Below, piece after piece: positions 1 to 64,000 of a stretch of 64,000 bases of DNA. The translations under genes were made by a program, and so were the position numbers. Within the stretch, counting starts at the first letter, position 1; each line of letters opens with the position of its first letter. The notes under the pieces were generated by a model. It was not told where the DNA came from and did not search any database. It was given only the letters and a program-made list of their open reading frames with translations. Origin of the DNA: Chlorobium sp. (GTDB lineage: Bacteria; Bacteroidota; Chlorobiia; Chlorobiales; Chlorobiaceae); contig SZXX01000044.1 in assembly GCA_005843825.1 (NCBI GenBank), positions 1-64,000 of the forward strand, in the 5' to 3' direction.

Positions 1-1
1 A

Positions 2-586
2 TATAATATTAACATGGATAATAGCTTTGCGGTTTACCTTTCATCGGCTGATAATGTTCTGGGAAATTTAGTTGGCCAAGTTTACACTGAAGGGGTTAAC
101 TATTCTTGGCCGACCACGATTACCAATACAGTGGCTCTCAACAGTGGGACAAATTATTTACATGTTGTCGGGACAAATGTCGGTGGGCCCGCTGGTTTTC
201 TTGGATCTTTCCAGTTAACTGACGCTGGCTACAAATTTTCCAACGGCGGTAGCACTTTGGGAACCAATACAACAAATTGGACAGTGACTAATTCCCAACC
301 GAATCCTGGTACTTTCGCTACCCCGACAGTAACCCCAACATCTTATGGAGTGAACGGTATTGCTCCTTGGGGAGGTATGGGAATTCAACAACCAACTGCG
401 CAATGGATTTGGAGTAACGATACAGGAGCGAATGGAGGCTTTAACACAGTCTATTTTTCAACGAAAATTTCTGCTAACTCCCCCGCCCCCGAACCAAGCA
501 CCTACGCACTTATGGGGATTGGTGGGTTGCTTATAGCGTTCCGGATGAAGAATAAGGCTGGTATGGGATCAGCTTTCGCAGCTTAA
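2..586 (+). CDS. PEP-CTERM sorting domain protein, 5' end outside window
   Basis: Surface or exported protein of the PEP-CTERM class, which is processed by an exosortase at the inner membrane. The reading frame is open to the window edge (Y-N-I-N precedes the first visible Met at position 14) and no signal peptide is visible, so the true start lies upstream. The C-terminus shows the tripartite sorting signal: Pro-Glu-Pro (in APEPSTYALMG), a hydrophobic helix (MGIGGLLIAF) and a basic tail (RMKNK). The rest is Gly/Asn/Thr/Ser rich with no recognised catalytic domain. A GTNYLHV stretch recurs as GTNYLKV in the third PEP-CTERM protein downstream, which suggests related folds. No exosortase gene lies in the window. 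The class is clear; the function is unknown. Confidence 0.85.
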   Translation, partial: YNINMDNSFAVYLSSADNVLGNLVGQVYTEGVNYSWPTTITNTVALNSGTNYLHVVGTNVGGPAGFLGSFQLTDAGYKFSNGGSTLGTNTTNWTVTNSQPNPGTFATPTVTPTSYGVNGIAPWGGMGIQQPTAQWIWSNDTGANGGFNTVYFSTKISANSPAPEPSTYALMGIGGLLIAFRMKNKAGMGSAFAA

Positions 587-1127
587 CTTCTTTACTTCAG
601 CAAAGGCATACCCGAAGTTCCGCTTCGGATTTCTTTCGATCGTTATTCCCTAAGCCGATGTAATACCAAGCTTTTTGTATACCTAAAAATTCACCTCAAA
701 CCTCATGCAGAATAGAGTGTAAATCCTCCTCCTATTACTGGCCAGAAGGTTTGCGTACGATGAAACATTCTTCATCTTCTTGAGCTAGATCGGACAACCT
801 TACCGAGTAAAAAGATTCATCGTCTACCCAGAACGCGCTTATTGCCTCTGCCTTAAAGCATCTTCGCTCACACATAACAGAAAACCTATAGAGCTATCCT
901 TGGTCTTAATAGGGATCTCTCCATGCAATACAATCTCGTTCAACGAGACATAACTGTTACTATTGAGACAGGGTGAATTATAATGATACACTTTATCGCT
1001 ATTGATAAAACGGATAAACCAGAAATCGCAAACCTTTATTTTATATATCTAACACACTTTTTTAAAAGCAATAAAACATTATTTGCCATCTGCTTTCATA
1101 TATCATGACGCACTCTTATCAAGCTTT
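587..1127. other. intergenic stretch without a convincing gene
   Basis: About 540 bases between the first PEP-CTERM gene and the sigma-54-type promoter. Apart from the 46-aa minus-strand frame at 735-875 I see no coding signal, no RNA gene and no strong hairpin. The right part (about 960-1125) is AT-rich, as expected near a regulated promoter and possibly holding activator sites, but I could not identify an activator site. Confidence 0.4.
735..875 (-). CDS. possible 46-aa orphan ORF or gene remnant
   Basis: A short minus-strand frame beginning MCERRCFKAEAISAFWVDD and ending IVRKPSGQ-stop. Its composition looks coding: mixed charged and hydrophobic residues, Asp/Glu-rich, with an intact frame across 141 bases. 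No clear ribosome binding site precedes it, and an in-frame stop lies just upstream of the start. It sits alone between two PEP-CTERM genes on the opposite strand. I do not recognise the family. It may be the tail of a decayed gene. Confidence 0.3.
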   Translation of the reverse strand: MCERRCFKAEAISAFWVDDESFYSVRLSDLAQEDEECFIVRKPSGQ

Positions 1128-1143
1128 TGGTACGATAATTGCA
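1128..1143 (+). promoter_or_regulatory. sigma-54 (-24/-12) promoter of the PEP-CTERM gene at 1345
   Basis: The sequence TGGTACGATAATTGCA fits the RpoN consensus TGGYACR-N4-TTGCW at every specified base. The invariant GG (1129-1130) and GC (1141-1142) are separated by exactly 10 bases. Transcription would start near 1154, giving a leader of about 190 nt before the gene at 1345. PEP-CTERM/exosortase genes in several bacteria are known to be controlled by RpoN with PrsK/PrsR-type regulators; the regulator is not in this window. Confidence 0.65.
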
Positions 1144-1230
1144 CTCCAACTTTAATAAAAAGATAAAACAGTAGGTCATTTCAAACGCAAAATGAGACCG
1201 AGATGATTTTAGGGCAAGAAAAGTAGTTCA

Positions 1231-1323
1231 ATGAAAGTCCTCGATCTTGGTATATCAGATACAGCAGGCGTGACAATATCTGATTGTCTGTCGTTTAGAT
1301 CTGCTTTAAAATGCAAAAGATGA
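1231..1323 (+). other. short upstream ORF (30 codons) in the leader of the PEP-CTERM gene
   Basis: ATG at 1231 opens a 30-codon frame (MKVLDLGISDTAG... ending KCKR) that stops 21 bases before the next gene's start and lies entirely inside the predicted leader transcript. No good Shine-Dalgarno precedes it. It could be a chance frame or a leader peptide. Confidence 0.2.
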
Positions 1324-1344
1324 GCCCTTAAAGGGAGGCCTTTT

Positions 1345-2100
1345 ATGAAAACCATTTATGGAGTTAAACATCATATTATCGTTTTATTTGCTTTGGCGTT
1401 ACTGAGTATTCCTACGCCAGCAACGGCAGTTGTGTATAACATAGATTTTGGTGGCATAGCTGGATACAGAGATAATACAGGTGTGGTCACTGGGGATACT
1501 CAAGCATCTGAGTATTGGAATGTAGCAAAAGGGTCCCCTACAAATAATTTGGGACTTAAAGACTCAAATGGTCATCTCGCACCCCTTCCTGGCGTCGCTG
1601 TATCATATACACTTTCAGGCTTCTCAAGTATTAACCCAGCTAACAATTCTTTTTCGGGTACCGACGCATCAGTGATGGATTCATATATTTATTCTGTTAC
1701 GCCCAAGACTATAAATTTTAACGGCTTAGTTGCAGGACATACTTATGCCCTCTATGTATTTTCTCAGGCAGCGTCAACCTCAAGTGGCCAGCAATTATCA
1801 ATTGTAGCCAATGGAGTTTCCGCAAAAACAAATAAATCAATCGGAACGACTTCATCATTTGTCCAAGGATTGAATTATCTGGCTGTAAATGTTGTCGCAG
1901 ACAGTTACGGAAAGATTGGTATTACATACACACCTTACATTCTATCAGGAAGAACAAATCAAGGGGATGTCAATTCTATACAATTATCATCGACTGCTCA
2001 TGCTCCCGAGCCTGCGACTATAATCCTCTTAAGCATTGGCGGCATGCTAATTGCTTTTAGATTGAAGGGAAGCGTTTGCAAAGAGTCCATGGCAGACTGA
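1345..2100 (+). CDS. PEP-CTERM sorting domain protein
   Basis: A 251-aa exported protein. Residues 1 to about 28 form a signal peptide (basic N-terminus, hydrophobic core IIVLFALALL, then A-T-A). The C-terminus has the exosortase signal: Pro-Glu-Pro after a Ser/Thr/His/Ala linker, a hydrophobic helix (IILLSIGGMLIAF) and the basic R-L-K-G tail. The start is supported by a strong GGGAGG ribosome binding site about 7 bases upstream. The middle is Ser/Asn/Gly rich and shares a Y-x-LYV-x-x-Q...GQQL pattern with the next gene, so the two are paralogues. No enzymatic motif is seen. It is probably surface-exposed or secreted. Expression is likely RpoN-dependent through the site at 1128-1143. Confidence 0.88.
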   Translation: MKTIYGVKHHIIVLFALALLSIPTPATAVVYNIDFGGIAGYRDNTGVVTGDTQASEYWNVAKGSPTNNLGLKDSNGHLAPLPGVAVSYTLSGFSSINPANNSFSGTDASVMDSYIYSVTPKTINFNGLVAGHTYALYVFSQAASTSSGQQLSIVANGVSAKTNKSIGTTSSFVQGLNYLAVNVVADSYGKIGITYTPYILSGRTNQGDVNSIQLSSTAHAPEPATIILLSIGGMLIAFRLKGSVCKESMAD

Positions 2101-2134
2101 TCGGGCTTGTTAATCAAAGACGTTAACACTTTAG

Positions 2135-2150
2135 TTGGAATATTAATTAC
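2135..2150 (+). promoter_or_regulatory. degenerate -24/-12-like element before the third PEP-CTERM gene
   Basis: TTGGAATATTAATTAC resembles the site at 1128-1143, with GG-N10 followed by AC instead of GC. The -12 element therefore lacks the conserved G, so activity is doubtful. The downstream gene may simply be co-transcribed with its upstream paralogue, 101 bases away. Confidence 0.2.
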
Positions 2151-2201
2151 CGATTTATCATTACATTAATTTTTATAATAGGTTAGGTGTGTGGGGTGAT
2201 T

Positions 2202-2936
2202 ATGCATAATATACGTAGATTTTTATATGCAATCGTGTCAGTCGCCATGATTGCTCTAAGTACTCCTCTGCAGGCAAAAGCTGAGTTAATAAATATCCAG
2301 TTTGTTACTGAAGATAGTGGTCCCCCCGCTTATACAGGTCAAACTATAGCAGGAATACCTGGCTCTACCCCCTCATCCGTTTGGAATCAAGCAGTTGGTT
2401 TTAATGGTCAAATTAAGCCACTACAAAATTCATTTGGAACTGATATAAAGGATAGCTCTGTAACATTTCTTGGGGAAACGAGCACTGTGTTTTATGATAA
2501 TAGTAATTTTGTAGGCAGTCCTTACGAAAATTTGATGACTGGGTATATTTCCACTAACAAAGGCGCCTCCATGACTTTTACGGGGTTAAATGCTAATGCT
2601 AAATACGATTTGTATGTTTATACTCAGGGAAATACCGAAGGTCAACAATTACAAGTAGGGATCAACGGAGTAACTCAAAAATACACGAGTACATCGAACC
2701 TTAATCTTAATACATTCCAAGAGGGCACTAATTATCTAAAAGTACAAGTCCTAACAAATGGAAGTGGAGGATTCACATTGAACTATGTCCCTAAAAATAT
2801 AGCTGGTTTAAATGAAGGTATCATTAACGGCTTGTCATTATCCTCATCTGCGCCAGAGCCGTCCACTGTGGTTCTCGTTGGTATTGGTGGACTGTTGCTT
2901 GCATTTCGGTTAAGAAGGTCTCCGCTTCTAATTTAA
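2202..2936 (+). CDS. PEP-CTERM sorting domain protein (paralogue of the preceding gene)
   Basis: A 244-aa exported protein from the ATG at 2202, which follows a GGGGTG ribosome binding site. An in-frame GTG at 2187 would add five residues before the signal peptide and is less likely. Signal peptide: MHNIRRFLYAIVSV...PLQAKA. The C-terminus has Pro-Glu-Pro, a hydrophobic helix (VVLVGIGGLLLAF) and the basic RLRRS tail, the exosortase processing signal. The core pattern Y-DLYVYTQ ... GQQL ... GTNYLKV matches the neighbour at 1345, indicating tandem duplication. No catalytic motif is visible. The function is unknown beyond envelope or surface location. Confidence 0.87.
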   Translation: MHNIRRFLYAIVSVAMIALSTPLQAKAELINIQFVTEDSGPPAYTGQTIAGIPGSTPSSVWNQAVGFNGQIKPLQNSFGTDIKDSSVTFLGETSTVFYDNSNFVGSPYENLMTGYISTNKGASMTFTGLNANAKYDLYVYTQGNTEGQQLQVGINGVTQKYTSTSNLNLNTFQEGTNYLKVQVLTNGSGGFTLNYVPKNIAGLNEGIINGLSLSSSAPEPSTVVLVGIGGLLLAFRLRRSPLLI

Positions 2937-3116
2937 TTGCATACAAATTCAACCCACTTTCTGTCATTTTTTTTTCTCCCCTAAAACTTCTTCCTTCTGG
3001 CATGTAAATGTATACCGGAAATAGTTAAGTCCACATTACACCCCCGCTTGTTTATTACAGCATTCTCAGTTTGACGTTTGATGTACAAGCATTCAGCTTG
3101 AGTCGTTTAAAAAAAA

Positions 3117-3148
3117 TTGTATTTCGTTATCCTTCTTGCTATATAGCG
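3117..3148 (+). promoter_or_regulatory. mod operon promoter overlapped by a ModE-like operator
   Basis: A sigma-70 type promoter, TTGTAT (3117-3122), a 17-base spacer and TATATA (3140-3145), lies just before modD. Overlapping its -10 box is an imperfect dyad, CGTTAT(CCT)-TCTTGC-TATATAGCG at 3125-3148. Its 9-6-9 layout and right half-site resemble known ModE operators, so a molybdate-loaded repressor could block RNA polymerase here. The left half is imperfect. No modE gene is in the window. Confidence 0.5.
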
Positions 3149-3166
3149 TGAAATAAAAACACTTTC

Positions 3167-4039
3167 ATGCTGTATCAACTGCCCGACCGTGATATTGAGC
3201 GCTTTATCGAAGAGGATGTGCCTTACGGGGATCTAACCACATCACTGCTTGGCATTGGCTCTCTGAAAGGAGAAATAACGTTTTCAACCCGTCACTCAAC
3301 CGTTCTTTGCTGCACCGAAGAGGCTGCGCGTGTGCTTGAGCAGTGCGGGGCAACAGTGACCTGCTCTTTGGCGAGCGGTTCAGTGGTTAAAGCAGGTATT
3401 ACCATCCTTACGGCGACAGGGCCTGCGAGCAGCCTTCATGCTGGATGGAAAGTTGCCATGAACCTGCTGGAATATGCTTCAGGCATTGCCACAAGAACCA
3501 GAACAATAGTAACCCGGGCCAGGGAAATCAATCCTAGAATCAGTGTTGTGTCAACCCGGAAGTCTTTTCCCGGAACAAAAAAAATTGCCCTCAAGGCAAT
3601 CATGGCAGGTGGTGCGCTACCTCACAGGATTGGCCTTTCGGAGTCAATTCTTGTTTTCAGGCAGCATTCTATCTTTATGGGTGGACTGGACAGCTTTCTC
3701 GAAACCTTTGCCGAACTGAAAGCTAAAGCACCTGAACATACCATAATTGTAGAAGCCGAAAGTGCCGGAGAAGCCTTGAAGATTGCTCGGGCAGGTGTTG
3801 ACGTCGTTCAGATAGACAAGCTTACGCCAGATGAACTCTCAATAGTGGTTAAGGAGATCCGACTGGCAAGGCCGGGTATTATAATTTCGGCAGCCGGAGG
3901 CATCAATGCTGAAAATGCTGCCGCCTATGCTGAAACAGGTGTTGATATACTGGTACTCTCTTCAGTCTATTTCGGGAAGCCTGCAGACATCGGAGTCACT
4001 ATTCATCCTTATCCAGGCCCTGAAGAGCTGCTCGAGTGA
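3167..4039 (+). CDS. modD: ModD, molybdenum-locus NadC-like phosphoribosyltransferase
   Basis: A 290-aa protein of the ModD family, which shares the fold of nicotinate-nucleotide pyrophosphorylase (NadC) and is usually encoded with molybdate transporters; its exact reaction is not established. The N-terminus (IERFIEEDVPYGDLTTSLLG) is typical. The later segments STRKSFPGTKK and DVVQIDKL plus the Gly-rich AAGGI are the phosphate/PRPP-site features of the NadC fold. Its stop overlaps the modB start, so the genes are translationally coupled. It is the first gene of a three-gene operon and directly follows the ModE-like operator. Assigned from sequence character and context; NadC itself is less likely because of the mod neighbours. 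Confidence 0.82.
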   Translation: MLYQLPDRDIERFIEEDVPYGDLTTSLLGIGSLKGEITFSTRHSTVLCCTEEAARVLEQCGATVTCSLASGSVVKAGITILTATGPASSLHAGWKVAMNLLEYASGIATRTRTIVTRAREINPRISVVSTRKSFPGTKKIALKAIMAGGALPHRIGLSESILVFRQHSIFMGGLDSFLETFAELKAKAPEHTIIVEAESAGEALKIARAGVDVVQIDKLTPDELSIVVKEIRLARPGIIISAAGGINAENAAAYAETGVDILVLSSVYFGKPADIGVTIHPYPGPEELLE

Positions 4040-4725
4040 TGATACTTACAGCGGAAGATATAACAGCAATCGGGTTATCGCTTAAAGTTGCCCTGACCGC
4101 AACTGCCCTTGCACTGCCTGTCGGCTTTGCTGTTGCATGGCTGATTGTGTTCAAGCCTATGAAGGGAAAAGTATTGCTCGAAGTTCTCATTAATCTTCCG
4201 CTGACCCTGCCGCCGGTGGTCATAGGCTATTTTCTTCTGCTGCTGCTCGGTAAAAACGGCTGGCTGGGAAAGTTGCTGACAGCTTCTGGAATAGAGGTGA
4301 TTTTCACATGGAAAGCTGCAGTGATTGCCTCTGCTGTGGTTGGGTTTCCACTGCTTGTGCGCTCAATCCGTCTGGGAATGGAGTCAATCGACCAGCAGCT
4401 TATCGAGGCATCACGCAGCCTTGGCGCATCATGGTTTGACTCCCTCATAACAATCGTTTTACCTCTTTCCCTGAGAGGCATTATTGCTGGTTCATCGCTG
4501 ATGTTTGCAAGAAGCCTGGGGGAATTCGGAGCTACAATCATTGTAGCCGGCAATATTCCGGGGATAACACAAACCATTCCGTTGGCGATTTATGATTATG
4601 CCAGTTCGCCTTCAAGCACTACGATGGCCCTTTCGCTCTGCATAGTCTCGGTAGTTATTTCAGTTGCCGTGCTCTTTCTGCATGAGATACTGGGCAGACA
4701 ACTTGACAGGAGCAGTGGACTATGA
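4039..4725 (+). CDS. modB: molybdate ABC transporter permease ModB
   Basis: A 228-aa integral membrane permease of the ModB/CysW family. About five hydrophobic segments are visible, with a first helix near residues 10-35. The EAA-type coupling loop (EASRSLGASWFDSLITIVLP) that docks onto the ATPase is in the second half. I chose the ATG at 4039, overlapping the modD stop (TGATG); a GTG three bases earlier is also possible. Its stop overlaps the modC start by 4 bases. It would form the membrane channel that imports molybdate or tungstate with ModC and a periplasmic ModA; modA is not present here. Confidence 0.9.
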   Translation: MILTAEDITAIGLSLKVALTATALALPVGFAVAWLIVFKPMKGKVLLEVLINLPLTLPPVVIGYFLLLLLGKNGWLGKLLTASGIEVIFTWKAAVIASAVVGFPLLVRSIRLGMESIDQQLIEASRSLGASWFDSLITIVLPLSLRGIIAGSSLMFARSLGEFGATIIVAGNIPGITQTIPLAIYDYASSPSSTTMALSLCIVSVVISVAVLFLHEILGRQLDRSSGL

Positions 4726-5777
4726 AGCTGCATATAGAGGTTGGAAAAAAAATGGGTGATTTTTCCCTGCAGGTTAACACCGATATTTCAGGTGAACGGG
4801 TCGGCATTTTCGGACAATCCGGCAGTGGAAAATCAACACTTGTCCATCTTGTTACAGGGATGCTGCAACCGGATAGCGGTGAAATTTTTCTTGATGGCGA
4901 GTGCCTCTTCAGTAGCAGGCAAGGCATTAATCTTTCGCCTGAAAAACGGCGTATTGCTCTTGTTTTTCAACATGCAATGCTTTTTCCGCACCTTAGCGTC
5001 AATACTAACCTGTTATATGGATATAACCGATGCCGTCCGGAAAACAAACACATCAGACCGGAAGCACTTATTGATCTGCTTAAACTGCAGCCTCTCCTGG
5101 AGCGCAGGGTGCGAAATCTGTCCGGAGGTGAAAAACAACGTGTCGCACTCGGCCGGGCTGTTCTTGCCAACCCTCGCCTGCTTGTTATGGATGAACCTCT
5201 TGCCGCTCTTGATGACGCGCTGCGGTTCCAGGTTATTCCCTATCTCGTAAGTGTGGGTAAAGAGTTCAGTGTCCCCTACCTCTTTATATCGCATTCACTG
5301 ACAGAGATGCAGCTGATGACAGAGAAAGTGCTTGTTGTAGATAATGGCCGGGTGTCGGAAGAAACAACTCCTGAGCAGCTGGCTCGCAAGAGAATGGCAC
5401 AAAGCCAGAATGGTTATCTTAATTTTTTACGACTCACTGACCCTCTGCTTCAGAACGGTTTATTTGCCTATCCATGGGGAGAGAATACCCTCTTTATTTC
5501 AGATGGAACAGAGAATACAGAATCGCTGTTTGAACTCTCTTCACGCGAAATTATCCTCTTCAAAAAGCATCCGGAAGCAATCAGCGCCCGTAACCTGCTG
5601 GATTGCACGGTTACGGAAATGTTCAATTCAGATGGAAGAGTGGGCGTTGTTCTCGCTACACAGGGCAAAAAACTTGTAGCAGAAATTGTCCGTTCTGCCG
5701 CTGAAGAGCTGAACATCACGACAGGCTCCACTCTTTTTGCTGCCATCAAAGCCTCTTCGTTCAGAAGGCTTGGCTGA
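4722..5777 (+). CDS. modC: molybdate ABC transporter ATP-binding protein ModC
   Basis: A 351-aa ATPase that powers molybdate import, a normal length for ModC. Visible motifs are Walker A GQSGSGKST (about 31-39), a Q-loop in VFQHAMLFPHLSV (about Q83), the signature LSGGEKQR (133-140), Walker B LLVMDEP (153-159) and a switch His in SHSLTEM. The last roughly 70 residues form the MOP/TOBE-like oxyanion-binding domain that distinguishes ModC from other ABC ATPases. The ATG overlaps the modB stop by 4 bases. It is the last gene of modDBC. Confidence 0.9.
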   Translation: MKLHIEVGKKMGDFSLQVNTDISGERVGIFGQSGSGKSTLVHLVTGMLQPDSGEIFLDGECLFSSRQGINLSPEKRRIALVFQHAMLFPHLSVNTNLLYGYNRCRPENKHIRPEALIDLLKLQPLLERRVRNLSGGEKQRVALGRAVLANPRLLVMDEPLAALDDALRFQVIPYLVSVGKEFSVPYLFISHSLTEMQLMTEKVLVVDNGRVSEETTPEQLARKRMAQSQNGYLNFLRLTDPLLQNGLFAYPWGENTLFISDGTENTESLFELSSREIILFKKHPEAISARNLLDCTVTEMFNSDGRVGVVLATQGKKLVAEIVRSAAEELNITTGSTLFAAIKASSFRRLG

Positions 5778-5877
5778 GGGAGATGGCAAACAAAACTCAA
5801 CTCAACTTTTTATCCTGGATTTCCGTTTATTATTAGTAAATAAATATTGACTTTACCGTATAGTAATCCTTATCACC

Positions 5878-6615
5878 ATGGCACCTTCCGGCAAAAAAGT
5901 TTGTTTCATGACTGGAGCTACCGGTATCCTCGGAGGTGAAATTGCGCTTTCGGTGGCAGGGCAGGGGTACACGGTTTTCTTTACCTATAACTCTTCAGAA
6001 GAGAAGGCTGCCGAAACCCTTGAAAAAATTCGCTGGATAAGCCCTGAATCGCAGATGGTGCGTTGTGATGTTTCAAAACACAGCGACATTGTCGCTGCTT
6101 TTGCAGCTTTCCGACAGCATTTTGATCGTCTTGATCTTCTGATAGCCAGCGCATCAAATTTTTACAGTACTCCCCTGCTGGACGTTACGGAAGAAAACTG
6201 GGACAATCTGGTTGATACTAATTTGAAGGGAACATTCTTTACCATGCAGGAAGCGGTAAAGATTATGCAGAAACAGTCGATCATAGCCAGAATCATTACC
6301 ATAACCGATATTTCCGCAAATCTTATCTGGCGAAACTTTGCACCCTATACAGTTTCCAAGGCAGGGATTCAGCACCTGACAAAAATCTTTGCCAAAACGT
6401 GTGCGCCCGGTATTCTTATAAATTCCATTGCACCTGGAACGGTTACGATCAATCCTGAAAAAGAGATGGATACCGAGGCAGAGATGATCAAAAAAATACC
6501 GCTCAAGCGTCTGGGCGACCCGCTGGATATCATTAAAACCATCACGTTTCTTCTTGAAAGCGACTATATCACCGGTCAGGTTATCAGTGTTGACGGGGGA
6601 AGACTTCTTCAATAA
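5878..6615 (+). CDS. short-chain dehydrogenase with a pteridine-reductase-type active site
   Basis: A 245-aa Rossmann-fold NAD(P)-dependent reductase. The N-terminus has the cofactor loop TGATGILGG (12-20). The catalytic Tyr157 and Lys161 are in PYTVSKAG. The position 13 residues before the Tyr, usually Ser in classical SDRs, is Asp144 (TITDIS), giving the Asp-Tyr-Lys triad known from pteridine reductase PTR1/FolM. The [10 protein letters not shown] segment is also like the PTR1/FolM substrate loop. A dihydropteridine/dihydromonapterin or dihydrofolate reductase role is therefore a reasonable inference; FabG-like activity is the alternative. It lies about 100 bases after modC on the same strand. 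Confidence 0.8.
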
Positions 6616-6701
6616 GAGAGGGCGATGAAAAAGACCATTTTGTTTTTATATATTGTTTTTAGATCGGTTTAAAGAAATTCATCATAATCCTTGGAACTAT
6701 T

Positions 6702-6977
6702 ATGGAACAGGAAGTCCCGGTTATAATTCACGACCATGATCCCGTGAATCCGGTTAAGGAACCGCATAGCGAGACCTTCATTCCGGAACAGGTCAAAGAG
6801 ATAAGTGAAACCCTCTCGGAAGCTTTCTTGCGTTTCAAAGAGAGTGAATCGTATGATCTGCTTGTAAAAAGTGCAGATAAAGCAAAAGAGTTCATCGAAA
6901 AGAACCCTGTTCAGGCATTACTCTACACACTCGGCGCAGGTGCCTTTTTCGGGTTTTTGTTGAGAAAAAAGCGTTAA
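6702..6977 (+). CDS. small DUF883/YqjD-like membrane-anchored protein
   Basis: A 91-aa protein with an amphipathic helical middle (KEISETLSEAFLRF...) and a C-terminal segment ENPVQALLYTLGAGAFFGFLLRKKR. That ending (N-P-x-x-A, glycine-rich hydrophobic helix, terminal Arg/Lys cluster) is the hallmark of the ElaB/YqjD/DUF883 group, whose E. coli members anchor to the inner membrane by the C-terminus and bind ribosomes in stationary phase. Ribosome binding here is only an extrapolation. It is the first of three closely spaced small genes. Confidence 0.72.
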   Translation: MEQEVPVIIHDHDPVNPVKEPHSETFIPEQVKEISETLSEAFLRFKESESYDLLVKSADKAKEFIEKNPVQALLYTLGAGAFFGFLLRKKR

Positions 6978-6998
6978 CAGGCATTTATTGATGACCCT

Positions 6999-7400
6999 AT
7001 GATGAACCGCCCTAAGGAAAAGGTTCCGCCTCGACCGAATGAAAAAAGCAAACACACCGGAATCCATAAAATCCTTGATGATACAGCAACGTCTACCTAT
7101 CAAGACGTTATAGCAATAATAGAAGCGAAGATCGAACTGGTCAAAATTGAGTTGACTGAAAAGATTTCGCTTGTTTCTGCTGTTGTGATACTTGGCGTTA
7201 TATTGATTATCGGCATTGCCTACCTTATCACAACCTTTGCATTGCTCACAGGAGAGCTGCTTGGGCATCCTTTTCTCGGCTATCTTATCGTAAGCCTTAT
7301 TTTTCTTTCATGCTTTGTGTTCTTCACGAAACTCAAACCCTTGCTTCTGAAGGACCTGCTCCAAAAAATTTTCTTATCGGTCAATGACTACAAAAAATGA
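6999..7400 (+). CDS. YqjE-like / phage-holin superfamily membrane protein
   Basis: A 133-aa protein with a polar N-terminus, an amphipathic helix (YQDVIAIIEAKIELVKIEL) and two hydrophobic helices separated by a short turn (VVILGVILIIGIAYLITTFALL and LGYLIVSLIFLSCFVFF). This is the layout of the Holin-X/YqjE family, which commonly neighbours YqjD-like genes. Its 3' end overlaps the next gene by 17 bases, indicating coupling. The function is not established; it is probably an inner-membrane partner of the flanking small proteins. Confidence 0.72.
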   Translation: MMNRPKEKVPPRPNEKSKHTGIHKILDDTATSTYQDVIAIIEAKIELVKIELTEKISLVSAVVILGVILIIGIAYLITTFALLTGELLGHPFLGYLIVSLIFLSCFVFFTKLKPLLLKDLLQKIFLSVNDYKK

Positions 7401-7761
7401 GCCTTTAAACAGCATTCAGGCAAGAATAGAGGAGCTGCAGAACACCATTGCCGAAAAAGAAGATCAGATCAGGTCGAGAGCTCTGCATCTTTCAGAAAGT
7501 ATTAAAGCTGAACTTGAACCAATGCAGATTGTCAAAAAATATCCATTTCAGGCTGCCGGAGTAACCTTTCTGACCGGTCTGGTGTTAACAAGGGCACTGC
7601 GTGGCCCCAAACGCACTCCATCTTCGGAACAGCCAGACTGTTACCCTGTTCAACCACAGAGAAACAGTGCGCTCTATACCATCGGGCTTGATGTCCTGCG
7701 ATCCGCAAAGGATCTTGGATTCAGTTACCTTCAAAAATATATCGACGGTAAACTCAAGTAA
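7384..7761 (+). CDS. small membrane-associated protein of the YqjD/YqjE cluster
   Basis: A 125-aa protein with a coiled-coil N-terminus (IQARIEELQNTIAEKEDQIRS, about 8-30), then a single hydrophobic stretch YPFQAAGVTFLTGLVLTRAL followed by a basic region. Its design resembles YqjD/ElaB proteins (helical soluble part, Y-P-F-x-A-A-G membrane segment), but the C-terminal 50 residues are unusual and soluble. It overlaps the preceding gene and is probably translated with it. No catalytic residues are evident. Confidence 0.65.
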   Translation: MTTKNEPLNSIQARIEELQNTIAEKEDQIRSRALHLSESIKAELEPMQIVKKYPFQAAGVTFLTGLVLTRALRGPKRTPSSEQPDCYPVQPQRNSALYTIGLDVLRSAKDLGFSYLQKYIDGKLK

Positions 7762-7987
7762 CCTGCCCAATACGCCCTCCTCCTTTTACCGTTCCCTGAA
7801 CCTGTTCCCAATTCAGGGCTTCAAGAGGACAACATGACTTTTATTACAGAAATTACTTACCTTGTTTAACAGAGTAATTGATTATTTCTGGCTCAACCGA
7901 AAGCTGGCCCTCTCAATATCTTAGTGAGCTGAAGATTTCAAGGGTGCTTTCAACCAGTTTAATTTTTTTGGGCACTACATCCAGACT

Positions 7988-10900
7988 ATGACCATCCAGC
8001 ATAACCCGTCAGCAGTTCAAAGCAAGGAACACTTTTATGTCAACAGAAATGCCCGGAAACTTTTTCATCTGACTGATCCTGCATTTCTGGCTTTACCCTC
8101 TACCGGTCAGGAAAGTTTCAAACAAGCTGAGAAACAGACCGGCATAATCAATGACTTCCTGATAAAACAGAAAGGTGCCGAAGCAAAACCGGTTCTTCCT
8201 GCACAGTTCAACGGCATGAAGCTGCTGCATGAACTGTTTCACTATGTCATGACTTCATCCATTGCCGCCAGGCAGCCTACCCTTCTTGAAAACGCTTATA
8301 CAACATTTGAAACGGAAATTTCAAAAGAGCAATCAACCGAATACCTGACACGGTTTATCAGCGCATTTCCTACAGAAAAAGTTTATGCAGGATCTGAAAC
8401 GCCCTTATCCTGGCTGAACATACAGAACAACAAAAAATATCTGCTTGAGGAATCATTCCTTGTCTGGCTTAATTCGCAGAATCCTGCTCTTGACCAGTTT
8501 TCTGACCTCTTGACTGATCAGAACGTGATGAAGGAAGAGGCATACAGGAAACTGATTCTGACCATGCAGAGCTCAATGAAGGCGATGGGACCGGTAGGTG
8601 CCGGAAATATTGACCTTATCGAACTGCTCACCGAGCCAATACGACACGCTCCATCATCAATCCTTGATCAGCTCCGTTATATCCAGCTGAAATGGTCGGA
8701 CCTTCTGGCAGATTCTCCTCTCTGGTCATTGCTTCCCGCAGCTATTGATCTGATTGAGGATGAGGATAAGTACCTGTTTTTCGAAAAAATCGCCCATAGT
8801 GAGGAGGCCGGCAAAGCGAGCCACTTTTTTGAAAAAGAGGCCCATATACCGAGTTACAGCGCTTCTGACAGTGATGCTCCGGCAAACTATTCCACCGACT
8901 CATCATGGATGCCTGAAGTGGTCATGCTGGCTAAAAGCACCTACGTCTGGCTTGACCAGCTCAGCAAACTTTACCGGCGCCCGATCAACCGCCTGCAGGA
9001 TATTCCCGATGAAGAACTGGACTTGATGGCTGATCGTGGTTTTACTGCACTATGGTTAATCGGTATCTGGCAACGAAGCTACGCCTCACAAAAAATCAAA
9101 CAGCTGCAGGGAAACCCTGAAGCTAAAGCGTCAGCGTATGCTCTCGAAAAATATGATATTTCTGATGATATCGGCGGCTATGAGGGTTATGAGAACCTCA
9201 GGCACCGAACCAGGATTAGAGGAATCCGTCTGGCAAGCGATATGGTTCCGAACCATACCGGAATGGATTCTGAATTGGTACGAAACAGTCCTGACTGGTT
9301 TCTTTCCACCGCTACACCTCCATACTATAATTACTCCTATAACGGACCGAATCTCAGCAGTGATTCCCGCTACGGCATTTACCTTGAAGATGGCTACTGG
9401 AACCGTTCCGATGCTGCAGTGACCTTCAAACGGGTCGACTACCTCACCGGCGACACTCGCTATATCTATCATGGCAATGACGGCACCATCATGCCGTGGA
9501 ACGATACTGCCCAGTTGAACTTTCTCAGCCCTGAAGTGCATGAAGGAGTCATACAACAGATCCTGCATGTCGCAAGGATGTTTCCAATCATCCGTTTTGA
9601 TGCCGCCATGGTGCTGGCAAAACGGCACATTCAACGTCTTTGGTTCCCCCTCCACGGCCAGAGCGGAGGCGTCCCTTCACGCTCATCATGCGCAATGAGT
9701 ATGGCTGAATTCGATGCCGCCATTCCTGAGGAGTTCTGGCGCGAAGTGGTTGACCGGATCCACAGGGAAGTACCCGATACCCTGCTGCTGGCTGAAGCAT
9801 TCTGGATGCTTGAAGGGTATTTTGTACGAACGCTTGGAATGCATCGAGTCTATAACAGTGCGTTCATGCACATGCTTAAAAAAGAGGATAATGCCGAGTA
9901 CCGGTATCTGATCAAAAACACCCTGGAGTTTGATGCTGAAATACTCAAGCGGTATGTCAACTTCATGAATAACCCTGATGAAGATACCGCCATTGCCCAG
10001 TTCGGTCGGGGAGATAAATATTTCGGTGTCTGCGTTATGATGCTGACCATGCCTGGACTTCCAATGTTCGGCCACGGACAGGTAGAGGGTTTCACCGAAA
10101 AATACGGGATGGAATACGCCAAGGCTTATTATGATGAACAGCCTGACGAAAACCTTGTTTCTCGCCACTATCGCGAGATTTTTCCCATCATGAAAAAGCG
10201 TCCGCTCTTTGCAGAGGTACGAAACTTTTTCCTGTATGATGTCTATTCGCCTGAAGGCAGTGTCAATGAAAATATTTTTGCCTATTCTAACCGCCTCGGT
10301 GATGAAAAAGCTCTTGTGGTTTTTAACAACCGCTTTGAACATGCCAGCGGCTGGATTAAAACCTCCGTAGGCTACCGCCAGAACGATGAAATACGACAGA
10401 GTTCACTGATTGACGGTCTCAACCTGAGTCACGAGGACGGTACCTTTGTTATTTTCAGGGATCATGCCAGCGGAATGGAGTTTATCCGTTCTAACAGAGA
10501 GATTGCTAAAAACGGAATCATGGTTGCCCTGGATGGCTACAAGTACAATGTATTCCTTGAATTCCGGGAAGTCCGTCCTTCAAGACTACGTCCTTATGAC
10601 AGGCTTGCAGGGGAGCTCAACGGTCGGGGAACCGGGTCAATCGAAGAGGCTGTGCTTACCATGAGCCTGTCGCCAATACACCGGTTAGTGACAGCATTTC
10701 TTACCTCTGAACAGCTTATACCTTCGCAAGAAGAACTGCATGACGAAAATGAGGCTCTCGCATTTGAACAATCAATCGGCTTGCTTCTTGAACGTGTTGC
10801 TCTGCAGTTCAGTGAACTCATGGAAAAGCCTGTTGACCTCCCTGAAACTATTGCCGCAGAGGCATCAGTACTCTACCGCAGAGCTGATGCCCTTGCTGAG

Positions 10901-11482
10901 CTGCTGCCAGGGCAACCTGACTCTCGCAAACTTCAGACCGCCCTCGGCTTGAGCAGCCCGGGTAAAGCGGACTATTTCACAATTGTCCGGCACTGGATTG
11001 TGCTTGTCACATTGCAGCAGATGGTTGAAGCAACAGTAGTAGAGAGCTCAAACATAATTGACAACTGGCTGATGCAGAGTGCGCTCTCCTCAATTTATCC
11101 GGAAAAGGGTATCACCGGGATTCCGGGAGACAACTTGCCAGATCTGCTCTGCTGCATGCTCAGTCCAAAACCTGAGCTTATAGCTGATGGTCCCGAAGCT
11201 CATCTCCACGCTCTTTTACAGACGCTCTATACTGTAGAGAAAACTCATCTCGGACGAATGCTGCAGTTCGATGAACGCCATCATAAAATCTGGTTCCGTG
11301 AACACCGCTTCAGCGTACTGATGGCATGGCTTTCCCTGCAGGAATTGCTGAAAGTGAAGACGGCTGATAAAAAGACACCGGAAACAGTGATTGCTGCATG
11401 GGTAGAAGCTACTGAAACAATCGATATGCAGGCTTTCCTTGCGGGATATGAAATAGGCGAATTACTGAGGATAAAATCCTGA
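7988..11482 (+). CDS. large GH13 alpha-amylase-family protein (1164 aa)
   Basis: Its central third carries a GH13 (beta/alpha)8 catalytic domain. Region I is DMVPNH (about residue 418); region II is RFDAAM (catalytic nucleophile Asp about 537); region III is LLAEAFW (general acid Glu about 603). Region IV reads NNPDED (about 661), keeping the Asp but with Pro where most GH13 enzymes have His. The first roughly 300 residues and the last roughly 400 are mainly helical and match nothing I recognise. The length is about twice that of a simple amylase. No signal peptide is seen, so it is presumably cytoplasmic and acts on glycogen or related alpha-glucans. It is monocistronic, ending at a strong terminator. 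Substrate unknown. Confidence 0.8.
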   Translation: MTIQHNPSAVQSKEHFYVNRNARKLFHLTDPAFLALPSTGQESFKQAEKQTGIINDFLIKQKGAEAKPVLPAQFNGMKLLHELFHYVMTSSIAARQPTLLENAYTTFETEISKEQSTEYLTRFISAFPTEKVYAGSETPLSWLNIQNNKKYLLEESFLVWLNSQNPALDQFSDLLTDQNVMKEEAYRKLILTMQSSMKAMGPVGAGNIDLIELLTEPIRHAPSSILDQLRYIQLKWSDLLADSPLWSLLPAAIDLIEDEDKYLFFEKIAHSEEAGKASHFFEKEAHIPSYSASDSDAPANYSTDSSWMPEVVMLAKSTYVWLDQLSKLYRRPINRLQDIPDEELDLMADRGFTALWLIGIWQRSYASQKIKQLQGNPEAKASAYALEKYDISDDIGGYEGYENLRHRTRIRGIRLASDMVPNHTGMDSELVRNSPDWFLSTATPPYYNYSYNGPNLSSDSRYGIYLEDGYWNRSDAAVTFKRVDYLTGDTRYIYHGNDGTIMPWNDTAQLNFLSPEVHEGVIQQILHVARMFPIIRFDAAMVLAKRHIQRLWFPLHGQSGGVPSRSSCAMSMAEFDAAIPEEFWREVVDRIHREVPDTLLLAEAFWMLEGYFVRTLGMHRVYNSAFMHMLKKEDNAEYRYLIKNTLEFDAEILKRYVNFMNNPDEDTAIAQFGRGDKYFGVCVMMLTMPGLPMFGHGQVEGFTEKYGMEYAKAYYDEQPDENLVSRHYREIFPIMKKRPLFAEVRNFFLYDVYSPEGSVNENIFAYSNRLGDEKALVVFNNRFEHASGWIKTSVGYRQNDEIRQSSLIDGLNLSHEDGTFVIFRDHASGMEFIRSNREIAKNGIMVALDGYKYNVFLEFREVRPSRLRPYDRLAGELNGRGTGSIEEAVLTMSLSPIHRLVTAFLTSEQLIPSQEELHDENEALAFEQSIGLLLERVALQFSELMEKPVDLPETIAAEASVLYRRADALAELLPGQPDSRKLQTALGLSSPGKADYFTIVRHWIVLVTLQQMVEATVVESSNIIDNWLMQSALSSIYPEKGITGIPGDNLPDLLCCMLSPKPELIADGPEAHLHALLQTLYTVEKTHLGRMLQFDERHHKIWFREHRFSVLMAWLSLQELLKVKTADKKTPETVIAAWVEATETIDMQAFLAGYEIGELLRIKS

Positions 11483-11506
11483 TATTTTCTTCTTTGTTCG
11501 TCATAC

Positions 11507-11551
11507 TATACAACACAAAAGCCCGGTTGGACCGGGCTTTTGTGTTGTATA
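11507..11551. terminator. bidirectional intrinsic terminator
   Basis: A perfect 21-bp stem with a TGG loop between the convergent amylase-family gene and petB. GC-rich inner arms (GCCCGGT/ACCGGGC) are flanked by A-rich and T-rich outer arms, so it can terminate transcription from either side. Confidence 0.9.
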
Positions 11552-11565
11552 AACAAATGTTTCAG

Positions 11566-12831
11566 TTACCAGCCATACTCAAGATAAACACGATAGGTGT
11601 TAATGAGCAGGAAGGCAAGAACTGCAAGACCCAAGAATGTAAAGATTGGGCTTTTCTGTTCCTGTGAAGCCCTGCGATCAAGGAATGGAACTGTTGCCCA
11701 TACAAGTCCTCCGACAGTCAAGAGAACAATAGCGACAAGTTCGCCACCCTCAAACTTGAGATCTTTAAGCATCTGGAACTCAGCCCAGAAATACCATTCA
11801 GGCTTGATACCGACAGGTGCAGGTGCAAGCGCATTGGCTTTCACTCCTATTCCCCATGGATATACTGCGGCAAGATAAACAAGCAGGGCAAAACCGATAA
11901 GCCAGCCGATTCCATCTTTGGCAAGAAAGGTCGGGAAAAACTTCTCGTACCCTTTAATCAAGCCGGACTCTTTGTAACCAATCGGAGCTGATGTACCAAG
12001 AATCTGAACAAGAGCCAGATGGGCTGAAAGCAACAGCAGGATCAGGCCTGGAAGCAGAACAACGTGCATGGAGAACATACGGGTAAGCGTTTCGCCACTT
12101 ACATCTTCACCACCACGAAGAATACTGACAAGCAATGCACCGCCGGGAGCGACTTTTGGAGTTTCGGTACCAACCTGGGTAGCAAAAAATGCCAGTTCGT
12201 TCCAGGGAAGAAGGTATCCTGTAAATCCAAAACCGAGGGTCAGCACGAGAAGTATAAAACCACTCACCCACATAAGCTCACGGGGTTTGCGGTATGACTT
12301 CATAAAGAAAGTGCTGAACATGTGAATAAATGCCATCAGCGCCATGAGATTGGCCGACCATGCATGGATCTGGCGAAGAAGCCAGCCAAACGGAATCTCT
12401 TTCTGGATGAAGACAAAAGAAGCAAAAGCTTCAGATTCGGTTGGTTTGTAGTACTGCAGCAGCAGTAAGCCGGTCAGAATCTGGATAATGAAGAAGAAAA
12501 GGGCCAGTCCACCAAAGTAATACCAGAATGAGAGGCGGTGTTTTGGAACTTCTTTTTTCTTCAGGTAATCAATTACCGGAAGCACTACATAAAAGCGCTC
12601 CTGGAACCACGCACCCAGAGGGCCAAGACGTGAATCCTTGTACGGATTCGAATCCGGACGATCTACCGCGGGTTTATAAACACCACTTTGTGATGCTGCC
12701 GGTTTTGCAGCAGCCGGTGGGGTTGCGGGTTTTGCAGCAACCGGAGCTGCCGGCTTGGCGGCACCCGGAGCGGCGGGTTTCGGCTTGGCGGGAATATTTC
12801 CTGCCGAAGCGTTCTGATTGTTTTCAGCCAT
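11566..12831 (-). CDS. petB: cytochrome b of the green sulfur bacterial bc complex
   Basis: A 421-aa integral membrane subunit of the quinol:cytochrome c oxidoreductase. Haem-ligand His pairs lie in helices B and D: the first pair (RQIHAW ... FIHMF) has 13 intervening residues and the second (SMHVV ... SAHL) has 14, as in b6-type proteins. The Qo-site motif PEWYF is in the C-terminal half, so b6 and subunit-IV-like parts are fused in one chain. An unusual Pro/Ala/Lys-rich extension (about 12-50) precedes the helices, a known trait of Chlorobium cytochrome b. It lies 35 bases downstream of petC in the same operon. It works with the Rieske protein in cyclic electron flow. Confidence 0.95.
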
Positions 12832-12866
12832 CTTTCCTGACTCCCTTGTTTTTCAAGAATTAAAGG

Positions 12867-13412
12867 TTAAGCTTTTGCGATAATAAGATTTTCCCCTTCA
12901 ACCCTTACTTTAAACGAGGCTAAAGGTAAAGGCTGCGGGCCGGAAATGATTTCTCCGGTCTGCTTGTACTTTGCTCCATGACAGGGGCAGGCGATAAGAC
13001 TCTGGGCATTATCCCAATGTACAAGGCATCCAAGATGGGTACAGACAGCACTGCATGCAGTAAGCTTGCCGTTGTCGTTGACAACAAGAATTTTGTCCTT
13101 GTTAAACTGAAAAATCTTGAAGCCTTTCAGGGGAACTTCAGATGCTTTTCCTACAACCAGTTCTTTGACGTTTGTTGCCGTCTTGGTTGGAGGAATAATG
13201 TACTTGACTACAGGATAAAGTGTAGAGATGGCTACAGCAGCGCCGATACCTCCTACAATTTTTCCGAGAAAACTGCGGCGCTCGAAATCAACTCCCTTAA
13301 GGCCCTCCTCCCGTGGCTTACCGCCTGGAACGGAACCGGATGAAGAGACTGGTGCACCTGCTCCAAGTGCGCCCAACCTTGACGGACTCTTGAAATTACC
13401 TTGTTGTGCCAT
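12867..13412 (-). CDS. petC: Rieske iron-sulfur protein
   Basis: A 181-aa subunit of the bc complex carrying the high-potential 2Fe-2S cluster. Cluster ligands are in CTHLGC and CPCHG, with a disulfide Cys in each. The N-terminus is Gly/Ser/Pro-rich, followed by ERRSFLGKIVGG, a Tat-like twin-arginine membrane anchor (about 46-75), and then the periplasmic beta domain. The start is supported by AAGGAGA upstream. It is the first gene of petC-petB, transcribed leftward. Confidence 0.95.
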   Translation of the reverse strand: MAQQGNFKSPSRLGALGAGAPVSSSGSVPGGKPREEGLKGVDFERRSFLGKIVGGIGAAVAISTLYPVVKYIIPPTKTATNVKELVVGKASEVPLKGFKIFQFNKDKILVVNDNGKLTACSAVCTHLGCLVHWDNAQSLIACPCHGAKYKQTGEIISGPQPLPLASFKVRVEGENLIIAKA

Positions 13413-13585
13413 TACGATCTATCTCCTTTTTAAAACTTTTTGTTATCAAATCAATAATGCAAGTACCTCCCGGCGGTTCAACGACAGCCACTTTCTTTCA
13501 GCTATGCTTGATTCTTTTCCTGAACAGCAATCATTTTGAAAGCAATTCCGAATAGGGCAAACAAACTGTCCAATTTATATTTTTT

Positions 13586-14716
13586 TTAACGATTAATCCA
13601 ATCCAGAGAACTTTTAATATTATTATAGCTGTCATACATCGTGGATGACTTCCCGTCGCGCCATATGCGGCTTCGGGTAAAAACCCTCATAAATCTTGAC
13701 TGCAGGCGCCCTGGATTGAGAAATTCTGATATTCCTTTTATACCCTCTATCTGATTACCGTCTATCTGCAATGACATTCCGGATGCAAACCTTAGGTAGA
13801 ATGGCCCGGCATCCAGCACCTGATTGTGATGAACCTTCAAACAAATATTCTCATACTGCAACTCAAGATCCCTGCTGTGGAGCGGCGAAAAAAAGCCTCG
13901 TCTGAAATTGCGTTCCCTGAAATTCACTTTGTCCAGCACAGTCACTTTACCAGTCGTATTGTCGTGCAGAAGCAGCAGAACAAGGGGTTGATAAGCGTTG
14001 TCGTTAAAAAACGTCACATAATAAATCAAGTCAACCCGCTCTGAAAAAGCCCGACCCCAATACCAGCGGGCAAGATACTCCTGCATCGGCAAAGCTCCCA
14101 CATTATGGTCATGGTATCCGATCGCACTGACAGGAATGTTTTGAACAGCACCGCTCTTTTGATCAATAATTTCAATCTTACCTTCAACATCAGCCTTCGG
14201 AACACTCAAGAGCCACTGGTGAAGGGGAACTCTGCCGGCATTGTTTTCATCTTTTTTTTCGTAGACAATCCTGCGGCAGGAGGAAAACAAAAACGTTGCT
14301 TTTACAGCTTTTTGACGGGCAGGAAAGGAAAAATCGATATCCAGAGCATACTCATCTTTCAAGCTGTCGTAAGTAAAACGGTTTTTTTCGAACCTTACGC
14401 CGATATCAGATCGACTGCTTTCGAAAAGTCCATTACTTCCCTCTTTAATAAAATTAAGGATCTCGCGACCGTTTTCGTACAACTGGAAACTAAACCCTGA
14501 GTAATCGGACGGCAGAGGAGCTTCTTGGGTTATCCCATTTTTCCATTGTTCATAATGATTGGTATAGTATGGAGAAAATGGAAACCCCGAAAACCAGATA
14601 ATGACAAAAGAAAAACCGCTGAGCTTATCTTCAGCATCAAAATACCACCACTCATATGCTCCTGCCTGCTGTAAATCATGCCAGACTTCCTGATCACGCT
14701 CGGTCGTAATATTCAT
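13586..14716 (-). CDS. crtC: carotenoid 1,2-hydratase (CrtC family)
   Basis: A 376-aa protein of the CrtC/AttH-like superfamily, which hydrates the terminal 1,2 double bond of acyclic carotenoid ends (hydroxychlorobactene-type end group in green sulfur bacteria). The N-terminal segment AYEWWYFDAED is characteristic; further conserved aromatic stretches are HQWLLSVPKADVEG, YHDHNVG and LARWYWGRAF, with acidic and His residues likely in the active site. The length is in the family range. There is no signal peptide. It lies just before petC on the same strand but is separated from it by about 170 bases. Confidence 0.85.
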   Translation of the reverse strand: MNITTERDQEVWHDLQQAGAYEWWYFDAEDKLSGFSFVIIWFSGFPFSPYYTNHYEQWKNGITQEAPLPSDYSGFSFQLYENGREILNFIKEGSNGLFESSRSDIGVRFEKNRFTYDSLKDEYALDIDFSFPARQKAVKATFLFSSCRRIVYEKKDENNAGRVPLHQWLLSVPKADVEGKIEIIDQKSGAVQNIPVSAIGYHDHNVGALPMQEYLARWYWGRAFSERVDLIYYVTFFNDNAYQPLVLLLLHDNTTGKVTVLDKVNFRERNFRRGFFSPLHSRDLELQYENICLKVHHNQVLDAGPFYLRFASGMSLQIDGNQIEGIKGISEFLNPGRLQSRFMRVFTRSRIWRDGKSSTMYDSYNNIKSSLDWINR

Positions 14717-14865
14717 GCCTGCATTGGGTTATGTTCAAACACGGAAGCTGTGCTCGATGCTTTGCATGACATGTGATACCTTTGTAAATGTGGAAAGCAG
14801 GAAAAAAAGAGTGGACACTCATTCTATGTCCGGGGCAACTTCGAGGAAACTGCCGTTACTGGGTG

Positions 14866-14938
14866 TGGACAGAGAGGGAATCGAACCCCCGACACAAGGA
14901 TTTTCAGTCCTTTGCTCTACCAACTGAGCTACCTGTCC
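14866..14938 (-). tRNA. tRNA-Phe (GAA)
   Basis: A 73-nt cloverleaf on the minus strand. The acceptor is GGACAGG paired with TCTGTCC (one G-U pair), the D-arm is GCTC...GAGC, the anticodon stem is AAGGA/TCCTT with loop CTGAAAA (anticodon GAA), and the T-loop is TTCGATT. The discriminator is A and the CCA end is not encoded. It lies between gltX and crtC. Confidence 0.97.
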
Positions 14939-15042
14939 CTTTTTCGTGAGGCAAAGTATAGGAATAAATCTTCTTTTTTCAAAAGGAAAAAACCAAAAAC
15001 GGGGGTAAGCACTTTTGTGCTTACCGTAATCATGTTCCCCGG

Positions 15043-16551
15043 TCAAGCCGGAACTGTGATTGTTTCAATACCTTTCTGTATACGCCTGAGCACGGTCTCC
15101 TTACCCAGCACCTCAAGCATATGATAAAGACTTGGGCCGAAACTTACTCCTGAAGTCAGTATTCTCAGTGGATGGATAAGATAGGCTGCCTTAAGACCTT
15201 TGGGAGCCACAAACTCTTTAAGATTTGCCTCAATATTCTCAGCACTGAACTCCTCAAGAGAGTCAAGCACTGCACTGAACTCACCAAGCAGAACATTGGT
15301 ATCAGCCGCCCAGCGTTTTTGAACAGCCTCTTCATCATAAGATTCAGGCTCGAAAAAGAAGTAGGAAGAAAAGGTTACAAATTCATGTTCAAATCCTACC
15401 CGCTCACGCATGAGCTCTATCACTTTTCCAAGATATTCGTCCCCTGTAATAACCTCACGCGGCATCAACGACTCTTTCTTTGCAAGTTCACCGAGAAGAA
15501 TCGGCTTTATGACCTCAATAATTTTATCTGAAGCACGATTCTTGATGTACTGTTTTTCAAACCAGTTGAGCTTGTCAACATTAAAAACCGCACCGGCCTT
15601 TGCTACCCTTTCAAGTGAAAACTTGTCGACAAGCTGCTGCATACTGTAGACCTCCTGCTCGCTGCCCTCACCTTCATTCCAGCCCAGCATGGCAACAAAA
15701 TTAACAATAGCATCACAACTGTATCCCTTCCGGACATAATCCTCAACGGCAACATCGCCCTGCCGTTTGCTGAGTTTTGAGCGATCAGCATTAAGCAGAA
15801 GCGGGAGATGGGCAACCTTGGGAGGTTCCCAACCAAAGAATTCGTAGAGAAGAAGATGCTTCGGCATAGAGGAAAGCCACTCTTCACCTCTGATAATATG
15901 GGTGAACTCCATCAGATGGTCGTCAATAACACTGGCAAAATGATAGGTTGGAAACCCATCGGATTTCATCAGCACCTGATCGTCAATAGTCGCAGAGTCA
16001 AACTCTACAGGGCCCCTGATAATATCTTCAAACCAGACCGAAACATAATCGGGCACTTTCATGCGGATTACATAGGGCGATCCCTCATCAAGCTTTTTTT
16101 GGATCTGACCGGGTGGCATGGAACCACCCATCTCTTCAGGAAGCCATTTGCGGTTGTATTTCGGCTGGAGTCCCTGCTTTATCTGAAGCTGTCGGTTTTC
16201 TTCAAGCTCTTCATGGGTTGCAAAGCAGTAGTAAGCGTGATTATCGTCAAGCAGTTGCTGGCAATATCTGGCATAAATGTCAAGCCGTTCAGACTGAACA
16301 TAGGGCCCGAAATCACCGCCATGTTCCGGACTTTCATCAGCAATAATTCCTGCCCATTCAAGAGTTTTGATAAGATTTTTCTGCGCTCCCTCTACTTTCC
16401 TGGTTTGATCGGTATCTTCAATACGTATAACGAAAGTTCCATTCATTTTCTTTGCAAACAGGTAGTTATACAGTGCGGTTCTCAGTCCGCCTACGTGTAA
16501 ATAGCCTGTTGGAGAAGGTGCAAACCTGGTTCTAACCCTTTTACCAACCAT
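15043..16551 (-). CDS. gltX: glutamyl-tRNA synthetase
   Basis: A 502-aa class I aminoacyl-tRNA synthetase that charges tRNA-Glu, and in organisms with GatCAB (gatA is at 53590) probably also tRNA-Gln. The HIGH-type motif is in [12 protein letters not shown] and the KMSKS-type motif is KLSKRQG. I chose ATG at 16551 because homologous starts lie just before [10 protein letters not shown]; an in-frame GTG 30 bases earlier is possible, and neither has a clear ribosome binding site. The charged tRNA-Glu also feeds tetrapyrrole synthesis for bacteriochlorophyll. Confidence 0.95.
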
Positions 16552-16800
16552 AATGAGCGTTGTACTGTTTATTATTGACACAGAACTATTGCATGAGCAA
16601 TGAATTTAAGAAAAACTCACTGCTTTTGGATACACAAGATAACAGTTTAACCAGAAATTCTTGAGCCTGCAGGAATAATGGATATAACTTTCTGCTCTAT
16701 CAGCACATCTCACATAAACTTTTTGGTTTCGATTGCAGTTTTACTTTTAATTACTTTAAATGTAGTAAGTTACATTTTACGTCACCACTCAAGACTTGTT

Positions 16801-18786
16801 ATGCCTGAAAATCCCTTTAAAAAGCCGGTAAAAGATACTTCCCAAAATAAATTCAAGCCGGTGAAAGACGATGAAGAAAAGGCTGGATGGTTTCAGGGAA
16901 CAGGACAAAGCCCTCAGGCAAAATTTCCCCGGTTCATATTTTTTATGATGGCTGCCCTGCTGATGCTTTTTGTTTTTCAACGTTTTTTTGCTAATCCCGC
17001 GAACCCTGAAATAACCTATAACGAGTATAAAACGCTTCTTTCCCAAACTCTTGTTACTGAAATAACGGTTAAAACATTTGAGGATAAGTCAGCCATTCTG
17101 AATGGAAAACTTAAAACTGTTACTCCCCTATCTCTGATCAACAATACAAGCCTTCCTTCTGACCGGTTTGCGGTCAGAATCCCTTCATTCAGCCTGGAGC
17201 AAGCTGACATCCTTGCAGAAAAAGGAATCCGTATCAAAGTTGAGGAGGGCACCAGCCCCCTGAATACCTTTTTAGTACTGTTTGCTCCCTGGATTATTTT
17301 CGGTGTTATTTATTTTTTTCTCTTCAGGCGAATGAACAGTCAAAACAGCGGACAGGCAAAAAATATTTTCAGCTTCAGCAAAAGCCGTGCAAAGCTTGTC
17401 AGTGAATTTGATGTTAAAACCACCTTTAAGGATGTTGCCGGCGTTGATGAGGCGATTGAAGAACTGCAGGAAACTGTCGAATTCCTTACTAATCCTGAAA
17501 AATTCCAGCGAATCGGTGGAAAAATCCCTAAAGGAGTACTGCTCCTCGGCCCTCCCGGTACTGGTAAAACTCTTCTGGCAAAAGCTATTGCAGGCGAAGC
17601 CAAAGTGCCTTTTTTCTCAATATCAGGAGCTGATTTTGTTGAGATGTTTGTCGGTGTTGGAGCAGCAAGGGTAAGGGATCTGTTTGAGCAGGCAAAGAAA
17701 AATGCCCCATGTATTGTTTTTATCGATGAAATTGATGCGGTTGGCCGCAGTCGCGGAGCAGGCCTTGGAGGAGGGCATGATGAACGGGAGCAGACCCTGA
17801 ACCAGCTTCTTGTGGAAATGGATGGCTTTACAACAAGCGAGAATGTTATCCTTATTGCAGCAACCAACCGCCCGGATGTGCTTGATACTGCACTGCTCAG
17901 ACCGGGCAGGTTTGATCGACAAATTACTATTGACAAACCTGATATTCGGGGACGTGAAGCTATTTTAAAAATTCATACCCGCAATACTCCCCTGGCAGAA
18001 AATGTCGATATCAACATTCTTGCAAAAAGCTCTCCCGGATTTTCAGGTGCCGACCTTGCGAATCTGGTCAATGAAGCAGCACTTCTTGCCGCTCGCACCG
18101 ATCAGCCGCTTATTACTGCAGATAATTTCGAGCAGGCTCGCGATAAAATCCTTATGGGTCCGGAAAGAAAAAGCATGTTTATTTCTGATGAGCAGAAAAA
18201 ACTGACAGCCTACCATGAAGCCGGCCATGTGCTTGTATCGACATATACAAAGGGATCCGATCCGATCCATAAGGTTACGATTATCCCGAGAGGCAGAAGT
18301 CTGGGGCTTACGGCATACCTCCCTCTTGAAGACCGCTACACTCATAATAAGGAGTATCTGCTGGCAATGATTACCTATGCCCTTGGCGGCAGGGTCGCTG
18401 AAGACATTATATTTCATGAAACAAGTACAGGTGCAGCAAACGATATAGAAAAAGCTACAGATATTGCCCGCAGAATGGTACGGCAATGGGGAATGAGCGA
18501 AACTCTCGGCCCGATCAATTACGGAGACAGCAACAAGGAGGTGTTTCTTGGAAAAGATTACTCCCATATACGCGAGTACAGTGAGGAAACTGCCCTTCAG
18601 ATTGATATCGAAGTTAGAAATATTATAATGACCTGCATGGAGAATGCTAAAAGCATTCTCAACGAAAAAAGTTCGATTCTGCATCGCCTTGCGGGAGTGC
18701 TTATTGAAAAGGAGTCTCTCAATGCAGCCGAGATAAAAGAGATTATAGGTTACGAACCGCCGCTTCCCGGCCTCGCAATGTCATAA
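16801..18786 (+). CDS. ftsH: ATP-dependent zinc metalloprotease FtsH
   Basis: A 661-aa membrane AAA+ protease that degrades misassembled membrane proteins and regulatory substrates. From the ATG at 16801 it has a soluble N-terminus, TM1 (about 43-62), a periplasmic loop, TM2 (about 156-176), Walker A GPPGTGKT (250-257), Walker B VFIDE (306-310), the SRH with RPGRFDR (about 367-373) and zinc site HEAGH (472-476). The frame continues upstream to an ATG at 16678, which would add a third hydrophobic segment and disturb the normal two-TM topology; I therefore prefer 16801, although no good ribosome binding site precedes either. The gene diverges from gltX. Confidence 0.93.
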
Positions 18787-18808
18787 CGGGATTAACGGGA
18801 TATTACCC

Positions 18809-19174
18809 ATGCAACTCATCGGTTTACTTGGTATCGGCATTGGAGCCGGCCTGCTTTCAGGAATGTTCGGTGTTGGCGGGGGACTTGTAATAGTTCCGGC
18901 AATGGTACTCTTTTTCGGCATGACCCAGCATACAGCTGTCGGCACCTCACTTATTGCGCTGCTTCTGCCGGTTGGGCTTCTTGGGGTAATCGAGTATTAT
19001 CGTGCAGGAAAAATTTCGATGGAAAACATTTTGATTGGGCTTATCATTGCTGCGGGACTTTTTGCCGGAGCTTATTTCGGAGCGAAAATTGCGACGCATC
19101 TTTCAAATGACCTCCTCCGTAAAGCTTTCGCCGTTTTTATGGGAATTGTTGCTTTTCATTTGTGGTTTAAGTAA
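18809..19174 (+). CDS. half-size TSUP (TauE/SafE) family permease
   Basis: A 121-aa membrane protein with about four hydrophobic helices. The N-terminal GIGAGLLSGMFGVGGGLVIV motif is the signature repeat of the TSUP family (sulfite, sulfonate or other anion exporters). Typical TSUP proteins have two such halves and about 250 residues, so this is a single-repeat form that would need to dimerise. It starts 22 bases after ftsH. In a sulfur-oxidising phototroph a sulfur-anion substrate is plausible but not shown. Confidence 0.82.
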   Translation: MQLIGLLGIGIGAGLLSGMFGVGGGLVIVPAMVLFFGMTQHTAVGTSLIALLLPVGLLGVIEYYRAGKISMENILIGLIIAAGLFAGAYFGAKIATHLSNDLLRKAFAVFMGIVAFHLWFK

Positions 19175-19210
19175 ATATAAGTCTTACAATAACCTAAGCT
19201 TTATAGAACC

Positions 19211-19519
19211 ATGGGAAACACAACGACAAAAGCAGACCTGGTCAATGTAATTGCCCACAAAACAGGCTTGACAAAGAATGAAACAGAATCAATAGTTGAC
19301 AGCTTGTTTGAGAGTATTATTGACTCTCTGAAAGAAGGAAAAAGAATTGAAATAAGAGGGTTCGGCTCATTCAATATCAGGTTTAAAAATCTGCGTCAGG
19401 CAAGAAATCCGAGAACCGGAGAGAAAGTTACTGTCGATCCAAAAAACGTACCGACTTTTAAAATCTCAAAAGAGTTCAAGCTCGCCGTAAGTGAAAGTCT
19501 GAAACCCGGTAGCAAATAG
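19211..19519 (+). CDS. HU/IHF family DNA-binding protein
   Basis: A 102-aa nucleoid protein. An N-terminal helical dimerisation part (TKADLVNVIAHKTGL) is followed by IEIRGFGSFNIRFK and the DNA-clasping arm RQARNPRTGEKVTV with the minor-groove Pro in NPRTG. The arm and length fit the HU/IHF superfamily; the sequence looks somewhat IHF-like (GFGSF, ARNPRTGE), but subunit identity cannot be decided. It bends DNA in the nucleoid or at promoters, including possibly sigma-54 promoters. Confidence 0.92.
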   Translation: MGNTTTKADLVNVIAHKTGLTKNETESIVDSLFESIIDSLKEGKRIEIRGFGSFNIRFKNLRQARNPRTGEKVTVDPKNVPTFKISKEFKLAVSESLKPGSK

Positions 19520-19537
19520 ACCCATCATTGCTCGCTA

Positions 19538-20944
19538 CTATATAAAGAAGAGCCACCATATCAAGACAAAAAACGGGATAAGAACAGGTATTGAGTATTT
19601 AAAAATATACTCAATGAATCCAGGCACTTCAACCTTGCCTTGAGTAGCAATATTTTTTACCATAAAATTCGGAGCATTGCCTATATAGGTCAATGAGCCG
19701 AAAAATACTGATGCCATGGAAATGGCCATCAGATAAATATCAGAGCTTACATCTCCAGAAACGGGAGAGCTTACTCCATGTGCAAATTTCTGCATATCGG
19801 AAACTGAGTTGATATCCATTCCAAACTTGCCTGAAGCTCCGGCTAAAAAGCTCAGATAGGTTGGCGCATTATCAAGAACTCCCGACAAAACGCCTGTCAT
19901 CCAGTAAAAGCGTGTTACTGAAAATCCACCGCCGTGGGCTGATGCATAATCGCCCATAAGCTCAAGCGCAGGAATCATTGTTGCAAATATTCCGATAAAA
20001 AGAAAGGCTACCTCTCGAATCGGTATAAAGTTAAAATTATTGCCTTTAAGCGCCTCCTTATCAGCAGTTGTATACGCAGCAAAAGCAACAGCAAACATAA
20101 GCAGTTCACGAATACCAAAGGGAAGATGCAGCATGGTCTGAAGACTCGGCAACCAGGAAATAACTGAAGGGTCGAGAAAGACTGCGCCTATCACCATAGC
20201 GAGATACATGAAGCTTTTTGCTCCAACGACGCTCACTTTGCCGGATTGTTCAGGTGCCGCGGTCTCTCGGTTCCCAACCCTGCTGTCTAACACAATAAAG
20301 ATCAGAATCAGACCACCAAGCGTGAGAATCCAGGGAAACCATATTTTTTGGACTGCCCAGAAAAACGGCACTCCTTTTAAGAATCCTAAAAACAGAGGTG
20401 GATCGCCAATAGGGGTTAACGCTCCTCCTATATTGCTGACAATAAAAATAAAAAACACGATATGAAACGCCTTGATTCGCCCTTCATTGATACGAATAAA
20501 GGGCCGGATAAGAAGCATGGAGGCGCCTGTTGTTCCGATAACATTTGAAACCAGTGCTCCGGCTAAAAGCAATGCTCCGTTAATGAGTGGACTCCCGCGT
20601 CTCTCAATCCTGATAAGAATTCCACCGGAAACGACAAAGAGGGCTGTTATCAATGCAATAAACGAGAGATACTCTTCAAGCGAATGCAGAAGAATCCTGC
20701 CCCCCTGCTCCATTACAAACAAGTAATATGCAGCAACGATTCCGCCAAGCCCGATGGATACTTTGCTGTAATGATGCTCCCAGAAGTGAGAATAGAGGAA
20801 AGGACCGGTGGCGATCATCAAAAGAAGCAGAATGAAAGGAGCTGCAAGCCAGACTGGGGGGAGGTGATTGTGCAACTGCAAAAGATGAACGGCAGCCAGC
20901 GCTGCCGTTTCATTACAATTCGCTGCAATCAGCGATTTACTCAT
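19538..20944 (-). CDS. NhaD-type sodium:proton antiporter
   Basis: A 468-aa polytopic membrane protein with about 11-12 hydrophobic segments. NhaD/ion-transporter-superfamily features include the GGALTPIGDPPLFLGFLKG stretch and SGVLDNAPTYLSF, which carry polar residues within membrane helices as expected for Na+/H+ binding. The first helix is preceded by an N-terminus rich in His and Leu. It lies just 9 bases downstream of apt on the same strand. Function by family is Na+ extrusion and pH homeostasis. Confidence 0.85.
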   Translation of the reverse strand: MSKSLIAANCNETAALAAVHLLQLHNHLPPVWLAAPFILLLLMIATGPFLYSHFWEHHYSKVSIGLGGIVAAYYLFVMEQGGRILLHSLEEYLSFIALITALFVVSGGILIRIERRGSPLINGALLLAGALVSNVIGTTGASMLLIRPFIRINEGRIKAFHIVFFIFIVSNIGGALTPIGDPPLFLGFLKGVPFFWAVQKIWFPWILTLGGLILIFIVLDSRVGNRETAAPEQSGKVSVVGAKSFMYLAMVIGAVFLDPSVISWLPSLQTMLHLPFGIRELLMFAVAFAAYTTADKEALKGNNFNFIPIREVAFLFIGIFATMIPALELMGDYASAHGGGFSVTRFYWMTGVLSGVLDNAPTYLSFLAGASGKFGMDINSVSDMQKFAHGVSSPVSGDVSSDIYLMAISMASVFFGSLTYIGNAPNFMVKNIATQGKVEVPGFIEYIFKYSIPVLIPFFVLIWWLFFI

Positions 20945-20953
20945 GTTTCTTTC

Positions 20954-21487
20954 TTACTCCCCTTCAAAGTCAGTAAGAGAGAAAACGCTGTATCCCTTGT
21001 CGCGAATTTTCTGTTCGCCACCGATATCAGGCAGGTTAACGATAAAGGCCATTTCAGAAACAATGCCGCCGACCTTTTCGACCAATGCCGCTGCGGCAAG
21101 AGCAGTTCCGCCGGTAGCAAGCAGATCATCGACAAGAAGTACCTTCTGACCCGCAACAAGTGCATCAACATGGATCTCAATTTTATCGGTACCATACTCC
21201 AGCTCGTACTCCTGTGACACAACATCAGCAGGCAGTTTTCCTGGTTTTCTAACTGGAACAAAGCCTTTGCCAAGCGTGTAAGCCAAGGCACCGCCGATGA
21301 TAAATCCTCTGGCCTCTATACCTACAATAACATCGAAATCAAGACCTTGAAGCAGGTAGTGCTGAGTCAGATTGTCAATTACCAGCCTGAAACCTACCGG
21401 ATCCTTGATAAGGGTGGTAATATCACGAAAGAGGATCCCTTTTTTCGGATAGTCAGGAATCGAACGGATACGGGATTTAATGGGCAT
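20954..21487 (-). CDS. apt: adenine phosphoribosyltransferase
   Basis: A 177-aa cytosolic salvage enzyme converting adenine and PRPP to AMP. The PRPP motif VLLVDDLLATGGT is intact and the N-terminal RSIPDYPKKGILFRDIT is the Apt signature. I chose the ATG at 21487; a TTG nine bases upstream would add three residues. The next downstream gene is nhaD. Confidence 0.95.
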   Translation of the reverse strand: MPIKSRIRSIPDYPKKGILFRDITTLIKDPVGFRLVIDNLTQHYLLQGLDFDVIVGIEARGFIIGGALAYTLGKGFVPVRKPGKLPADVVSQEYELEYGTDKIEIHVDALVAGQKVLLVDDLLATGGTALAAAALVEKVGGIVSEMAFIVNLPDIGGEQKIRDKGYSVFSLTDFEGE

Positions 21488-21532
21488 GGATGGCAATGAT
21501 TTAGTTGATGGTGCGGTAAGGATTACTGGAAA

Positions 21533-22891
21533 TCAAGATAGCACTCTCCCTTTTAAATTCAAATCATCTCCTAACGACTCAATCAATACCGTCAATTCAT
21601 TTCCTGACAGAGTACGCGCAACAGCGTGATCACTCTCAACCAGCACCCGAAGATAGTTCGGAGTATAACCGCTGCATTGAGCTATCCCTTTTTTTACCGG
21701 CTTACTCGCCTCAAAAAGCACCTTGCACTCTTTTCCTGCATAGCGCTCTTTAAACTGATACTCCTTTCGACGCCCAAGTTCTATGAGTGCTGCATAACGC
21801 CTTGCAATCTCACCCGACTCAACCGGGGTTCGCTCATTGCTTGCCACTTGACGTTCAAGAGGGGTCCCTGGTCGTACGGAACAACTGAATACATGAAGAT
21901 ATGCCAGGGGGAGTTCCTCTAGGAAACGATACATCAGTAGAAAATCATCCACGGTTTCTCCGGGATAGCCAACGATCACATCTGTTCCGATGGCACAGTC
22001 GGCGATTCGTTCAACCGCATTTTTCACTCGTGATCTGTACATTGCCGTATCATAACGGCGGCGCATTGCCTTGAGAACAGTGTCCGATCCACTCTGGAGA
22101 GGAATATGAAAATGAGGAACTATTTTTTCTGATCCTGCAACAAGAGAAATCAACTCATCATCAATAAAATCCGGCTCTATCGAACTGATACGGATACGGC
22201 TGACGTCGACATCCTCAAGCTTCAGCAGGAGATCACTAAGCCGAGAGCCCTCATGACGATAATCGCCAATATTAACTCCGGTAAGAACAATTTCCCGATA
22301 TCCTGACGAAGCCATGGTGTGGGCCCGCTCAACAATTTGAGCCACAGGAAGCGAGCGCGACCCTCCCCTTGCTCTCGGAATCGTGCAATATGCGCAACCA
22401 TAGTCGCAGCCATCCTGTATTTTCAAAAACGCACGGGTCCGGTCAGAACTCTCTGCCGACGGTAAAGAGTATCCGGGATAAACCTCATCAAAAGTACCGG
22501 CTGGAGAGACCTTGACAAGCGGAGAGACAATCGTTCCGGAAATGATATCGTCGTACGATTGTATATTGAATTTATCGTTGCTGCCAAGAATGGCGTCTAC
22601 ACCCTCTATTGAAGCAAGAATTTCCGGATTCAACTGAGCATAACATCCGACGACTGCAACCCGGCTGGCAGGATTTTTTCTTATGATTCCCCTGATTTTC
22701 TGACGGCTTTTCTTTTCTGCCTGTTTTGTAACTGCACAGGTATGCACAATAATAAGATCAGCGCCCTCTTCTATTGACCGCAACTCCCAGCCTTGCTGAC
22801 ATAAATCATCAAGAATAGAGGAGGTTTCAGCATAATTCAGTTTACACCCAAGGGTTACTGCAGCAACTCGCTTATGAATATGATCGTTCAT
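21533..22891 (-). CDS. mtaB: tRNA-t6A37 methylthiotransferase MtaB
   Basis: A 452-aa radical-SAM methylthiotransferase of the MiaB/MtaB/RimO group. The N-terminal UPF0004 domain contains TLGCKLNYAET and further Cys residues (HTCAVT, VGCYAQ) for the first 4Fe-4S cluster. The radical-SAM cluster motif is C-DYG-C-AY-C in KIQDGCDYGCAYCTIPRARG. The C-terminal TRAM part is short. The LGCK (rather than LGCQ or LGCA) N-terminus favours MtaB, which makes ms2t6A at position 37 of ANN-decoding tRNAs. Confidence 0.9.
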   Translation of the reverse strand: MNDHIHKRVAAVTLGCKLNYAETSSILDDLCQQGWELRSIEEGADLIIVHTCAVTKQAEKKSRQKIRGIIRKNPASRVAVVGCYAQLNPEILASIEGVDAILGSNDKFNIQSYDDIISGTIVSPLVKVSPAGTFDEVYPGYSLPSAESSDRTRAFLKIQDGCDYGCAYCTIPRARGGSRSLPVAQIVERAHTMASSGYREIVLTGVNIGDYRHEGSRLSDLLLKLEDVDVSRIRISSIEPDFIDDELISLVAGSEKIVPHFHIPLQSGSDTVLKAMRRRYDTAMYRSRVKNAVERIADCAIGTDVIVGYPGETVDDFLLMYRFLEELPLAYLHVFSCSVRPGTPLERQVASNERTPVESGEIARRYAALIELGRRKEYQFKERYAGKECKVLFEASKPVKKGIAQCSGYTPNYLRVLVESDHAVARTLSGNELTVLIESLGDDLNLKGRVLS

Positions 22892-23030
22892 ATCTCTATT
22901 TTTTCGGCATTGTACTACTTCAAAAGCCTCAATCTTTATAGAAAGAGTTCCCCGCCTTTTTCTTTATCATGTAAGACAGTAATTTTGTATCGTCTCTTGT
23001 AAATTGATCGAATTTCTCATAAAAAGTTAT

Positions 23031-23948
23031 ATGAATTCCTCTCCTTTCTCTTGCGGTTTCGCAATAATTATAGGCCCGCCAAATGCCGGCAAGTCGACCC
23101 TGCTCAACGAGCTGCTCGACTATAAACTTTCAATTGTAACACCTAAGCCGCAAACCACAAGGAAAAAAATCACAGGAATATACCACAACGATACCTGTCA
23201 GATAATATTTCTCGATACACCGGGCATCATGAAGCCTCAGCAGCAGTTGCATGAATCGATGCTTGAAATTATCAGAACTACCCTGAAAGATGCTGATATC
23301 GTGATTGCCCTGCTGCCTTTTTCCGGGAAAAAAGATCTTTTTGACAGGGAATTCGCTGAAGAATTGTTCAATGACTGGCTGAAACCATCGGGGAAAAAGG
23401 TTATTGCCGTGCTCAACAAATGCGATCTGGTAACCACTGCCCGTCAGCTTGAAGCTGAAGAGATTGTAAAAAGCACATGGAATCCGGCAGCAGTCCTCTC
23501 TGTTTCAGCATTGAAAGCCAGTAACCTCCCGCAGCTCATAGAAGCTATCCGTCCTTTTCTTCCACTCCATTATCCTTTATATCCTGAAGATACTCTCAGC
23601 ACGGCTCCTGAGCGGTTTTTTGTCAGTGAAATCATCCGTGAAAAGATATTTCTGCTCTATGGCCGTGAAGTTCCTTATTCAACCGAAGTAGTCATTGACG
23701 AATTCAAGGAGCAGCATGAAGCCGACCCGACAAGAAAGGATCTTATCCGCTGCTCGGTCATCGTTGAGCGTGAAACACAGAAGCAGATCCTTATTGGACA
23801 CAAGGGAGTCGCTTTGAAAAAACTGGGTCAGACTGCAAGAAAAGATATAGAGGAGATGCTGGGACGTCCGGTATTTCTTGAACTCTTTATAAAAGTGCGG
23901 CCGGATTGGAGAAAGAAAAACAACCTGCTGAAAAGTTACGGTTATTAA
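23031..23948 (+). CDS. era: GTPase Era
   Basis: A 305-aa ribosome-assembly GTPase acting on the 16S rRNA 3' end. G1 GPPNAGKS (about 15-22), G3 DTPG, G4 NKCD and a C-terminal KH RNA-binding domain (about 215-300, with the [12 protein letters not shown] loop) are all present. The ATG at 23031 is preferred over the in-frame TTG at 23004, since Era proteins begin shortly before the G1 motif. It ends at a hairpin terminator shared with the convergent rpsA. Confidence 0.94.
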
Positions 23949-23974
23949 TCACCCGTACCATTACTGACACAACA

Positions 23975-24010
23975 AAAAAAAGCCTTCCCTGTTAAGAGAA
24001 GGCTTTTTTT
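23975..24010. terminator. bidirectional intrinsic terminator between era and rpsA
   Basis: An AGCCTTC/GAAGGCT stem extended by seven A-T pairs closes a loop of about 10 bases. The T-run on the plus strand follows era, and the A-run gives a T-run for rpsA on the minus strand. Confidence 0.88.
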
Positions 24011-24036
24011 ATAGAGAGTAGACCGAAAAAGAAACG

Positions 24037-25827
24037 TTAATTCTCAACCGGCTTTTGTTCGCTGCTCTTTCTGTCAGATGATTTAACAGGAGGTTCAAGT
24101 TCAGCGGATGCTGCCTCGATCTCCTTTTTCTCATTTGGATGAGCAAGCAGGTATGCCTCAATCTCTTCCTTGTTCTTATCCTTGAAATATTCAAGGGCAG
24201 AAAGAATAATGCGCTTGTTTTCCTTATCGAATTCAATGACGCGAAGAGGAAGTTCATCGCCAATCTTGAATGAAGAGTGGATATCCTTTACACCGCCCTG
24301 AAGAAGGTGCGATACAGGAACAAAACCATCAACATCTCCAGGAAGAATCACAATAACACCTTTTTCGATGATCTGTGAAATCTGTCCAGGTGTTTCGGCT
24401 CCGACAGCATATTTCTGCTCAAACTCGTCCCATGGATCCTGATTGATCTGCTTGTGGCCAAGAGCAATACGGCGGGCATGAACGTCGAACTTAAGCACCT
24501 TGACTTCCAGCTCCTGGTTCTTTTTGACGAGTTCACTTGGATGACGGATTTTCTTCGTCCATGAAAGGTCTGAAATATGAACCAGACCGTCTACACCAGG
24601 CTCCAGCTCAACAAACACACCAAAATCAGTGATGTTGCTGACTGTCCCCTTATGCAGAGAGTTTTCAATGTATTTTTCCGAAAGCGCAATCCATGGATCT
24701 TCGTTGACTCGTTTCATGGAAAGGGAGAGCTTGGTATGATCCTTGTCAATATTCAGGATGACACACTCAACTTCCTGGCCAAGGGTGACAAACTGACCCG
24801 GATGCTTGATATGCTGTGTCCAGCTCATTTCGGAAATATGGACAAGGCCTTCGATGCCCTTTTCGATTTCCACAAAAGCGCCGTAATCAGTAATGGAAAC
24901 AACGCGACCCTGAGCTTTCGATCCGACAGGGTACTTGAGCTCGATATTTTCCCAAGGGTGAGACTCAAGCTGCTTCATGCCGAGAGAGACTCTCTTGGTA
25001 TTTTCGTCAAAGCCTACAACAACAACCTTGATAGGCTGGTCAAGTTCAACAACCTCGGAAGGATGATTGATTCTGCCCCATGTGATATCGGTAATGTGTA
25101 CCAGACCGTCAAGACCACCAAGATCTACAAAAATACCGAAGTCGGTAATATTCTTGACCGTTCCTTCAAGTACCATACCAACCTTGATATTGTCAAGCAT
25201 CTCTTCACGACGGGCAGCATATGCCTCTTCAAGGATGACTTTATGACTGACAACAATATTCTGTGTAACCGGATTGATTTTGACAACTCTGAAGTCCATC
25301 GTCTGACCGACAAGAGCGTCGAAATCGCGAACTGGCTTAACATCAATCTGCGAACCGGGAAGGAATGCTTCAACTCCGGACAGGGAAACGGTCATGCCGC
25401 CCTTGACACGATTGATAATCTTACCGTTGATAATTGTATCGTTTTCAATTGAATCATAGATTTTATCCCAGATTCTAAGGACATCCGCTTTCTTCTTTGA
25501 AAGAATAAGCTGTCCCATCTTGTCTTCGATGTTCTCAAGATAAACCTCAACATCATCACCGACATTGACTTCATCGTCGGCTCTGAATTCAAGCAGAGAT
25601 ACGATACCTTCGGATTTGAACCCGACATCAATCGTAACATCCTTGTTGGATATCGAGACGATGCGGCCCTTGATAATCTCATCTTCGGTAATTTCATTGA
25701 GCGTGCTTGAATAAAGCTGCTCCATCAATGCAAGTTCAGCCGGCTCGTAGTGAGCGAAAAACTTGAGTTTTTTTCTTGCTGGTCTTTCCTTGACCTTCTT
25801 GTCCTGTGTAGTAAATGCTTCTGCCAT
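24037..25827 (-). CDS. rpsA: 30S ribosomal protein S1
   Basis: A 596-aa RNA-binding protein that unfolds mRNA for initiation on the 30S subunit. Six S1/OB-fold repeats can be traced, for example [40 protein letters not shown] and [20 protein letters not shown], with the two N-terminal repeats more divergent, as in other S1 proteins. An acidic/charged tail ([11 protein letters not shown]) closes the protein. It is downstream of cmk on the same strand, a common bacterial pairing. Confidence 0.96.
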
Positions 25828-25931
25828 TAATTTTTTCCTTCCTCTCTTGTAGTTAGCCTGCCAGCCGCGAGAGATATCGGCATGGGGTTTCAGGGTTGAT
25901 AAAAAAAAATCTGTAAACCGCCGGGTAGTGT

Positions 25932-26645
25932 TTACCGGCCATCCTTCTGTAAATCTAATGCCAGATTATATACAATATCCACCTGGCGCTCTATCGTCAA
26001 ATCCGACGTATCAATTTCGTGAGCTTCAACGTGCTTTTTCAACGGCGCATGCTCTCTTTCGGCATCCTCACGATCTCTTTTCTTTATTTCCTCTTCAAGC
26101 ACATCAAGATCAGGCAGTTCGCCTCCATCGGGGCACTTTGCAATCAACTCGGCATATCGTCGTTTTGCTCTTTCCCGGGCATCGGCAACAAGAAATATTT
26201 TCAGTTCGGCATCAGGAAAAACAACAGTCCCGATATCCCTTCCATCCATGACAACCCCGCGCTGGCGACCAAGCTCCTGCTGCATCTCTCTGAGCCTGTC
26301 GCGAACCGGCTTGAGTGAACTGATAAAACTTACCTCACGACTTACCCGGTTATCCCTGATTTCAGCAGTAATATCACTGTCGTTCAAAAAAACACGGTCG
26401 CCGTCAAAACGTATTGCAATATCCTTGATTAAATCGGAAACGCTCTCGGGAGAGCGTCGCAAATCATCGAGTAACCCCTGCCGCAGGGCTTTGAGGGTAA
26501 CAGAACGATACATTGCACCAGTGTCGATATAGACATATCCAAGCTGCTGCGCCACTCTGCGGGCTGTTGTACTCTTTCCGGAAGCTGCCGGCCCGTCAAT
26601 GGCAATGATGATACGCTTTTTCCCGATTTGCTTTTTCACACGCAT
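25932..26645 (-). CDS. cmk: cytidylate kinase
   Basis: A 237-aa enzyme phosphorylating CMP/dCMP with ATP. The P-loop GPAASGKST is at about 18-26, followed by [10 protein letters not shown] (substrate binding) and [12 protein letters not shown] (CMP binding, Arg/Asp). The length is normal. It is transcribed toward rpsA. Confidence 0.95.
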
Positions 26646-26748
26646 TTTAATTAGACTTTCATTTTATAAAAAATATTTGCTTTTTCCAAACATATTGGTT
26701 ACATGTTAAAACCCTTGTTTTTTAGTTATTCATATAATATTTCTCTTT

Positions 26749-27840
26749 ATGTCACTTCGCTGCGGCATCGTCGGATTGCCAAATGTTGGAAAGTCTACAC
26801 TTTTCAATGCCATCACTGCAAAACAGGCTGAAGCGGCCAATTATCCTTTCTGTACCATAGAACCCAATGTCGGAACCGTCCTTGTGCCTGACGAGCGTAT
26901 GCAGCAGATTGCTGATGTCGTTCATACGCCAACCCTTGTTCCGGCAACACTTGAAATCGTCGATATTGCAGGCCTTGTAAAAGGGGCAAGCAAGGGAGAG
27001 GGCCTTGGAAACCAGTTCCTGTCACATATCAGGGAGGTTGATGCGATTGTGCATGTCGTTCGATGTTTTGATGATGATAACATCATCCATGTCGAGGGCC
27101 GGATTGACCCTGCTGACGATATTGTCACTATTGAAACCGAGCTGATGCTTGCCGACCTTGACAGTATGGAGCGCCGGATTGAACGCCTGAGAAAAAATGC
27201 CAAAAAAGAAAAAGAGCTGCTGCTCCAGCTTGATCTTGCAGAAAAAATAATCACAGGCCTTGCTGAAGGTATTCCTGCACGAAACATTATTGAAACCGCC
27301 GAGGAACAGGCAATGGCCCGGCAGTTTTTCCTCTTAACGTCCAAACCCATCCTTTTTGCTGCCAACGTAGCAGAAACCGACCTTCCGGATGGAAACGACT
27401 ACACAAAAAAGGTTGCGGAAATAGCTGCCGCATCCGGCGCAAAAATGCTGATTATCAGCGCTCAGACAGAAGCTGATATTGCGGAACTTCCTGAAGAAGA
27501 GCGTCCGGAATTCCTCGAAAGCATAGGGCTGAGCATGTCCGGCCTTGACCGACTGATTAAAACAGCCTATGACCTGCTCGGACTGCAGACCTATTTTACA
27601 GCCGGAGAAAAAGAGGTTCATGCTTGGACAATACGCAAAGGCGCTGCGGCACCGGAAGCTGCAGGAGCAATCCACTCTGATTTTGAAAAAGGCTTTATCC
27701 GGGCTGAAGTGATGTCATACCGCGATCTTATTGAGTTAGGTTCTGAGCAGAAAGTCAAGGTCGCCGGAAAGCTCCGCTCAGAAGGCAAGGAGTATATTGT
27801 CAAAGACGGCGATGTCATTGTTTTCCGTTTTAATGTATAG
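26749..27840 (+). CDS. ychF: ribosome-binding ATPase YchF
   Basis: A 363-aa Obg-family protein. G1 is GLPNVGKST (9-17) and G3 is [17 protein letters not shown]. The G4 position reads NVAETD instead of NKxD, which gives YchF its ATP preference. A central helical domain ([14 protein letters not shown]) and the C-terminal TGS domain (about 280-363) follow. The gene diverges from cmk. Confidence 0.95.
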
Positions 27841-27887
27841 CGTACAGTTTTTTAACCGTTGACAGTTTACCACTATTCCGACCGGCA

Positions 27888-28703
27888 ATGATTCATAATG
27901 TTTCCTCTGAAAGCCCAATCGGTATTTTTGATTCAGGAATTGGCGGGCTGACTGTTGTCAAGGCTGTTCAGGCCGCCCTTCCCTCAGAACGAATCATCTA
28001 TTTTGGCGATACAGCAAGGGTGCCTTACGGACCGAAGTCCCAGGTTACCATCAGGAAGTATGCTTCTGACGATACACGCATTCTCATGAGGTATCAGCCA
28101 AAAATGATCATTGTCGCCTGCAATACCGTTTCTGCACTTGCTCTAGATGTTGTCGAGAACGCGTGTGGAGCAATTCCTGTCATTGGAGTATTAAAAGCCG
28201 GCGCTGAACTTGCTGTAAAGGCGACAAAAAATAACCGTATCGGTGTTATCGGCACTCAGGCGACAATCTCTTCAAATGCCTATGCCAGTGCAATTAAACT
28301 GCTTAATCCAGAGATAGAGGTCGTTTCAAAAGCCTGTCCTCTTTTTGTCCCGCTTGCTGAAGAGGGCTTTATTGATCATCAAGCGACAAAACTTATTGCA
28401 CACGAATATCTCTCAGACTTCAGAAAACAGGGAATTGATACGCTGGTACTCGGGTGTACACACTACCCGATTCTTCGCCAGGTGATTGAAGATACTATCG
28501 GTCATGGCATCCGTATCATTGACTCGGCCGAAGCTGTAGCCCTGAGAACACAACAACTCATGACGGAGTCAGAACTGCTTAACCACGTCAGGCAAGCTTC
28601 TGCCCCACACCTTCTTGTCAGCGATCTTCCTCAAAAATTCAGCATGCTCTATCAGCTCTTCATGGGTTCAGATATGCCGGATGTTGAACTTGTGGAAGTG
28701 TAG
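27888..28703 (+). CDS. murI: glutamate racemase
   Basis: A 271-aa cofactor-independent racemase supplying D-glutamate for peptidoglycan. The two catalytic cysteines are in [10 protein letters not shown] and LGCTHYPIL. The N-terminal [13 protein letters not shown] is the family signature. It starts 47 bases after ychF on the same strand. Confidence 0.95.
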
Positions 28704-28789
28704 CAACTCATGCTATTCTTTTCGCTTTTGCCTTTTGTATCCATACTTGTTACTTTTGACTTTCCACATTTGATTTAAAGCAAAACAGC

Positions 28790-29761
28790 GTGAAAGTAAA
28801 CCTCGACAGAACCTCGTCAGGATTCTGCATAGGAGTGCAGGGAACCATATTTGTGGCCGAAGAAAAACTTCAGACAGAGGGAGGATTATACTCTTTCGGC
28901 GATGTTGTCCATAATGAGGTCGAGGTGAAACGACTGGAAGCCCTCGGTCTTGTCACCGTTGACGAAGCCGGCTTTAAAAAGCTAAAAAATGCACAGGTGC
29001 TTATCCGTGCACATGGAGAGCCTCCTTCGACCTACAGGATTGCCAAAGAAAACAATCTCGCCATTACCGACACAACCTGTCCTGTAGTTTCAAGGCTTCA
29101 GCGAACAACCCGAATGCTTTATAAGCTGGGCTACCAGATCATTATCTACGGCAAACATACCCACCCAGAGGTTATCGGCATCAACGGTCAATGCGATAAT
29201 TCCGCTGTCATTATCAAACACCCCGACCTCAGCGACCCCGAAGAGATACGTGCGCTTGATCCGGCAAAAAAAACAGCGCTTATTTCCCAGACCACCATGG
29301 ATATTCCCGGGTTTTATGAGCTGAAGGAAAATCTTGAACGCTATTTCGCACCGGCCGGCTCCGGAAAACCGGCTCCATGGATGGCCATCCGTGATATTGA
29401 CATTACGGCCGATATGACAAGCGTGATTGCCATGCCGCAGCATGTGTTCAAGGATACAATCTGCCGGCAGGTATCGAGCAGAAACCAGAAACTCCATGAC
29501 TTCTCTCTTGCCAATGACACGGTCATCTTTGTAGCAGGGAAAAAAAGCTCAAACGGTCAGGTGCTTTTCAATATCTGCAAAGCGGCAAACCCGCACAGTT
29601 ACTTTATTGAAGATGTCGACGAACTTCAGGGTAGATGGTTCATGAACAGTGAAGGAAAGACGGTTGACAATGTCGGCGTATGCGGTGCAACCTCAACGCC
29701 AATGTGGCTTCTTGAAAAAGTGGCCAGCTCTATTGAACAGAACTTTGGACAAACTTCATGA
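28790..29761 (+). CDS. ispH: 4-hydroxy-3-methylbut-2-enyl diphosphate reductase
   Basis: A 323-aa 4Fe-4S enzyme, the last step of the MEP pathway, making IPP and DMAPP for carotenoids, quinones and bacteriochlorophyll tails. The cluster ligands are visible: Cys13 (GFCIG), Cys97 (TTCPVV) and Cys225 (TICRQV). Conserved His41 (VHNE) and the THPE motif (about 124-127) bind the diphosphate and donate protons. The start codon is GTG. Its stop overlaps the start of the next gene by 4 bases (ATGA), so a redox flavoprotein is translationally coupled to it. Confidence 0.95.
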
Positions 29762-31728
29762 ATTCACTCTCTCTTACCATCAACGGGCAGCACGTTACGG
29801 CCTCACCCGATCTATCGATTCTTGAAGCCGCAACTAAAGCCGGCATTGAGATTCCTACCCTTTGTTTTCATGATTCCCTTCACGAAACGGGGTCATGCTG
29901 GATGTGCATTGTGGAAATCAAGGGGAAAAACCGTTTTGTTCCAGCATGCCACACGCTCGTATCGGAAGGCATGGTCATTGAAACTGACAATGATACCCTG
30001 AACTCGATGAGAAGGCAAAGCCTTGAAAACATCATCGAAGAACATAGCGGTGACTGCATGGGACCCTGTGAACTGTCATGCCCTGCAGGTTGCGATATTC
30101 CAGACTTTATCGCAGCAATTTCTCAACAGAATGACAGAGAGGCTCTCAAAATAATCAAGGACACAATTCCTCTTCCAGGAATCCTCGGCAGAATCTGCCC
30201 TGCTCCCTGTGAAGACGAATGCAGAAGGCATGGCATAGATACTCCCGTGTCTATCTGTTCCCTGAAACGGTATGCCGCTGATAGAGACAGCGCAGAAACC
30301 GATCGGTTTGTTCCTGAAATTGCCCGGAAAACAGGGAAAAAAGTAGCGGTTATAGGAGCTGGACCAGGCGGACTTAGCGCTGCTTACTTTCTGCTCCGCA
30401 ATGGACATGCAGTAACAATTTTCGAATCCAGTGATCATGCCGGAGGTATGATGCGCTATGGAATTCCCCGCTTCAGACTTCCCGAAAATGTTATTGAGAG
30501 TGATATTGCAACACTGCTGGCTATGGGTGTTGAGTTCCGCTTCAACACAACATTCGGCAGACATATCAATGCCGACACCCTGAAAAAGGAATATGATGCC
30601 CTGTTTCTTGCTGTAGGGGCACAGATTGCCTCACGCATGAACATTCCCGGTGAACATGAACCCGGAGTAATCAGCGGTATTGAGTTTCTTCGTAAAGCAT
30701 CTTGCGGCGAGCCCCAGCATGTCGGAGAGCGTGTCATAGTAACAGGTGGCGGAGATACAGCTATTGATGCTGCACGAACAGCGATTCGTCTTGGAGCATC
30801 AACAGTAACCATCCTGTATCGACGCTCAAAACTTGAGATGCCGGCAAATCCCGCCGAAATTAAGGACGCGCTTGCCGAAGGCATCTCACTTATTGAGTAC
30901 GCTGCTCCTGTGGCAATCAGAACCCTCAACGGTTCACTTGAAATCACCGCAATACGAATGCAGCCAGGCGAACAGGACCATACCGGGCGCCGCAAGCCGG
31001 TCCCTGTCGAAGGGTCAGAGTTCACTGTAGCCGCTGATACTATTATATCTGCAATCGGACAGCAGATTGATCCTGATGCAGGGCATGCCGCAGAAATAGG
31101 CATTGAGAAGGGCGGGGAACTTCAAGTACATCCCGAGACCCTGCAGTCCCTGGTACCATGGATATTTGCCGGAGGAGACTGTGTAACCGGCACCAATATT
31201 GCAATACGCGCTGTTGAGCAGGGGAAACGTGCTGCTCAAGCCATCAACCTCTTTTTAAACGGTGAAGTGCCCATTGCCGGGAAACACTCTTTCAACTCGT
31301 CCTTCGGAGCAAGGGATGAAGCTCCAAAGGCATTCTATCAGGGTAAACCTCCAGCAGAAAGAGTCCCAATGCCTGAATTATCCCTCGAAAAACGATCAAA
31401 AAGTTTCGTAGAAGTTGCCTTAGGCTACAGCGAAGATTTTGCCCGCCAGGAAGCCCTGAGATGCCTCCAGTGCCGGTGCGGCGCCATCACAGATTGCCGT
31501 CTGAGGGAGCTTTCAAGTCGTTTTGCTCCCTTTACAAAGGCAGAAACCCATGATCATACAGGCTTTTATAAAGCGGCAAAAGCCGATATACTTATGGAAA
31601 GAGAGAAGTGCGTTGACTGCGGAATATGCGTCCGCATGCTTGAGCAGTCAGAAGGCGATGCAGCCTTTGAGGGTGCCCTCATAACAGAAAGCTGTCCTAC
31701 CGGGGCGATTTCCTTAAACGGGAGGTAA
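29758..31728 (+). CDS. multi-Fe-S NAD(P)H-type flavoprotein (2Fe-2S + GltD-like + 4Fe-4S)
   Basis: A 656-aa soluble redox protein. Domains in order: a NuoG-like 2Fe-2S ferredoxin domain (Cys36, 47, 50, 64), the adjacent Cys-rich [14 protein letters not shown] segment (Cys100, 104, 108, 112), GltD-like N-terminal Cys ([10 protein letters not shown]), FAD site [17 protein letters not shown](P) site [19 protein letters not shown] for flavin tail binding, and C-terminal CLQCRCG plus CVDCGIC...CPTG for further clusters. It should pass electrons between NAD(P)H and an iron-sulfur acceptor. The 4-base overlap with ispH suggests it may supply IspH with electrons. Close relatives are glutamate synthase small subunits and NfnB-like proteins, but no GltB is nearby. 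Confidence 0.8.
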
Positions 31729-31738
31729 CAACAAAACG

Positions 31739-32017
31739 TTACTTTTTTGGAGATTTCAGGAAGTCAAAGATATGACCGAACAAGGTCGTGACAGAATGCA
31801 ATATGTTCTTGAACCAGAGACCAATATGTTGAAAAGCTTCATGCGTCGCACCTCCTGTGAGCTGGAGATAGGCCGCATAAAGCACCAGAACAGCAGCTAT
31901 CACAAGAAATAATCGCATGACTCTTCTCAAAAAAGAGAACAGGATCATGATCGCAATGATAACCGCGATAACAAACACTACAGGATGACCAACGAGATAG
32001 TCAATAGCTTTTTCCAT
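31739..32017 (-). CDS. small hypothetical inner-membrane protein
   Basis: A 92-aa protein with two hydrophobic helices near the N-terminus (VVFVIAVIIAIMILFSFL and LFLVIAAVLVLYAAYL) joined by a basic RRVMR turn, then an amphipathic C-terminus ending in KSPKK. No family is recognised. It lies 17 bases downstream of lpxB and is probably co-transcribed with it. Confidence 0.65.
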   Translation of the reverse strand: MEKAIDYLVGHPVVFVIAVIIAIMILFSFLRRVMRLFLVIAAVLVLYAAYLQLTGGATHEAFQHIGLWFKNILHSVTTLFGHIFDFLKSPKK

Positions 32018-32034
32018 AGTTACGTTCTCTTTGT

Positions 32035-33180
32035 TTAAAGATATTCCTGTAAGATCCCCGCAATTTTTATAGAAGGTGAAGCGCTGGCAAGCTTATCCCG
32101 TGCTGCAAGCAACTCCCTGCGCATAGCAGCAGCCGAGTCAGGGTTATCAAGAATCATTCTGGCAGTCCGGTATATCTCCGCTCCGTTAGCCTCATGCTGG
32201 ATAAGTTCAGGAACAGCCCTCTCACTGCTCCCAAGTCCTTTAGCAACTATATTGGCCAGTGATATATTTTTCAGCTTTACAACGAGACGCCCTATCAGGT
32301 AGTTAAGCATCCCCGTTTTATAGACAACAATCATCGGTACGCCAAAACAAAGCGATTCAAGGGTTGCTGTTCCTGAGGTTACTAAAGCAAGATCACTGTA
32401 CTGCATGACCTCATAGGCTGAACACTGTATAATGGAGAGATCCCTGTACTGGGCCAACTGAGTATAACTGGAGTCATCAAGATGCGGAGCACGACCGAAT
32501 AGAAATACCACCCGGTACTCCCTGCTCAGCAGTCGGGCAGCTTTAAGCATTTCAGGCAGGATATGAGCTATCTCCTGCGGGCGACTTCCTGGAAGAAGCC
32601 CGATAAGCCTTATATCCGGCGCGACAGAATGCTTCTGTACAAATAACTCTCTGGAAGGAAGAGAGAGTTCTGCAAGCTGCTCAATCACCGGGTGACCGAC
32701 AAATTCCGCAGCTATGCCATGCCGGCGAAAAAAATCAACCTCAAAATCAAAAATAACAAGCAGTCGATCTACATCTCGCCTGATAGCCTTTACACGCCCC
32801 TCTTTCCATGCCCAGACCTGGGGGGAGATATAATAGATAACCGGAATATCAAGCTCACGAAAAAAGCGCGCCATCAGCAGGTTCATGCCCGGGTAATCAA
32901 CAAGCAGAGCAGCCAGAGGCTTTTCCCTTCGCACCGCCTCCTTGAGATCACGAATAACACGTCGCAGAAATCCCGTATGCTTCAGCACATCAACAAATCC
33001 CATGATACTCGTCTGTGAGCAATCATAAAGCAGATCAGCGCCAAGAGCCCGAAGTTTTTCACCGCCTATACCGAACACCTTGACATCAGGCCTTGCCTTC
33101 AACAGTTCAGCAATCACTCCGGCGGCATGCATATCACCTGAAACTTCACCAGCTAAAACAAAAAGCTTCTTTGCCATCAA
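32035..33180 (-). CDS. lpxB: lipid-A-disaccharide synthase
   Basis: A 381-aa GT19 glycosyltransferase that joins UDP-2,3-diacylglucosamine and lipid X to make the lipid A disaccharide at the inner face of the inner membrane. The N-terminus LFVLAGEVSGDMHAA is the family signature; IYYISPQVWAWK and LLPGSRPQEI are conserved donor-site stretches. The start is one of two adjacent Met codons. It confirms a Gram-negative LPS-bearing cell. Confidence 0.94.
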   Translation of the reverse strand: MMAKKLFVLAGEVSGDMHAAGVIAELLKARPDVKVFGIGGEKLRALGADLLYDCSQTSIMGFVDVLKHTGFLRRVIRDLKEAVRREKPLAALLVDYPGMNLLMARFFRELDIPVIYYISPQVWAWKEGRVKAIRRDVDRLLVIFDFEVDFFRRHGIAAEFVGHPVIEQLAELSLPSRELFVQKHSVAPDIRLIGLLPGSRPQEIAHILPEMLKAARLLSREYRVVFLFGRAPHLDDSSYTQLAQYRDLSIIQCSAYEVMQYSDLALVTSGTATLESLCFGVPMIVVYKTGMLNYLIGRLVVKLKNISLANIVAKGLGSSERAVPELIQHEANGAEIYRTARMILDNPDSAAAMRRELLAARDKLASASPSIKIAGILQEYL

Positions 33181-33282
33181 AAAAGAGAGATAATTGGATG
33201 AACGACAGGGAAACTGTATTTTCCGACATCACAACATTGACTTACTACGTTTCGATTTTCATTATATCAAAATCAATAAAGA

Positions 33283-34665
33283 ATGCAAGTTAAATTCGGT
33301 ACTGACGGATGGCGAGCGATTATAGCAAAGGATTATACCTATGATAACCTGAAACTGGCAGCACTCGCCTCTGCCCGTTACTTTCTCCAGCATCCAAACA
33401 GCGCAAAGGGTGTATGTGTTGGTTACGATACCCGTTTCATGTCAAGAGAGTTTGCAGAATATACCGCTGAAGTCTTCTCATCCCAGGGACTGAAGGTATT
33501 TCTGTCAGACAGTTTTGTTTCAACTCCCGCTGTCTCTCTCTATACAAAAGCAAAGCAGCTTGCAGGCGGAATTGTCATTACTGCATCACACAATCCTGCC
33601 ATCTATAACGGGTTCAAGGTCAAGGCCTCCTACGGCGGTCCGGCTCACCCGGAAGTTATTGCGGAAATTGAAACTATCCTTCCGCAAATTGATCCGCAAA
33701 CCCCGGTTGTACCCGATTCTAAACTGATCGAGCTGACCGATATGAAAGGTTTTTATCTGACCTATCTGAAAAGCAGCATTGATCTTCCGCTTATTCGCGA
33801 GTCAAGAATAAAAATTGCCCATAACGCCATGTTCGGCGCCGGCCAGGATCTTATCACCAGCCTGTTTGATGAATCGATGCTCAGCTGCTATCACTGCAGC
33901 ATCAACCCGGGTTTCGGAGGCATTAATCCCGAACCTATTCCTCAGTATATCGAAGAATTTATCGAGTTCTTTAAAGAGGTTGAGCCTGATGTCGCCATAA
34001 TCAATGACGGAGATGCAGACAGAATAGGCATGCTCGATGAAAACGGCGCTTTTGTGGACTCCCATAAACTCTTTGCCATTATCCTCAAGGATCTTGTTGA
34101 ACAGAAGCATCAAACCGGCGAAGTTGCAAAAACATTTGCCCTTACTGATGTAATCGATAAAATCTGCAAAAAGTATAACCTTATCATGCATGAACTGCCG
34201 GTCGGATTCAAGCATGTCAGTAAGCTCATGACGACCAACAACATCCTTATCGGAGGTGAAGAATCCGGTGGCATAGGCATTACCTCATTCCTTCCTGAAC
34301 GAGATGGCGTTTACACAGGTCTGCTGATCCTTGAAATGATGACCCGCAGAGACAAAAAACTTTCTGAGCTTGTTCAGGAACTCTACGATGAATACGGGTT
34401 TTTCTGTTATAACCGACTCGACCTGCGCGTCAGCGACGAAATAAAACAGGCTATTATTGACCGCGCATCCACAGGCAACCTTGAAAATATTGCTGGATAC
34501 AAAATCCTGAAATTCAACAATCTTGACGGCTTCAAATATCACTTTGAAGGTGGATGGATGCTGATACGACCTTCCGGAACAGAACCGGTACTGCGCCTCT
34601 ATTGTGAAGCCGACTCACAGGAAAAGGTTGACAAGGTTCTTGCTTTTGCAGCAAAGCTTGCCTGA
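33283..34665 (+). CDS. phosphoglucomutase/phosphomannomutase family protein
   Basis: A 460-aa alpha-D-phosphohexomutase. The phosphoserine loop TASHNP has Ser102; the Mg-binding loop is DGDADR (about 243-248); the sugar loop is GGEESGG; and the C-terminal phosphate-binding loop is RPSGTEP. All four active-site loops are intact. The sequence alone does not separate phosphoglucomutase, phosphomannomutase or phosphoglucosamine mutase. It could feed glycogen, LPS or exopolysaccharide precursors. Confidence 0.88.
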   Translation: MQVKFGTDGWRAIIAKDYTYDNLKLAALASARYFLQHPNSAKGVCVGYDTRFMSREFAEYTAEVFSSQGLKVFLSDSFVSTPAVSLYTKAKQLAGGIVITASHNPAIYNGFKVKASYGGPAHPEVIAEIETILPQIDPQTPVVPDSKLIELTDMKGFYLTYLKSSIDLPLIRESRIKIAHNAMFGAGQDLITSLFDESMLSCYHCSINPGFGGINPEPIPQYIEEFIEFFKEVEPDVAIINDGDADRIGMLDENGAFVDSHKLFAIILKDLVEQKHQTGEVAKTFALTDVIDKICKKYNLIMHELPVGFKHVSKLMTTNNILIGGEESGGIGITSFLPERDGVYTGLLILEMMTRRDKKLSELVQELYDEYGFFCYNRLDLRVSDEIKQAIIDRASTGNLENIAGYKILKFNNLDGFKYHFEGGWMLIRPSGTEPVLRLYCEADSQEKVDKVLAFAAKLA

Positions 34666-34686
34666 TAAGCTATTGAGCAATAATTA

Positions 34687-34734
34687 CTGAATGACGATTT
34701 GCCTGGATTTTCCATCAGGGAGATCGTCATTCAG
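34687..34734 (+). terminator. hairpin after the phosphohexomutase gene
   Basis: A perfect 12-bp outer stem (CTGAATGACGAT / ATCGTCATTCAG) encloses a second small CCTG...CAGG stem. No T-run follows, so this is either a rho-assisted or mRNA-stabilising hairpin rather than a classical intrinsic terminator. Confidence 0.5.
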
Positions 34735-34834
34735 CGTTTGCCCGATTTAATTGAGAGTCCCAGCGCATGAATTTCAGTGTTCTGACGTCGAAACAGGTGA
34801 GCATTCAAATATGTTTCCTGGGAGATAAAGCCAA

Positions 34835-35455
34835 TTGTATGAGTTTACAGCTAATGCGGAAAAGACAGCAATCGTCAGCGCATTGAAAAATAGTGCATTG
34901 CAAAAATCAGGTATGGCATCGAAAGAAGAGTCGTTCAGGTACCTTGTTGCCGAACACCAGGAAATGGTCATCAATACCTGCTACCGATTTGTCTTTAACC
35001 GGGAAGATGCTGAAGATCTTGCCCAGGGTGTTTTTATCGAAGTATTCCGATCTCTTGAACAGTTCAGGGAAGAAGCCAAACTATCAACATGGATATACCG
35101 GATCGCCGTTACTAAATCCCTTGACCACCTGCGCCGTTTGAAACGGAAAAAACGGTTCAGCTCATTAAAAAGAGTAATCGGGATTGAGGATCCGTCCTCC
35201 GACATTGCAGCTCCACACAGTGATAATCCTCTCGAAGCATTAGCCGGAAACGAGCAGGCCGACATCCTGCAGAACGCTCTCTGGACACTCCCCGACAGCC
35301 AGAAAACCGCGTTTCTGCTCAGCAAACAAGAGGGATTCAGTAATCAGGAAATCGCTGATATTCTCAAAACATCGGTATCAGCCGTTGAATCTCTTGTACA
35401 CCGGGCAAAAAAAAACCTTCACGACAAGCTCTATGCATACTACACTCAGCAATGA
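34835..35455 (+). CDS. ECF-type RNA polymerase sigma factor
   Basis: A sigma-70 family protein of 206 aa. Region 2 ([44 protein letters not shown]) has the DAEDLAQ motif, and region 4 is a HTH ([36 protein letters not shown]). There is no region 1.1 or 3, as in ECF factors. The start is uncertain: TTG at 34835 follows a GGGAG site, while an in-frame ATG at 34913 (MASKEES) would give 180 aa. It is followed by a small membrane protein and a periplasmic sensor-like protein, the usual sigma/anti-sigma arrangement. Confidence 0.88.
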
Positions 35456-35500
35456 TTTTATTAAAACCACAGGTTTTTCTCCTGCCTGTCGTCAGATATA

Positions 35501-35905
35501 ATGAAACAGGAACTTATGATGAAACAGCGTAACAACAACATAGAGGCACAGGTCACAAGAACCATGAAGCAGCTTGATGAGATGAAGCCTCTCGAGGTTA
35601 ATCATTTTTTCAGAGCCCGTCTTATGCAGAGAGTTGAGCGTGAGTTCGGTCCGGGATCGAAACATTCAAATTCCGCTGCCGAAAACCGCTTCGCTTTACG
35701 TCTTGCGTTTTTCACACTGCTTATTATTGTCAATGTTGGTGCAGCAGTTGTGTCCATTCAGCAGAATAACCCGAAACCAACATCAGGCATCAGCGAAATG
35801 CTCGACAAGCTGAGTGATGACTATTCAAGCCATGAGTTTGCATACTATGACCAGGCCAGCGCCAATGCGGCAGAAACAGGTACGACTGAAAACCAGGCAC
35901 CGTGA
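35501..35905 (+). CDS. small single-TM protein, candidate anti-sigma factor
   Basis: A 134-aa protein with a basic/helical N-terminal cytoplasmic part (about 1-65, VTRTMKQLDEMKPLEVNHFF), one TM helix (LAFFTLLIIVNVGAAVVSI) and a short periplasmic tail. No zinc-binding anti-sigma motif (HxxxCxxC) is seen. Position directly after the ECF sigma gene and topology suggest it sequesters the sigma factor, comparable to CnrY; this is inference from context. Confidence 0.6.
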   Translation: MKQELMMKQRNNNIEAQVTRTMKQLDEMKPLEVNHFFRARLMQRVEREFGPGSKHSNSAAENRFALRLAFFTLLIIVNVGAAVVSIQQNNPKPTSGISEMLDKLSDDYSSHEFAYYDQASANAAETGTTENQAP

Positions 35906-35968
35906 CAAAAGGATGATCATGTGTACTGATACTGATCACCTCAACACTATTAATTGAAAAAATATACT

Positions 35969-36499
35969 ATGAACTTTTTCACCTCAAAACGCTTAATAAC
36001 CATAGCGTTTATAATACTTATTCTGCTCAATGTAACACTGGTCAGTGCTTTATGGGTTCAGCACTCCTGCAGGCCGGAACCTCCTCACGGAGGGCGTCAG
36101 TTCAACCATGAGAGCTTTTTGACCAGAGAACTTTCTCTCAGTGAATCACAAACGACCAGTTTCGAAAAACTGCGACAGGAGCATTTTCTCAAAGTCAGAC
36201 CTGAAATGGAGGCCATTACTCCGCTGAAAAAACAACTGATAGAGGAGTCTCTTAAAGATAATCCCGATAGTAAAAGATCAGATTCCCTTGTTGCTGCAAT
36301 AGGTGTTCATCAGGCCGCAATAGAGCGTGAACTGGTTCTTCATTTTCATCAACTTGCCAAACTCTGCACACCCGAACAAAGGGGCCGGTTAAAAGAGGTA
36401 CTTGAAAAAATGGCAACTCACAGAATGCATGGAGGAAAAGGACGATGGGGTGAAGCCTCTCCTGCTGTCAAAGGAGATGACAACCGACCTACGCGATAA
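35969..36499 (+). CDS. Spy/CnrX-like periplasmic protein
   Basis: A 176-aa protein from the ATG at 35969. It has an N-terminal TM anchor (ITIAFIILILLNVTLVSALW), then a helical, charged periplasmic domain with SLSESQTTSFEKLRQEHF and LCTPEQRGRLKEVLEKM. The L-T-x-x-Q/E-Q pattern and His-rich stretches (HGG, HFHQL, HRMHGGKG) fit the heavy-metal-sensor/CpxP-Spy superfamily (CnrX, ZraP). With the two upstream genes it forms a probable sigma - anti-sigma - sensor unit. Metal binding is not demonstrated. Confidence 0.72.
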   Translation: MNFFTSKRLITIAFIILILLNVTLVSALWVQHSCRPEPPHGGRQFNHESFLTRELSLSESQTTSFEKLRQEHFLKVRPEMEAITPLKKQLIEESLKDNPDSKRSDSLVAAIGVHQAAIERELVLHFHQLAKLCTPEQRGRLKEVLEKMATHRMHGGKGRWGEASPAVKGDDNRPTR

Positions 36500-36533
36500 T
36501 GACAAACATCAGGGAGGCAAAAAGGTGGGGCAA

Positions 36534-38048
36534 TCAGTTGCGCAGAAACTTATTTCCCACTTTAACGGCAACGAGCCTGGTTTCAACACGGAAAAGCGCC
36601 ATCGCAACCGCAAGATAAAGAGCAAGCATTGCTACTTTTATGCCAACGATCGTTCCTGACTGCAACAGCTCCGGTCCCAGAGCAAACTGGATCCATCCCA
36701 GTGCCAGCCCCGACAGAAACAACAGAAAAAGTTTGAGCCAGTCATAGTTGACTGGAAAGACTTTCAGGGAGTACCAGGCCATAACAAGGCACATCACAAC
36801 AGTACCGGCAACAATAGCATACGCTGCACCATCCATACCTCGTAATGGAACAAGCCACCAGCAGAAGAGTGCTGTAACGGCTGCACCGGCAAACGTGACG
36901 ACAGGCAGATATCGGGTATTGCCAGTTATAAGAATACCGGCAGAAAGATTGGTCGATACCATATCAAACACATAACTCACAAAAATCCATGGCAATATGG
37001 AAAGCCCGATCCAGTAACGGGGAGGGAGCAGGTAAAAACTGCCTGCATAGTGATAACGGACAAGATCAGGAACAAAATAGGTAGCCGCAAGTGCCAGAAA
37101 CATGGTAACAAAGGTTGAAATGCTCAGCACATGCTGAAACAGCCTTTTCGCATCCGGGTCTTTTGCATGCTGCAGAAAAAAAGGCTGCCATGCAAAACGG
37201 AATACCTGGATAAAAAGCTGCAGTACCACCCCGAACGCGGCAATCCTTCCATAAATACCGACAATATCAGATGGCTGATAGCCTTTCCCATAGATATGCT
37301 CTATCTGCGAAGCTGGTATGCGGATTAAAATATTCCGGTCAATCAGATGAATCAAGAGCCCGGCAATCCCCGTCGGTACGTAAGGCAAGCCTATGCGAAG
37401 CATTTCACGAAGCTGCGTCGCTGAAAAGAAGATTCTGAACTGACTGAAAACAGGAATAACCAGCAAAAGACTGACCAGAGAGCCGAAAGCCTCGGCAATA
37501 AAAACCCCGGGCAACCCGGTATGGAGAGGTACAATAAGAATAACTGCACTGACGACGACAGCAATCACTCCGACTACCCTGGCAATGGCAAATTGCAAAG
37601 CCTTTCTTTTCAGCCGAAGCTCCGCAAATGGAATAACCAGAAGAGTGTCAATCCACAAAATAAGTGCAGCATAACGCACAAACGTGAAATCTGTAGTCGA
37701 TAACCCGATTAACTGAGCAATAAGTGGAGCAAAAAATACTATACCCAGTGCAAACAGCGTAGAGGTAACAAACAGGGTAAGAAAGGCCGTTGAGAAAAGC
37801 TGCGTTTCATCACGATCTTTATGAGCTGAATCTGAAACCACTTTGAGGTACGAGGTCTCAAGCCCATACGAAAACAAGACATTTGCCAAGGCTATGTTGG
37901 CATAGATAATGGTCTGCACACCATTATCAAATGTTGAAAGTTTATTGGCATAGAGGGGAACCAGCAGATAGTTGAGACTGCGAGCCAGTATGGTACTCGA
38001 ACCGTAGATAACGGTGTCTTTGAAAAGAAGCTTTAATTTTGAAAGCAT
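36534..38048 (-). CDS. Wzx-type polysaccharide flippase / oligosaccharide translocase
   Basis: A 504-aa membrane protein with roughly 14 hydrophobic segments, of the MATE-like polysaccharide biosynthesis (MOP) superfamily. The opening [30 protein letters not shown] is typical of these exporters. It would flip lipid-linked oligosaccharide units across the inner membrane for surface polysaccharide or LPS. No glycosyltransferases sit next to it, so the substrate is open. It converges with the periplasmic sensor gene. Confidence 0.88.
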
Positions 38049-38071
38049 GCAAAAAATAAAATCAGAAAAAC

Positions 38072-38434
38072 TTAACCATTACCTTCTGCAGCCGTCCCTG
38101 TCACTTCAGAACCATTGGCAGCCGCCTTTTGCTTCCTTATCGCCTCCGCATCAATCTGAAACCGTCCGTCTTTCTGGATAACGGGAATTCTTGATATAAC
38201 CTCCTTGAGATGGCGCTGGGCTTCCGCCTGCTGCTGCTTGAGTTTTTCAAGTTCATCACCATGCAGACCCACAGGATTATCCTTATCAATCAGCGAATCC
38301 TTAAACGACTCTATTTCCAGGTTCTGCTCTCTTTTCATGTACCCTACAAACTTGTTGAACAAAAAAATAAACAAGGAAAACACCGAAAGAGATAACGCCA
38401 TAACGAGAACCCAGCTCATCGAATCAAAATTCAT
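38072..38434 (-). CDS. hypothetical single-TM protein
   Basis: A 120-aa protein with an N-terminal TM helix ([22 protein letters not shown]) and a charged cytoplasmic domain predicted helical ([25 protein letters not shown]), ending in an Ala/Gly/Thr-rich tail. No family is recognised. It is 24 bases upstream of the flippase and on its strand, so likely co-transcribed. Confidence 0.65.
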
Positions 38435-38556
38435 GTCAGTAACGTTATGATTAGTAAACCAAATGGTAATTACCCAATTTAGCCGATATTACACTTTATA
38501 AAAAGAGTAACTGATTTTCTTTTTTTTATTGAAGCACACAGATTCATTACGATGCC

Positions 38557-39537
38557 ATGAATACCACATCATCAAACCAGCTCATTACTCAAACAGGAAG
38601 AACAATTCTGGAAAAGGAAGCTCGAGCCATTCGACAGATAGCGGAAAGGCTTGACGACAGTTTTTCCGAGGCAGTCAAGCTTCTTGCAGCATGCAAGGGA
38701 AAAATCATCATCTCCGGTATGGGTAAATCCGGTATTATCGCCCAGAAAATTGCTGCAACCATGTCGTCTACCGGTTCAACTGCCCTTTTTCTTCACCCTG
38801 CAGATGCTGCCCATGGAGATCTCGGTATAGTAAGTCAGGACGATGTTGTTATCTGCCTGTCGAAAAGCGGCACCACGGAAGAGCTTAATTTTATCATCCC
38901 TGCACTCAAGCAGATCGGCGCCACTATCATTGCCATGACCGGCAATAAACGATCGTTTCTTGCCCTGAACGCCCACATTACCCTGGATACCGATATAGAA
39001 AAGGAAGCCTGCCCTTACGATCTTGCCCCGACAACATCCACAACAGCCATGCTCGCCATGGGAGATGCGCTCGCCATCTCTTTGATGCAGCAGAAGAATT
39101 TCACGCAGAGAGATTTTGCGCTCACTCACCCCAAAGGATCACTTGGACGCCGGCTGACCGTAAAAGTTACCGACATCATGGCAAAGGACAACGCCGTGCC
39201 CTTCGTCAAAGAAAATGCCTCCGTCACCGACCTGATTCTTGAAATGACCTCGAAACGATACGGGGTAAGTGCAGTTGTCAATGAAGATGGACGCTTGACC
39301 GGCATATTTACCGATGGTGATCTCCGCCGTCTTGTTCAAAGCGGCAAAGAGTTTCTCTCCCTCAGTGCAGGCTCAGTCATGACGGCAAACCCGAAAACCG
39401 TCTCAACCAGCACCATGGCCAAAGAGTGCCTTGATATCCTCGAAACCTACCGCATCACACAGCTTCTGGTTTGCGACAGTGAACAGCATCCGGTCGGCAT
39501 GGTCCACATTCATGACCTGATAACCCTTGGCCTGTAA
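38557..39537 (+). CDS. kdsD: D-arabinose-5-phosphate isomerase (KdsD/KpsF family)
   Basis: A 326-aa enzyme interconverting ribulose-5-P and arabinose-5-P, the first step to Kdo for LPS. An N-terminal SIS domain carries IISGMGKSGIIAQKIAATMSSTG and LSKSGTTEEL, with metal/catalytic residues around HPADAAHGDLG. Two C-terminal CBS domains follow from about residue 200. All match KdsD/KpsF/GutQ; housekeeping KdsD is most likely, given lpxB nearby. It diverges from the hypothetical gene at 38072. Confidence 0.92.
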   Translation: MNTTSSNQLITQTGRTILEKEARAIRQIAERLDDSFSEAVKLLAACKGKIIISGMGKSGIIAQKIAATMSSTGSTALFLHPADAAHGDLGIVSQDDVVICLSKSGTTEELNFIIPALKQIGATIIAMTGNKRSFLALNAHITLDTDIEKEACPYDLAPTTSTTAMLAMGDALAISLMQQKNFTQRDFALTHPKGSLGRRLTVKVTDIMAKDNAVPFVKENASVTDLILEMTSKRYGVSAVVNEDGRLTGIFTDGDLRRLVQSGKEFLSLSAGSVMTANPKTVSTSTMAKECLDILETYRITQLLVCDSEQHPVGMVHIHDLITLGL

Positions 39538-39639
39538 ATTTAGTTAACCCAAGAAAGTTAATACGGCATCGTGATGCGATGAACATATGAGAGGCCAGGA
39601 TATATATCTGAAAACGATATTGTTATGAGCTTTATTCTT

Positions 39640-41763
39640 TTACTTTTTTTGCATTTTCAGTGCTTTTTCGGTGATAATTTGTTCGACATTCGAGGAAATT
39701 GAGAGGCTGCGCATGAGATCAAGCAGGTTCTGTTCAACATTGAGGTTCAGTTCAATAGGTCTTCCACCCTGAAAGTCGGGGTTGGACCCCCTGAGTTTAA
39801 TAGTAATGGCTGATTTACCATCTGGGGCCATATTGATTGACGATAACAGCTCTACATAAAGAAAATTTGACAGCGCTTCGTAGGTGGTTCGGAGACCCTG
39901 GTTTGCCGCAGCCCGTTCTTCAGGTGTGGTGGCGTAAATGATCTGTCCTGACTGTTCGGCATTCATTCCTCCATTTGTGATTGCAAACACTTCGTTTTTC
40001 ATCTTTACGGGAATGTTTCCCCGGACGGTACCCGTTGCATAGAGCTTTTTTGTGCCCTGCAGGTCAAGCAGTTTCTGCAGCGGAATGTTGTCGAGCTGCA
40101 GCTCGGTTTCCCCCTGTTTTTTTCGTATATCGTAATCGAAATTGTGGAGAGCAACCATTCCGCCAAAAATTTCTGCGCTGAAATCCGAAAGGGAGACGAT
40201 ATCAGGATTCTTAAGATTATGGAAAAGTGAGAGGGTCCCTTTTGGTGAGATGAGCAGCATTTCACCGCCATCAGTTTTACGGCGCAGATTTTTCAGGGTA
40301 AATTGGACAATGCTGCTCCCGTTGAACGAACGGCTAAACACAAGGTCAGGTGCATTGAAGGTATAGTCGGCATCCGGCTTCGGCGGACCGAAAATGCGTT
40401 CGCTCGTCGATTGCTGTTTTGAAGGGGGTGCAACGGTAATGGTGCCGCCTCCGGAGGAGTGCAAATGTGCATTCCGGATGGAGAGTCCTTTTTGTTCAAT
40501 GGTAAGTGGGATGGTGCCGCTCACAGTACCGTTGAGAGAGCCCTTGAAATCACCGTGCAGACGCACCCGGTCAAGTACCTTGATCTTGTCCAGCTTCAAG
40601 GTCAGGATGGTGGTATTCTCTGACGGATCGAAGCTGACTGGTGTTGATGTGACTGTTCCTCCAAGCAGTGTCGCCGAGAGATTGCTCATTGCAAGCCCCG
40701 AAAACTTATTGCCACGGCTGTTGAGCGTTACCCTTGCATTGAGTTTATTCAGCAGCTCCCCAACCCCCAGATCAAGTGAGAGCAATGGCTTTTTTTCTTT
40801 GGTGTAGTAGATTATTCTTGTGCCCTTTCCGGCAATAACGAGCGCATTACGCACGAGCACCGTAGAGTCCTGGAATTCGATGGGAACAAATCCGCTTACC
40901 CGACCTGTAGCTGAGGGTGTATTGATGCCTCCCCGGTTGAACCAGGGAAGTTCCGCAAGCGGTATTTCGGCCAGGCTGAGGGTGAACCGGGACTTTTTTT
41001 CTTTCAGGTCGTAGTCGATACGTTGCGATGAGGCTTTCCAATGAAAAAGCTCTACTGAGCAGCCGGTGAGCGTGAGAGTACAGGGTTGGAGTGGATCGCG
41101 TTTCGAGCCGAAAAGCGCTTTCAAATTGCTCACCGGCGATGGCACTCCATCACTGAAAAGTTTTGCCACACGCAAAGTATCCATTCCCTGCTGCCAGTGG
41201 TCTGCAGCATTGAGCCTGACTTTGAAGCTCACCTCATCAAGACGGAGCTTTTCACGGGCCACCGTAGCTCCATTGATGTTATAGGCAGCTGAAAGCGGTC
41301 TAAAGGAGAGGGTGAACCCATTCTTGCGGGAGATCTCAATGTTGACTGTTATCCGTGGTTTGCTGTCACCAAAGGTAAAGTCTTCCGGATCCGGCTTCAC
41401 CTTGATGGAGTCGGCTTCTATGGTGAAGGTGGTATTGACAACGTTCGGCAGCAGAGGTCGTGCGCCAGAGGTATCGGGGTTTTCGACATGCCAGGAGAGC
41501 AAACCGTTCGTGAGTGAAAGCGCATAGGTGACTGCATCACTGCAGTCATCGGGGGGGGTGATAAAGCGCATTTTTATCGAGCGAAACCCTACTCCGGTAA
41601 AACCCGGCAAACCTAATCCGGAAACTTCAACATGAAACGGTTTGCCCTCAAGGAGACGATCAATCAGCGGCTGTGCATACCAGGGAAAGAACAACCATGC
41701 TGCTGCCGGCATCAGCGCCAGCAGCAGAAACAGGGCAAGGAGGATACGCAGTTTCCAATTCAC
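39640..41763 (-). CDS. YdbH-like AsmA-family intermembrane lipid-transfer protein
   Basis: A 707-aa protein with an N-terminal TM anchor (ILLALFLLLALMPAAAWLFF) and a long beta-rich periplasmic region typical of AsmA/TamB-like bridges. The C-terminal segment (about 540-700, with NGGMNAEQSGQIIYATT and GRPIELNLNVEQNLLDLMRSL) resembles the YdbH domain. Upstream genes encode a YdbL/DUF1318 protein and a YnbE-like lipoprotein, matching the E. coli ynbE-ydbL-ydbH set, in which YdbH and YnbE form an intermembrane bridge for lipid homeostasis. The assignment rests on domain appearance plus this gene order. Confidence 0.82.
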   Translation of the reverse strand: MNWKLRILLALFLLLALMPAAAWLFFPWYAQPLIDRLLEGKPFHVEVSGLGLPGFTGVGFRSIKMRFITPPDDCSDAVTYALSLTNGLLSWHVENPDTSGARPLLPNVVNTTFTIEADSIKVKPDPEDFTFGDSKPRITVNIEISRKNGFTLSFRPLSAAYNINGATVAREKLRLDEVSFKVRLNAADHWQQGMDTLRVAKLFSDGVPSPVSNLKALFGSKRDPLQPCTLTLTGCSVELFHWKASSQRIDYDLKEKKSRFTLSLAEIPLAELPWFNRGGINTPSATGRVSGFVPIEFQDSTVLVRNALVIAGKGTRIIYYTKEKKPLLSLDLGVGELLNKLNARVTLNSRGNKFSGLAMSNLSATLLGGTVTSTPVSFDPSENTTILTLKLDKIKVLDRVRLHGDFKGSLNGTVSGTIPLTIEQKGLSIRNAHLHSSGGGTITVAPPSKQQSTSERIFGPPKPDADYTFNAPDLVFSRSFNGSSIVQFTLKNLRRKTDGGEMLLISPKGTLSLFHNLKNPDIVSLSDFSAEIFGGMVALHNFDYDIRKKQGETELQLDNIPLQKLLDLQGTKKLYATGTVRGNIPVKMKNEVFAITNGGMNAEQSGQIIYATTPEERAAANQGLRTTYEALSNFLYVELLSSINMAPDGKSAITIKLRGSNPDFQGGRPIELNLNVEQNLLDLMRSLSISSNVEQIITEKALKMQKK

Positions 41764-41782
41764 AGCGGCTTATCCTGCAGCA

Positions 41783-42130
41783 TTACTGTACTTTTTTTGT
41801 CCATTTCCCCTGAACCTGCACCCATGTGCCTGCCGGAAGACGGGCATAGATTTTCTGGAACATCATCCCGCCAACAACATCAAGCGCAAGATTATTCTGA
41901 GCAGCAACTTTTGCATACTCTGCGCGGCGGGAATTATTAATGGTTGTAATCAGTGTCTGGGCATCAGCCGGAGCTCCGGGAGGTACGGAAAGCAGTCCGT
42001 TGTCAACCTCTCCGGCAAATCCCTGTGAGCGAGCTGTCTCAAGGTCAAGTGCAAAGGCAGGCGAGGCAAGGCCAATAAGCAGCATCATGGCTACCGCTAA
42101 TCGTAACGCTATGGATTGTATTGTTTTCAT
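41783..42130 (-). CDS. YdbL family (DUF1318) periplasmic protein
   Basis: A 115-aa protein with a signal peptide (about 1-27, AVAMMLLIGLASPAFA) and a compact mature domain starting LDLETARSQGFAGEVDNGLL, followed by INNSRRAEYAKVAAQNNL and ending AGTWVQVQGKW. The L-x-x-A-R-x-x-G-x-x-G-E opening and the N-x-x-R-x-x-x-Y-x-x-x-A motif are typical of YdbL. In E. coli YdbL modulates the YdbH-YnbE bridge. It lies 19 bases upstream of the ydbH-like gene. Confidence 0.85.
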   Translation of the reverse strand: MKTIQSIALRLAVAMMLLIGLASPAFALDLETARSQGFAGEVDNGLLSVPPGAPADAQTLITTINNSRRAEYAKVAAQNNLALDVVGGMMFQKIYARLPAGTWVQVQGKWTKKVQ

Positions 42131-42147
42131 GGTTCCGTTCCTTCTGG

Positions 42148-42351
42148 TTAGAATAAGCCTTTTTTGCTGTCGAGCAGGGAGTCGAGTTCACGGTCGACCT
42201 TTATCCTGATTTCGTGATCAATTTTGATATTCATGTTGATCACAATGGGTTTGTCAGGAGCTTCAACCCGAATGGTTGGACTACACCCTGTCAGAAGGGC
42301 TCCGGCAGTAATCAAAAGTAGTGCAAGCCTGCTAATGGTTCGTTTGTTCAT
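42148..42351 (-). CDS. YnbE-like small outer-membrane lipoprotein
   Basis: A 67-aa lipoprotein. The signal peptide ends in the lipobox LLTGC (Cys at about 23) and is followed by SPTIRVEAPDKPIVINMNIKI, a beta-strand-forming stretch very like YnbE, which extends the YdbH beta structure at the outer membrane. It is the first gene of the ynbE-ydbL-ydbH order, 17 bases before the ydbL-like gene. Confidence 0.85.
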   Translation of the reverse strand: MNKRTISRLALLLITAGALLTGCSPTIRVEAPDKPIVINMNIKIDHEIRIKVDRELDSLLDSKKGLF

Positions 42352-42372
42352 AGATATTCCTTTGGAAGTTTA

Positions 42373-43449
42373 TTAACTCAACGCCGGATAATCGGTATAC
42401 CCCTTTGGCCCGGACATATAAAACGTCGTCATGTCAGCTTCATTAAGCGCGGCTCCAGACTTCCACCTCGCAACAAGATCCGGGTTGGCAAGAAACGGTC
42501 TCCCCACAGCTATCAGATCGCACTTGCCCTCTGCCAGATCGCTCTCTGCACGTGCTGCATCGTAACCGCCGGAAAGAATCAGCTTTCCGTTAAACTCATT
42601 ACGGAACGTTTCCTTGATTGAGTCAGGGACTTGCGGCGCACCCATCGATGAGTGATCGACAAGATGGATGTAAAGCAGACCGCGAGCATTAAGCTGCCTT
42701 GCAAGATAGGTATACTCTGCCTCCATAGCAGGATAGAGGGGCATGTCATTGAAAATGCCGTAAGGCGACAGGCGTATTCCAACCCTCTCCTTGCCGATGG
42801 CCTTGCTCGCAGCGTCAGCAACTTCGAGCACAAAGCGGGCACGGTGCTCAATAGTGCCGCCATAGTGATCTTTGCGCTGATTGGAAGTTGGACGGATGAA
42901 TTGCTCAAGCAGATAGCCGTTTGCGCTGTGCAGCTCTATGCCATCAAACCCCGCCTGAATCGCGTTTCTCGCAGCCTGTGCAAACTCTTCAATAGTGCTC
43001 CTGATATCTTCATCACTCATCTCCTGCGGTATGACATACGGTTTCATACCCTCGGCATCGGTGTAGATCTCTCCGGCAGCAGCCACTGCAGAGGGCCCCA
43101 GAATACGTGCATCAAAAGGTAAATTGAGGGGATGCCCTATTCGCCCACCATGCATTAACTGGATGAAAAGCTTTCCCCCTTTAGCGTGAACTGCTTTTGT
43201 GACAAGCTTCCATCCATCTATCTGCTCCCTTGAAAAAATTCCCGGTATCCGAGGATAACCTAACCCGTTTGGAGAAGGAGATGCGCCTTCAGTGATGATA
43301 AGCCCGGCAGAAGCTCTCTGAGTGTAGTACTCAGCCATGAGCTCATTCGGAACATTGCCTGGTGCCCGATTGCGGGTCATCGGTGCCATCACCAGATGAT
43401 TTCGGAGCGTGAGTGAACCTATGGTGGTTGGTGAAAATAGCTGCAACAT
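42373..43449 (-). CDS. Old Yellow Enzyme family alkene/flavin oxidoreductase
   Basis: A 358-aa FMN-dependent NAD(P)H oxidoreductase. Family motifs are LVMAPMTRNRA (N-terminus), QLMHGGRIGH, GFDGIELHSANGYLLEQF (substrate-binding His-x-x-Asn) and LSGGYDAA (FMN phosphate). It reduces activated C=C bonds; NemA-like proteins also act on nitro compounds and N-ethylmaleimide. It lies 21 bases upstream of the lipoprotein gene on the same strand but is functionally separate. Confidence 0.9.
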   Translation of the reverse strand: MLQLFSPTTIGSLTLRNHLVMAPMTRNRAPGNVPNELMAEYYTQRASAGLIITEGASPSPNGLGYPRIPGIFSREQIDGWKLVTKAVHAKGGKLFIQLMHGGRIGHPLNLPFDARILGPSAVAAAGEIYTDAEGMKPYVIPQEMSDEDIRSTIEEFAQAARNAIQAGFDGIELHSANGYLLEQFIRPTSNQRKDHYGGTIEHRARFVLEVADAASKAIGKERVGIRLSPYGIFNDMPLYPAMEAEYTYLARQLNARGLLYIHLVDHSSMGAPQVPDSIKETFRNEFNGKLILSGGYDAARAESDLAEGKCDLIAVGRPFLANPDLVARWKSGAALNEADMTTFYMSGPKGYTDYPALS

Positions 43450-43787
43450 GACGTTTCCCTCCTGAAAAATGAGCCGATTTTCTGAATGGCAAACAATGGC
43501 CTTTATACCATATTAACTCCTTGAGCGAAGAAATAATTCAAAGGCAAAAACAAAACAACCGTTAAAGTTTTTTAACCTCAGACAGTTTATGACCCATAAC
43601 CGGCAGTATATTCATATCAGAAATCTTGTGCTCTAAACTATTTCGTATCTTTTATTTGATGTGAATAAATGACAAATAAAAGATCATGAGAGCGTGTAAC
43701 ACCAGCTTACATTTTAACCCTGCTCACTTTCCAAAAAGTGAACCCCACCCACAGGCTTATGTTTGAAAACAAGAAGGGGGTATAAAT
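43450..43787. other. intergenic region at the left edge of the defence island
   Basis: About 340 bases with no coding signal. The left end holds the ribosome binding site of the OYE gene. The right end has a strong AAGGGGG ribosome binding site for the nuclease gene. Between them lie the inverted repeat at 43649-43682 and a short CACTTT/AAAGTG dyad near 43728-43743. Confidence 0.5.
43649..43682. repeat. 10-bp inverted repeat upstream of the DUF1016 nuclease
   Basis: CTTTTATTTG and its exact complement CAAATAAAAG are separated by 14 bases. Being AT-rich and about 100 bases before the start codon, it could be an operator or a weak terminator. No matching regulator is identified. Confidence 0.4.
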
Positions 43788-44963
43788 ATGGCAACTCCTG
43801 CGTTATTTTCATTGTCGTTTGAGCAACTCGTTGCAGCTATCGGGCAGGTTCATACTGAACTGGCGGCACAAGCTTCCCGGGCGGTCAACACGAGCCTGAC
43901 CCTTCGCAACTGGCTTATCGGTTGTTATATCGCTGAATATGAACTCAATGGCTCCGATCGTGCTACCTATGGCGATAAGGTACTTTCAGCTCTTGCCGGG
44001 CGGCTGCATGACGTTAGCAACTGCAATCGCCGCCAGCTCTATGACTATCTTCGATTCTTCCGAACCTATCCGCAGATTGTGCGGACACTGTCGGCACAAT
44101 TGCATCCGTTGCTGCCATTGTCAAAGCTTGACCAATTCGAGAAAGTGCCTACGCCGTCGGCACAATTGGAGTTTGCTGCAGATACATTGGTCTCCCGCCT
44201 CTCCTACAGTATGTTCAAACTGCTGGTTACGCTGGACGATGCCACAAAACGCACCTTTTATGAGATGGAGTGTATACAGGGAAACTGGTCGGTGCGTGAA
44301 CTGAAAAGGCAGATTCATAGTCTCTACTATGAACGCTCCGGCCTTTCCCGCGACAAACAAAAGCTTTCGAAGCTTGCTCACCAGCAAGCAGAGCGGCAAA
44401 GCCCTCAACTTGATATCCGCGATCCCTATCTGTTTGAATTTCTCGGACTGAAATCCAGAGAGGTCATGGCAGAATCCCAGCTCGAAGATCTGCTTATCGA
44501 CAAGCTTGAAGATTTTCTCCTTGAACTGGGACACGGATTCTGTTTTGAAGCGCGTCAGAAACGCATATTGATCGGCGATGAGTACTACTTTGTCGATCTG
44601 GTTTTCTATCATCGTATTTTGAAATGCCATGTGTTGGTTGAGCTGAAACTTGCTGAATTCAGCCATGAAAATATTGGTCAGCTCAATACCTATGTGAGCT
44701 GGTACAGAAAGTGCATGATGCGTGATGATGACAATCCACCCATAGGAATTCTTTTGTGTACCCATAAAAATCACTCTCTGGTTGAGTTCGCATTGGCAGG
44801 AATTGATAATCAGCTTTTTGTCTCGAAGTATCTGCTGGAGCTACCAAAAAAAGAGGAGATGCAACGTTTCATTGAAGAACAACTGGCTGTTGGAGATGCT
44901 GGTAATGAGGATAGTCAGCAAACTAGGGGGATGGAATCCTCAGATGAGGAGAAAGGTAATTGA
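43788..44963 (+). CDS. DUF1016 (YhcG-type) PD-(D/E)XK nuclease
   Basis: A 391-aa protein. The N-terminal DUF1016 helical/winged region (RNWLIGCYIAEYELNGSDRATYG, NRRQLYDYLRFFRTYP) is followed by a C-terminal PD-(D/E)XK nuclease fold. Active-site residues are an Asp near 269 (FVDLVFYH) and Glu285-x-Lys287 (LVELKLAEF), all intact, so it is probably catalytically competent. Such proteins occur in defence islands, often beside type I restriction genes as here; the biological role is not settled. A strong ribosome binding site (AAGGGGG) supports the start. Confidence 0.88.
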   Translation: MATPALFSLSFEQLVAAIGQVHTELAAQASRAVNTSLTLRNWLIGCYIAEYELNGSDRATYGDKVLSALAGRLHDVSNCNRRQLYDYLRFFRTYPQIVRTLSAQLHPLLPLSKLDQFEKVPTPSAQLEFAADTLVSRLSYSMFKLLVTLDDATKRTFYEMECIQGNWSVRELKRQIHSLYYERSGLSRDKQKLSKLAHQQAERQSPQLDIRDPYLFEFLGLKSREVMAESQLEDLLIDKLEDFLLELGHGFCFEARQKRILIGDEYYFVDLVFYHRILKCHVLVELKLAEFSHENIGQLNTYVSWYRKCMMRDDDNPPIGILLCTHKNHSLVEFALAGIDNQLFVSKYLLELPKKEEMQRFIEEQLAVGDAGNEDSQQTRGMESSDEEKGN

Positions 44964-44998
44964 TGGCCCCAGGACAACCCCAAAAAAAGTGGTTCTCC

Positions 44999-45180
44999 AC
45001 CTGATTTTAAGGTCTCACTGCTTGAAAGTACGGTATGCATGTTCCACTTTTGCCAAATCCTTGTATCGATCATAGTATTGTAATACTCCCTTTCGTACAT
45101 CGACATGGTTGATGCCTGTAACCCACTGCATTTCTTTTAATTGAAGGGACTTTTTCGTAAATAACAGCAGGTTCCATTAT
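44999..45180 (-). pseudogene. decayed DDE transposase fragment (IS1634-like)
   Basis: The minus strand encodes a peptide including VLQYYDRYKDLAKVEHAYR, then TFKQ, an in-frame TGA (45015-45017) and DLKIR. The pattern YxDLxxVExAFRTxKxxLxIRP is the conserved C-terminal catalytic region of IS1634-type DDE transposases, so the TGA replaces a sense codon and the RPIYH continuation is lost. Nothing upstream or downstream extends it and no terminal inverted repeats were found. It marks past insertion-element activity at the restriction locus. Confidence 0.6.
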
Positions 45181-45245
45181 GGCGCCAATCTAATTCTTTG
45201 GTTCAGTCCATCTCTCAACCGGAAGGCCGAAAAACACGGACAAGT

Positions 45246-45371
45246 ATGGGGAAGGAAGCTGATGCACGCATCAAAATCAACAAGCTGCTTGAAGCTTCAG
45301 GTTGGCGGTTCTTTGCTGAAGGCAGACTGCCGAGACTCTCCAGACAAAACCAAAGCTTGAAAGCAGAATGA
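45246..45371 (+). pseudogene. orphan HsdR N-terminal fragment (41 aa)
   Basis: ATG at 45246 opens a 41-aa frame beginning MGKEADARIKINKLLEASGW, the usual start of another group of type I restriction R subunits (EADARIKINKLLE-x-x-GWRFF). After about 28 residues the homology stops and the frame ends at TGA 45369-45371, overlapping the ATG of hsdR by 2 bases. It is probably the remnant of an older hsdR joined by recombination, but the overlap means translation of hsdR could be coupled to it. Confidence 0.6.
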
Positions 45372-47752
45372 TGAATAAAAAACTGCTGACAGAACGTGAT
45401 ATCTGCACCAAATACATTACCCCAGCTCTTGAAAGGGCAGGCTGGGACATTGCCACCCAGATTCGGGAAGAGTTTCCACTGACCAAGGGACGCATTATTG
45501 TCCGCGGCAAACTGCATACCCGTGCTCAGCACAAACGTGTTGACTATGTGCTTTTCTACAAACCAAATATTCCCATTGCCGTCATTGAGGCCAAAGAGAA
45601 CAGCCACTCCCTCGGCGATGGCATGCAGCAGGCGCTGGGTTATGCCGGGATGCTTCAGGTACCTTTCGTCTTCAGTTCCAACGGGGATGGATTCCTCTTT
45701 CACAACAAGATTGCCAGTGATGGCATTATTGAGCGAGAACTCTCTCTGGAAGAGTTCCCCTCTGCCGAAACACTTTGGGAAAGCTGGTCTCAACATCGGG
45801 GAATAACCGGCAAGCAGGAGAACCTGATAACGCAGGACTATTACAGCGACGGTAGCAACAAGAGTCCTCGTTACTACCAGTTTCTGGCTATCAACAAAAC
45901 CATTGAGGCAATTGCTCTGGGTCAGAACCGCATTTTGCTGGTAATGGCCACCGGAACCGGCAAAACCTTTACGGCCTTTCAGATTATCTGGCGCCTCTGG
46001 AAGTCAAAGACAAAAAAACGAATCCTCTTTCTTGCAGACCGCAACATTCTGGTCGACCAGACCATAACTAACGACTTCAAGCCCTTTGGCTCGGCTATGA
46101 CCAAGATCAAAAAGCGGCAGGTGAACAAGTCGTTTGAGATCTACCTTTCACTCTATCAGGCTGTTACCGGCACCGAAGAAGAGCAGAACATCTACCGGCA
46201 GTTCACTCCTGATTTTTTTGATCTTATTGTAGTCGATGAGTGCCACCGCGGCAGCGCTGCGGAAGACTCAGCCTGGCGACAGATTCTTGAATACTTCTCC
46301 TCGGCAACACAAATCGGTATGACGGCGACTCCCAGGGAGACCAAAGAGATTTCCAACAGTGATTACTTCGGCAATCCGATCTACACTTACTCACTCCGAA
46401 AAGGGATCGACGATGGATTTCTTGCCCCGTACAAGGTGGTACGCATCGATCTTGACAAGGATCTGGAGGGCTGGCGTCCTGACAAGGGCATGGAGGATAA
46501 GCATGGTAATGAAATAGAAGATCGGATATTCAACCAGAAGGATTTCGACAAAAGTCTGGTTCTGGAACAGCGCACTATCCTGGTTGCTAAAAAGATCAGC
46601 GACTTTCTCCGCCAGACCAACCGCTTTGATAAAACCATCGTCTTCTGCGAAAACATCGATCATGCCGAACGGATGCGCTCTGCGCTTGTCAACGAAAATA
46701 GTGATCTGGTTGCCCAGAACCCACGCTATGTCGTCCGCATTACCGGCGACAGCGAAGAGGGCAAAGCTGAGCTCGATAACTTCATTTTTCCTGAATCACG
46801 ATATCCCGTGATTGCCACAACCTCCAAATTGATGTCAACCGGTATTGATGCCCAGACCTGCAAGCTCATCGTGATCGATCAGACAATTAATTCGATTACG
46901 GAGTTCAAGCAGAGAATCGGGCGCGGTACACGAATCAACGAAGAGTACGACAAATACTATTTTACCATCATGGATTTCAAAAAAGCCACCGAGCTCTTTG
47001 CCGATCCAGATTTCGATGGTGACCCCGTGCAGATATACACTCCGCAGCATCCTGACGACTCACCGGTTCCACCGGATATTGAGGACAACGAAGCTTCTGG
47101 AGAAGAGAGCCTCTATCCTGATACTGATGACGAAGGTCGTGACTGGCAACACGTCGGAAATGACAACGACACTGAAGATAGCCCCGCGCGCGTCCGCCGT
47201 TATGTGGTTGATACTGTTGAGGTGAAGGTTATTGCCGAACGGGTACAATATTTCGATGCCGATGGCAAACTCATTACCGAATCACTCAAAGACTATACCC
47301 GAAAAACATTGTCGAAGGAGTTCGCTTCACTTGAAGACTTTCTCAATCGATGGAACAGTGCCGAGAAAAAACAGGTAATTATTGAAGAGCTTACCAAAGA
47401 AGGCGTTTTTTTTGATGCTCTGGCTGAAGAGATCAATCGCGATTATGATCCCTTCGATCTTATCTGTCATGTCGCCTGGGATAAGCCTCCTTTGACGCGC
47501 AGGGAACGTGCTGAGCAGGTCAAAAAACGCAACGCATTTACCAAATATGGCGAACAGGCACGGCGGGTACTCGACGCCCTGCTGGATAAATATGCCGACG
47601 AAGGCATTGTGCAAATCGAGGCACCGCAGATACTTTCTATTGCTCCTTTCACCCAGTTTGGAACTCCCATGGAAATTATCCGGGTCTTTAACGGGCTTGA
47701 CCACTACCAGCAAGCTGTCCATGAACTCGAACATGCGCTCTACAGTGCATAA
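45368..47752 (+). CDS. hsdR: type I restriction enzyme, R (motor/nuclease) subunit
   Basis: A 794-aa HsdR of the EcoEI-like group. The N-terminal nuclease domain (Asp in RVDYVLFY near 58, then VIEAK near 73-77) is followed by SF2 helicase motifs: motif I ATGTGKT (about 194-200), motif II VDECHRG (DEAH-type, about 288-291), motif III GMTATP, and later RIGRGTR (motif VI). The C-terminal EcoEI_R_C-type part binds the methylase core. All key residues appear intact. It translocates and cuts unmodified DNA with HsdM/HsdS. It starts overlapping the stop of the HsdR-like fragment. Confidence 0.93.
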   Translation: MMNKKLLTERDICTKYITPALERAGWDIATQIREEFPLTKGRIIVRGKLHTRAQHKRVDYVLFYKPNIPIAVIEAKENSHSLGDGMQQALGYAGMLQVPFVFSSNGDGFLFHNKIASDGIIERELSLEEFPSAETLWESWSQHRGITGKQENLITQDYYSDGSNKSPRYYQFLAINKTIEAIALGQNRILLVMATGTGKTFTAFQIIWRLWKSKTKKRILFLADRNILVDQTITNDFKPFGSAMTKIKKRQVNKSFEIYLSLYQAVTGTEEEQNIYRQFTPDFFDLIVVDECHRGSAAEDSAWRQILEYFSSATQIGMTATPRETKEISNSDYFGNPIYTYSLRKGIDDGFLAPYKVVRIDLDKDLEGWRPDKGMEDKHGNEIEDRIFNQKDFDKSLVLEQRTILVAKKISDFLRQTNRFDKTIVFCENIDHAERMRSALVNENSDLVAQNPRYVVRITGDSEEGKAELDNFIFPESRYPVIATTSKLMSTGIDAQTCKLIVIDQTINSITEFKQRIGRGTRINEEYDKYYFTIMDFKKATELFADPDFDGDPVQIYTPQHPDDSPVPPDIEDNEASGEESLYPDTDDEGRDWQHVGNDNDTEDSPARVRRYVVDTVEVKVIAERVQYFDADGKLITESLKDYTRKTLSKEFASLEDFLNRWNSAEKKQVIIEELTKEGVFFDALAEEINRDYDPFDLICHVAWDKPPLTRRERAEQVKKRNAFTKYGEQARRVLDALLDKYADEGIVQIEAPQILSIAPFTQFGTPMEIIRVFNGLDHYQQAVHELEHALYSA

Positions 47753-47773
47753 AATCAAACAAGAAATTCCGTT

Positions 47774-49222
47774 ATGGCGATTGGAACCCTCATTAAAACC
47801 ATTCAAGACATCATGCGCAAAGATGTCGGCGTTGATGGCGATGCACAGCGCATCAGTCAGATCGTCTGGCTTCTTTTTCTCAAAATATTCAACGACCGCG
47901 AAGAAGAGTGGCAGCTCACTCAACCAGGGTTTATCTCTCCTCTCGATAATCGTTTTCGTTGGCAGAGCTGGGCAAAAGATCCTGAGGGGATAACCGGCGA
48001 AGAACTGATCGACTTTGTCAACAACGACCTTTTTCCCTCACTCAAAAGATTAGCTTATGCTGCGGGCATATCACCTGTCGGCAGGGTGGTTGGCTCGGTA
48101 TTCGAGGATGCCTACAACTACATGAAGTCAGGCACCCTTCTTCGTCAGGTAATCAACACCATTGAAGCAGAAGTCGACTTCAACTCCTCAAGCGACCGTC
48201 ACCTCTTCAATGACATCTACGAAAAAATTCTGGCCGATCTGCAGTCTGCCGGTAACGCAGGCGAATACTATACTCCGCGTGCGGTGACACAGTTTATGGT
48301 TGAAATTCTCAATCCGCAACTGGGTGAAGCCGTGCTCGATCCGGCATGTGGTACTGGCGGCTTTCTCACCAATACCATTGAGCATCTCAAGAAGCAGGTA
48401 AACAACCCTGACGACCTGCTCGTTTTGCAGCAAAGCATTCATGGTGTCGAAAAAAAACCACTGCCGCACATGCTTGCTCTTACCAACATGATGCTGCACG
48501 GTATTGATGTCCCTTCCAATATTCGCCACGATAACACTCTCAGTCGACCGCTCAAGGACTACGGCCCTAAAGATCGTGTCGATATTATCATCACCAATCC
48601 GCCTTTCGGCGGAATGGAAGAGGATGGGATAGAAAACAACTTTCCCCGAAAGTACCAGACCCGCGAAACTGCTGACCTTTTTCTGGCGTTGATCATGCAT
48701 TTGTTGAAGCACGACACCGGTCGGGCTGCAGTGGTGCTTCCCGATGGCTTCCTTTTTGGTGAGGGTGTAAAATCTACCATCAAAAGAGAGTTGCTCGACG
48801 AGTTTAACCTGCACACTGTTGTCCGCCTGCCCAAAGGCGTGTTCAGCCCCTATACCAGTATCTCGACTAACATTCTTTTTTTTGAAAAGGGTGGCCCCAC
48901 CCGGGATGTCTGGTTTTTCGAGCATCCCTATCCTGAAGGCTACAAGTCATACTCCCGTTCCAAGCCCCTGACCATTCAGGAGTTTGATCTTGAGAAAGCA
49001 TGGTGGAGCAATCGCACCGGTTCCGAGTACGCATGGAAAATTACAGCTGCAGAACTTGCCGCTCGCAACTACAACCTCGATTGCAAAAATCCCCACAGGG
49101 AGGCTGTAAACCATCGTGACCCCGAAGAATTGATGCAGGAGTATCACGAAATTGTCAGGAAGCTCGATGCAGCACAAGCCAGTTTGAAGCATGAGCTCAT
49201 GCAGGCATTGGGAGGCAACTAA
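47774..49222 (+). CDS. hsdM: type I DNA N6-adenine methyltransferase, M subunit
   Basis: A 482-aa HsdM. A helical N-terminal domain (QDIMRKDVGVDGDAQRISQIVWLLFLKIF in segments) is followed by the SAM-binding motif DPACGTGGFL (about 188-197) and catalytic NPPFGG (about 275-280, the [N/D]PP[F/Y] of N6-adenine methylases). It methylates the site recognised by HsdS and protects host DNA. It starts 21 bases after hsdR. Confidence 0.94.
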   Translation: MAIGTLIKTIQDIMRKDVGVDGDAQRISQIVWLLFLKIFNDREEEWQLTQPGFISPLDNRFRWQSWAKDPEGITGEELIDFVNNDLFPSLKRLAYAAGISPVGRVVGSVFEDAYNYMKSGTLLRQVINTIEAEVDFNSSSDRHLFNDIYEKILADLQSAGNAGEYYTPRAVTQFMVEILNPQLGEAVLDPACGTGGFLTNTIEHLKKQVNNPDDLLVLQQSIHGVEKKPLPHMLALTNMMLHGIDVPSNIRHDNTLSRPLKDYGPKDRVDIIITNPPFGGMEEDGIENNFPRKYQTRETADLFLALIMHLLKHDTGRAAVVLPDGFLFGEGVKSTIKRELLDEFNLHTVVRLPKGVFSPYTSISTNILFFEKGGPTRDVWFFEHPYPEGYKSYSRSKPLTIQEFDLEKAWWSNRTGSEYAWKITAAELAARNYNLDCKNPHREAVNHRDPEELMQEYHEIVRKLDAAQASLKHELMQALGGN

Positions 49223-49224
49223 GG

Positions 49225-49468
49225 ATGGAAAAAAAGTGTGGTGATAAAAAAAGTGTGGTGAAGACTGTGGGAGAAACTGTGGGAGAAATTTTTGCGAGCC
49301 CTCAGGGACAATCCTGGAATTACACGGACAGGACTCAGTTCCATAACAGGATTATCAATCAGAGGCGTAGAGTGGCATCTTGCAAAGTTGAAGGCCGAAG
49401 GAAAGATAAAACGGAGAGGTTCAACCAAGGCTGGCCAGTGGGTTGTAGTGGAGGATGGCAATGAATAA
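49225..49468 (+). pseudogene. frameshifted winged-helix (HTH) gene between hsdM and hsdS
   Basis: ATG at 49225 starts MEKKCGDKKSVVKTVGETV, the basic repeat-rich lead-in typical of small HTH proteins. At a run of five T (49289-49293) the frame breaks; the next frame then reads LRALRDNPGITRTGLSSITG and continues to a clear winged helix (KAEGKIKRRGSTKAGQWVV) ending at 49468. Removing one T joins both parts into one protein of about 80 aa. The second part also has its own TTG (49292) after GGGAG and could be made alone (58 aa). It may be a decayed gene, a slippage-switched gene or a sequencing error. Confidence 0.7.
49229..49287 (+). repeat. two nested tandem repeats at the start of the HTH gene
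   Basis: AAAAAAAGTGTGGTGA occurs twice with a 17-base period (49229-49244 and 49246-49261). It is followed by ACTGTGGGAGAA twice, head to tail (49264-49275 and 49276-49287). The first repeat is not a multiple of three, so a copy-number change would alter the frame; the second changes it by four codons. Confidence 0.85.
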
Positions 49469-51137
49469 CCTCGATACACGCATGAGCGCTCTTGAAAACC
49501 ATTTCGATATCGCCTTTGCTGCTCCCAACGGGATTAAAAAACTGCGTGAACTGATTTTAACGCTGGCCATGCAGGGAAAGCTTGTGCCGCAGGACCCGAA
49601 CGATCAACCTGCCAGCGAATTGCTGAAGGAGATTGAGGCGGAGAAACGGAGGTTGGTGAAAGAAGGAAAGATCAGGGAGCCAAAACCGTTACCGGAGATC
49701 AAGCAAGAAGAAGTGCCTTATGAACTACCGAGTGGGTGGGAGTGGGTGCGGAATAATTTTTTGTTCACTTTAAAAAAAGGGAAAGTTCCTCATGATTTAC
49801 AAGAAAATGAAGGAACTACTCCATATTTGGATATCGAAGCATTAGATAAGGGAAATATACGTCGATATACTAATGATCTAAAAACCCCTCAAGCTACTGA
49901 GAAGGATATATTGGTTGTATGTGATGGTTCACGAAGTGGTTTAGTCCTTGATGGTAAGAATGGCGCCGTAGGTTCAACTCTCTCTGTCATTGAAACACCA
50001 TTATTCATACAACCCTTTGTGAAATTGATATTCAAATCAGGTTTTGAAAGACTCAACTCAACGATGAAAGGAGCTGCAATTCCCCACTTGGATACAAAAA
50101 ATCTGTTACTTGAGACAATAGGACTTCCGCCCCTCGAAGAACAGCACCGCATAGTCGCTAAAATCGACCAGCTCATGGCCCGTTGCGATGAGTTGGAAAA
50201 GCTGCGTGCCGAACGAGAGCAGAAGCGACTTACTGTTCACATCTCAGCCCTTAATAGCTTGTTGGAGGCACAGGAACCCGACAGTTTTGCAGCAGTTTGG
50301 CACTTCATCAATCGCCATTTCGGTGAACTATACTCAGTAAAAGCCAATGTGACGGAACTGCGCAAAGCCATTTTGCAACTTGGAATCATGGGCAAACTTG
50401 TGCCCCAAGACCCGAATGATCAACCTGCAAGTGCACTACTGAAGGAGATTGAGGCGGAGAAACGGCGAATGGTGAAGGAAAAGAAGATAAAGGATAAGCC
50501 TATATCGAAGATCAAGCAAGAGGAATTGCCTTACGGGTTGCCTGAGAGTTGGGAGTGGGTAAGGTTGTCAAGCCTTGCATTATTAATAGATTATGGGACA
50601 TCAAAAAAAACAATAGATGACTCTACAAAAGTGCCTGTATATCGTATGGGTAATATTTTCAATGGTCAGCTTATTCATAGTGGCCTGAAGTATGTTGACC
50701 AAAATATTGATGATTTACCTCGACTATATCTTCATAAAAACGATATTCTATTTAATAGGACGAATAGTTATGAACTGGTTGGAAAAACAGCAATATATCT
50801 CGGTGAAAATGATCTCAGGACATTTGCATCATATTTGATTAGAGTTCGACTTGCTGAAACACATCTTTTGCCTCTATTTTTCAATAGAGTAATGAATTCT
50901 CCATATTATCGTAAGACTCAAATTGAGCTTGAGATAGTTCAACAATGTGGACAAGCAAACTTCAACGGGACAAAGCTGGCTACAACATTAGTTCCTCTTC
51001 CGCCTCTTGCTGAACAACACCGCATTGTTGCTAAAATTGACCAGCTCATGGCCCTATGTGATCAGCTTGATATGCTAATTGATGAAAGCACTTGCAAACA
51101 GAAAACCTTGCTTGATGTTTTGATGGCTGTAGCTTGA
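49461..51137 (+). CDS. hsdS: type I restriction specificity subunit HsdS
   Basis: A 558-aa DNA-recognition subunit. It contains two target-recognition domains (about 80-200 and 375-520), each followed by a conserved spacer helix (LPPLEEQHRIVAKIDQLMA and LPPLAEQHRIVAKIDQLMA). Each is preceded by the KLVPQDPNDQPAS...LLKEIEAEKRR element. The ATG at 49461 follows GGAGG by 6 bases; an ATG six bases earlier is possible. The TRDs look more AT-rich than the conserved segments, the usual mark of TRD exchange. Together with HsdM and HsdR it sets the recognition site, which cannot be read from sequence. Confidence 0.92.
   Translation: MNNLDTRMSALENHFDIAFAAPNGIKKLRELILTLAMQGKLVPQDPNDQPASELLKEIEAEKRRLVKEGKIREPKPLPEIKQEEVPYELPSGWEWVRNNFLFTLKKGKVPHDLQENEGTTPYLDIEALDKGNIRRYTNDLKTPQATEKDILVVCDGSRSGLVLDGKNGAVGSTLSVIETPLFIQPFVKLIFKSGFERLNSTMKGAAIPHLDTKNLLLETIGLPPLEEQHRIVAKIDQLMARCDELEKLRAEREQKRLTVHISALNSLLEAQEPDSFAAVWHFINRHFGELYSVKANVTELRKAILQLGIMGKLVPQDPNDQPASALLKEIEAEKRRMVKEKKIKDKPISKIKQEELPYGLPESWEWVRLSSLALLIDYGTSKKTIDDSTKVPVYRMGNIFNGQLIHSGLKYVDQNIDDLPRLYLHKNDILFNRTNSYELVGKTAIYLGENDLRTFASYLIRVRLAETHLLPLFFNRVMNSPYYRKTQIELEIVQQCGQANFNGTKLATTLVPLPPLAEQHRIVAKIDQLMALCDQLDMLIDESTCKQKTLLDVLMAVA
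49575..49665 (+). repeat. hsdS internal direct repeat, first copy (second at 50391-50481)
   Basis: These 91 bases recur 816 bases later with only scattered differences, encoding KLVPQDPNDQPAS and the following LLKEIEAEKRR. The repeats flank the first TRD and give homology for recombination that could swap or duplicate recognition domains. Confidence 0.85.
50139..50202 (+). repeat. hsdS spacer-helix direct repeat, first copy (second at 51012-51075)
   Basis: The segment encoding EQHRIVAKIDQLMA and the following helix recurs 873 bases downstream with about 85 percent identity by eye. It is the conserved arm after each TRD that packs against HsdM. Confidence 0.8.
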
Positions 51138-51297
51138 TAGATTTTTTTGCCCACGAAAGTGCTTCATCACCAACAGTTTTTTCAGGTCTGTAAGAAACGT
51201 CTCTATTTATTCGGTCACAAGAATACTTGAAAGGTAATTGGCTGGGTGATAACTTCAGATTTCGCAAATCAGAAAAGTTGTTCTCTGCATGGTTAAG
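51138..51297. other. intergenic stretch after hsdS
   Basis: About 160 bases after the hsdS stop, with no supported gene. A minus-strand frame with fairly coding-like composition (SYRPEKTVGDEALSWAKKSI) runs from here into hsdS and may be the truncated end of a displaced gene, but its start and family are unclear. Confidence 0.3.
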
Positions 51298-51441
51298 ATG
51301 TATTGCACGGTTACAAGAGAGTGGCTCTACGATTTTGTTTGGAACTATCCATTATCGGAGGTGGCCAGCCAATTGGGTGTTTCATCATCTCAATTGGGTA
51401 ACGCTTGCAAGAAGATGGCGGTCCCTGACATATTTTTGTGA
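51298..51441 (+). pseudogene. vestigial helix-turn-helix fragment
   Basis: A 47-aa frame from ATG 51298 (MYCTVTREWLYDFVWNYPLS...), with a HTH-like pattern SEVASQLGVSSSQLGNACKK and then AVPD before the stop. It resembles the conserved TREELYELVWS-x-P-x-x-x-LA-x-x-x-GVSD-x-x-L-x-x-x-C-x-x-x-x-VP element found at the start of longer uncharacterised proteins; the usual RGYW continuation is missing. It is probably the remaining start of a truncated gene. Confidence 0.5.
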
Positions 51442-51479
51442 TCGGCTGTAAAAAAAGCTCTCTGATGCGGGCAATATTA

Positions 51480-52463
51480 TCATTTGTCAGGTTTGGCGAG
51501 TGCATGTTCAGTTGATTCATATTTTTTCCCTTCAAGCTTTTTAAGCATCTCGAGTGCTCCGGTTTCAAATCGTGAAAAAGCGAACCACTTTTTCCCTAGG
51601 TCTTTGAGAGATGCTCCAATATGGTAAATCTCGGATCCATCAATAATTAAAAAGCGGTCATGAGCATCTTGAAAAGATTTCATGACGACAGACGGGTATT
51701 GCTGGTTATGCTTTTCAATATCCAACACGAGCTGTTTTGAAATAACTTTTGTGTAAATCGTGCAGGATACACCTGAAGATCGTTTACTGAGTAACGTCAA
51801 CACCGAATCATCCACATAGTTGTCAATTAGTACCAATGATGTTTTTGCCTTGCGGATCAACTCTGCGGCAAAATGATAGGCGTCGTGCACCTGGCCATCA
51901 TAAAAAATACCCTGCTTGGCTGGTTCTGCAGATTCCAGCGCGTCAAAAACCTTTTCAAAATTCTTTTCGGTGTCGGACTCAAAAGTAATCTGACGTCGTT
52001 CGACAGAATCCAATCGTGCAAACATCTGTGCATTGTTCTGAATAAAACGCCGCATCTCAACAAAAGCATCGATGATTTTTATGCTCACCTTGACTGCCGT
52101 TTCACTTCTAATCACGGCTGAAAGCATTGCAACACCCTGTTCCGTAAAGACATAGGGAAGGTATTTTCTATGCTGTCCTCGCCCGCCCTTTTTTAAGATC
52201 ACAGATTGTGATCTTAAAGCGTTATCGTCAGCATTTGAGATCACAATTTGTGATCTCATGTTATCATACTCGTCTGGAGTCAACTCAAATCGGAATGCCT
52301 CAGGAAAGCGCTCAATATTTCTTTTTACTGCCTGATTGAACACTCTGGTTTCGACCTCATAAATTTGTGCCAAGTCACTATCAAGCATCACCTGGACACC
52401 ACGAAGAGTGAAAATCATACTGTGAATTTTATCAACAGGAATCATTTGCTTGTTTTCGATCAT
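51480..52463 (-). CDS. ORF6N-domain DNA-binding protein with PLD-like C-terminus
   Basis: A 327-aa protein from the ATG at 52463, which has GGAGA upstream; an in-frame upstream Met at 52517 lacks one. The N-terminal ORF6N (KilA-N-related) domain covers about 8-125 (DKIHSMIFTLRGVQVMLDSD in part, YVFTEQGVAMLSAV). The C-terminal half has a PLD-like segment (HDRFLIIDGSEIYHIGASLKD). The MRSQIV...LRSQSV region between them is duplicated relative to the usual single copy. ORF6N proteins are frequent in mobile and defence regions and are presumed regulators; the function here is unknown. Confidence 0.82.
   Translation of the reverse strand: MIENKQMIPVDKIHSMIFTLRGVQVMLDSDLAQIYEVETRVFNQAVKRNIERFPEAFRFELTPDEYDNMRSQIVISNADDNALRSQSVILKKGGRGQHRKYLPYVFTEQGVAMLSAVIRSETAVKVSIKIIDAFVEMRRFIQNNAQMFARLDSVERRQITFESDTEKNFEKVFDALESAEPAKQGIFYDGQVHDAYHFAAELIRKAKTSLVLIDNYVDDSVLTLLSKRSSGVSCTIYTKVISKQLVLDIEKHNQQYPSVVMKSFQDAHDRFLIIDGSEIYHIGASLKDLGKKWFAFSRFETGALEMLKKLEGKKYESTEHALAKPDK
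52195..52257. repeat. pair of 21-bp palindromes inside the ORF6N gene
   Basis: AAGATCACA-GAT-TGTGATCTT (52195-52215) and GAGATCACA-ATT-TGTGATCTC (52237-52257) are both perfect 9-bp-arm palindromes. Their centres are 42 bases apart, about four helical turns, so a dimeric protein could bind both on the same DNA face. On the coding strand they spell the duplicated RSQIV/RSQSV motif. Confidence 0.85.
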
Positions 52464-52566
52464 TTCTTGTCTCCAAGATGCTTTCGGGATGGTGTCGCAT
52501 TTTGCGATACCAAACACTATAATCTTCAGGCAATCATCGCCGTCGGCTGTCCGAGCGGAGAACTAC

Positions 52567-52604
52567 AAACGAAAAAGGCGCATTTCCATGCGCCTTTTTC
52601 GTTT
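52567..52604 (-). terminator. intrinsic terminator of sucD
   Basis: A perfect 17-bp stem (arms AAACGAAAAAGGCGCAT and its complement) with a TTCC loop. It lies 38 bases beyond the sucD stop and ends before the ORF6N gene start. Confidence 0.9.
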
Positions 52605-52642
52605 ACTATCTACGAATTCTGATCAGACTCTGCCGGAGGAAA

Positions 52643-53542
52643 TTACCTGCCGAGTGCCTTGATCATGGCTTCACCCAAATCTGCAGGGCTGTCAACGACG
52701 TGAATGCCTGCGGCTTCCATTGCTTTTATCTTGTCGTCAGCAGTTCCTTTACCTCCGGATACAATGGCTCCTGCATGACCCATCCTGCGACCGGGAGGAG
52801 CTGTACGACCGGCAATAAATCCGACAACCGGCTTCTTGAAATATTTTTGAATATACTCAGCGGCCTCTTCCTCTGCGCTTCCGCCAATTTCACCGATCAT
52901 AATAAGCCCTTCGGTCTCATCATCTTCAGCAAAAAGCTTGATAGCATCAATAAAGCGGGTGCCGATAATCGGATCTCCTCCAATACCGATGCAGGTTGAC
53001 TGACCAAGACCGACCTGTGTCAGCTGATGAACCGCTTCATAGGTCAGGGTGCCACTCCGGGAAACAACTCCGATAGAGCCTTTTTTATGGATAAAACCAG
53101 GCATAATACCGACTTTAGCCTCACCAGGGGTAATCACACCAGGACAGTTCGGACCGACAAGAACAGCTCCCTTCTCCTTGACAAAAGCATACGCCTTCAT
53201 CATATCGTTCACAGGAATACCCTCAGTAATACAGATAATCACCTTCAATCCGGCATCGGCAGCCTCCATAATGGCATCGGCGGCAAAAAATGCAGGAACG
53301 AAAATAACAGTCGCATTGGCTTCGGCTTTCTGCACAGCTTCCCTTACGGTGTTGAACACGGGAACTGGCCGGCAGAACTTGTCTTTTTCGTTGCCATGAT
53401 AGAGTATATCACCTTTTCCGGGAGTCACTCCGGCAACTACATTGGTTCCATATTCGAGAATCTGGGAAGTATGAAAGGTCCCTTCCGCTCCGGTTATCCC
53501 CTGCACAAGCAGACGGGTATCCTTGTTTACTAATACACTCAT
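52643..53542 (-). CDS. sucD: succinyl-CoA ligase, alpha subunit
   Basis: A 299-aa subunit carrying the CoA-binding domain and the phosphohistidine. Visible are the N-terminal [12 protein letters not shown], the central [13 protein letters not shown] and [17 protein letters not shown], whose His (about 246) is phosphorylated. In green sulfur bacteria it runs in the succinate-to-succinyl-CoA direction of the reductive TCA cycle. The beta subunit sucC is not adjacent. Confidence 0.95.
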
Positions 53543-53589
53543 AGTAAAGAATATTATAATTAATGGTTGTTATGGATTCCCCTCTGCTG

Positions 53590-55017
53590 TTATAAAGAGT
53601 GCTGCATTTTTTTTGCTATACCAAGCAGCTTTCCTTCCTCAAAGAAATTACAGATCAAGTGCATTCCGACAGGAAGATTGAGACTGTCAAAACCAAGAGG
53701 CACACTCACAGCCGGCATGCCGACTATACTTGCCGGAACGGTAAACACATCGGCGAGATACATCTCAAGAGGATTTTCAGTTTTGTCACCAATACCGAAA
53801 GGAGGATACGGTGATGTCGGACCGGCAATGACATCGACCTTTTCAAGCGCTTCACGATATCTGTCCTGAAATACCCGTCGCACCTGCTGAGCTTTTTTAT
53901 AATAGGTGTCATAATACCCGGCAGAAAGCACATACGTGCCGAGCATAATCCTGCGCTTTACCTCTTTGCCGAACCCTTCACTCCTCGAATTTACATACAT
54001 GGATGAAAGATCTTCCGAATGTTCAGAACGGAACCCATACCGGGCACCATCAAAGCGTGCCAGGTTGGAAGAGGCCTCAGCTGTAACGAGAATATAATAG
54101 GCCGCAATGGCATATTCACTGTTTGGAAGGTGTATATCGACAAGTTCAGCACCCTGATCGCGAAGTTCATGAAGCTTTCCCTTCACAATACGGGCAACAT
54201 CCGGATTAAGGGACTCCGGGAAATATTCCTGGGGAACACCGATTTTCAATCCTTCGACCGAAACACTCGCTATTTCCGAAGCGTAATCGGTAACGGCATG
54301 ATAAGAAGAGGTTGCATCATGGCCGTCCTTGCCAGCCATAACCTCAAGCACAAGGGCAGCATCATCGCAGTTTCGTGCAAGCACACCGATCTGGTCAAAG
54401 GATGACGCAAACGCCACAAGCCCGAATCGGGAAATCCTTCCGTATGTAGGTTTCAGGCCTACAATATCACAGAACCCGGCCGGCTGCCGTACTGAGCCTC
54501 CTGTGTCAGAACCGAGAGCCACCATGGCAAGTCCATTGGCCACCGCTGCAGCTGAACCACCCGAACTGCCGCCAGGCACCCTGTTTTTATCAAACGGATT
54601 TGGAACATTGCCAAAAGCCGAATTTTCATTCGAACTGCCCATGGCAAACTCATCCATATTGGTTTTGCCAAGAAAAATAGCGTCATCCTGCTCTAGCCTT
54701 ATTACAGCGGTTGCATCATAGACGCTCTCGTAATTTCCAAGAATTTTAGATGCACAGGTTAGCCGCCCCCCTTTCATGGCAATATTATCCTTAATTGCCA
54801 TCGGCATTCCGAAAAGTCTTCCAACGCTTTCCCCCGCAGAGAGTTTCCGGTCAAGGCTCCTGGCCCGTTCCAGAGCCTGCTCATGAAAGACTGTTATGTA
54901 AATATTATCATCCTGAAAGCGATCGATACGTTCCAGATAAAAACGTATGACCTCTTCACAGGTTATTTTCTTTGAAAGTAACCTGGAGCGTAAATCCTCG
55001 TAACTACTTAATTGCAC
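53590..55017 (-). CDS. gatA: aspartyl/glutamyl-tRNA amidotransferase subunit A
   Basis: A 475-aa amidase of the GatCAB complex, which converts Glu-tRNA-Gln (and Asp-tRNA-Asn) to the cognate amide. The Lys of the Ser-Ser-Lys triad is in MAIKDNIA. The [12 protein letters not shown] signature and [11 protein letters not shown] carry the two serines. With gltX in the window this fits an indirect Gln-tRNA route. It lies about 50 bases before sucD on the same strand. Confidence 0.95.
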
Positions 55018-55245
55018 GTCTATTGTGAATTATTTTAACAGAATGAAATCTATACCTGATATTTCTTGAATTTCAAGAAAAAAATGCCTGTACGCATTAC
55101 AGGTGCTCGTTATGAGTAAAGTTTGTATAATAGCAAATAACTGCATATTATTCAATTCAAGCAATTTTAGGCTCCAGTGAATATCAGTGTATGAAATGGT
55201 ATGTTCATGACTACCTGCCAAGCGATAAGGAGTTAAAAAAGATTT

Positions 55246-56094
55246 ATGGCACGCACAACAAATATGAACCTTTCATCAACCTTTAATCCTCACTGGTTTT
55301 CCTCAGACAATACCACTGTTGATAAGCAGATACAAGCCGAGCTTAAGTCATCGTGTACTCTCCCTCTCCATATTGCAGTCATTATGGATGGTAACGGACG
55401 ATGGGCAAAGTCGAAGGGCAAAACAAGAATTGAAGGCCATGTTGCGGGTGTGGACTCAGTCAGAGATATTGTTGAAGCATGTACAGAACTCGGCATTAAA
55501 TATCTCACTCTTTTCACCTTTTCAACTGAAAACTGGAAGAGACCGAAAAAAGAGATTTCCGCTCTGATGCAGCTTCTCGTCAAGGTTATCGGCAGAGAAA
55601 CCCGTAAACTCCACGAGAACAATATCCGGCTTAATGTCATAGGTGAAATCGATATACTGCCGGATAAAGTTCGCACAACCCTGCAACAGACCATGGAGCA
55701 GACAAAGAACAACAATAAACTTGTTCTGAATATTGCTCTCAGTTACAGCGGTCAATGGGATATTGTTCAGGCTTGCAAGGCAGTTGCCATTGATGTACAG
55801 GCGGGTCGGATCACTGCTGAATCTATTGACGAGCAACTGATTTCATCATACCTCTCTACCGCCTCTATGCCTGATCCCGAACTTCTGATCCGTACAAGCG
55901 GAGAGTTCAGAATCAGCAACTTTATGCTCTGGCAAAGCGCATATTCCGAAATTTACATCACCGACACCTACTGGCCTGACTTTCGCCGCCCGAAACTCTA
56001 TGATGCCATTCTTGAATTTCAAAAGAGAGAACGACGGTTTGGACTGACTAGCGAACAAGTTCAGCATAATAATCTACCAGCAAAAAAGCTTTAA
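55246..56094 (+). CDS. uppS: cis-isoprenyl diphosphate synthase (undecaprenyl type)
   Basis: A 282-aa enzyme extending FPP with IPP to undecaprenyl diphosphate for cell-wall lipid carriers. MDGNGRWAK carries the essential Asp, GHVAGVDSV and FSTENWKRP are conserved, and RTSGEFRISNFMLWQSAYSE closes the active site. The N-terminus is about 35 residues longer than in E. coli UppS. The likely start is 55246, although the AAGGAG is 13 bases away. bamA follows after 22 bases. Confidence 0.94.
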   Translation: MARTTNMNLSSTFNPHWFSSDNTTVDKQIQAELKSSCTLPLHIAVIMDGNGRWAKSKGKTRIEGHVAGVDSVRDIVEACTELGIKYLTLFTFSTENWKRPKKEISALMQLLVKVIGRETRKLHENNIRLNVIGEIDILPDKVRTTLQQTMEQTKNNNKLVLNIALSYSGQWDIVQACKAVAIDVQAGRITAESIDEQLISSYLSTASMPDPELLIRTSGEFRISNFMLWQSAYSEIYITDTYWPDFRRPKLYDAILEFQKRERRFGLTSEQVQHNNLPAKKL

Positions 56095-56116
56095 CCTGAT
56101 TACTCCCGGATATTCC

Positions 56117-58624
56117 ATGAAAAAAACGCGAAAGCTGATAACCCTCGTTTTGCTTGCTCTTGCCCTGAACTCAATAGCAAATACCGTTGAAGCAAAAACC
56201 AGACCGACCAAAGCCGGTAAACAGAGTGCAACTGCAAAGCAGACACAAAGCACAGACGCCAAAAAGGATCTCTACGCCGTTACTGCTATCTCCTTCACCG
56301 GCCTTGAGACACTGAAGGAAAAGGAAATAACTGCCAGTTTGCCCCTTAAAGCGGGCGACCGGATTTCCATCCCGGGGCCGGAACTCGCCGGTGCTCTGCA
56401 ATACCTCTGGCAGCTCCAGCTGTTCAGTGACATCAGTGTTCAGCAATCCGATCTGGGACAGAAAAACATCTCCCTGTCATTCAGCGTCAAGGAGCTGCCC
56501 ATTCTGGACAAGGTGACCTTTGAAGGGAACAAACAACTTGATAATGATGAGGTTCGACGTAAAGCCGGTCTTGTAACGGGAAAAAGAATAAGCCAGCAGG
56601 AGCTGCTCACAGCTGTCAATAAAATTGAGAAGCTCTATGCTTCAAAAGGCTATCTGACGGCCGGAGCTGAATTTCACCTCCAGGATAACGGCAAAAATCA
56701 TGTCAATGCCCTTGTTTCGATCACGGAAGGAACAAAGGTCTCCATTGAAAAGATCACGTTTCACGGCAACACAGCCTTCGATCAGAAAAAACTGAGGGGG
56801 GTGTTTAGTGAAACCCATCAAAACTCCTGGTGGCGCAAAATCTTCGGTTCGCCAAAACTCGATACCGACAAGTTCAACGACGACAAAAACCTCCTCGTCG
56901 AGTTCTACAGAAACAACGGCTACCGCGACGCCAGAGTACTGCGCGATGCGATCAGTTATACCGATGACAAAAAAGGCCTTATCCTTGACATTTATCTTGA
57001 TGAAGGGCAGAAATATTATATCGGCACGATCTCCTGGACAGGCAATACCAAGGATTTTGCAACGACAGACATCCTCAACACCACCTTCAAAATTAAAAAA
57101 GGTGATGTCTATAATGCAAAACTGATCCAGGAAAGACTGAATTTCTCGCAGGACAACGCTGATGTCAGCTCGCTTTATCTTGATCGCGGCTACCTCTCCT
57201 TCAAGGCAAAACTTGAGGAAAAGGTCATTAAGCCCAATTTGGTTGATCTCGATATCTCTCTGCGTGAAGGCGAGCCATTCCAGTTGAACACCATCAATAT
57301 CAAAGGCAACACCAAAACGAAAGATCATGTCATCCGCAGGGAGCTCTATACCGTTCCTGGCGATATGTTCAGCAGGCAGAACGTTGTACGCAGTATCAGG
57401 GAATTGAGCATGCTCAACTACTTTGACCCGGAACAGATTACCCCTGATATCCAGCCGAACCCCGAAAACAACACCGTTGACCTTACCTACAATGTCAGTG
57501 AAAAGCAGACCGATACCTTTAACACATCGGTCGGCTACAGCAGCACCGGGTTTGTTGGCTCTCTGGGCGTTACTTTCAGTAATTACTCGCTGAAGGATAT
57601 TTTCAATCGCGAAGCATACCAGCCGCTCCCGCATGGTGATGGTCAGAAACTTGGCTTTCAATGGCAATTCGGCAGCAATAACTTCAACACGCTGAGTCTT
57701 TCCTTTACAGAACCATGGGCATTCGGCACACCGACCGCAGTTGGATTCTCCGTTTTCGACACCCATACCGCCTACATCTATAACAGTGATGGCGTTACGC
57801 CAACCATTATGGATCAGTACGGTACAACGCTTTCTGTTGGCAGAAGACTGACCTGGCCGGATGACTACTTCTCGGTCAACTGGAAACTTAAATACCTGCA
57901 CACGAACGGTGGGCTTTTGAGTTTATATGCGTCGCAGGCAAATGTTCCAAATCAGGCTGATGAGTATTCGATCACACAGACCATTGGACGCAACAGTATT
58001 GACAACCCGATCTATCCGCGCAGAGGCAGCAAAAACTCAATCTCGGGAGAACTTGCCGGTGGACCACTGCCAGGCACTGTTGATTTCTACAAGATCATCG
58101 GAAGCTCAAGCTGGTTTTTTCCTATCAGCAAGAAACTGGTCTGGAACGTTTCAACCCAGCATGGCTATCTGGGCACCTTTACCAACAATGATTACGTCCC
58201 CTACACTGATTTCTTTTATATGGGAGGCAGTGGCATGTCAACGCTCCCTACCGTGCCGTTGAGAGGCTATGGTGACCGGAGTCTTGGAGCAAATCTCTAC
58301 CCATCCGATCCTTCATCGACGCTCTATGGCGGTAAAATCTATTCCAAGTTCACCTCGGAACTGCGTTATCCGCTAACCATGTCACAGTCGGTGAGCATTT
58401 ACGCTCTTGCTTTCGTTGAAGCGGGCAATCTCTGGCAAAACACGCAGTCGGTAAACTATGGCGACCTGAAAAAATCAGCTGGCCTTGGTCTGCGACTTTA
58501 CCTCCCTATTATCGGCCAGATCGGGCTTGATTACGGCTACGGATTCAATGCCGTAAACAGTGTCCCAAACAAAAAACAGCAGGGGTTCAGCTTTACCTTC
58601 AGCTTCGGTGGAGCTAATGAGTAA
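56117..58624 (+). CDS. bamA: outer membrane protein assembly factor BamA
   Basis: An 835-aa Omp85 protein that inserts beta-barrels into the outer membrane. The signal peptide (about 1-26) is followed by a Lys/Thr/Gln-rich linker, then five POTRA repeats (about 55-475, for example ISFTGLETLKEKEI, VTFEGNKQLDNDEVRRKAG, INIKGNTKTKDHVIRREL) and the C-terminal 16-strand barrel ending FSFTFSFGG. The barrel has the RGYGD motif (TVPLRGYGDRSLG) of the Omp85 lid loop. It is cotranscribed with uppS and ends in a terminator. Confidence 0.95.
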   Translation: MKKTRKLITLVLLALALNSIANTVEAKTRPTKAGKQSATAKQTQSTDAKKDLYAVTAISFTGLETLKEKEITASLPLKAGDRISIPGPELAGALQYLWQLQLFSDISVQQSDLGQKNISLSFSVKELPILDKVTFEGNKQLDNDEVRRKAGLVTGKRISQQELLTAVNKIEKLYASKGYLTAGAEFHLQDNGKNHVNALVSITEGTKVSIEKITFHGNTAFDQKKLRGVFSETHQNSWWRKIFGSPKLDTDKFNDDKNLLVEFYRNNGYRDARVLRDAISYTDDKKGLILDIYLDEGQKYYIGTISWTGNTKDFATTDILNTTFKIKKGDVYNAKLIQERLNFSQDNADVSSLYLDRGYLSFKAKLEEKVIKPNLVDLDISLREGEPFQLNTINIKGNTKTKDHVIRRELYTVPGDMFSRQNVVRSIRELSMLNYFDPEQITPDIQPNPENNTVDLTYNVSEKQTDTFNTSVGYSSTGFVGSLGVTFSNYSLKDIFNREAYQPLPHGDGQKLGFQWQFGSNNFNTLSLSFTEPWAFGTPTAVGFSVFDTHTAYIYNSDGVTPTIMDQYGTTLSVGRRLTWPDDYFSVNWKLKYLHTNGGLLSLYASQANVPNQADEYSITQTIGRNSIDNPIYPRRGSKNSISGELAGGPLPGTVDFYKIIGSSSWFFPISKKLVWNVSTQHGYLGTFTNNDYVPYTDFFYMGGSGMSTLPTVPLRGYGDRSLGANLYPSDPSSTLYGGKIYSKFTSELRYPLTMSQSVSIYALAFVEAGNLWQNTQSVNYGDLKKSAGLGLRLYLPIIGQIGLDYGYGFNAVNSVPNKKQQGFSFTFSFGGANE

Positions 58625-58660
58625 ACCACAAGCTGTCATGTTCTGGAATAGTTTGTTCCA

Positions 58661-58695
58661 AACGAAAAAAGGAGGCAGTGCCTCCTTTTTTCGTT
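58661..58695 (+). terminator. intrinsic terminator after bamA
   Basis: A perfect 16-bp stem (AACGAAAAAAGGAGGC and its complement) with an AGT loop. The T-run serves bamA; the A-run on the other arm could serve the convergent DUF151 gene. Confidence 0.9.
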
Positions 58696-58712
58696 CTACA
58701 TGTTTGATATGT

Positions 58713-59306
58713 TCATGAACTGCTTTTCAATCGTGTGATTTCATCCCTCAACCGTGCTGCCTCTTCATAATTTTCATTGCTTATGGCGTCGTTGAGTGCC
58801 GACTGCAGCTCCTCAAGCCTGACATTAGGACTGACAAGAGCGGCAGGCAAAACCTCTTCCGCCTGCAGTACCTCATCCTCCTCTCCATCCTCTTTCTGCT
58901 CTTCCTTTATACCAGCCTCATTCATTATCTCTTCAGTAACAAACAGTGGCGCATTAAATCTCACGGCAATGGCAATGGCATCGCTTGGACGTGCATCTAT
59001 TTCATGCACTTCTCCATTGACTTCACAGACTACCTTGGCATAAAAAGTCTCATTGTGCAGTTCATCGATAATAATTTCATTGACATGCAGATGAAAAACA
59101 TCGGCAATATTCTTAAACAGATCATGAGTAAAAGGCCTCGGTGGCTTGATATTTTCAAGCTTCAGGGCAATCGCCTGAGCTTCAAACCCACCAATAATAA
59201 TCGGAAGCTTTCGCTTTCCCTCCAATTCATAAAGAATAAGAGCATACGCCCCGTTAGTATGAGGACTTGTAGAAAGTCCCAGAATATCCACCTGAAGTTT
59301 ACGCAT
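58713..59306 (-). CDS. bifunctional nuclease family protein (DUF151) with UVR domain
   Basis: A 197-aa protein. The N-terminal BFN/DUF151 domain (about 1-130) shows LPIIIGGFEAQAIALKLE and HEIDARPSDAIAIAVRFNAPL, the conserved family blocks. An acidic linker (EEQKEDGEEDEVLQAEE) leads to a C-terminal UVR motif (LEELQSALNDAISNENYEEAARLRDEI), as in UvrB/UvrC contacts. DUF151 proteins have reported DNase/RNase activity in some species; the role here is open, perhaps nucleic-acid repair. Confidence 0.88.
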   Translation of the reverse strand: MRKLQVDILGLSTSPHTNGAYALILYELEGKRKLPIIIGGFEAQAIALKLENIKPPRPFTHDLFKNIADVFHLHVNEIIIDELHNETFYAKVVCEVNGEVHEIDARPSDAIAIAVRFNAPLFVTEEIMNEAGIKEEQKEDGEEDEVLQAEEVLPAALVSPNVRLEELQSALNDAISNENYEEAARLRDEITRLKSSS

Positions 59307-59382
59307 TGGTTTTTAAAAAATATTTACGTTGTACGTGGTCATCCAATACAACCCGTACATCTTAACCATAAAGTACCGTTAA

Positions 59383-60360
59383 TCATTGCTTCTTCAAAAA
59401 TTCCTTAACCAAATCAATCAGTTTCGGCAGCACAATATGCACATCGCCGACAAGACCATAATCAGCTGCATCAAAAATAGGCGCACCCCTGTCACTGTTA
59501 ATCGCAACAACGACTCCCGCTGACCCGATACCTGCCAGGTGCTGAACTGCACCCGATATACCGCATGCAAAATAGAGTGCGGGAGCCACTGTTTTTCCAG
59601 TCTGCCCGATCTGTTCTGCATGAGAACGCCACCCGGAATCAACCGCCGTCCGGCTGGCTCCTACAGCACCTCCAAGAAGCGACGCAAGCTGCTCAATAAG
59701 CGCAAAACCCTCGGCACTCCCCATTCCCCTTCCGCCCGCAACAACAATACGCGCTTCGGCCACATCAGGAGGCCCCTCACCCATTATAATACGGCGAACC
59801 ATCGGAAACAAATCTTCAACGGTCCATTGCTGAGGCTCAATATCTATGAAATTGATGCGACCTCCATCGGGAAATGCCGGCACTGGAGCACTTGACGAAA
59901 GGATATAAATCCGAGGCTGGCGAGTGGGCACAAACGAAGCCTGAAAGGAACCTGAATAAACCCGTCGGGAAACCCCATCATCGCCGTCTAAAGTTGTGCG
60001 TCCACTGAGTAATGAAGCCTGTATACGCACAGAGAGTCTTGGAGCCATATCCCTTGCCATAACTGTATCAGCGAAAAACAAGTCAGTACAAGCTTCCCGT
60101 GTAAACGTATCGGCAACGACTCTTGTATACCTCTCCTGATTGTATACCCCGAGCCCATCCTCTCCTGCATGATAAATTACCCCGTCACCAGCCATAGCGC
60201 CATCAAGCTGCCCGGTATCGACAGGCCCGGCAAGAATTCCTGCAACAACCGAATTTCCATCTAAAGCCGCAAGCTCCTGAACCCTGTTCCAGGCAGAAAG
60301 AGACGATTGCTTAACAATACCTTCTCTTTGCTCCAGAAATACCAGAAATTTTTTCATCAC
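59383..60360 (-). CDS. etfA: electron transfer flavoprotein, alpha subunit
   Basis: A 325-aa FAD-binding subunit of ETF. The C-terminal FAD domain is intact, with ISGAVQHLAGIGSAGVVVAI and NSDRGAPIFDAADYGLVGD; an N-terminal alpha/beta domain precedes it. It is paired with etfB immediately upstream (27 bases). No acyl-CoA dehydrogenase or ETF:quinone oxidoreductase is adjacent, so its electron partners are unknown. Confidence 0.92.
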   Translation of the reverse strand: MMKKFLVFLEQREGIVKQSSLSAWNRVQELAALDGNSVVAGILAGPVDTGQLDGAMAGDGVIYHAGEDGLGVYNQERYTRVVADTFTREACTDLFFADTVMARDMAPRLSVRIQASLLSGRTTLDGDDGVSRRVYSGSFQASFVPTRQPRIYILSSSAPVPAFPDGGRINFIDIEPQQWTVEDLFPMVRRIIMGEGPPDVAEARIVVAGGRGMGSAEGFALIEQLASLLGGAVGASRTAVDSGWRSHAEQIGQTGKTVAPALYFACGISGAVQHLAGIGSAGVVVAINSDRGAPIFDAADYGLVGDVHIVLPKLIDLVKEFLKKQ

Positions 60361-60387
60361 ACCAGTTCCCGTTCGGTTGCACCTCTA

Positions 60388-61146
60388 TTATAACAGATTG
60401 CAGTCATGGCTGAGAATTCTGAGCAGCTCATGTTCATCCGGCACAAAACAACATATTTTTTTTCTTTCAAGAGGCTCAACCCCGCTTAAAACTACAAAAG
60501 GCTCTTCAAGAAGACTGACCTGGAATAGATCGATAGTTTTTTTTCGAGCTTCCATTACCCCTCGAATACTGGTATTACGAGGCTCATTCAACCCTTTTTC
60601 AGCACTGAGCACAGCTGGGAAGGTAACGTCAATAGCTTCAATACCCCCTTCAATTTCGCGCTCTACCCGCAAAAACTCTCCGGATGGATGCAAGGAAGTA
60701 ATCCCGCTGACCGAAGCCATCCCAAGCAGTTCCGCAAGCATCGAAGGAACCTGGGCACTTTGGAAATCCGTAGACTGCTTCCCGCAAAAAACCAGGTCAG
60801 GTAAAATAGCTCCATAAAAACCTGAAATTGCCCGACTCAAACCGAGTGCTGTCAGAAACGGATCAGACGGTTGTAACGCATCCTCAGAACAACTCACCCG
60901 AACAGCCCTGTCTGCACCCATTGCAAGGGCTTTTCGAAGCACCTCTTTTGCGGAATCAGGAGCAAAGCTGAAAACAGTGACAACACTCCCTTCAACGCGC
61001 TCTTTAAACCGCAAAGCTTCCTCAAGAGCGTACTCATCAAAGGGATTGATGACCATATTCACTCTTGAATAATCTATTGCTCCATCCAGATACCCGACCA
61101 CTGAAGCCGTATCGGGCACAGAACAGACGCAAACGGCAATATTCAT
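60388..61146 (-). CDS. etfB: electron transfer flavoprotein, beta subunit
   Basis: A 252-aa subunit that in ETFs binds AMP, or a second FAD in bifurcating types. Recognisable blocks are MVINPFDEYALEEALRFKE (N-terminal), LAMGADRAVRV and DLVFCGKQSTDFQSAQVPSMLAELLG. The DFQSAQ block corresponds to the D-x-x-x-x-Q-x-x-P signature of the beta subunit. It is the first gene of etfB-etfA, downstream of the tRNA terminator. Confidence 0.92.
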   Translation of the reverse strand: MNIAVCVCSVPDTASVVGYLDGAIDYSRVNMVINPFDEYALEEALRFKERVEGSVVTVFSFAPDSAKEVLRKALAMGADRAVRVSCSEDALQPSDPFLTALGLSRAISGFYGAILPDLVFCGKQSTDFQSAQVPSMLAELLGMASVSGITSLHPSGEFLRVEREIEGGIEAIDVTFPAVLSAEKGLNEPRNTSIRGVMEARKKTIDLFQVSLLEEPFVVLSGVEPLERKKICCFVPDEHELLRILSHDCNLL

Positions 61147-61265
61147 CGAGTTATTTTATGATTATCGAGAAATGGCATTGACGGGAATAAAGAGGTTATC
61201 CAGCACTATCATGTACAACATAATACATCTCTAACACCAAGAGCAAAAAACAGCGGTAAATCAAA

Positions 61266-61287
61266 AAAGCCGCTTAATAGCGGCTTT
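61266..61287 (-). terminator. terminator after tRNA-Leu
   Basis: An AAAGCCGC / GCGGCTTT stem with a TTAATA loop. On the minus strand it is followed by a T-run, closing the tRNA-Lys/tRNA-Leu transcript just before etfB. Confidence 0.85.
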
Positions 61288-61300
61288 CATAAAAAACAAG

Positions 61301-61382
61301 TGCCCGAGAGGAGATTCGAACTCCTACACCTTTCGGCGCTACCCCCTCAAGATAGTGTGTCTACCAATTTCACCACTCGGGC
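61301..61382 (-). tRNA. tRNA-Leu (GAG)
   Basis: An 82-nt class II tRNA on the minus strand. The acceptor is GCCCGAG with CTCGGGC, the anticodon stem is CTATC/GGTAG with loop TTGAGGG (anticodon GAG), the long variable arm contains CGCCGAAAGGTGT and the T-loop is TTCGAAT. The CCA is not encoded. Confidence 0.96.
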
Positions 61383-61414
61383 TTGTCAATACACTGAAAT
61401 AACAAATATCTCAG

Positions 61415-61487
61415 TGAGAATAGAAGGACTCGAACCTTCGACCCTCTGCTTAAAAGGCAGATGCTCTACCGACTGAGCTATATTCTC
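61415..61487 (-). tRNA. tRNA-Lys (TTT)
   Basis: A 73-nt tRNA on the minus strand. The acceptor is GAGAATA/TATTCTC, the anticodon stem is TCTGC/GCAGA with loop CTTTTAA (anticodon TTT) and the T-loop is TTCGAGT. The CCA is not encoded. It lies 32 bases upstream of tRNA-Leu. Confidence 0.97.
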
Positions 61488-61522
61488 AACCTATAACTTA
61501 GGTACAGAGAGAGTACCGGAAC

Positions 61523-61630
61523 TTACTTATTCTGGTATCTCTGGCGCTTCTTGTGCCTGTTCTTACGGCGCATCTTCTTACGCTTGTGTACCGCCATCTT
61601 ATGACGTTTTCTCTTTTTTCCGCAGGGCAT
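61523..61630 (-). CDS. COX24/AURKAIP1-type small basic ribosomal-like protein
   Basis: A 35-aa, extremely basic protein (MPCGKKRKRHKMAVHKRKKM followed by RRKNRHKKRQRYQNK). The K-R-K-R-H-K-M-x-x-H-K-R-K-K-x-x-R-K-N-R-H-K-K pattern matches the small AURKAIP1/COX24 domain family, whose mitochondrial member mS38 is a small-subunit ribosomal protein. It is too short for usual gene calling. It lies between rho and the tRNA genes on their strand. Confidence 0.82.
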   Translation of the reverse strand: MPCGKKRKRHKMAVHKRKKMRRKNRHKKRQRYQNK

Positions 61631-61811
61631 ATAGTAAGTGTCTTTCCTCTTGTTTTAAAGGCAGATAATATAGAAATTTTTTTCAAAACAACAAACCTAA
61701 TTCACGACTAAACTCAAATTCATATTCTTTAAGGAGCTGCATGTTTTTCGCCCCTGAATCCCCTCCGCAACCGCCTGTTTTTTTCTCGATATGCAGCGCA
61801 AAAAGGGCGCC

Positions 61812-63116
61812 TCAGGCATTCATATGCTTGAAGAAATCCTTATTGTCTTTGGTATCAGCCATTTTCTCACGCATGAACTCCATGCATTCGATCGGGTTCT
61901 TATCGGCAAGGTACTTTCTGAGAAGCCAGGTCCTTGAAAGTTCTTCCTGAGAAAACAGAAGTTCCTCCTTACGAGTGCCTGAACGGAGAATATCGATAGA
62001 GGGAAATATTCTGCGTTCCGAAAGCCGGCGATCAAGCAGAAGCTCCATATTACCCGTTCCTTTAAACTCTTCAAAAATAACATCATCCATACGCGAACCG
62101 GTATCAACAAGCGCTGTGGCAATAATTGTCAGACTGCCACCCTCTTCAATATTACGGGCAGCGCCAAAAAAACGTTTCGGCTTCGTCAGTGCATTGGCAT
62201 CAATACCGCCGGACAATATTTTTCCGGAATGAGGAATGATCGTATTATGAGCCCTTGCCAGTCTGGTAATGGAGTCAAGCAGTACCACCACATCTCTGCC
62301 AACCTCCACAAGGCGCTTTGCCTTTTCAAGCACCATGTCGGCCACAAGAACATGACGTTCAGGATCCTCGTCAAACGTTGAACTCACAACCTCTGCCGGC
62401 ACGCTTCGAGCCATATCGGTCACCTCTTCAGGACGCTCATCAATAAGCAGAACAATCAGGTAAACCTCAGGATGGTTCTTTATGATCGCATTGGCAATCA
62501 TCTGCAAGAGCATCGTTTTACCGGTTTTCGGCTGCGCGACAATCAAACCCCTCTGCCCTTTACCGATAGGAGTAAAAATATCCATAATACGTCCGCATGC
62601 TTCAGACTGCTTCGTTTCAAGCATGAGACGTTCACGAGGAAAAAGCGGAGTCAGATTTTCGAAATAAGGCCTCTCTCTGGTAATTTCCGGATCGTTACCA
62701 TCGATAGTATTGATCTTCAGCAGGGCAAAAAAACGTTCACCCTCCTTGGGAGCCCTCACCTGGCCTGATACCGTATCACCGGTTCGCATGTTAAACCGCT
62801 TGATCTGCGAAGGAGAAACATAAATATCGTCAGGAGAAGAGAGGTAATTATAATTGGCGGATCGTAAAAAACCGTACCCTTCCGGTATTACCTGCAGAAC
62901 ACCGGTGTTCACCATCACGTTGCCACTTTCAGAATCCGTATTCTTCTGCGACTGGGCCTCAATAATCTTAAAAATCAGCTCTTCCTTCCTTAAGCCTGCA
63001 GCCATCACACCAATCTCTTTGGCTAAAGCATGCAGTTCAAAAACCTTCTTTTTCTGGAGCATATTGATGTCCAGACCTTTAAAACCCGAATTGTTCGACA
63101 TTGTAGTTGTATTCAA
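61812..63116 (-). CDS. rho: transcription termination factor Rho
   Basis: A 434-aa hexameric RNA helicase. The N-terminal Rho-N helical region ([18 protein letters not shown]) is followed by the cold-shock-like RNA-binding domain ([11 protein letters not shown], about 70-150) and the ATPase with P-loop [11 protein letters not shown] and the LIDERPEEV region. An alternative start five codons later (MSNNSG) is possible. Likely the first gene of the transcript leading to the small basic protein and tRNAs. Confidence 0.95.
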
Positions 63117-63409
63117 CGCTTGTTATTTGTAAAAAAATGGGAAATACCCGCATAGACCGTGACTTCTGCCCGCGAGATCAACCCTGAAGGCCGATGAGGT
63201 GAATCATGAATGAAAAGTAGCTTTAGCGCTTTGCCATGTAACATGAAAGCCGGGAAGAAGATGACAGGGGAACTTTATAATTGAAATAAAGGGATTATCA
63301 CTACAAGAAATTATGGCAAGAGGTTGCCCTTACATGCAAGAAGAATTTCGGTGGTTTGAGCTAAATATAAAATTTTTTCAATAAAAAACCGTTTTTAAAC
63401 CCCAACGCC

Positions 63410-64000
63410 TTATCCGGCAAAGGAAGCAAGAATATCGCCTGCCAGATAAAACGAACCCGTCACCAGAATCAGGTCATCGTCGCAGGCTGTTTCCCGAAGG
63501 GAGGCTAACGCCTCATGCCCGGTACTGAACACCGTGACAACTCCTCCCTCATACCCGCATAAAACACCGAGCTCCTCAGCCGGCATACTTCGCTCAGAAG
63601 GGATGGCAACGGGAACAAACGTACACTGCAATCGAATAAGCTCAGCAATAATAGCACGGGCATCCTTATCCGAAGCAAGCCCTACAATGACGTAAACCTG
63701 CCCGTATCTATCCCTGAATGAAAGAAGGGTATTGACGGTTTGCCGCATCCCATCAGCATTGTGCGACACATCAAGTAGAACGGTCGGACGGATACCGATC
63801 CTTTCCAGTCTTCCCCTGTACCCTGTCTGCAATAACCGTTCAAGGCCCGAATAAATTGTATCTGCTGCCACTCCTGCAACTTCAGCAACCATAACTGCAA
63901 GCGAAACATTTGAAGCATGAAAAGATCCTGTAAGCGGCGCTTTAAGCCCGGGGTAATCTCTTGAAGCACTTCTGACATCAAGCTCAAGCATTCCTGGCTC
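63410..64000 (-). CDS. folC: folylpolyglutamate/dihydrofolate synthase, C-terminal part
   Basis: The frame is open to the window edge (E-P-G before the visible Met), so this is the 3' portion of a longer gene. It shows Mur-ligase-like C-terminal features: GSFHASNVSLAVMVAEVAG, LDVSHNADGMRQTV (H-N-A/P-x-x motif) and VYVIVGLASDKDARAII. FolC adds glutamate to dihydropteroate or folates. UDP-MurNAc ligases are the alternative, but the DVSHNADGM block favours FolC. Confidence 0.85.
   Translation of the reverse strand, partial: EPGMLELDVRSASRDYPGLKAPLTGSFHASNVSLAVMVAEVAGVAADTIYSGLERLLQTGYRGRLERIGIRPTVLLDVSHNADGMRQTVNTLLSFRDRYGQVYVIVGLASDKDARAIIAELIRLQCTFVPVAIPSERSMPAEELGVLCGYEGGVVTVFSTGHEALASLRETACDDDLILVTGSFYLAGDILASFAG

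Follow-up and report, generated by a model that had tools for sequence, protein, structure and literature searches.

Chlorobiaceae genomes carry, directly behind ispH, a gene for a large iron-sulfur flavoprotein whose presence or absence is matched by two marks in the sequence of IspH itself, and a functional partnership of the two proteins is very probable on this basis. The domain make-up of the flavoprotein, taken together with the published NADPH oxidation by the related protein StnC alone, further suggests that it is likely the direct electron donor of IspH. Recent papers describe the in vivo electron route to IspH and the docking site of its donor as open questions (PMC8837944, PMC11218510), and this gap hampers moving the MEP pathway from one host to another. 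A partner whose gains and losses coincide with two defined features of IspH amounts to a natural experiment that names the residues to mutate. If the proposed role is correct, a protein family that is widely misnamed would also receive a function, and a module of bifurcating enzymes would prove to have been reused as a single-purpose reductase. No earlier report of the ispH-flavoprotein pair was found in literature searches.

The ispH-flavoprotein locus

The two genes lie on the same strand in the window (the whole stretch of 64,000 nucleotides that was analysed), which stems from a Chlorobiaceae genome of 2.55 Mb (contig G000:C50; Table 1). The upstream gene product matches LytB (PF02401; 246 bits, 4e-73) and the NCBIfam model ispH_lytB (TIGR00216; 194.5 bits at a cut-off of 187.85), and it has all three cluster cysteines (C13, C97, and C225), which are invariant. 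The flavoprotein, which has one full-length match in the genome and thus is single-copy, contains the Pfam domains Fer2_4 ([2Fe-2S]; residues 3–78), Fer4_20 (102–179), and Pyr_redox_2 (194–489), and matches NCBIfam NF009454/PRK12814 over its full length (positions 1–653 of 657) with 1098.7 bits (cut-off 916). The original prediction had described a 656-aa flavoprotein with Fe-S, FAD, and NAD(P) signatures that starts within the ispH stop codon with a 4-base overlap, and open reading frames, Pfam domains, and alignment all agree with this description.

Table 1. Positions of the genes and sequence features of the ispH-flavoprotein locus within the window.
Feature	Positions	Strand	Details and basis
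ispH (4-hydroxy-3-methylbut-2-enyl diphosphate reductase)	28790..29761	+	323 aa; start GTG at 28790, stop TGA 29759–29761; ORF, PF02401, TIGR00216
IspH Ile14 codon, directly 3' of the codon of cluster ligand Cys13	28829..28831	+	Residue comparison of linked and unlinked IspH
IspH insert, about residues 187–219, preceding cluster ligand Cys225	29348..29446	+	Alignment; structure prediction
RDIDIT motif, IspH residues 201–206, within the insert	29390..29407	+	Conserved only alongside the flavoprotein
ATGA stop/start overlap of ispH and the flavoprotein gene	29758..29761	+	Spacing of -4
Flavoprotein gene (PRK12814 Fe-S; StnC/SfrB-type NADPH module)	29758..31728	+	656 aa; ORF from ATG (29758) to TAA (31728)
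Flavoprotein [2Fe-2S] ligands C36, C47, C50, C64	29863..29949	+	Alignment; Fer2_4
Flavoprotein HxxxCxxxCxxxCP (H96-P109), NuoG-type cluster motif of StnC/NsoC	30043..30084	+	Alignment; PMC7483475
Flavoprotein C147/C151/C155 and K170, around the cluster adjoining FAD	30196..30267	+	Alignment; PMC10482914
Flavoprotein FAD-binding Rossmann fold, GxGxxG, residues 194–230	30337..30447	+	Pfam; alignment; R240 (= StnC R239) just downstream
Flavoprotein NADP(H)-binding Rossmann fold, GGGxTA, YRRS, residues 325–356	30730..30825	+	Pfam; alignment
Flavoprotein CxxCxC....C motif (C569, C572, C574, C580)	31462..31497	+	Alignment
Flavoprotein C-terminal [4Fe-4S] CxxCxxC (618/621/624) and C646	31609..31695	+	Alignment; chain ends here

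Distribution and losses of the flavoprotein gene

The survey covered 98 genomes of the class, of which 75 contain a full-length flavoprotein gene and three more a copy broken by contig ends. In every copy whose upstream side was assembled, ispH lies directly upstream; an apparent exception with two ispH matches (G076) was caused by a duplication at a contig end. The pair is embedded in a block of the order cmk-ychF-murI-ispH-[flavoprotein]-DUF-lpxB-pgm-rpoE, which is conserved throughout the Chlorobiaceae. Five Chlorobiaceae genomes that are 96–100% complete (G022, G029, G038, G030, and G052, hereafter referred to as losers) have the same slot without the flavoprotein gene, of which the block in these five genomes has kept no trace. 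Among relatives, the flavoprotein gene is thus either paired with ispH or lost, and the separation of the two genes in close relatives that the original prediction had named as speaking against it was not encountered.

The flavoprotein gene is also missing from the outgroups in the order (Chloroherpeton-like genomes and others). At those outgroup loci where the gene order was readable (L110, L146, L147, L195, and L197), ispH is found with cmk and rpsA, unlike in the Chlorobiaceae, where it sits behind murI, which suggests that ispH changed its place at the time the flavoprotein gene was acquired.

Parsimony on a six-gene tree needs three changes to explain the presence and absence of the flavoprotein. 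Topologies that unite all five losers (AU p = 1e-52) or G030 and G052 (p = 1.6e-78) in one clade are rejected on this tree and, together with the parsimony result, this indicates three independent losses. As tryptophan-bearing remnants of an IspH insert described below persist in the losers and are absent from the outgroups, the gene was lost in these lineages rather than never gained. Most likely, it was acquired at the base of the family along with the move of ispH and subsequently lost three times. The flavoprotein is not obligatory, since the five losers and all outgroups keep IspH without it.

Rnf was considered as a replacement of the lost flavoprotein and rejected: PF01512 occurs in four of the five losers, yet their sisters with the flavoprotein (G025 and G026) and another clade have it too, and hence it follows the tree. 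An rnf cluster (rnfB, rnfC, rnfD; loci L161 and L164 in G048 and G030) is found in some Chlorobiaceae lineages and missing from most, including the host genome.

The original prediction had derived a partnership of the two proteins from the coupling of their genes, and had proposed to look for conservation of the overlap across the Chlorobi. The exact 4-base overlap occurs in only 18 of 70 distinct junctions, the others mostly being 10 to 63 bases apart, and with a spacing that varies from -4 to +63 (not counting an artefactual 178 at a contig end) the overlap was rejected as proof of coupling. Conserved adjacency alone was likewise rejected, because functionally unrelated neighbors are equally syntenic. 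While this part of the argument thus is weak, the partnership itself is supported on other grounds, namely that Ile14 and the RDIDIT insert of IspH come and go with the flavoprotein gene in three separate losses, and that control proteins including IspG show no such marks.

Marks of the flavoprotein in IspH

Residue 14 of IspH, next to the cluster ligand Cys13, is isoleucine in all 75 distinct flavoprotein-linked proteins and phenylalanine in all 16 that occur without the flavoprotein (5 losses and 11 outgroups); the IspH of A. aeolicus has Phe14 as well. The second mark is located in an insert of approximately 30 residues that precedes the third cluster cysteine and contains the motif W..[IVL]RD[IV]D.T in 75 of 75 linked, but in 0 of 16 unlinked proteins. 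In the losers this motif is decayed (VKDADIK, IESAQLK) or shortened (VQGI, VKSIG, VQIID) with its tryptophan kept, and the entire insert is missing from the outgroups and also from A. aeolicus and E. coli IspH. Structure prediction by AlphaFold2 suggests that the insert is ordered and forms a helix at residues 202–209 (block pLDDT 83–94). A DNA pattern for GFCIGV had no match in 13 genomes with genes for StnC-like homologues that belong to the Bacteroidota but not to this class. Outside the Chlorobiaceae it was matched in about 10% of the other genomes, near the rate of a reversed-pattern control, and none of the eight loci read was ispH.

To be counted as discriminating, a column had to be conserved in at least 93% of the flavoprotein-bearing genomes and to differ in every loser. 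Such columns number 4 of 168 in IspH, although those in the insert are mutually non-independent, versus 0 of 1346 over seven control proteins (CMK, YchF, MurI, PGM, LpxB, RpoE, and IspG; Fisher p = 1.5e-4, in tests made after the pattern had been seen). Of 3000 pseudo-loss sets drawn from the flavoprotein-bearing rows, 2978 lacked such columns altogether, 22 had one, and none had more. A sign test restricted to independent pairs would be weak with only three informative losses.

Under a fixed species topology, IspH had a longer branch than any other gene at two of the three losses, with 139 per mille of tree length in G030 (other genes 24–43) and 76 in G052 (23–51), while its stem in the G022 clade was of normal length. 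Both proteins evolved fast on the stem of G025 and G026, the sister group of the G030 loss, where the flavoprotein reached 80 and IspH 45 per mille, compared with 3.5–23 for other genes. G030 and G052 tend to group in the IspH tree, but G052 returns to its own clade once the diagnostic columns are dropped, and vertical descent of IspH is rejected neither with nor without these columns. The disappearance of the grouping suggests that the shared changes are parallel and not transferred, so that horizontal transfer of one ispH allele among the losers is not needed as an explanation. Covariation of the branch rates of ispH and the flavoprotein gene in flavoprotein-bearing lineages was modest (ERC, r = 0.31) and exceeded by other gene pairs, and was not counted as support for a partnership.

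The flavoprotein as a probable NADPH-oxidizing module

The closest solved structures, both by sequence and by fold, are StnC-type chains of the electron-bifurcating NfnABC/StnABC transhydrogenases (9bov, 8oh5, and 9n5u). Residues 1–636 of the flavoprotein share about 40% identity with StnC of Sporomusa ovata StnABC (8oh5) and NfnA/C of NfnABC (9bov and 9n5u), and contain the GltD-like NADPH module with N-terminal [2Fe-2S] that is typical of Stn/NfnABC. The [2Fe-2S] site, the FAD and NADPH folds, and the lysine K170 and arginine R239 (R240 here) that were studied in StnC (PMC10482914) are all conserved. The HxxxCxxxCxxxCP motif, too, has been described for StnC, and the recombinant StnC protein alone oxidizes NADPH (PMC7483475). 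A further cysteine, C112 (window about 30091–30093) in the motif CPAGC[DN]IP, is shared by the aligned copies from Chlorobiaceae and occurs neither in StnC, which has C114 two residues on, nor in the other homologues; it might serve as an additional ligand of the FAD-adjacent cluster.

In contrast to StnC, which carries a NuoG/FdhF-like C-terminal domain, the flavoprotein lacks this domain and ends after one C-terminal cluster motif. Its usual NuoE/NuoF-like partners (StnA/StnB) are also absent: no PF01512 protein was found in the host genome or in most Chlorobiaceae, and the PF01512 matches in this family are RnfC at all loci read. Distant homologues in an Anaerolineae MAG, a Thermoplasmata archaeon, and Desulforamulus are positioned after NuoE/NuoF-like genes. 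The homologue of the Anaerolineae MAG (L053, 4785–7061 and upstream) is a short StnC-like protein with two C-terminal clusters and without the FdhF domain, whose gene lies behind the NuoE/NuoF-like genes, with a separate FdhF-like gene nearby; it may represent an intermediate form linking StnC to the Chlorobi flavoprotein. SfrB of Geobacter SfrAB is likewise a separate GltD-like NADPH subunit (PMC7483475), and the neighborhood of the flavoprotein gene contains no SfrA-like gene.

Proposed electron route and alternative roles

An orphaned NADPH-oxidizing module of the StnC/SfrB type was probably recruited by the Chlorobiaceae as a dedicated IspH reductase. NADPH would reduce the FAD of the flavoprotein, from which single electrons would travel through its [4Fe-4S] and [2Fe-2S] clusters on the route by which StnC hands them to the NuoF-like subunit StnB. 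As the NuoF-like subunit is missing, IspH would take the role of StnB and receive the electrons on its [4Fe-4S] cluster by direct contact. The docking face may be formed or tuned by Ile14, the neighbor of Cys13, and by the RDIDIT helix that precedes Cys225, and IspH thus reduced would convert HMBPP to IPP and DMAPP. The losers would have returned to a Phe14 IspH that presumably is reduced by ferredoxin. In its fullest form, this model holds that the dedicated NADPH:IspH reductase binds IspH directly and replaces ferredoxin, that the Ile14/RDIDIT type of IspH is specialized and poorly served by ferredoxin, and that the losers reverted to the ferredoxin type three times; taken as a whole, this combination is slightly less likely than not.

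A point against any dedicated donor is that Chlorobiaceae have ferredoxins and FNR (PMC12786658), which could supply electrons to IspH. Ferredoxin might then be the donor and the flavoprotein an IspH-bound partner with another job, such as maintaining or repairing the oxygen-sensitive cluster or holding IspH in a larger redox complex, and the co-variation data would suit any physical partner. However, the entire make-up of the flavoprotein is that of an electron wire from NADPH, and the mark at residue 14 lies beside a cluster ligand, where a donor is expected to matter, which renders such a role rather unlikely.

Even less probable is that the flavoprotein serves as a general carrier enzyme from NADPH to ferredoxin (or from ferredoxin to NADP) with IspH as one customer among several. 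Its relatives are indeed ferredoxin-linked transhydrogenases, but this job is already done by FNR and by NfnAB, a pair encoded on a third contig of the host genome, and the marks are confined to IspH. IspG, whose electron demand is of the same kind, is the sharpest control, and none of its 317 conserved columns has a discriminating residue. The Chlorobiaceae IspG (L219, contig G000:C15) is of the long type, with an open frame of about 690 aa and a large central insert between two conserved parts.

The conservation of the whole ychF-murI-ispH-lpxB-pgm block and the variable overlap would also be consistent with coincidence, meaning that a housekeeping gene landed behind ispH and was held there by general synteny while IspH changed for unrelated reasons. 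The same IspH changes in three parallel losses, the lack of any discriminating column among the 1346 of the control proteins, and the outcome of the pseudo-loss draws make this very improbable. A function as glutamate synthase small subunit, which rests on the NF009454 family name, can practically be dismissed, because GltB is paired with another GltD on a different contig and GltD has neither the [2Fe-2S] nor the C-terminal Fe-S parts.

Comparison with known systems

The sequence fully matches NF009454/PRK12814, but the name of this family, "putative NADPH-dependent glutamate synthase small subunit," is misleading and appears to be wrong for the Chlorobiaceae members, as the genome contains a separate gltBD pair (G000:C44), in which gltB is followed by a different gltD (118045–119349). 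With regard to the proposed function, a comparison is provided by E. coli and Plasmodium, in which electrons of NADPH reach IspH by way of a carrier, namely via flavodoxin reductase and flavodoxin in the former and via FNR and ferredoxin in the latter (PMC8837944). The dedicated reductase proposed here would likewise bring electrons from NADPH to the IspH cluster. The carriers of E. coli and Plasmodium, however, have many client enzymes and are not inherited together with ispH, whereas the flavoprotein of the Chlorobiaceae is one large protein that apparently is specific for IspH.
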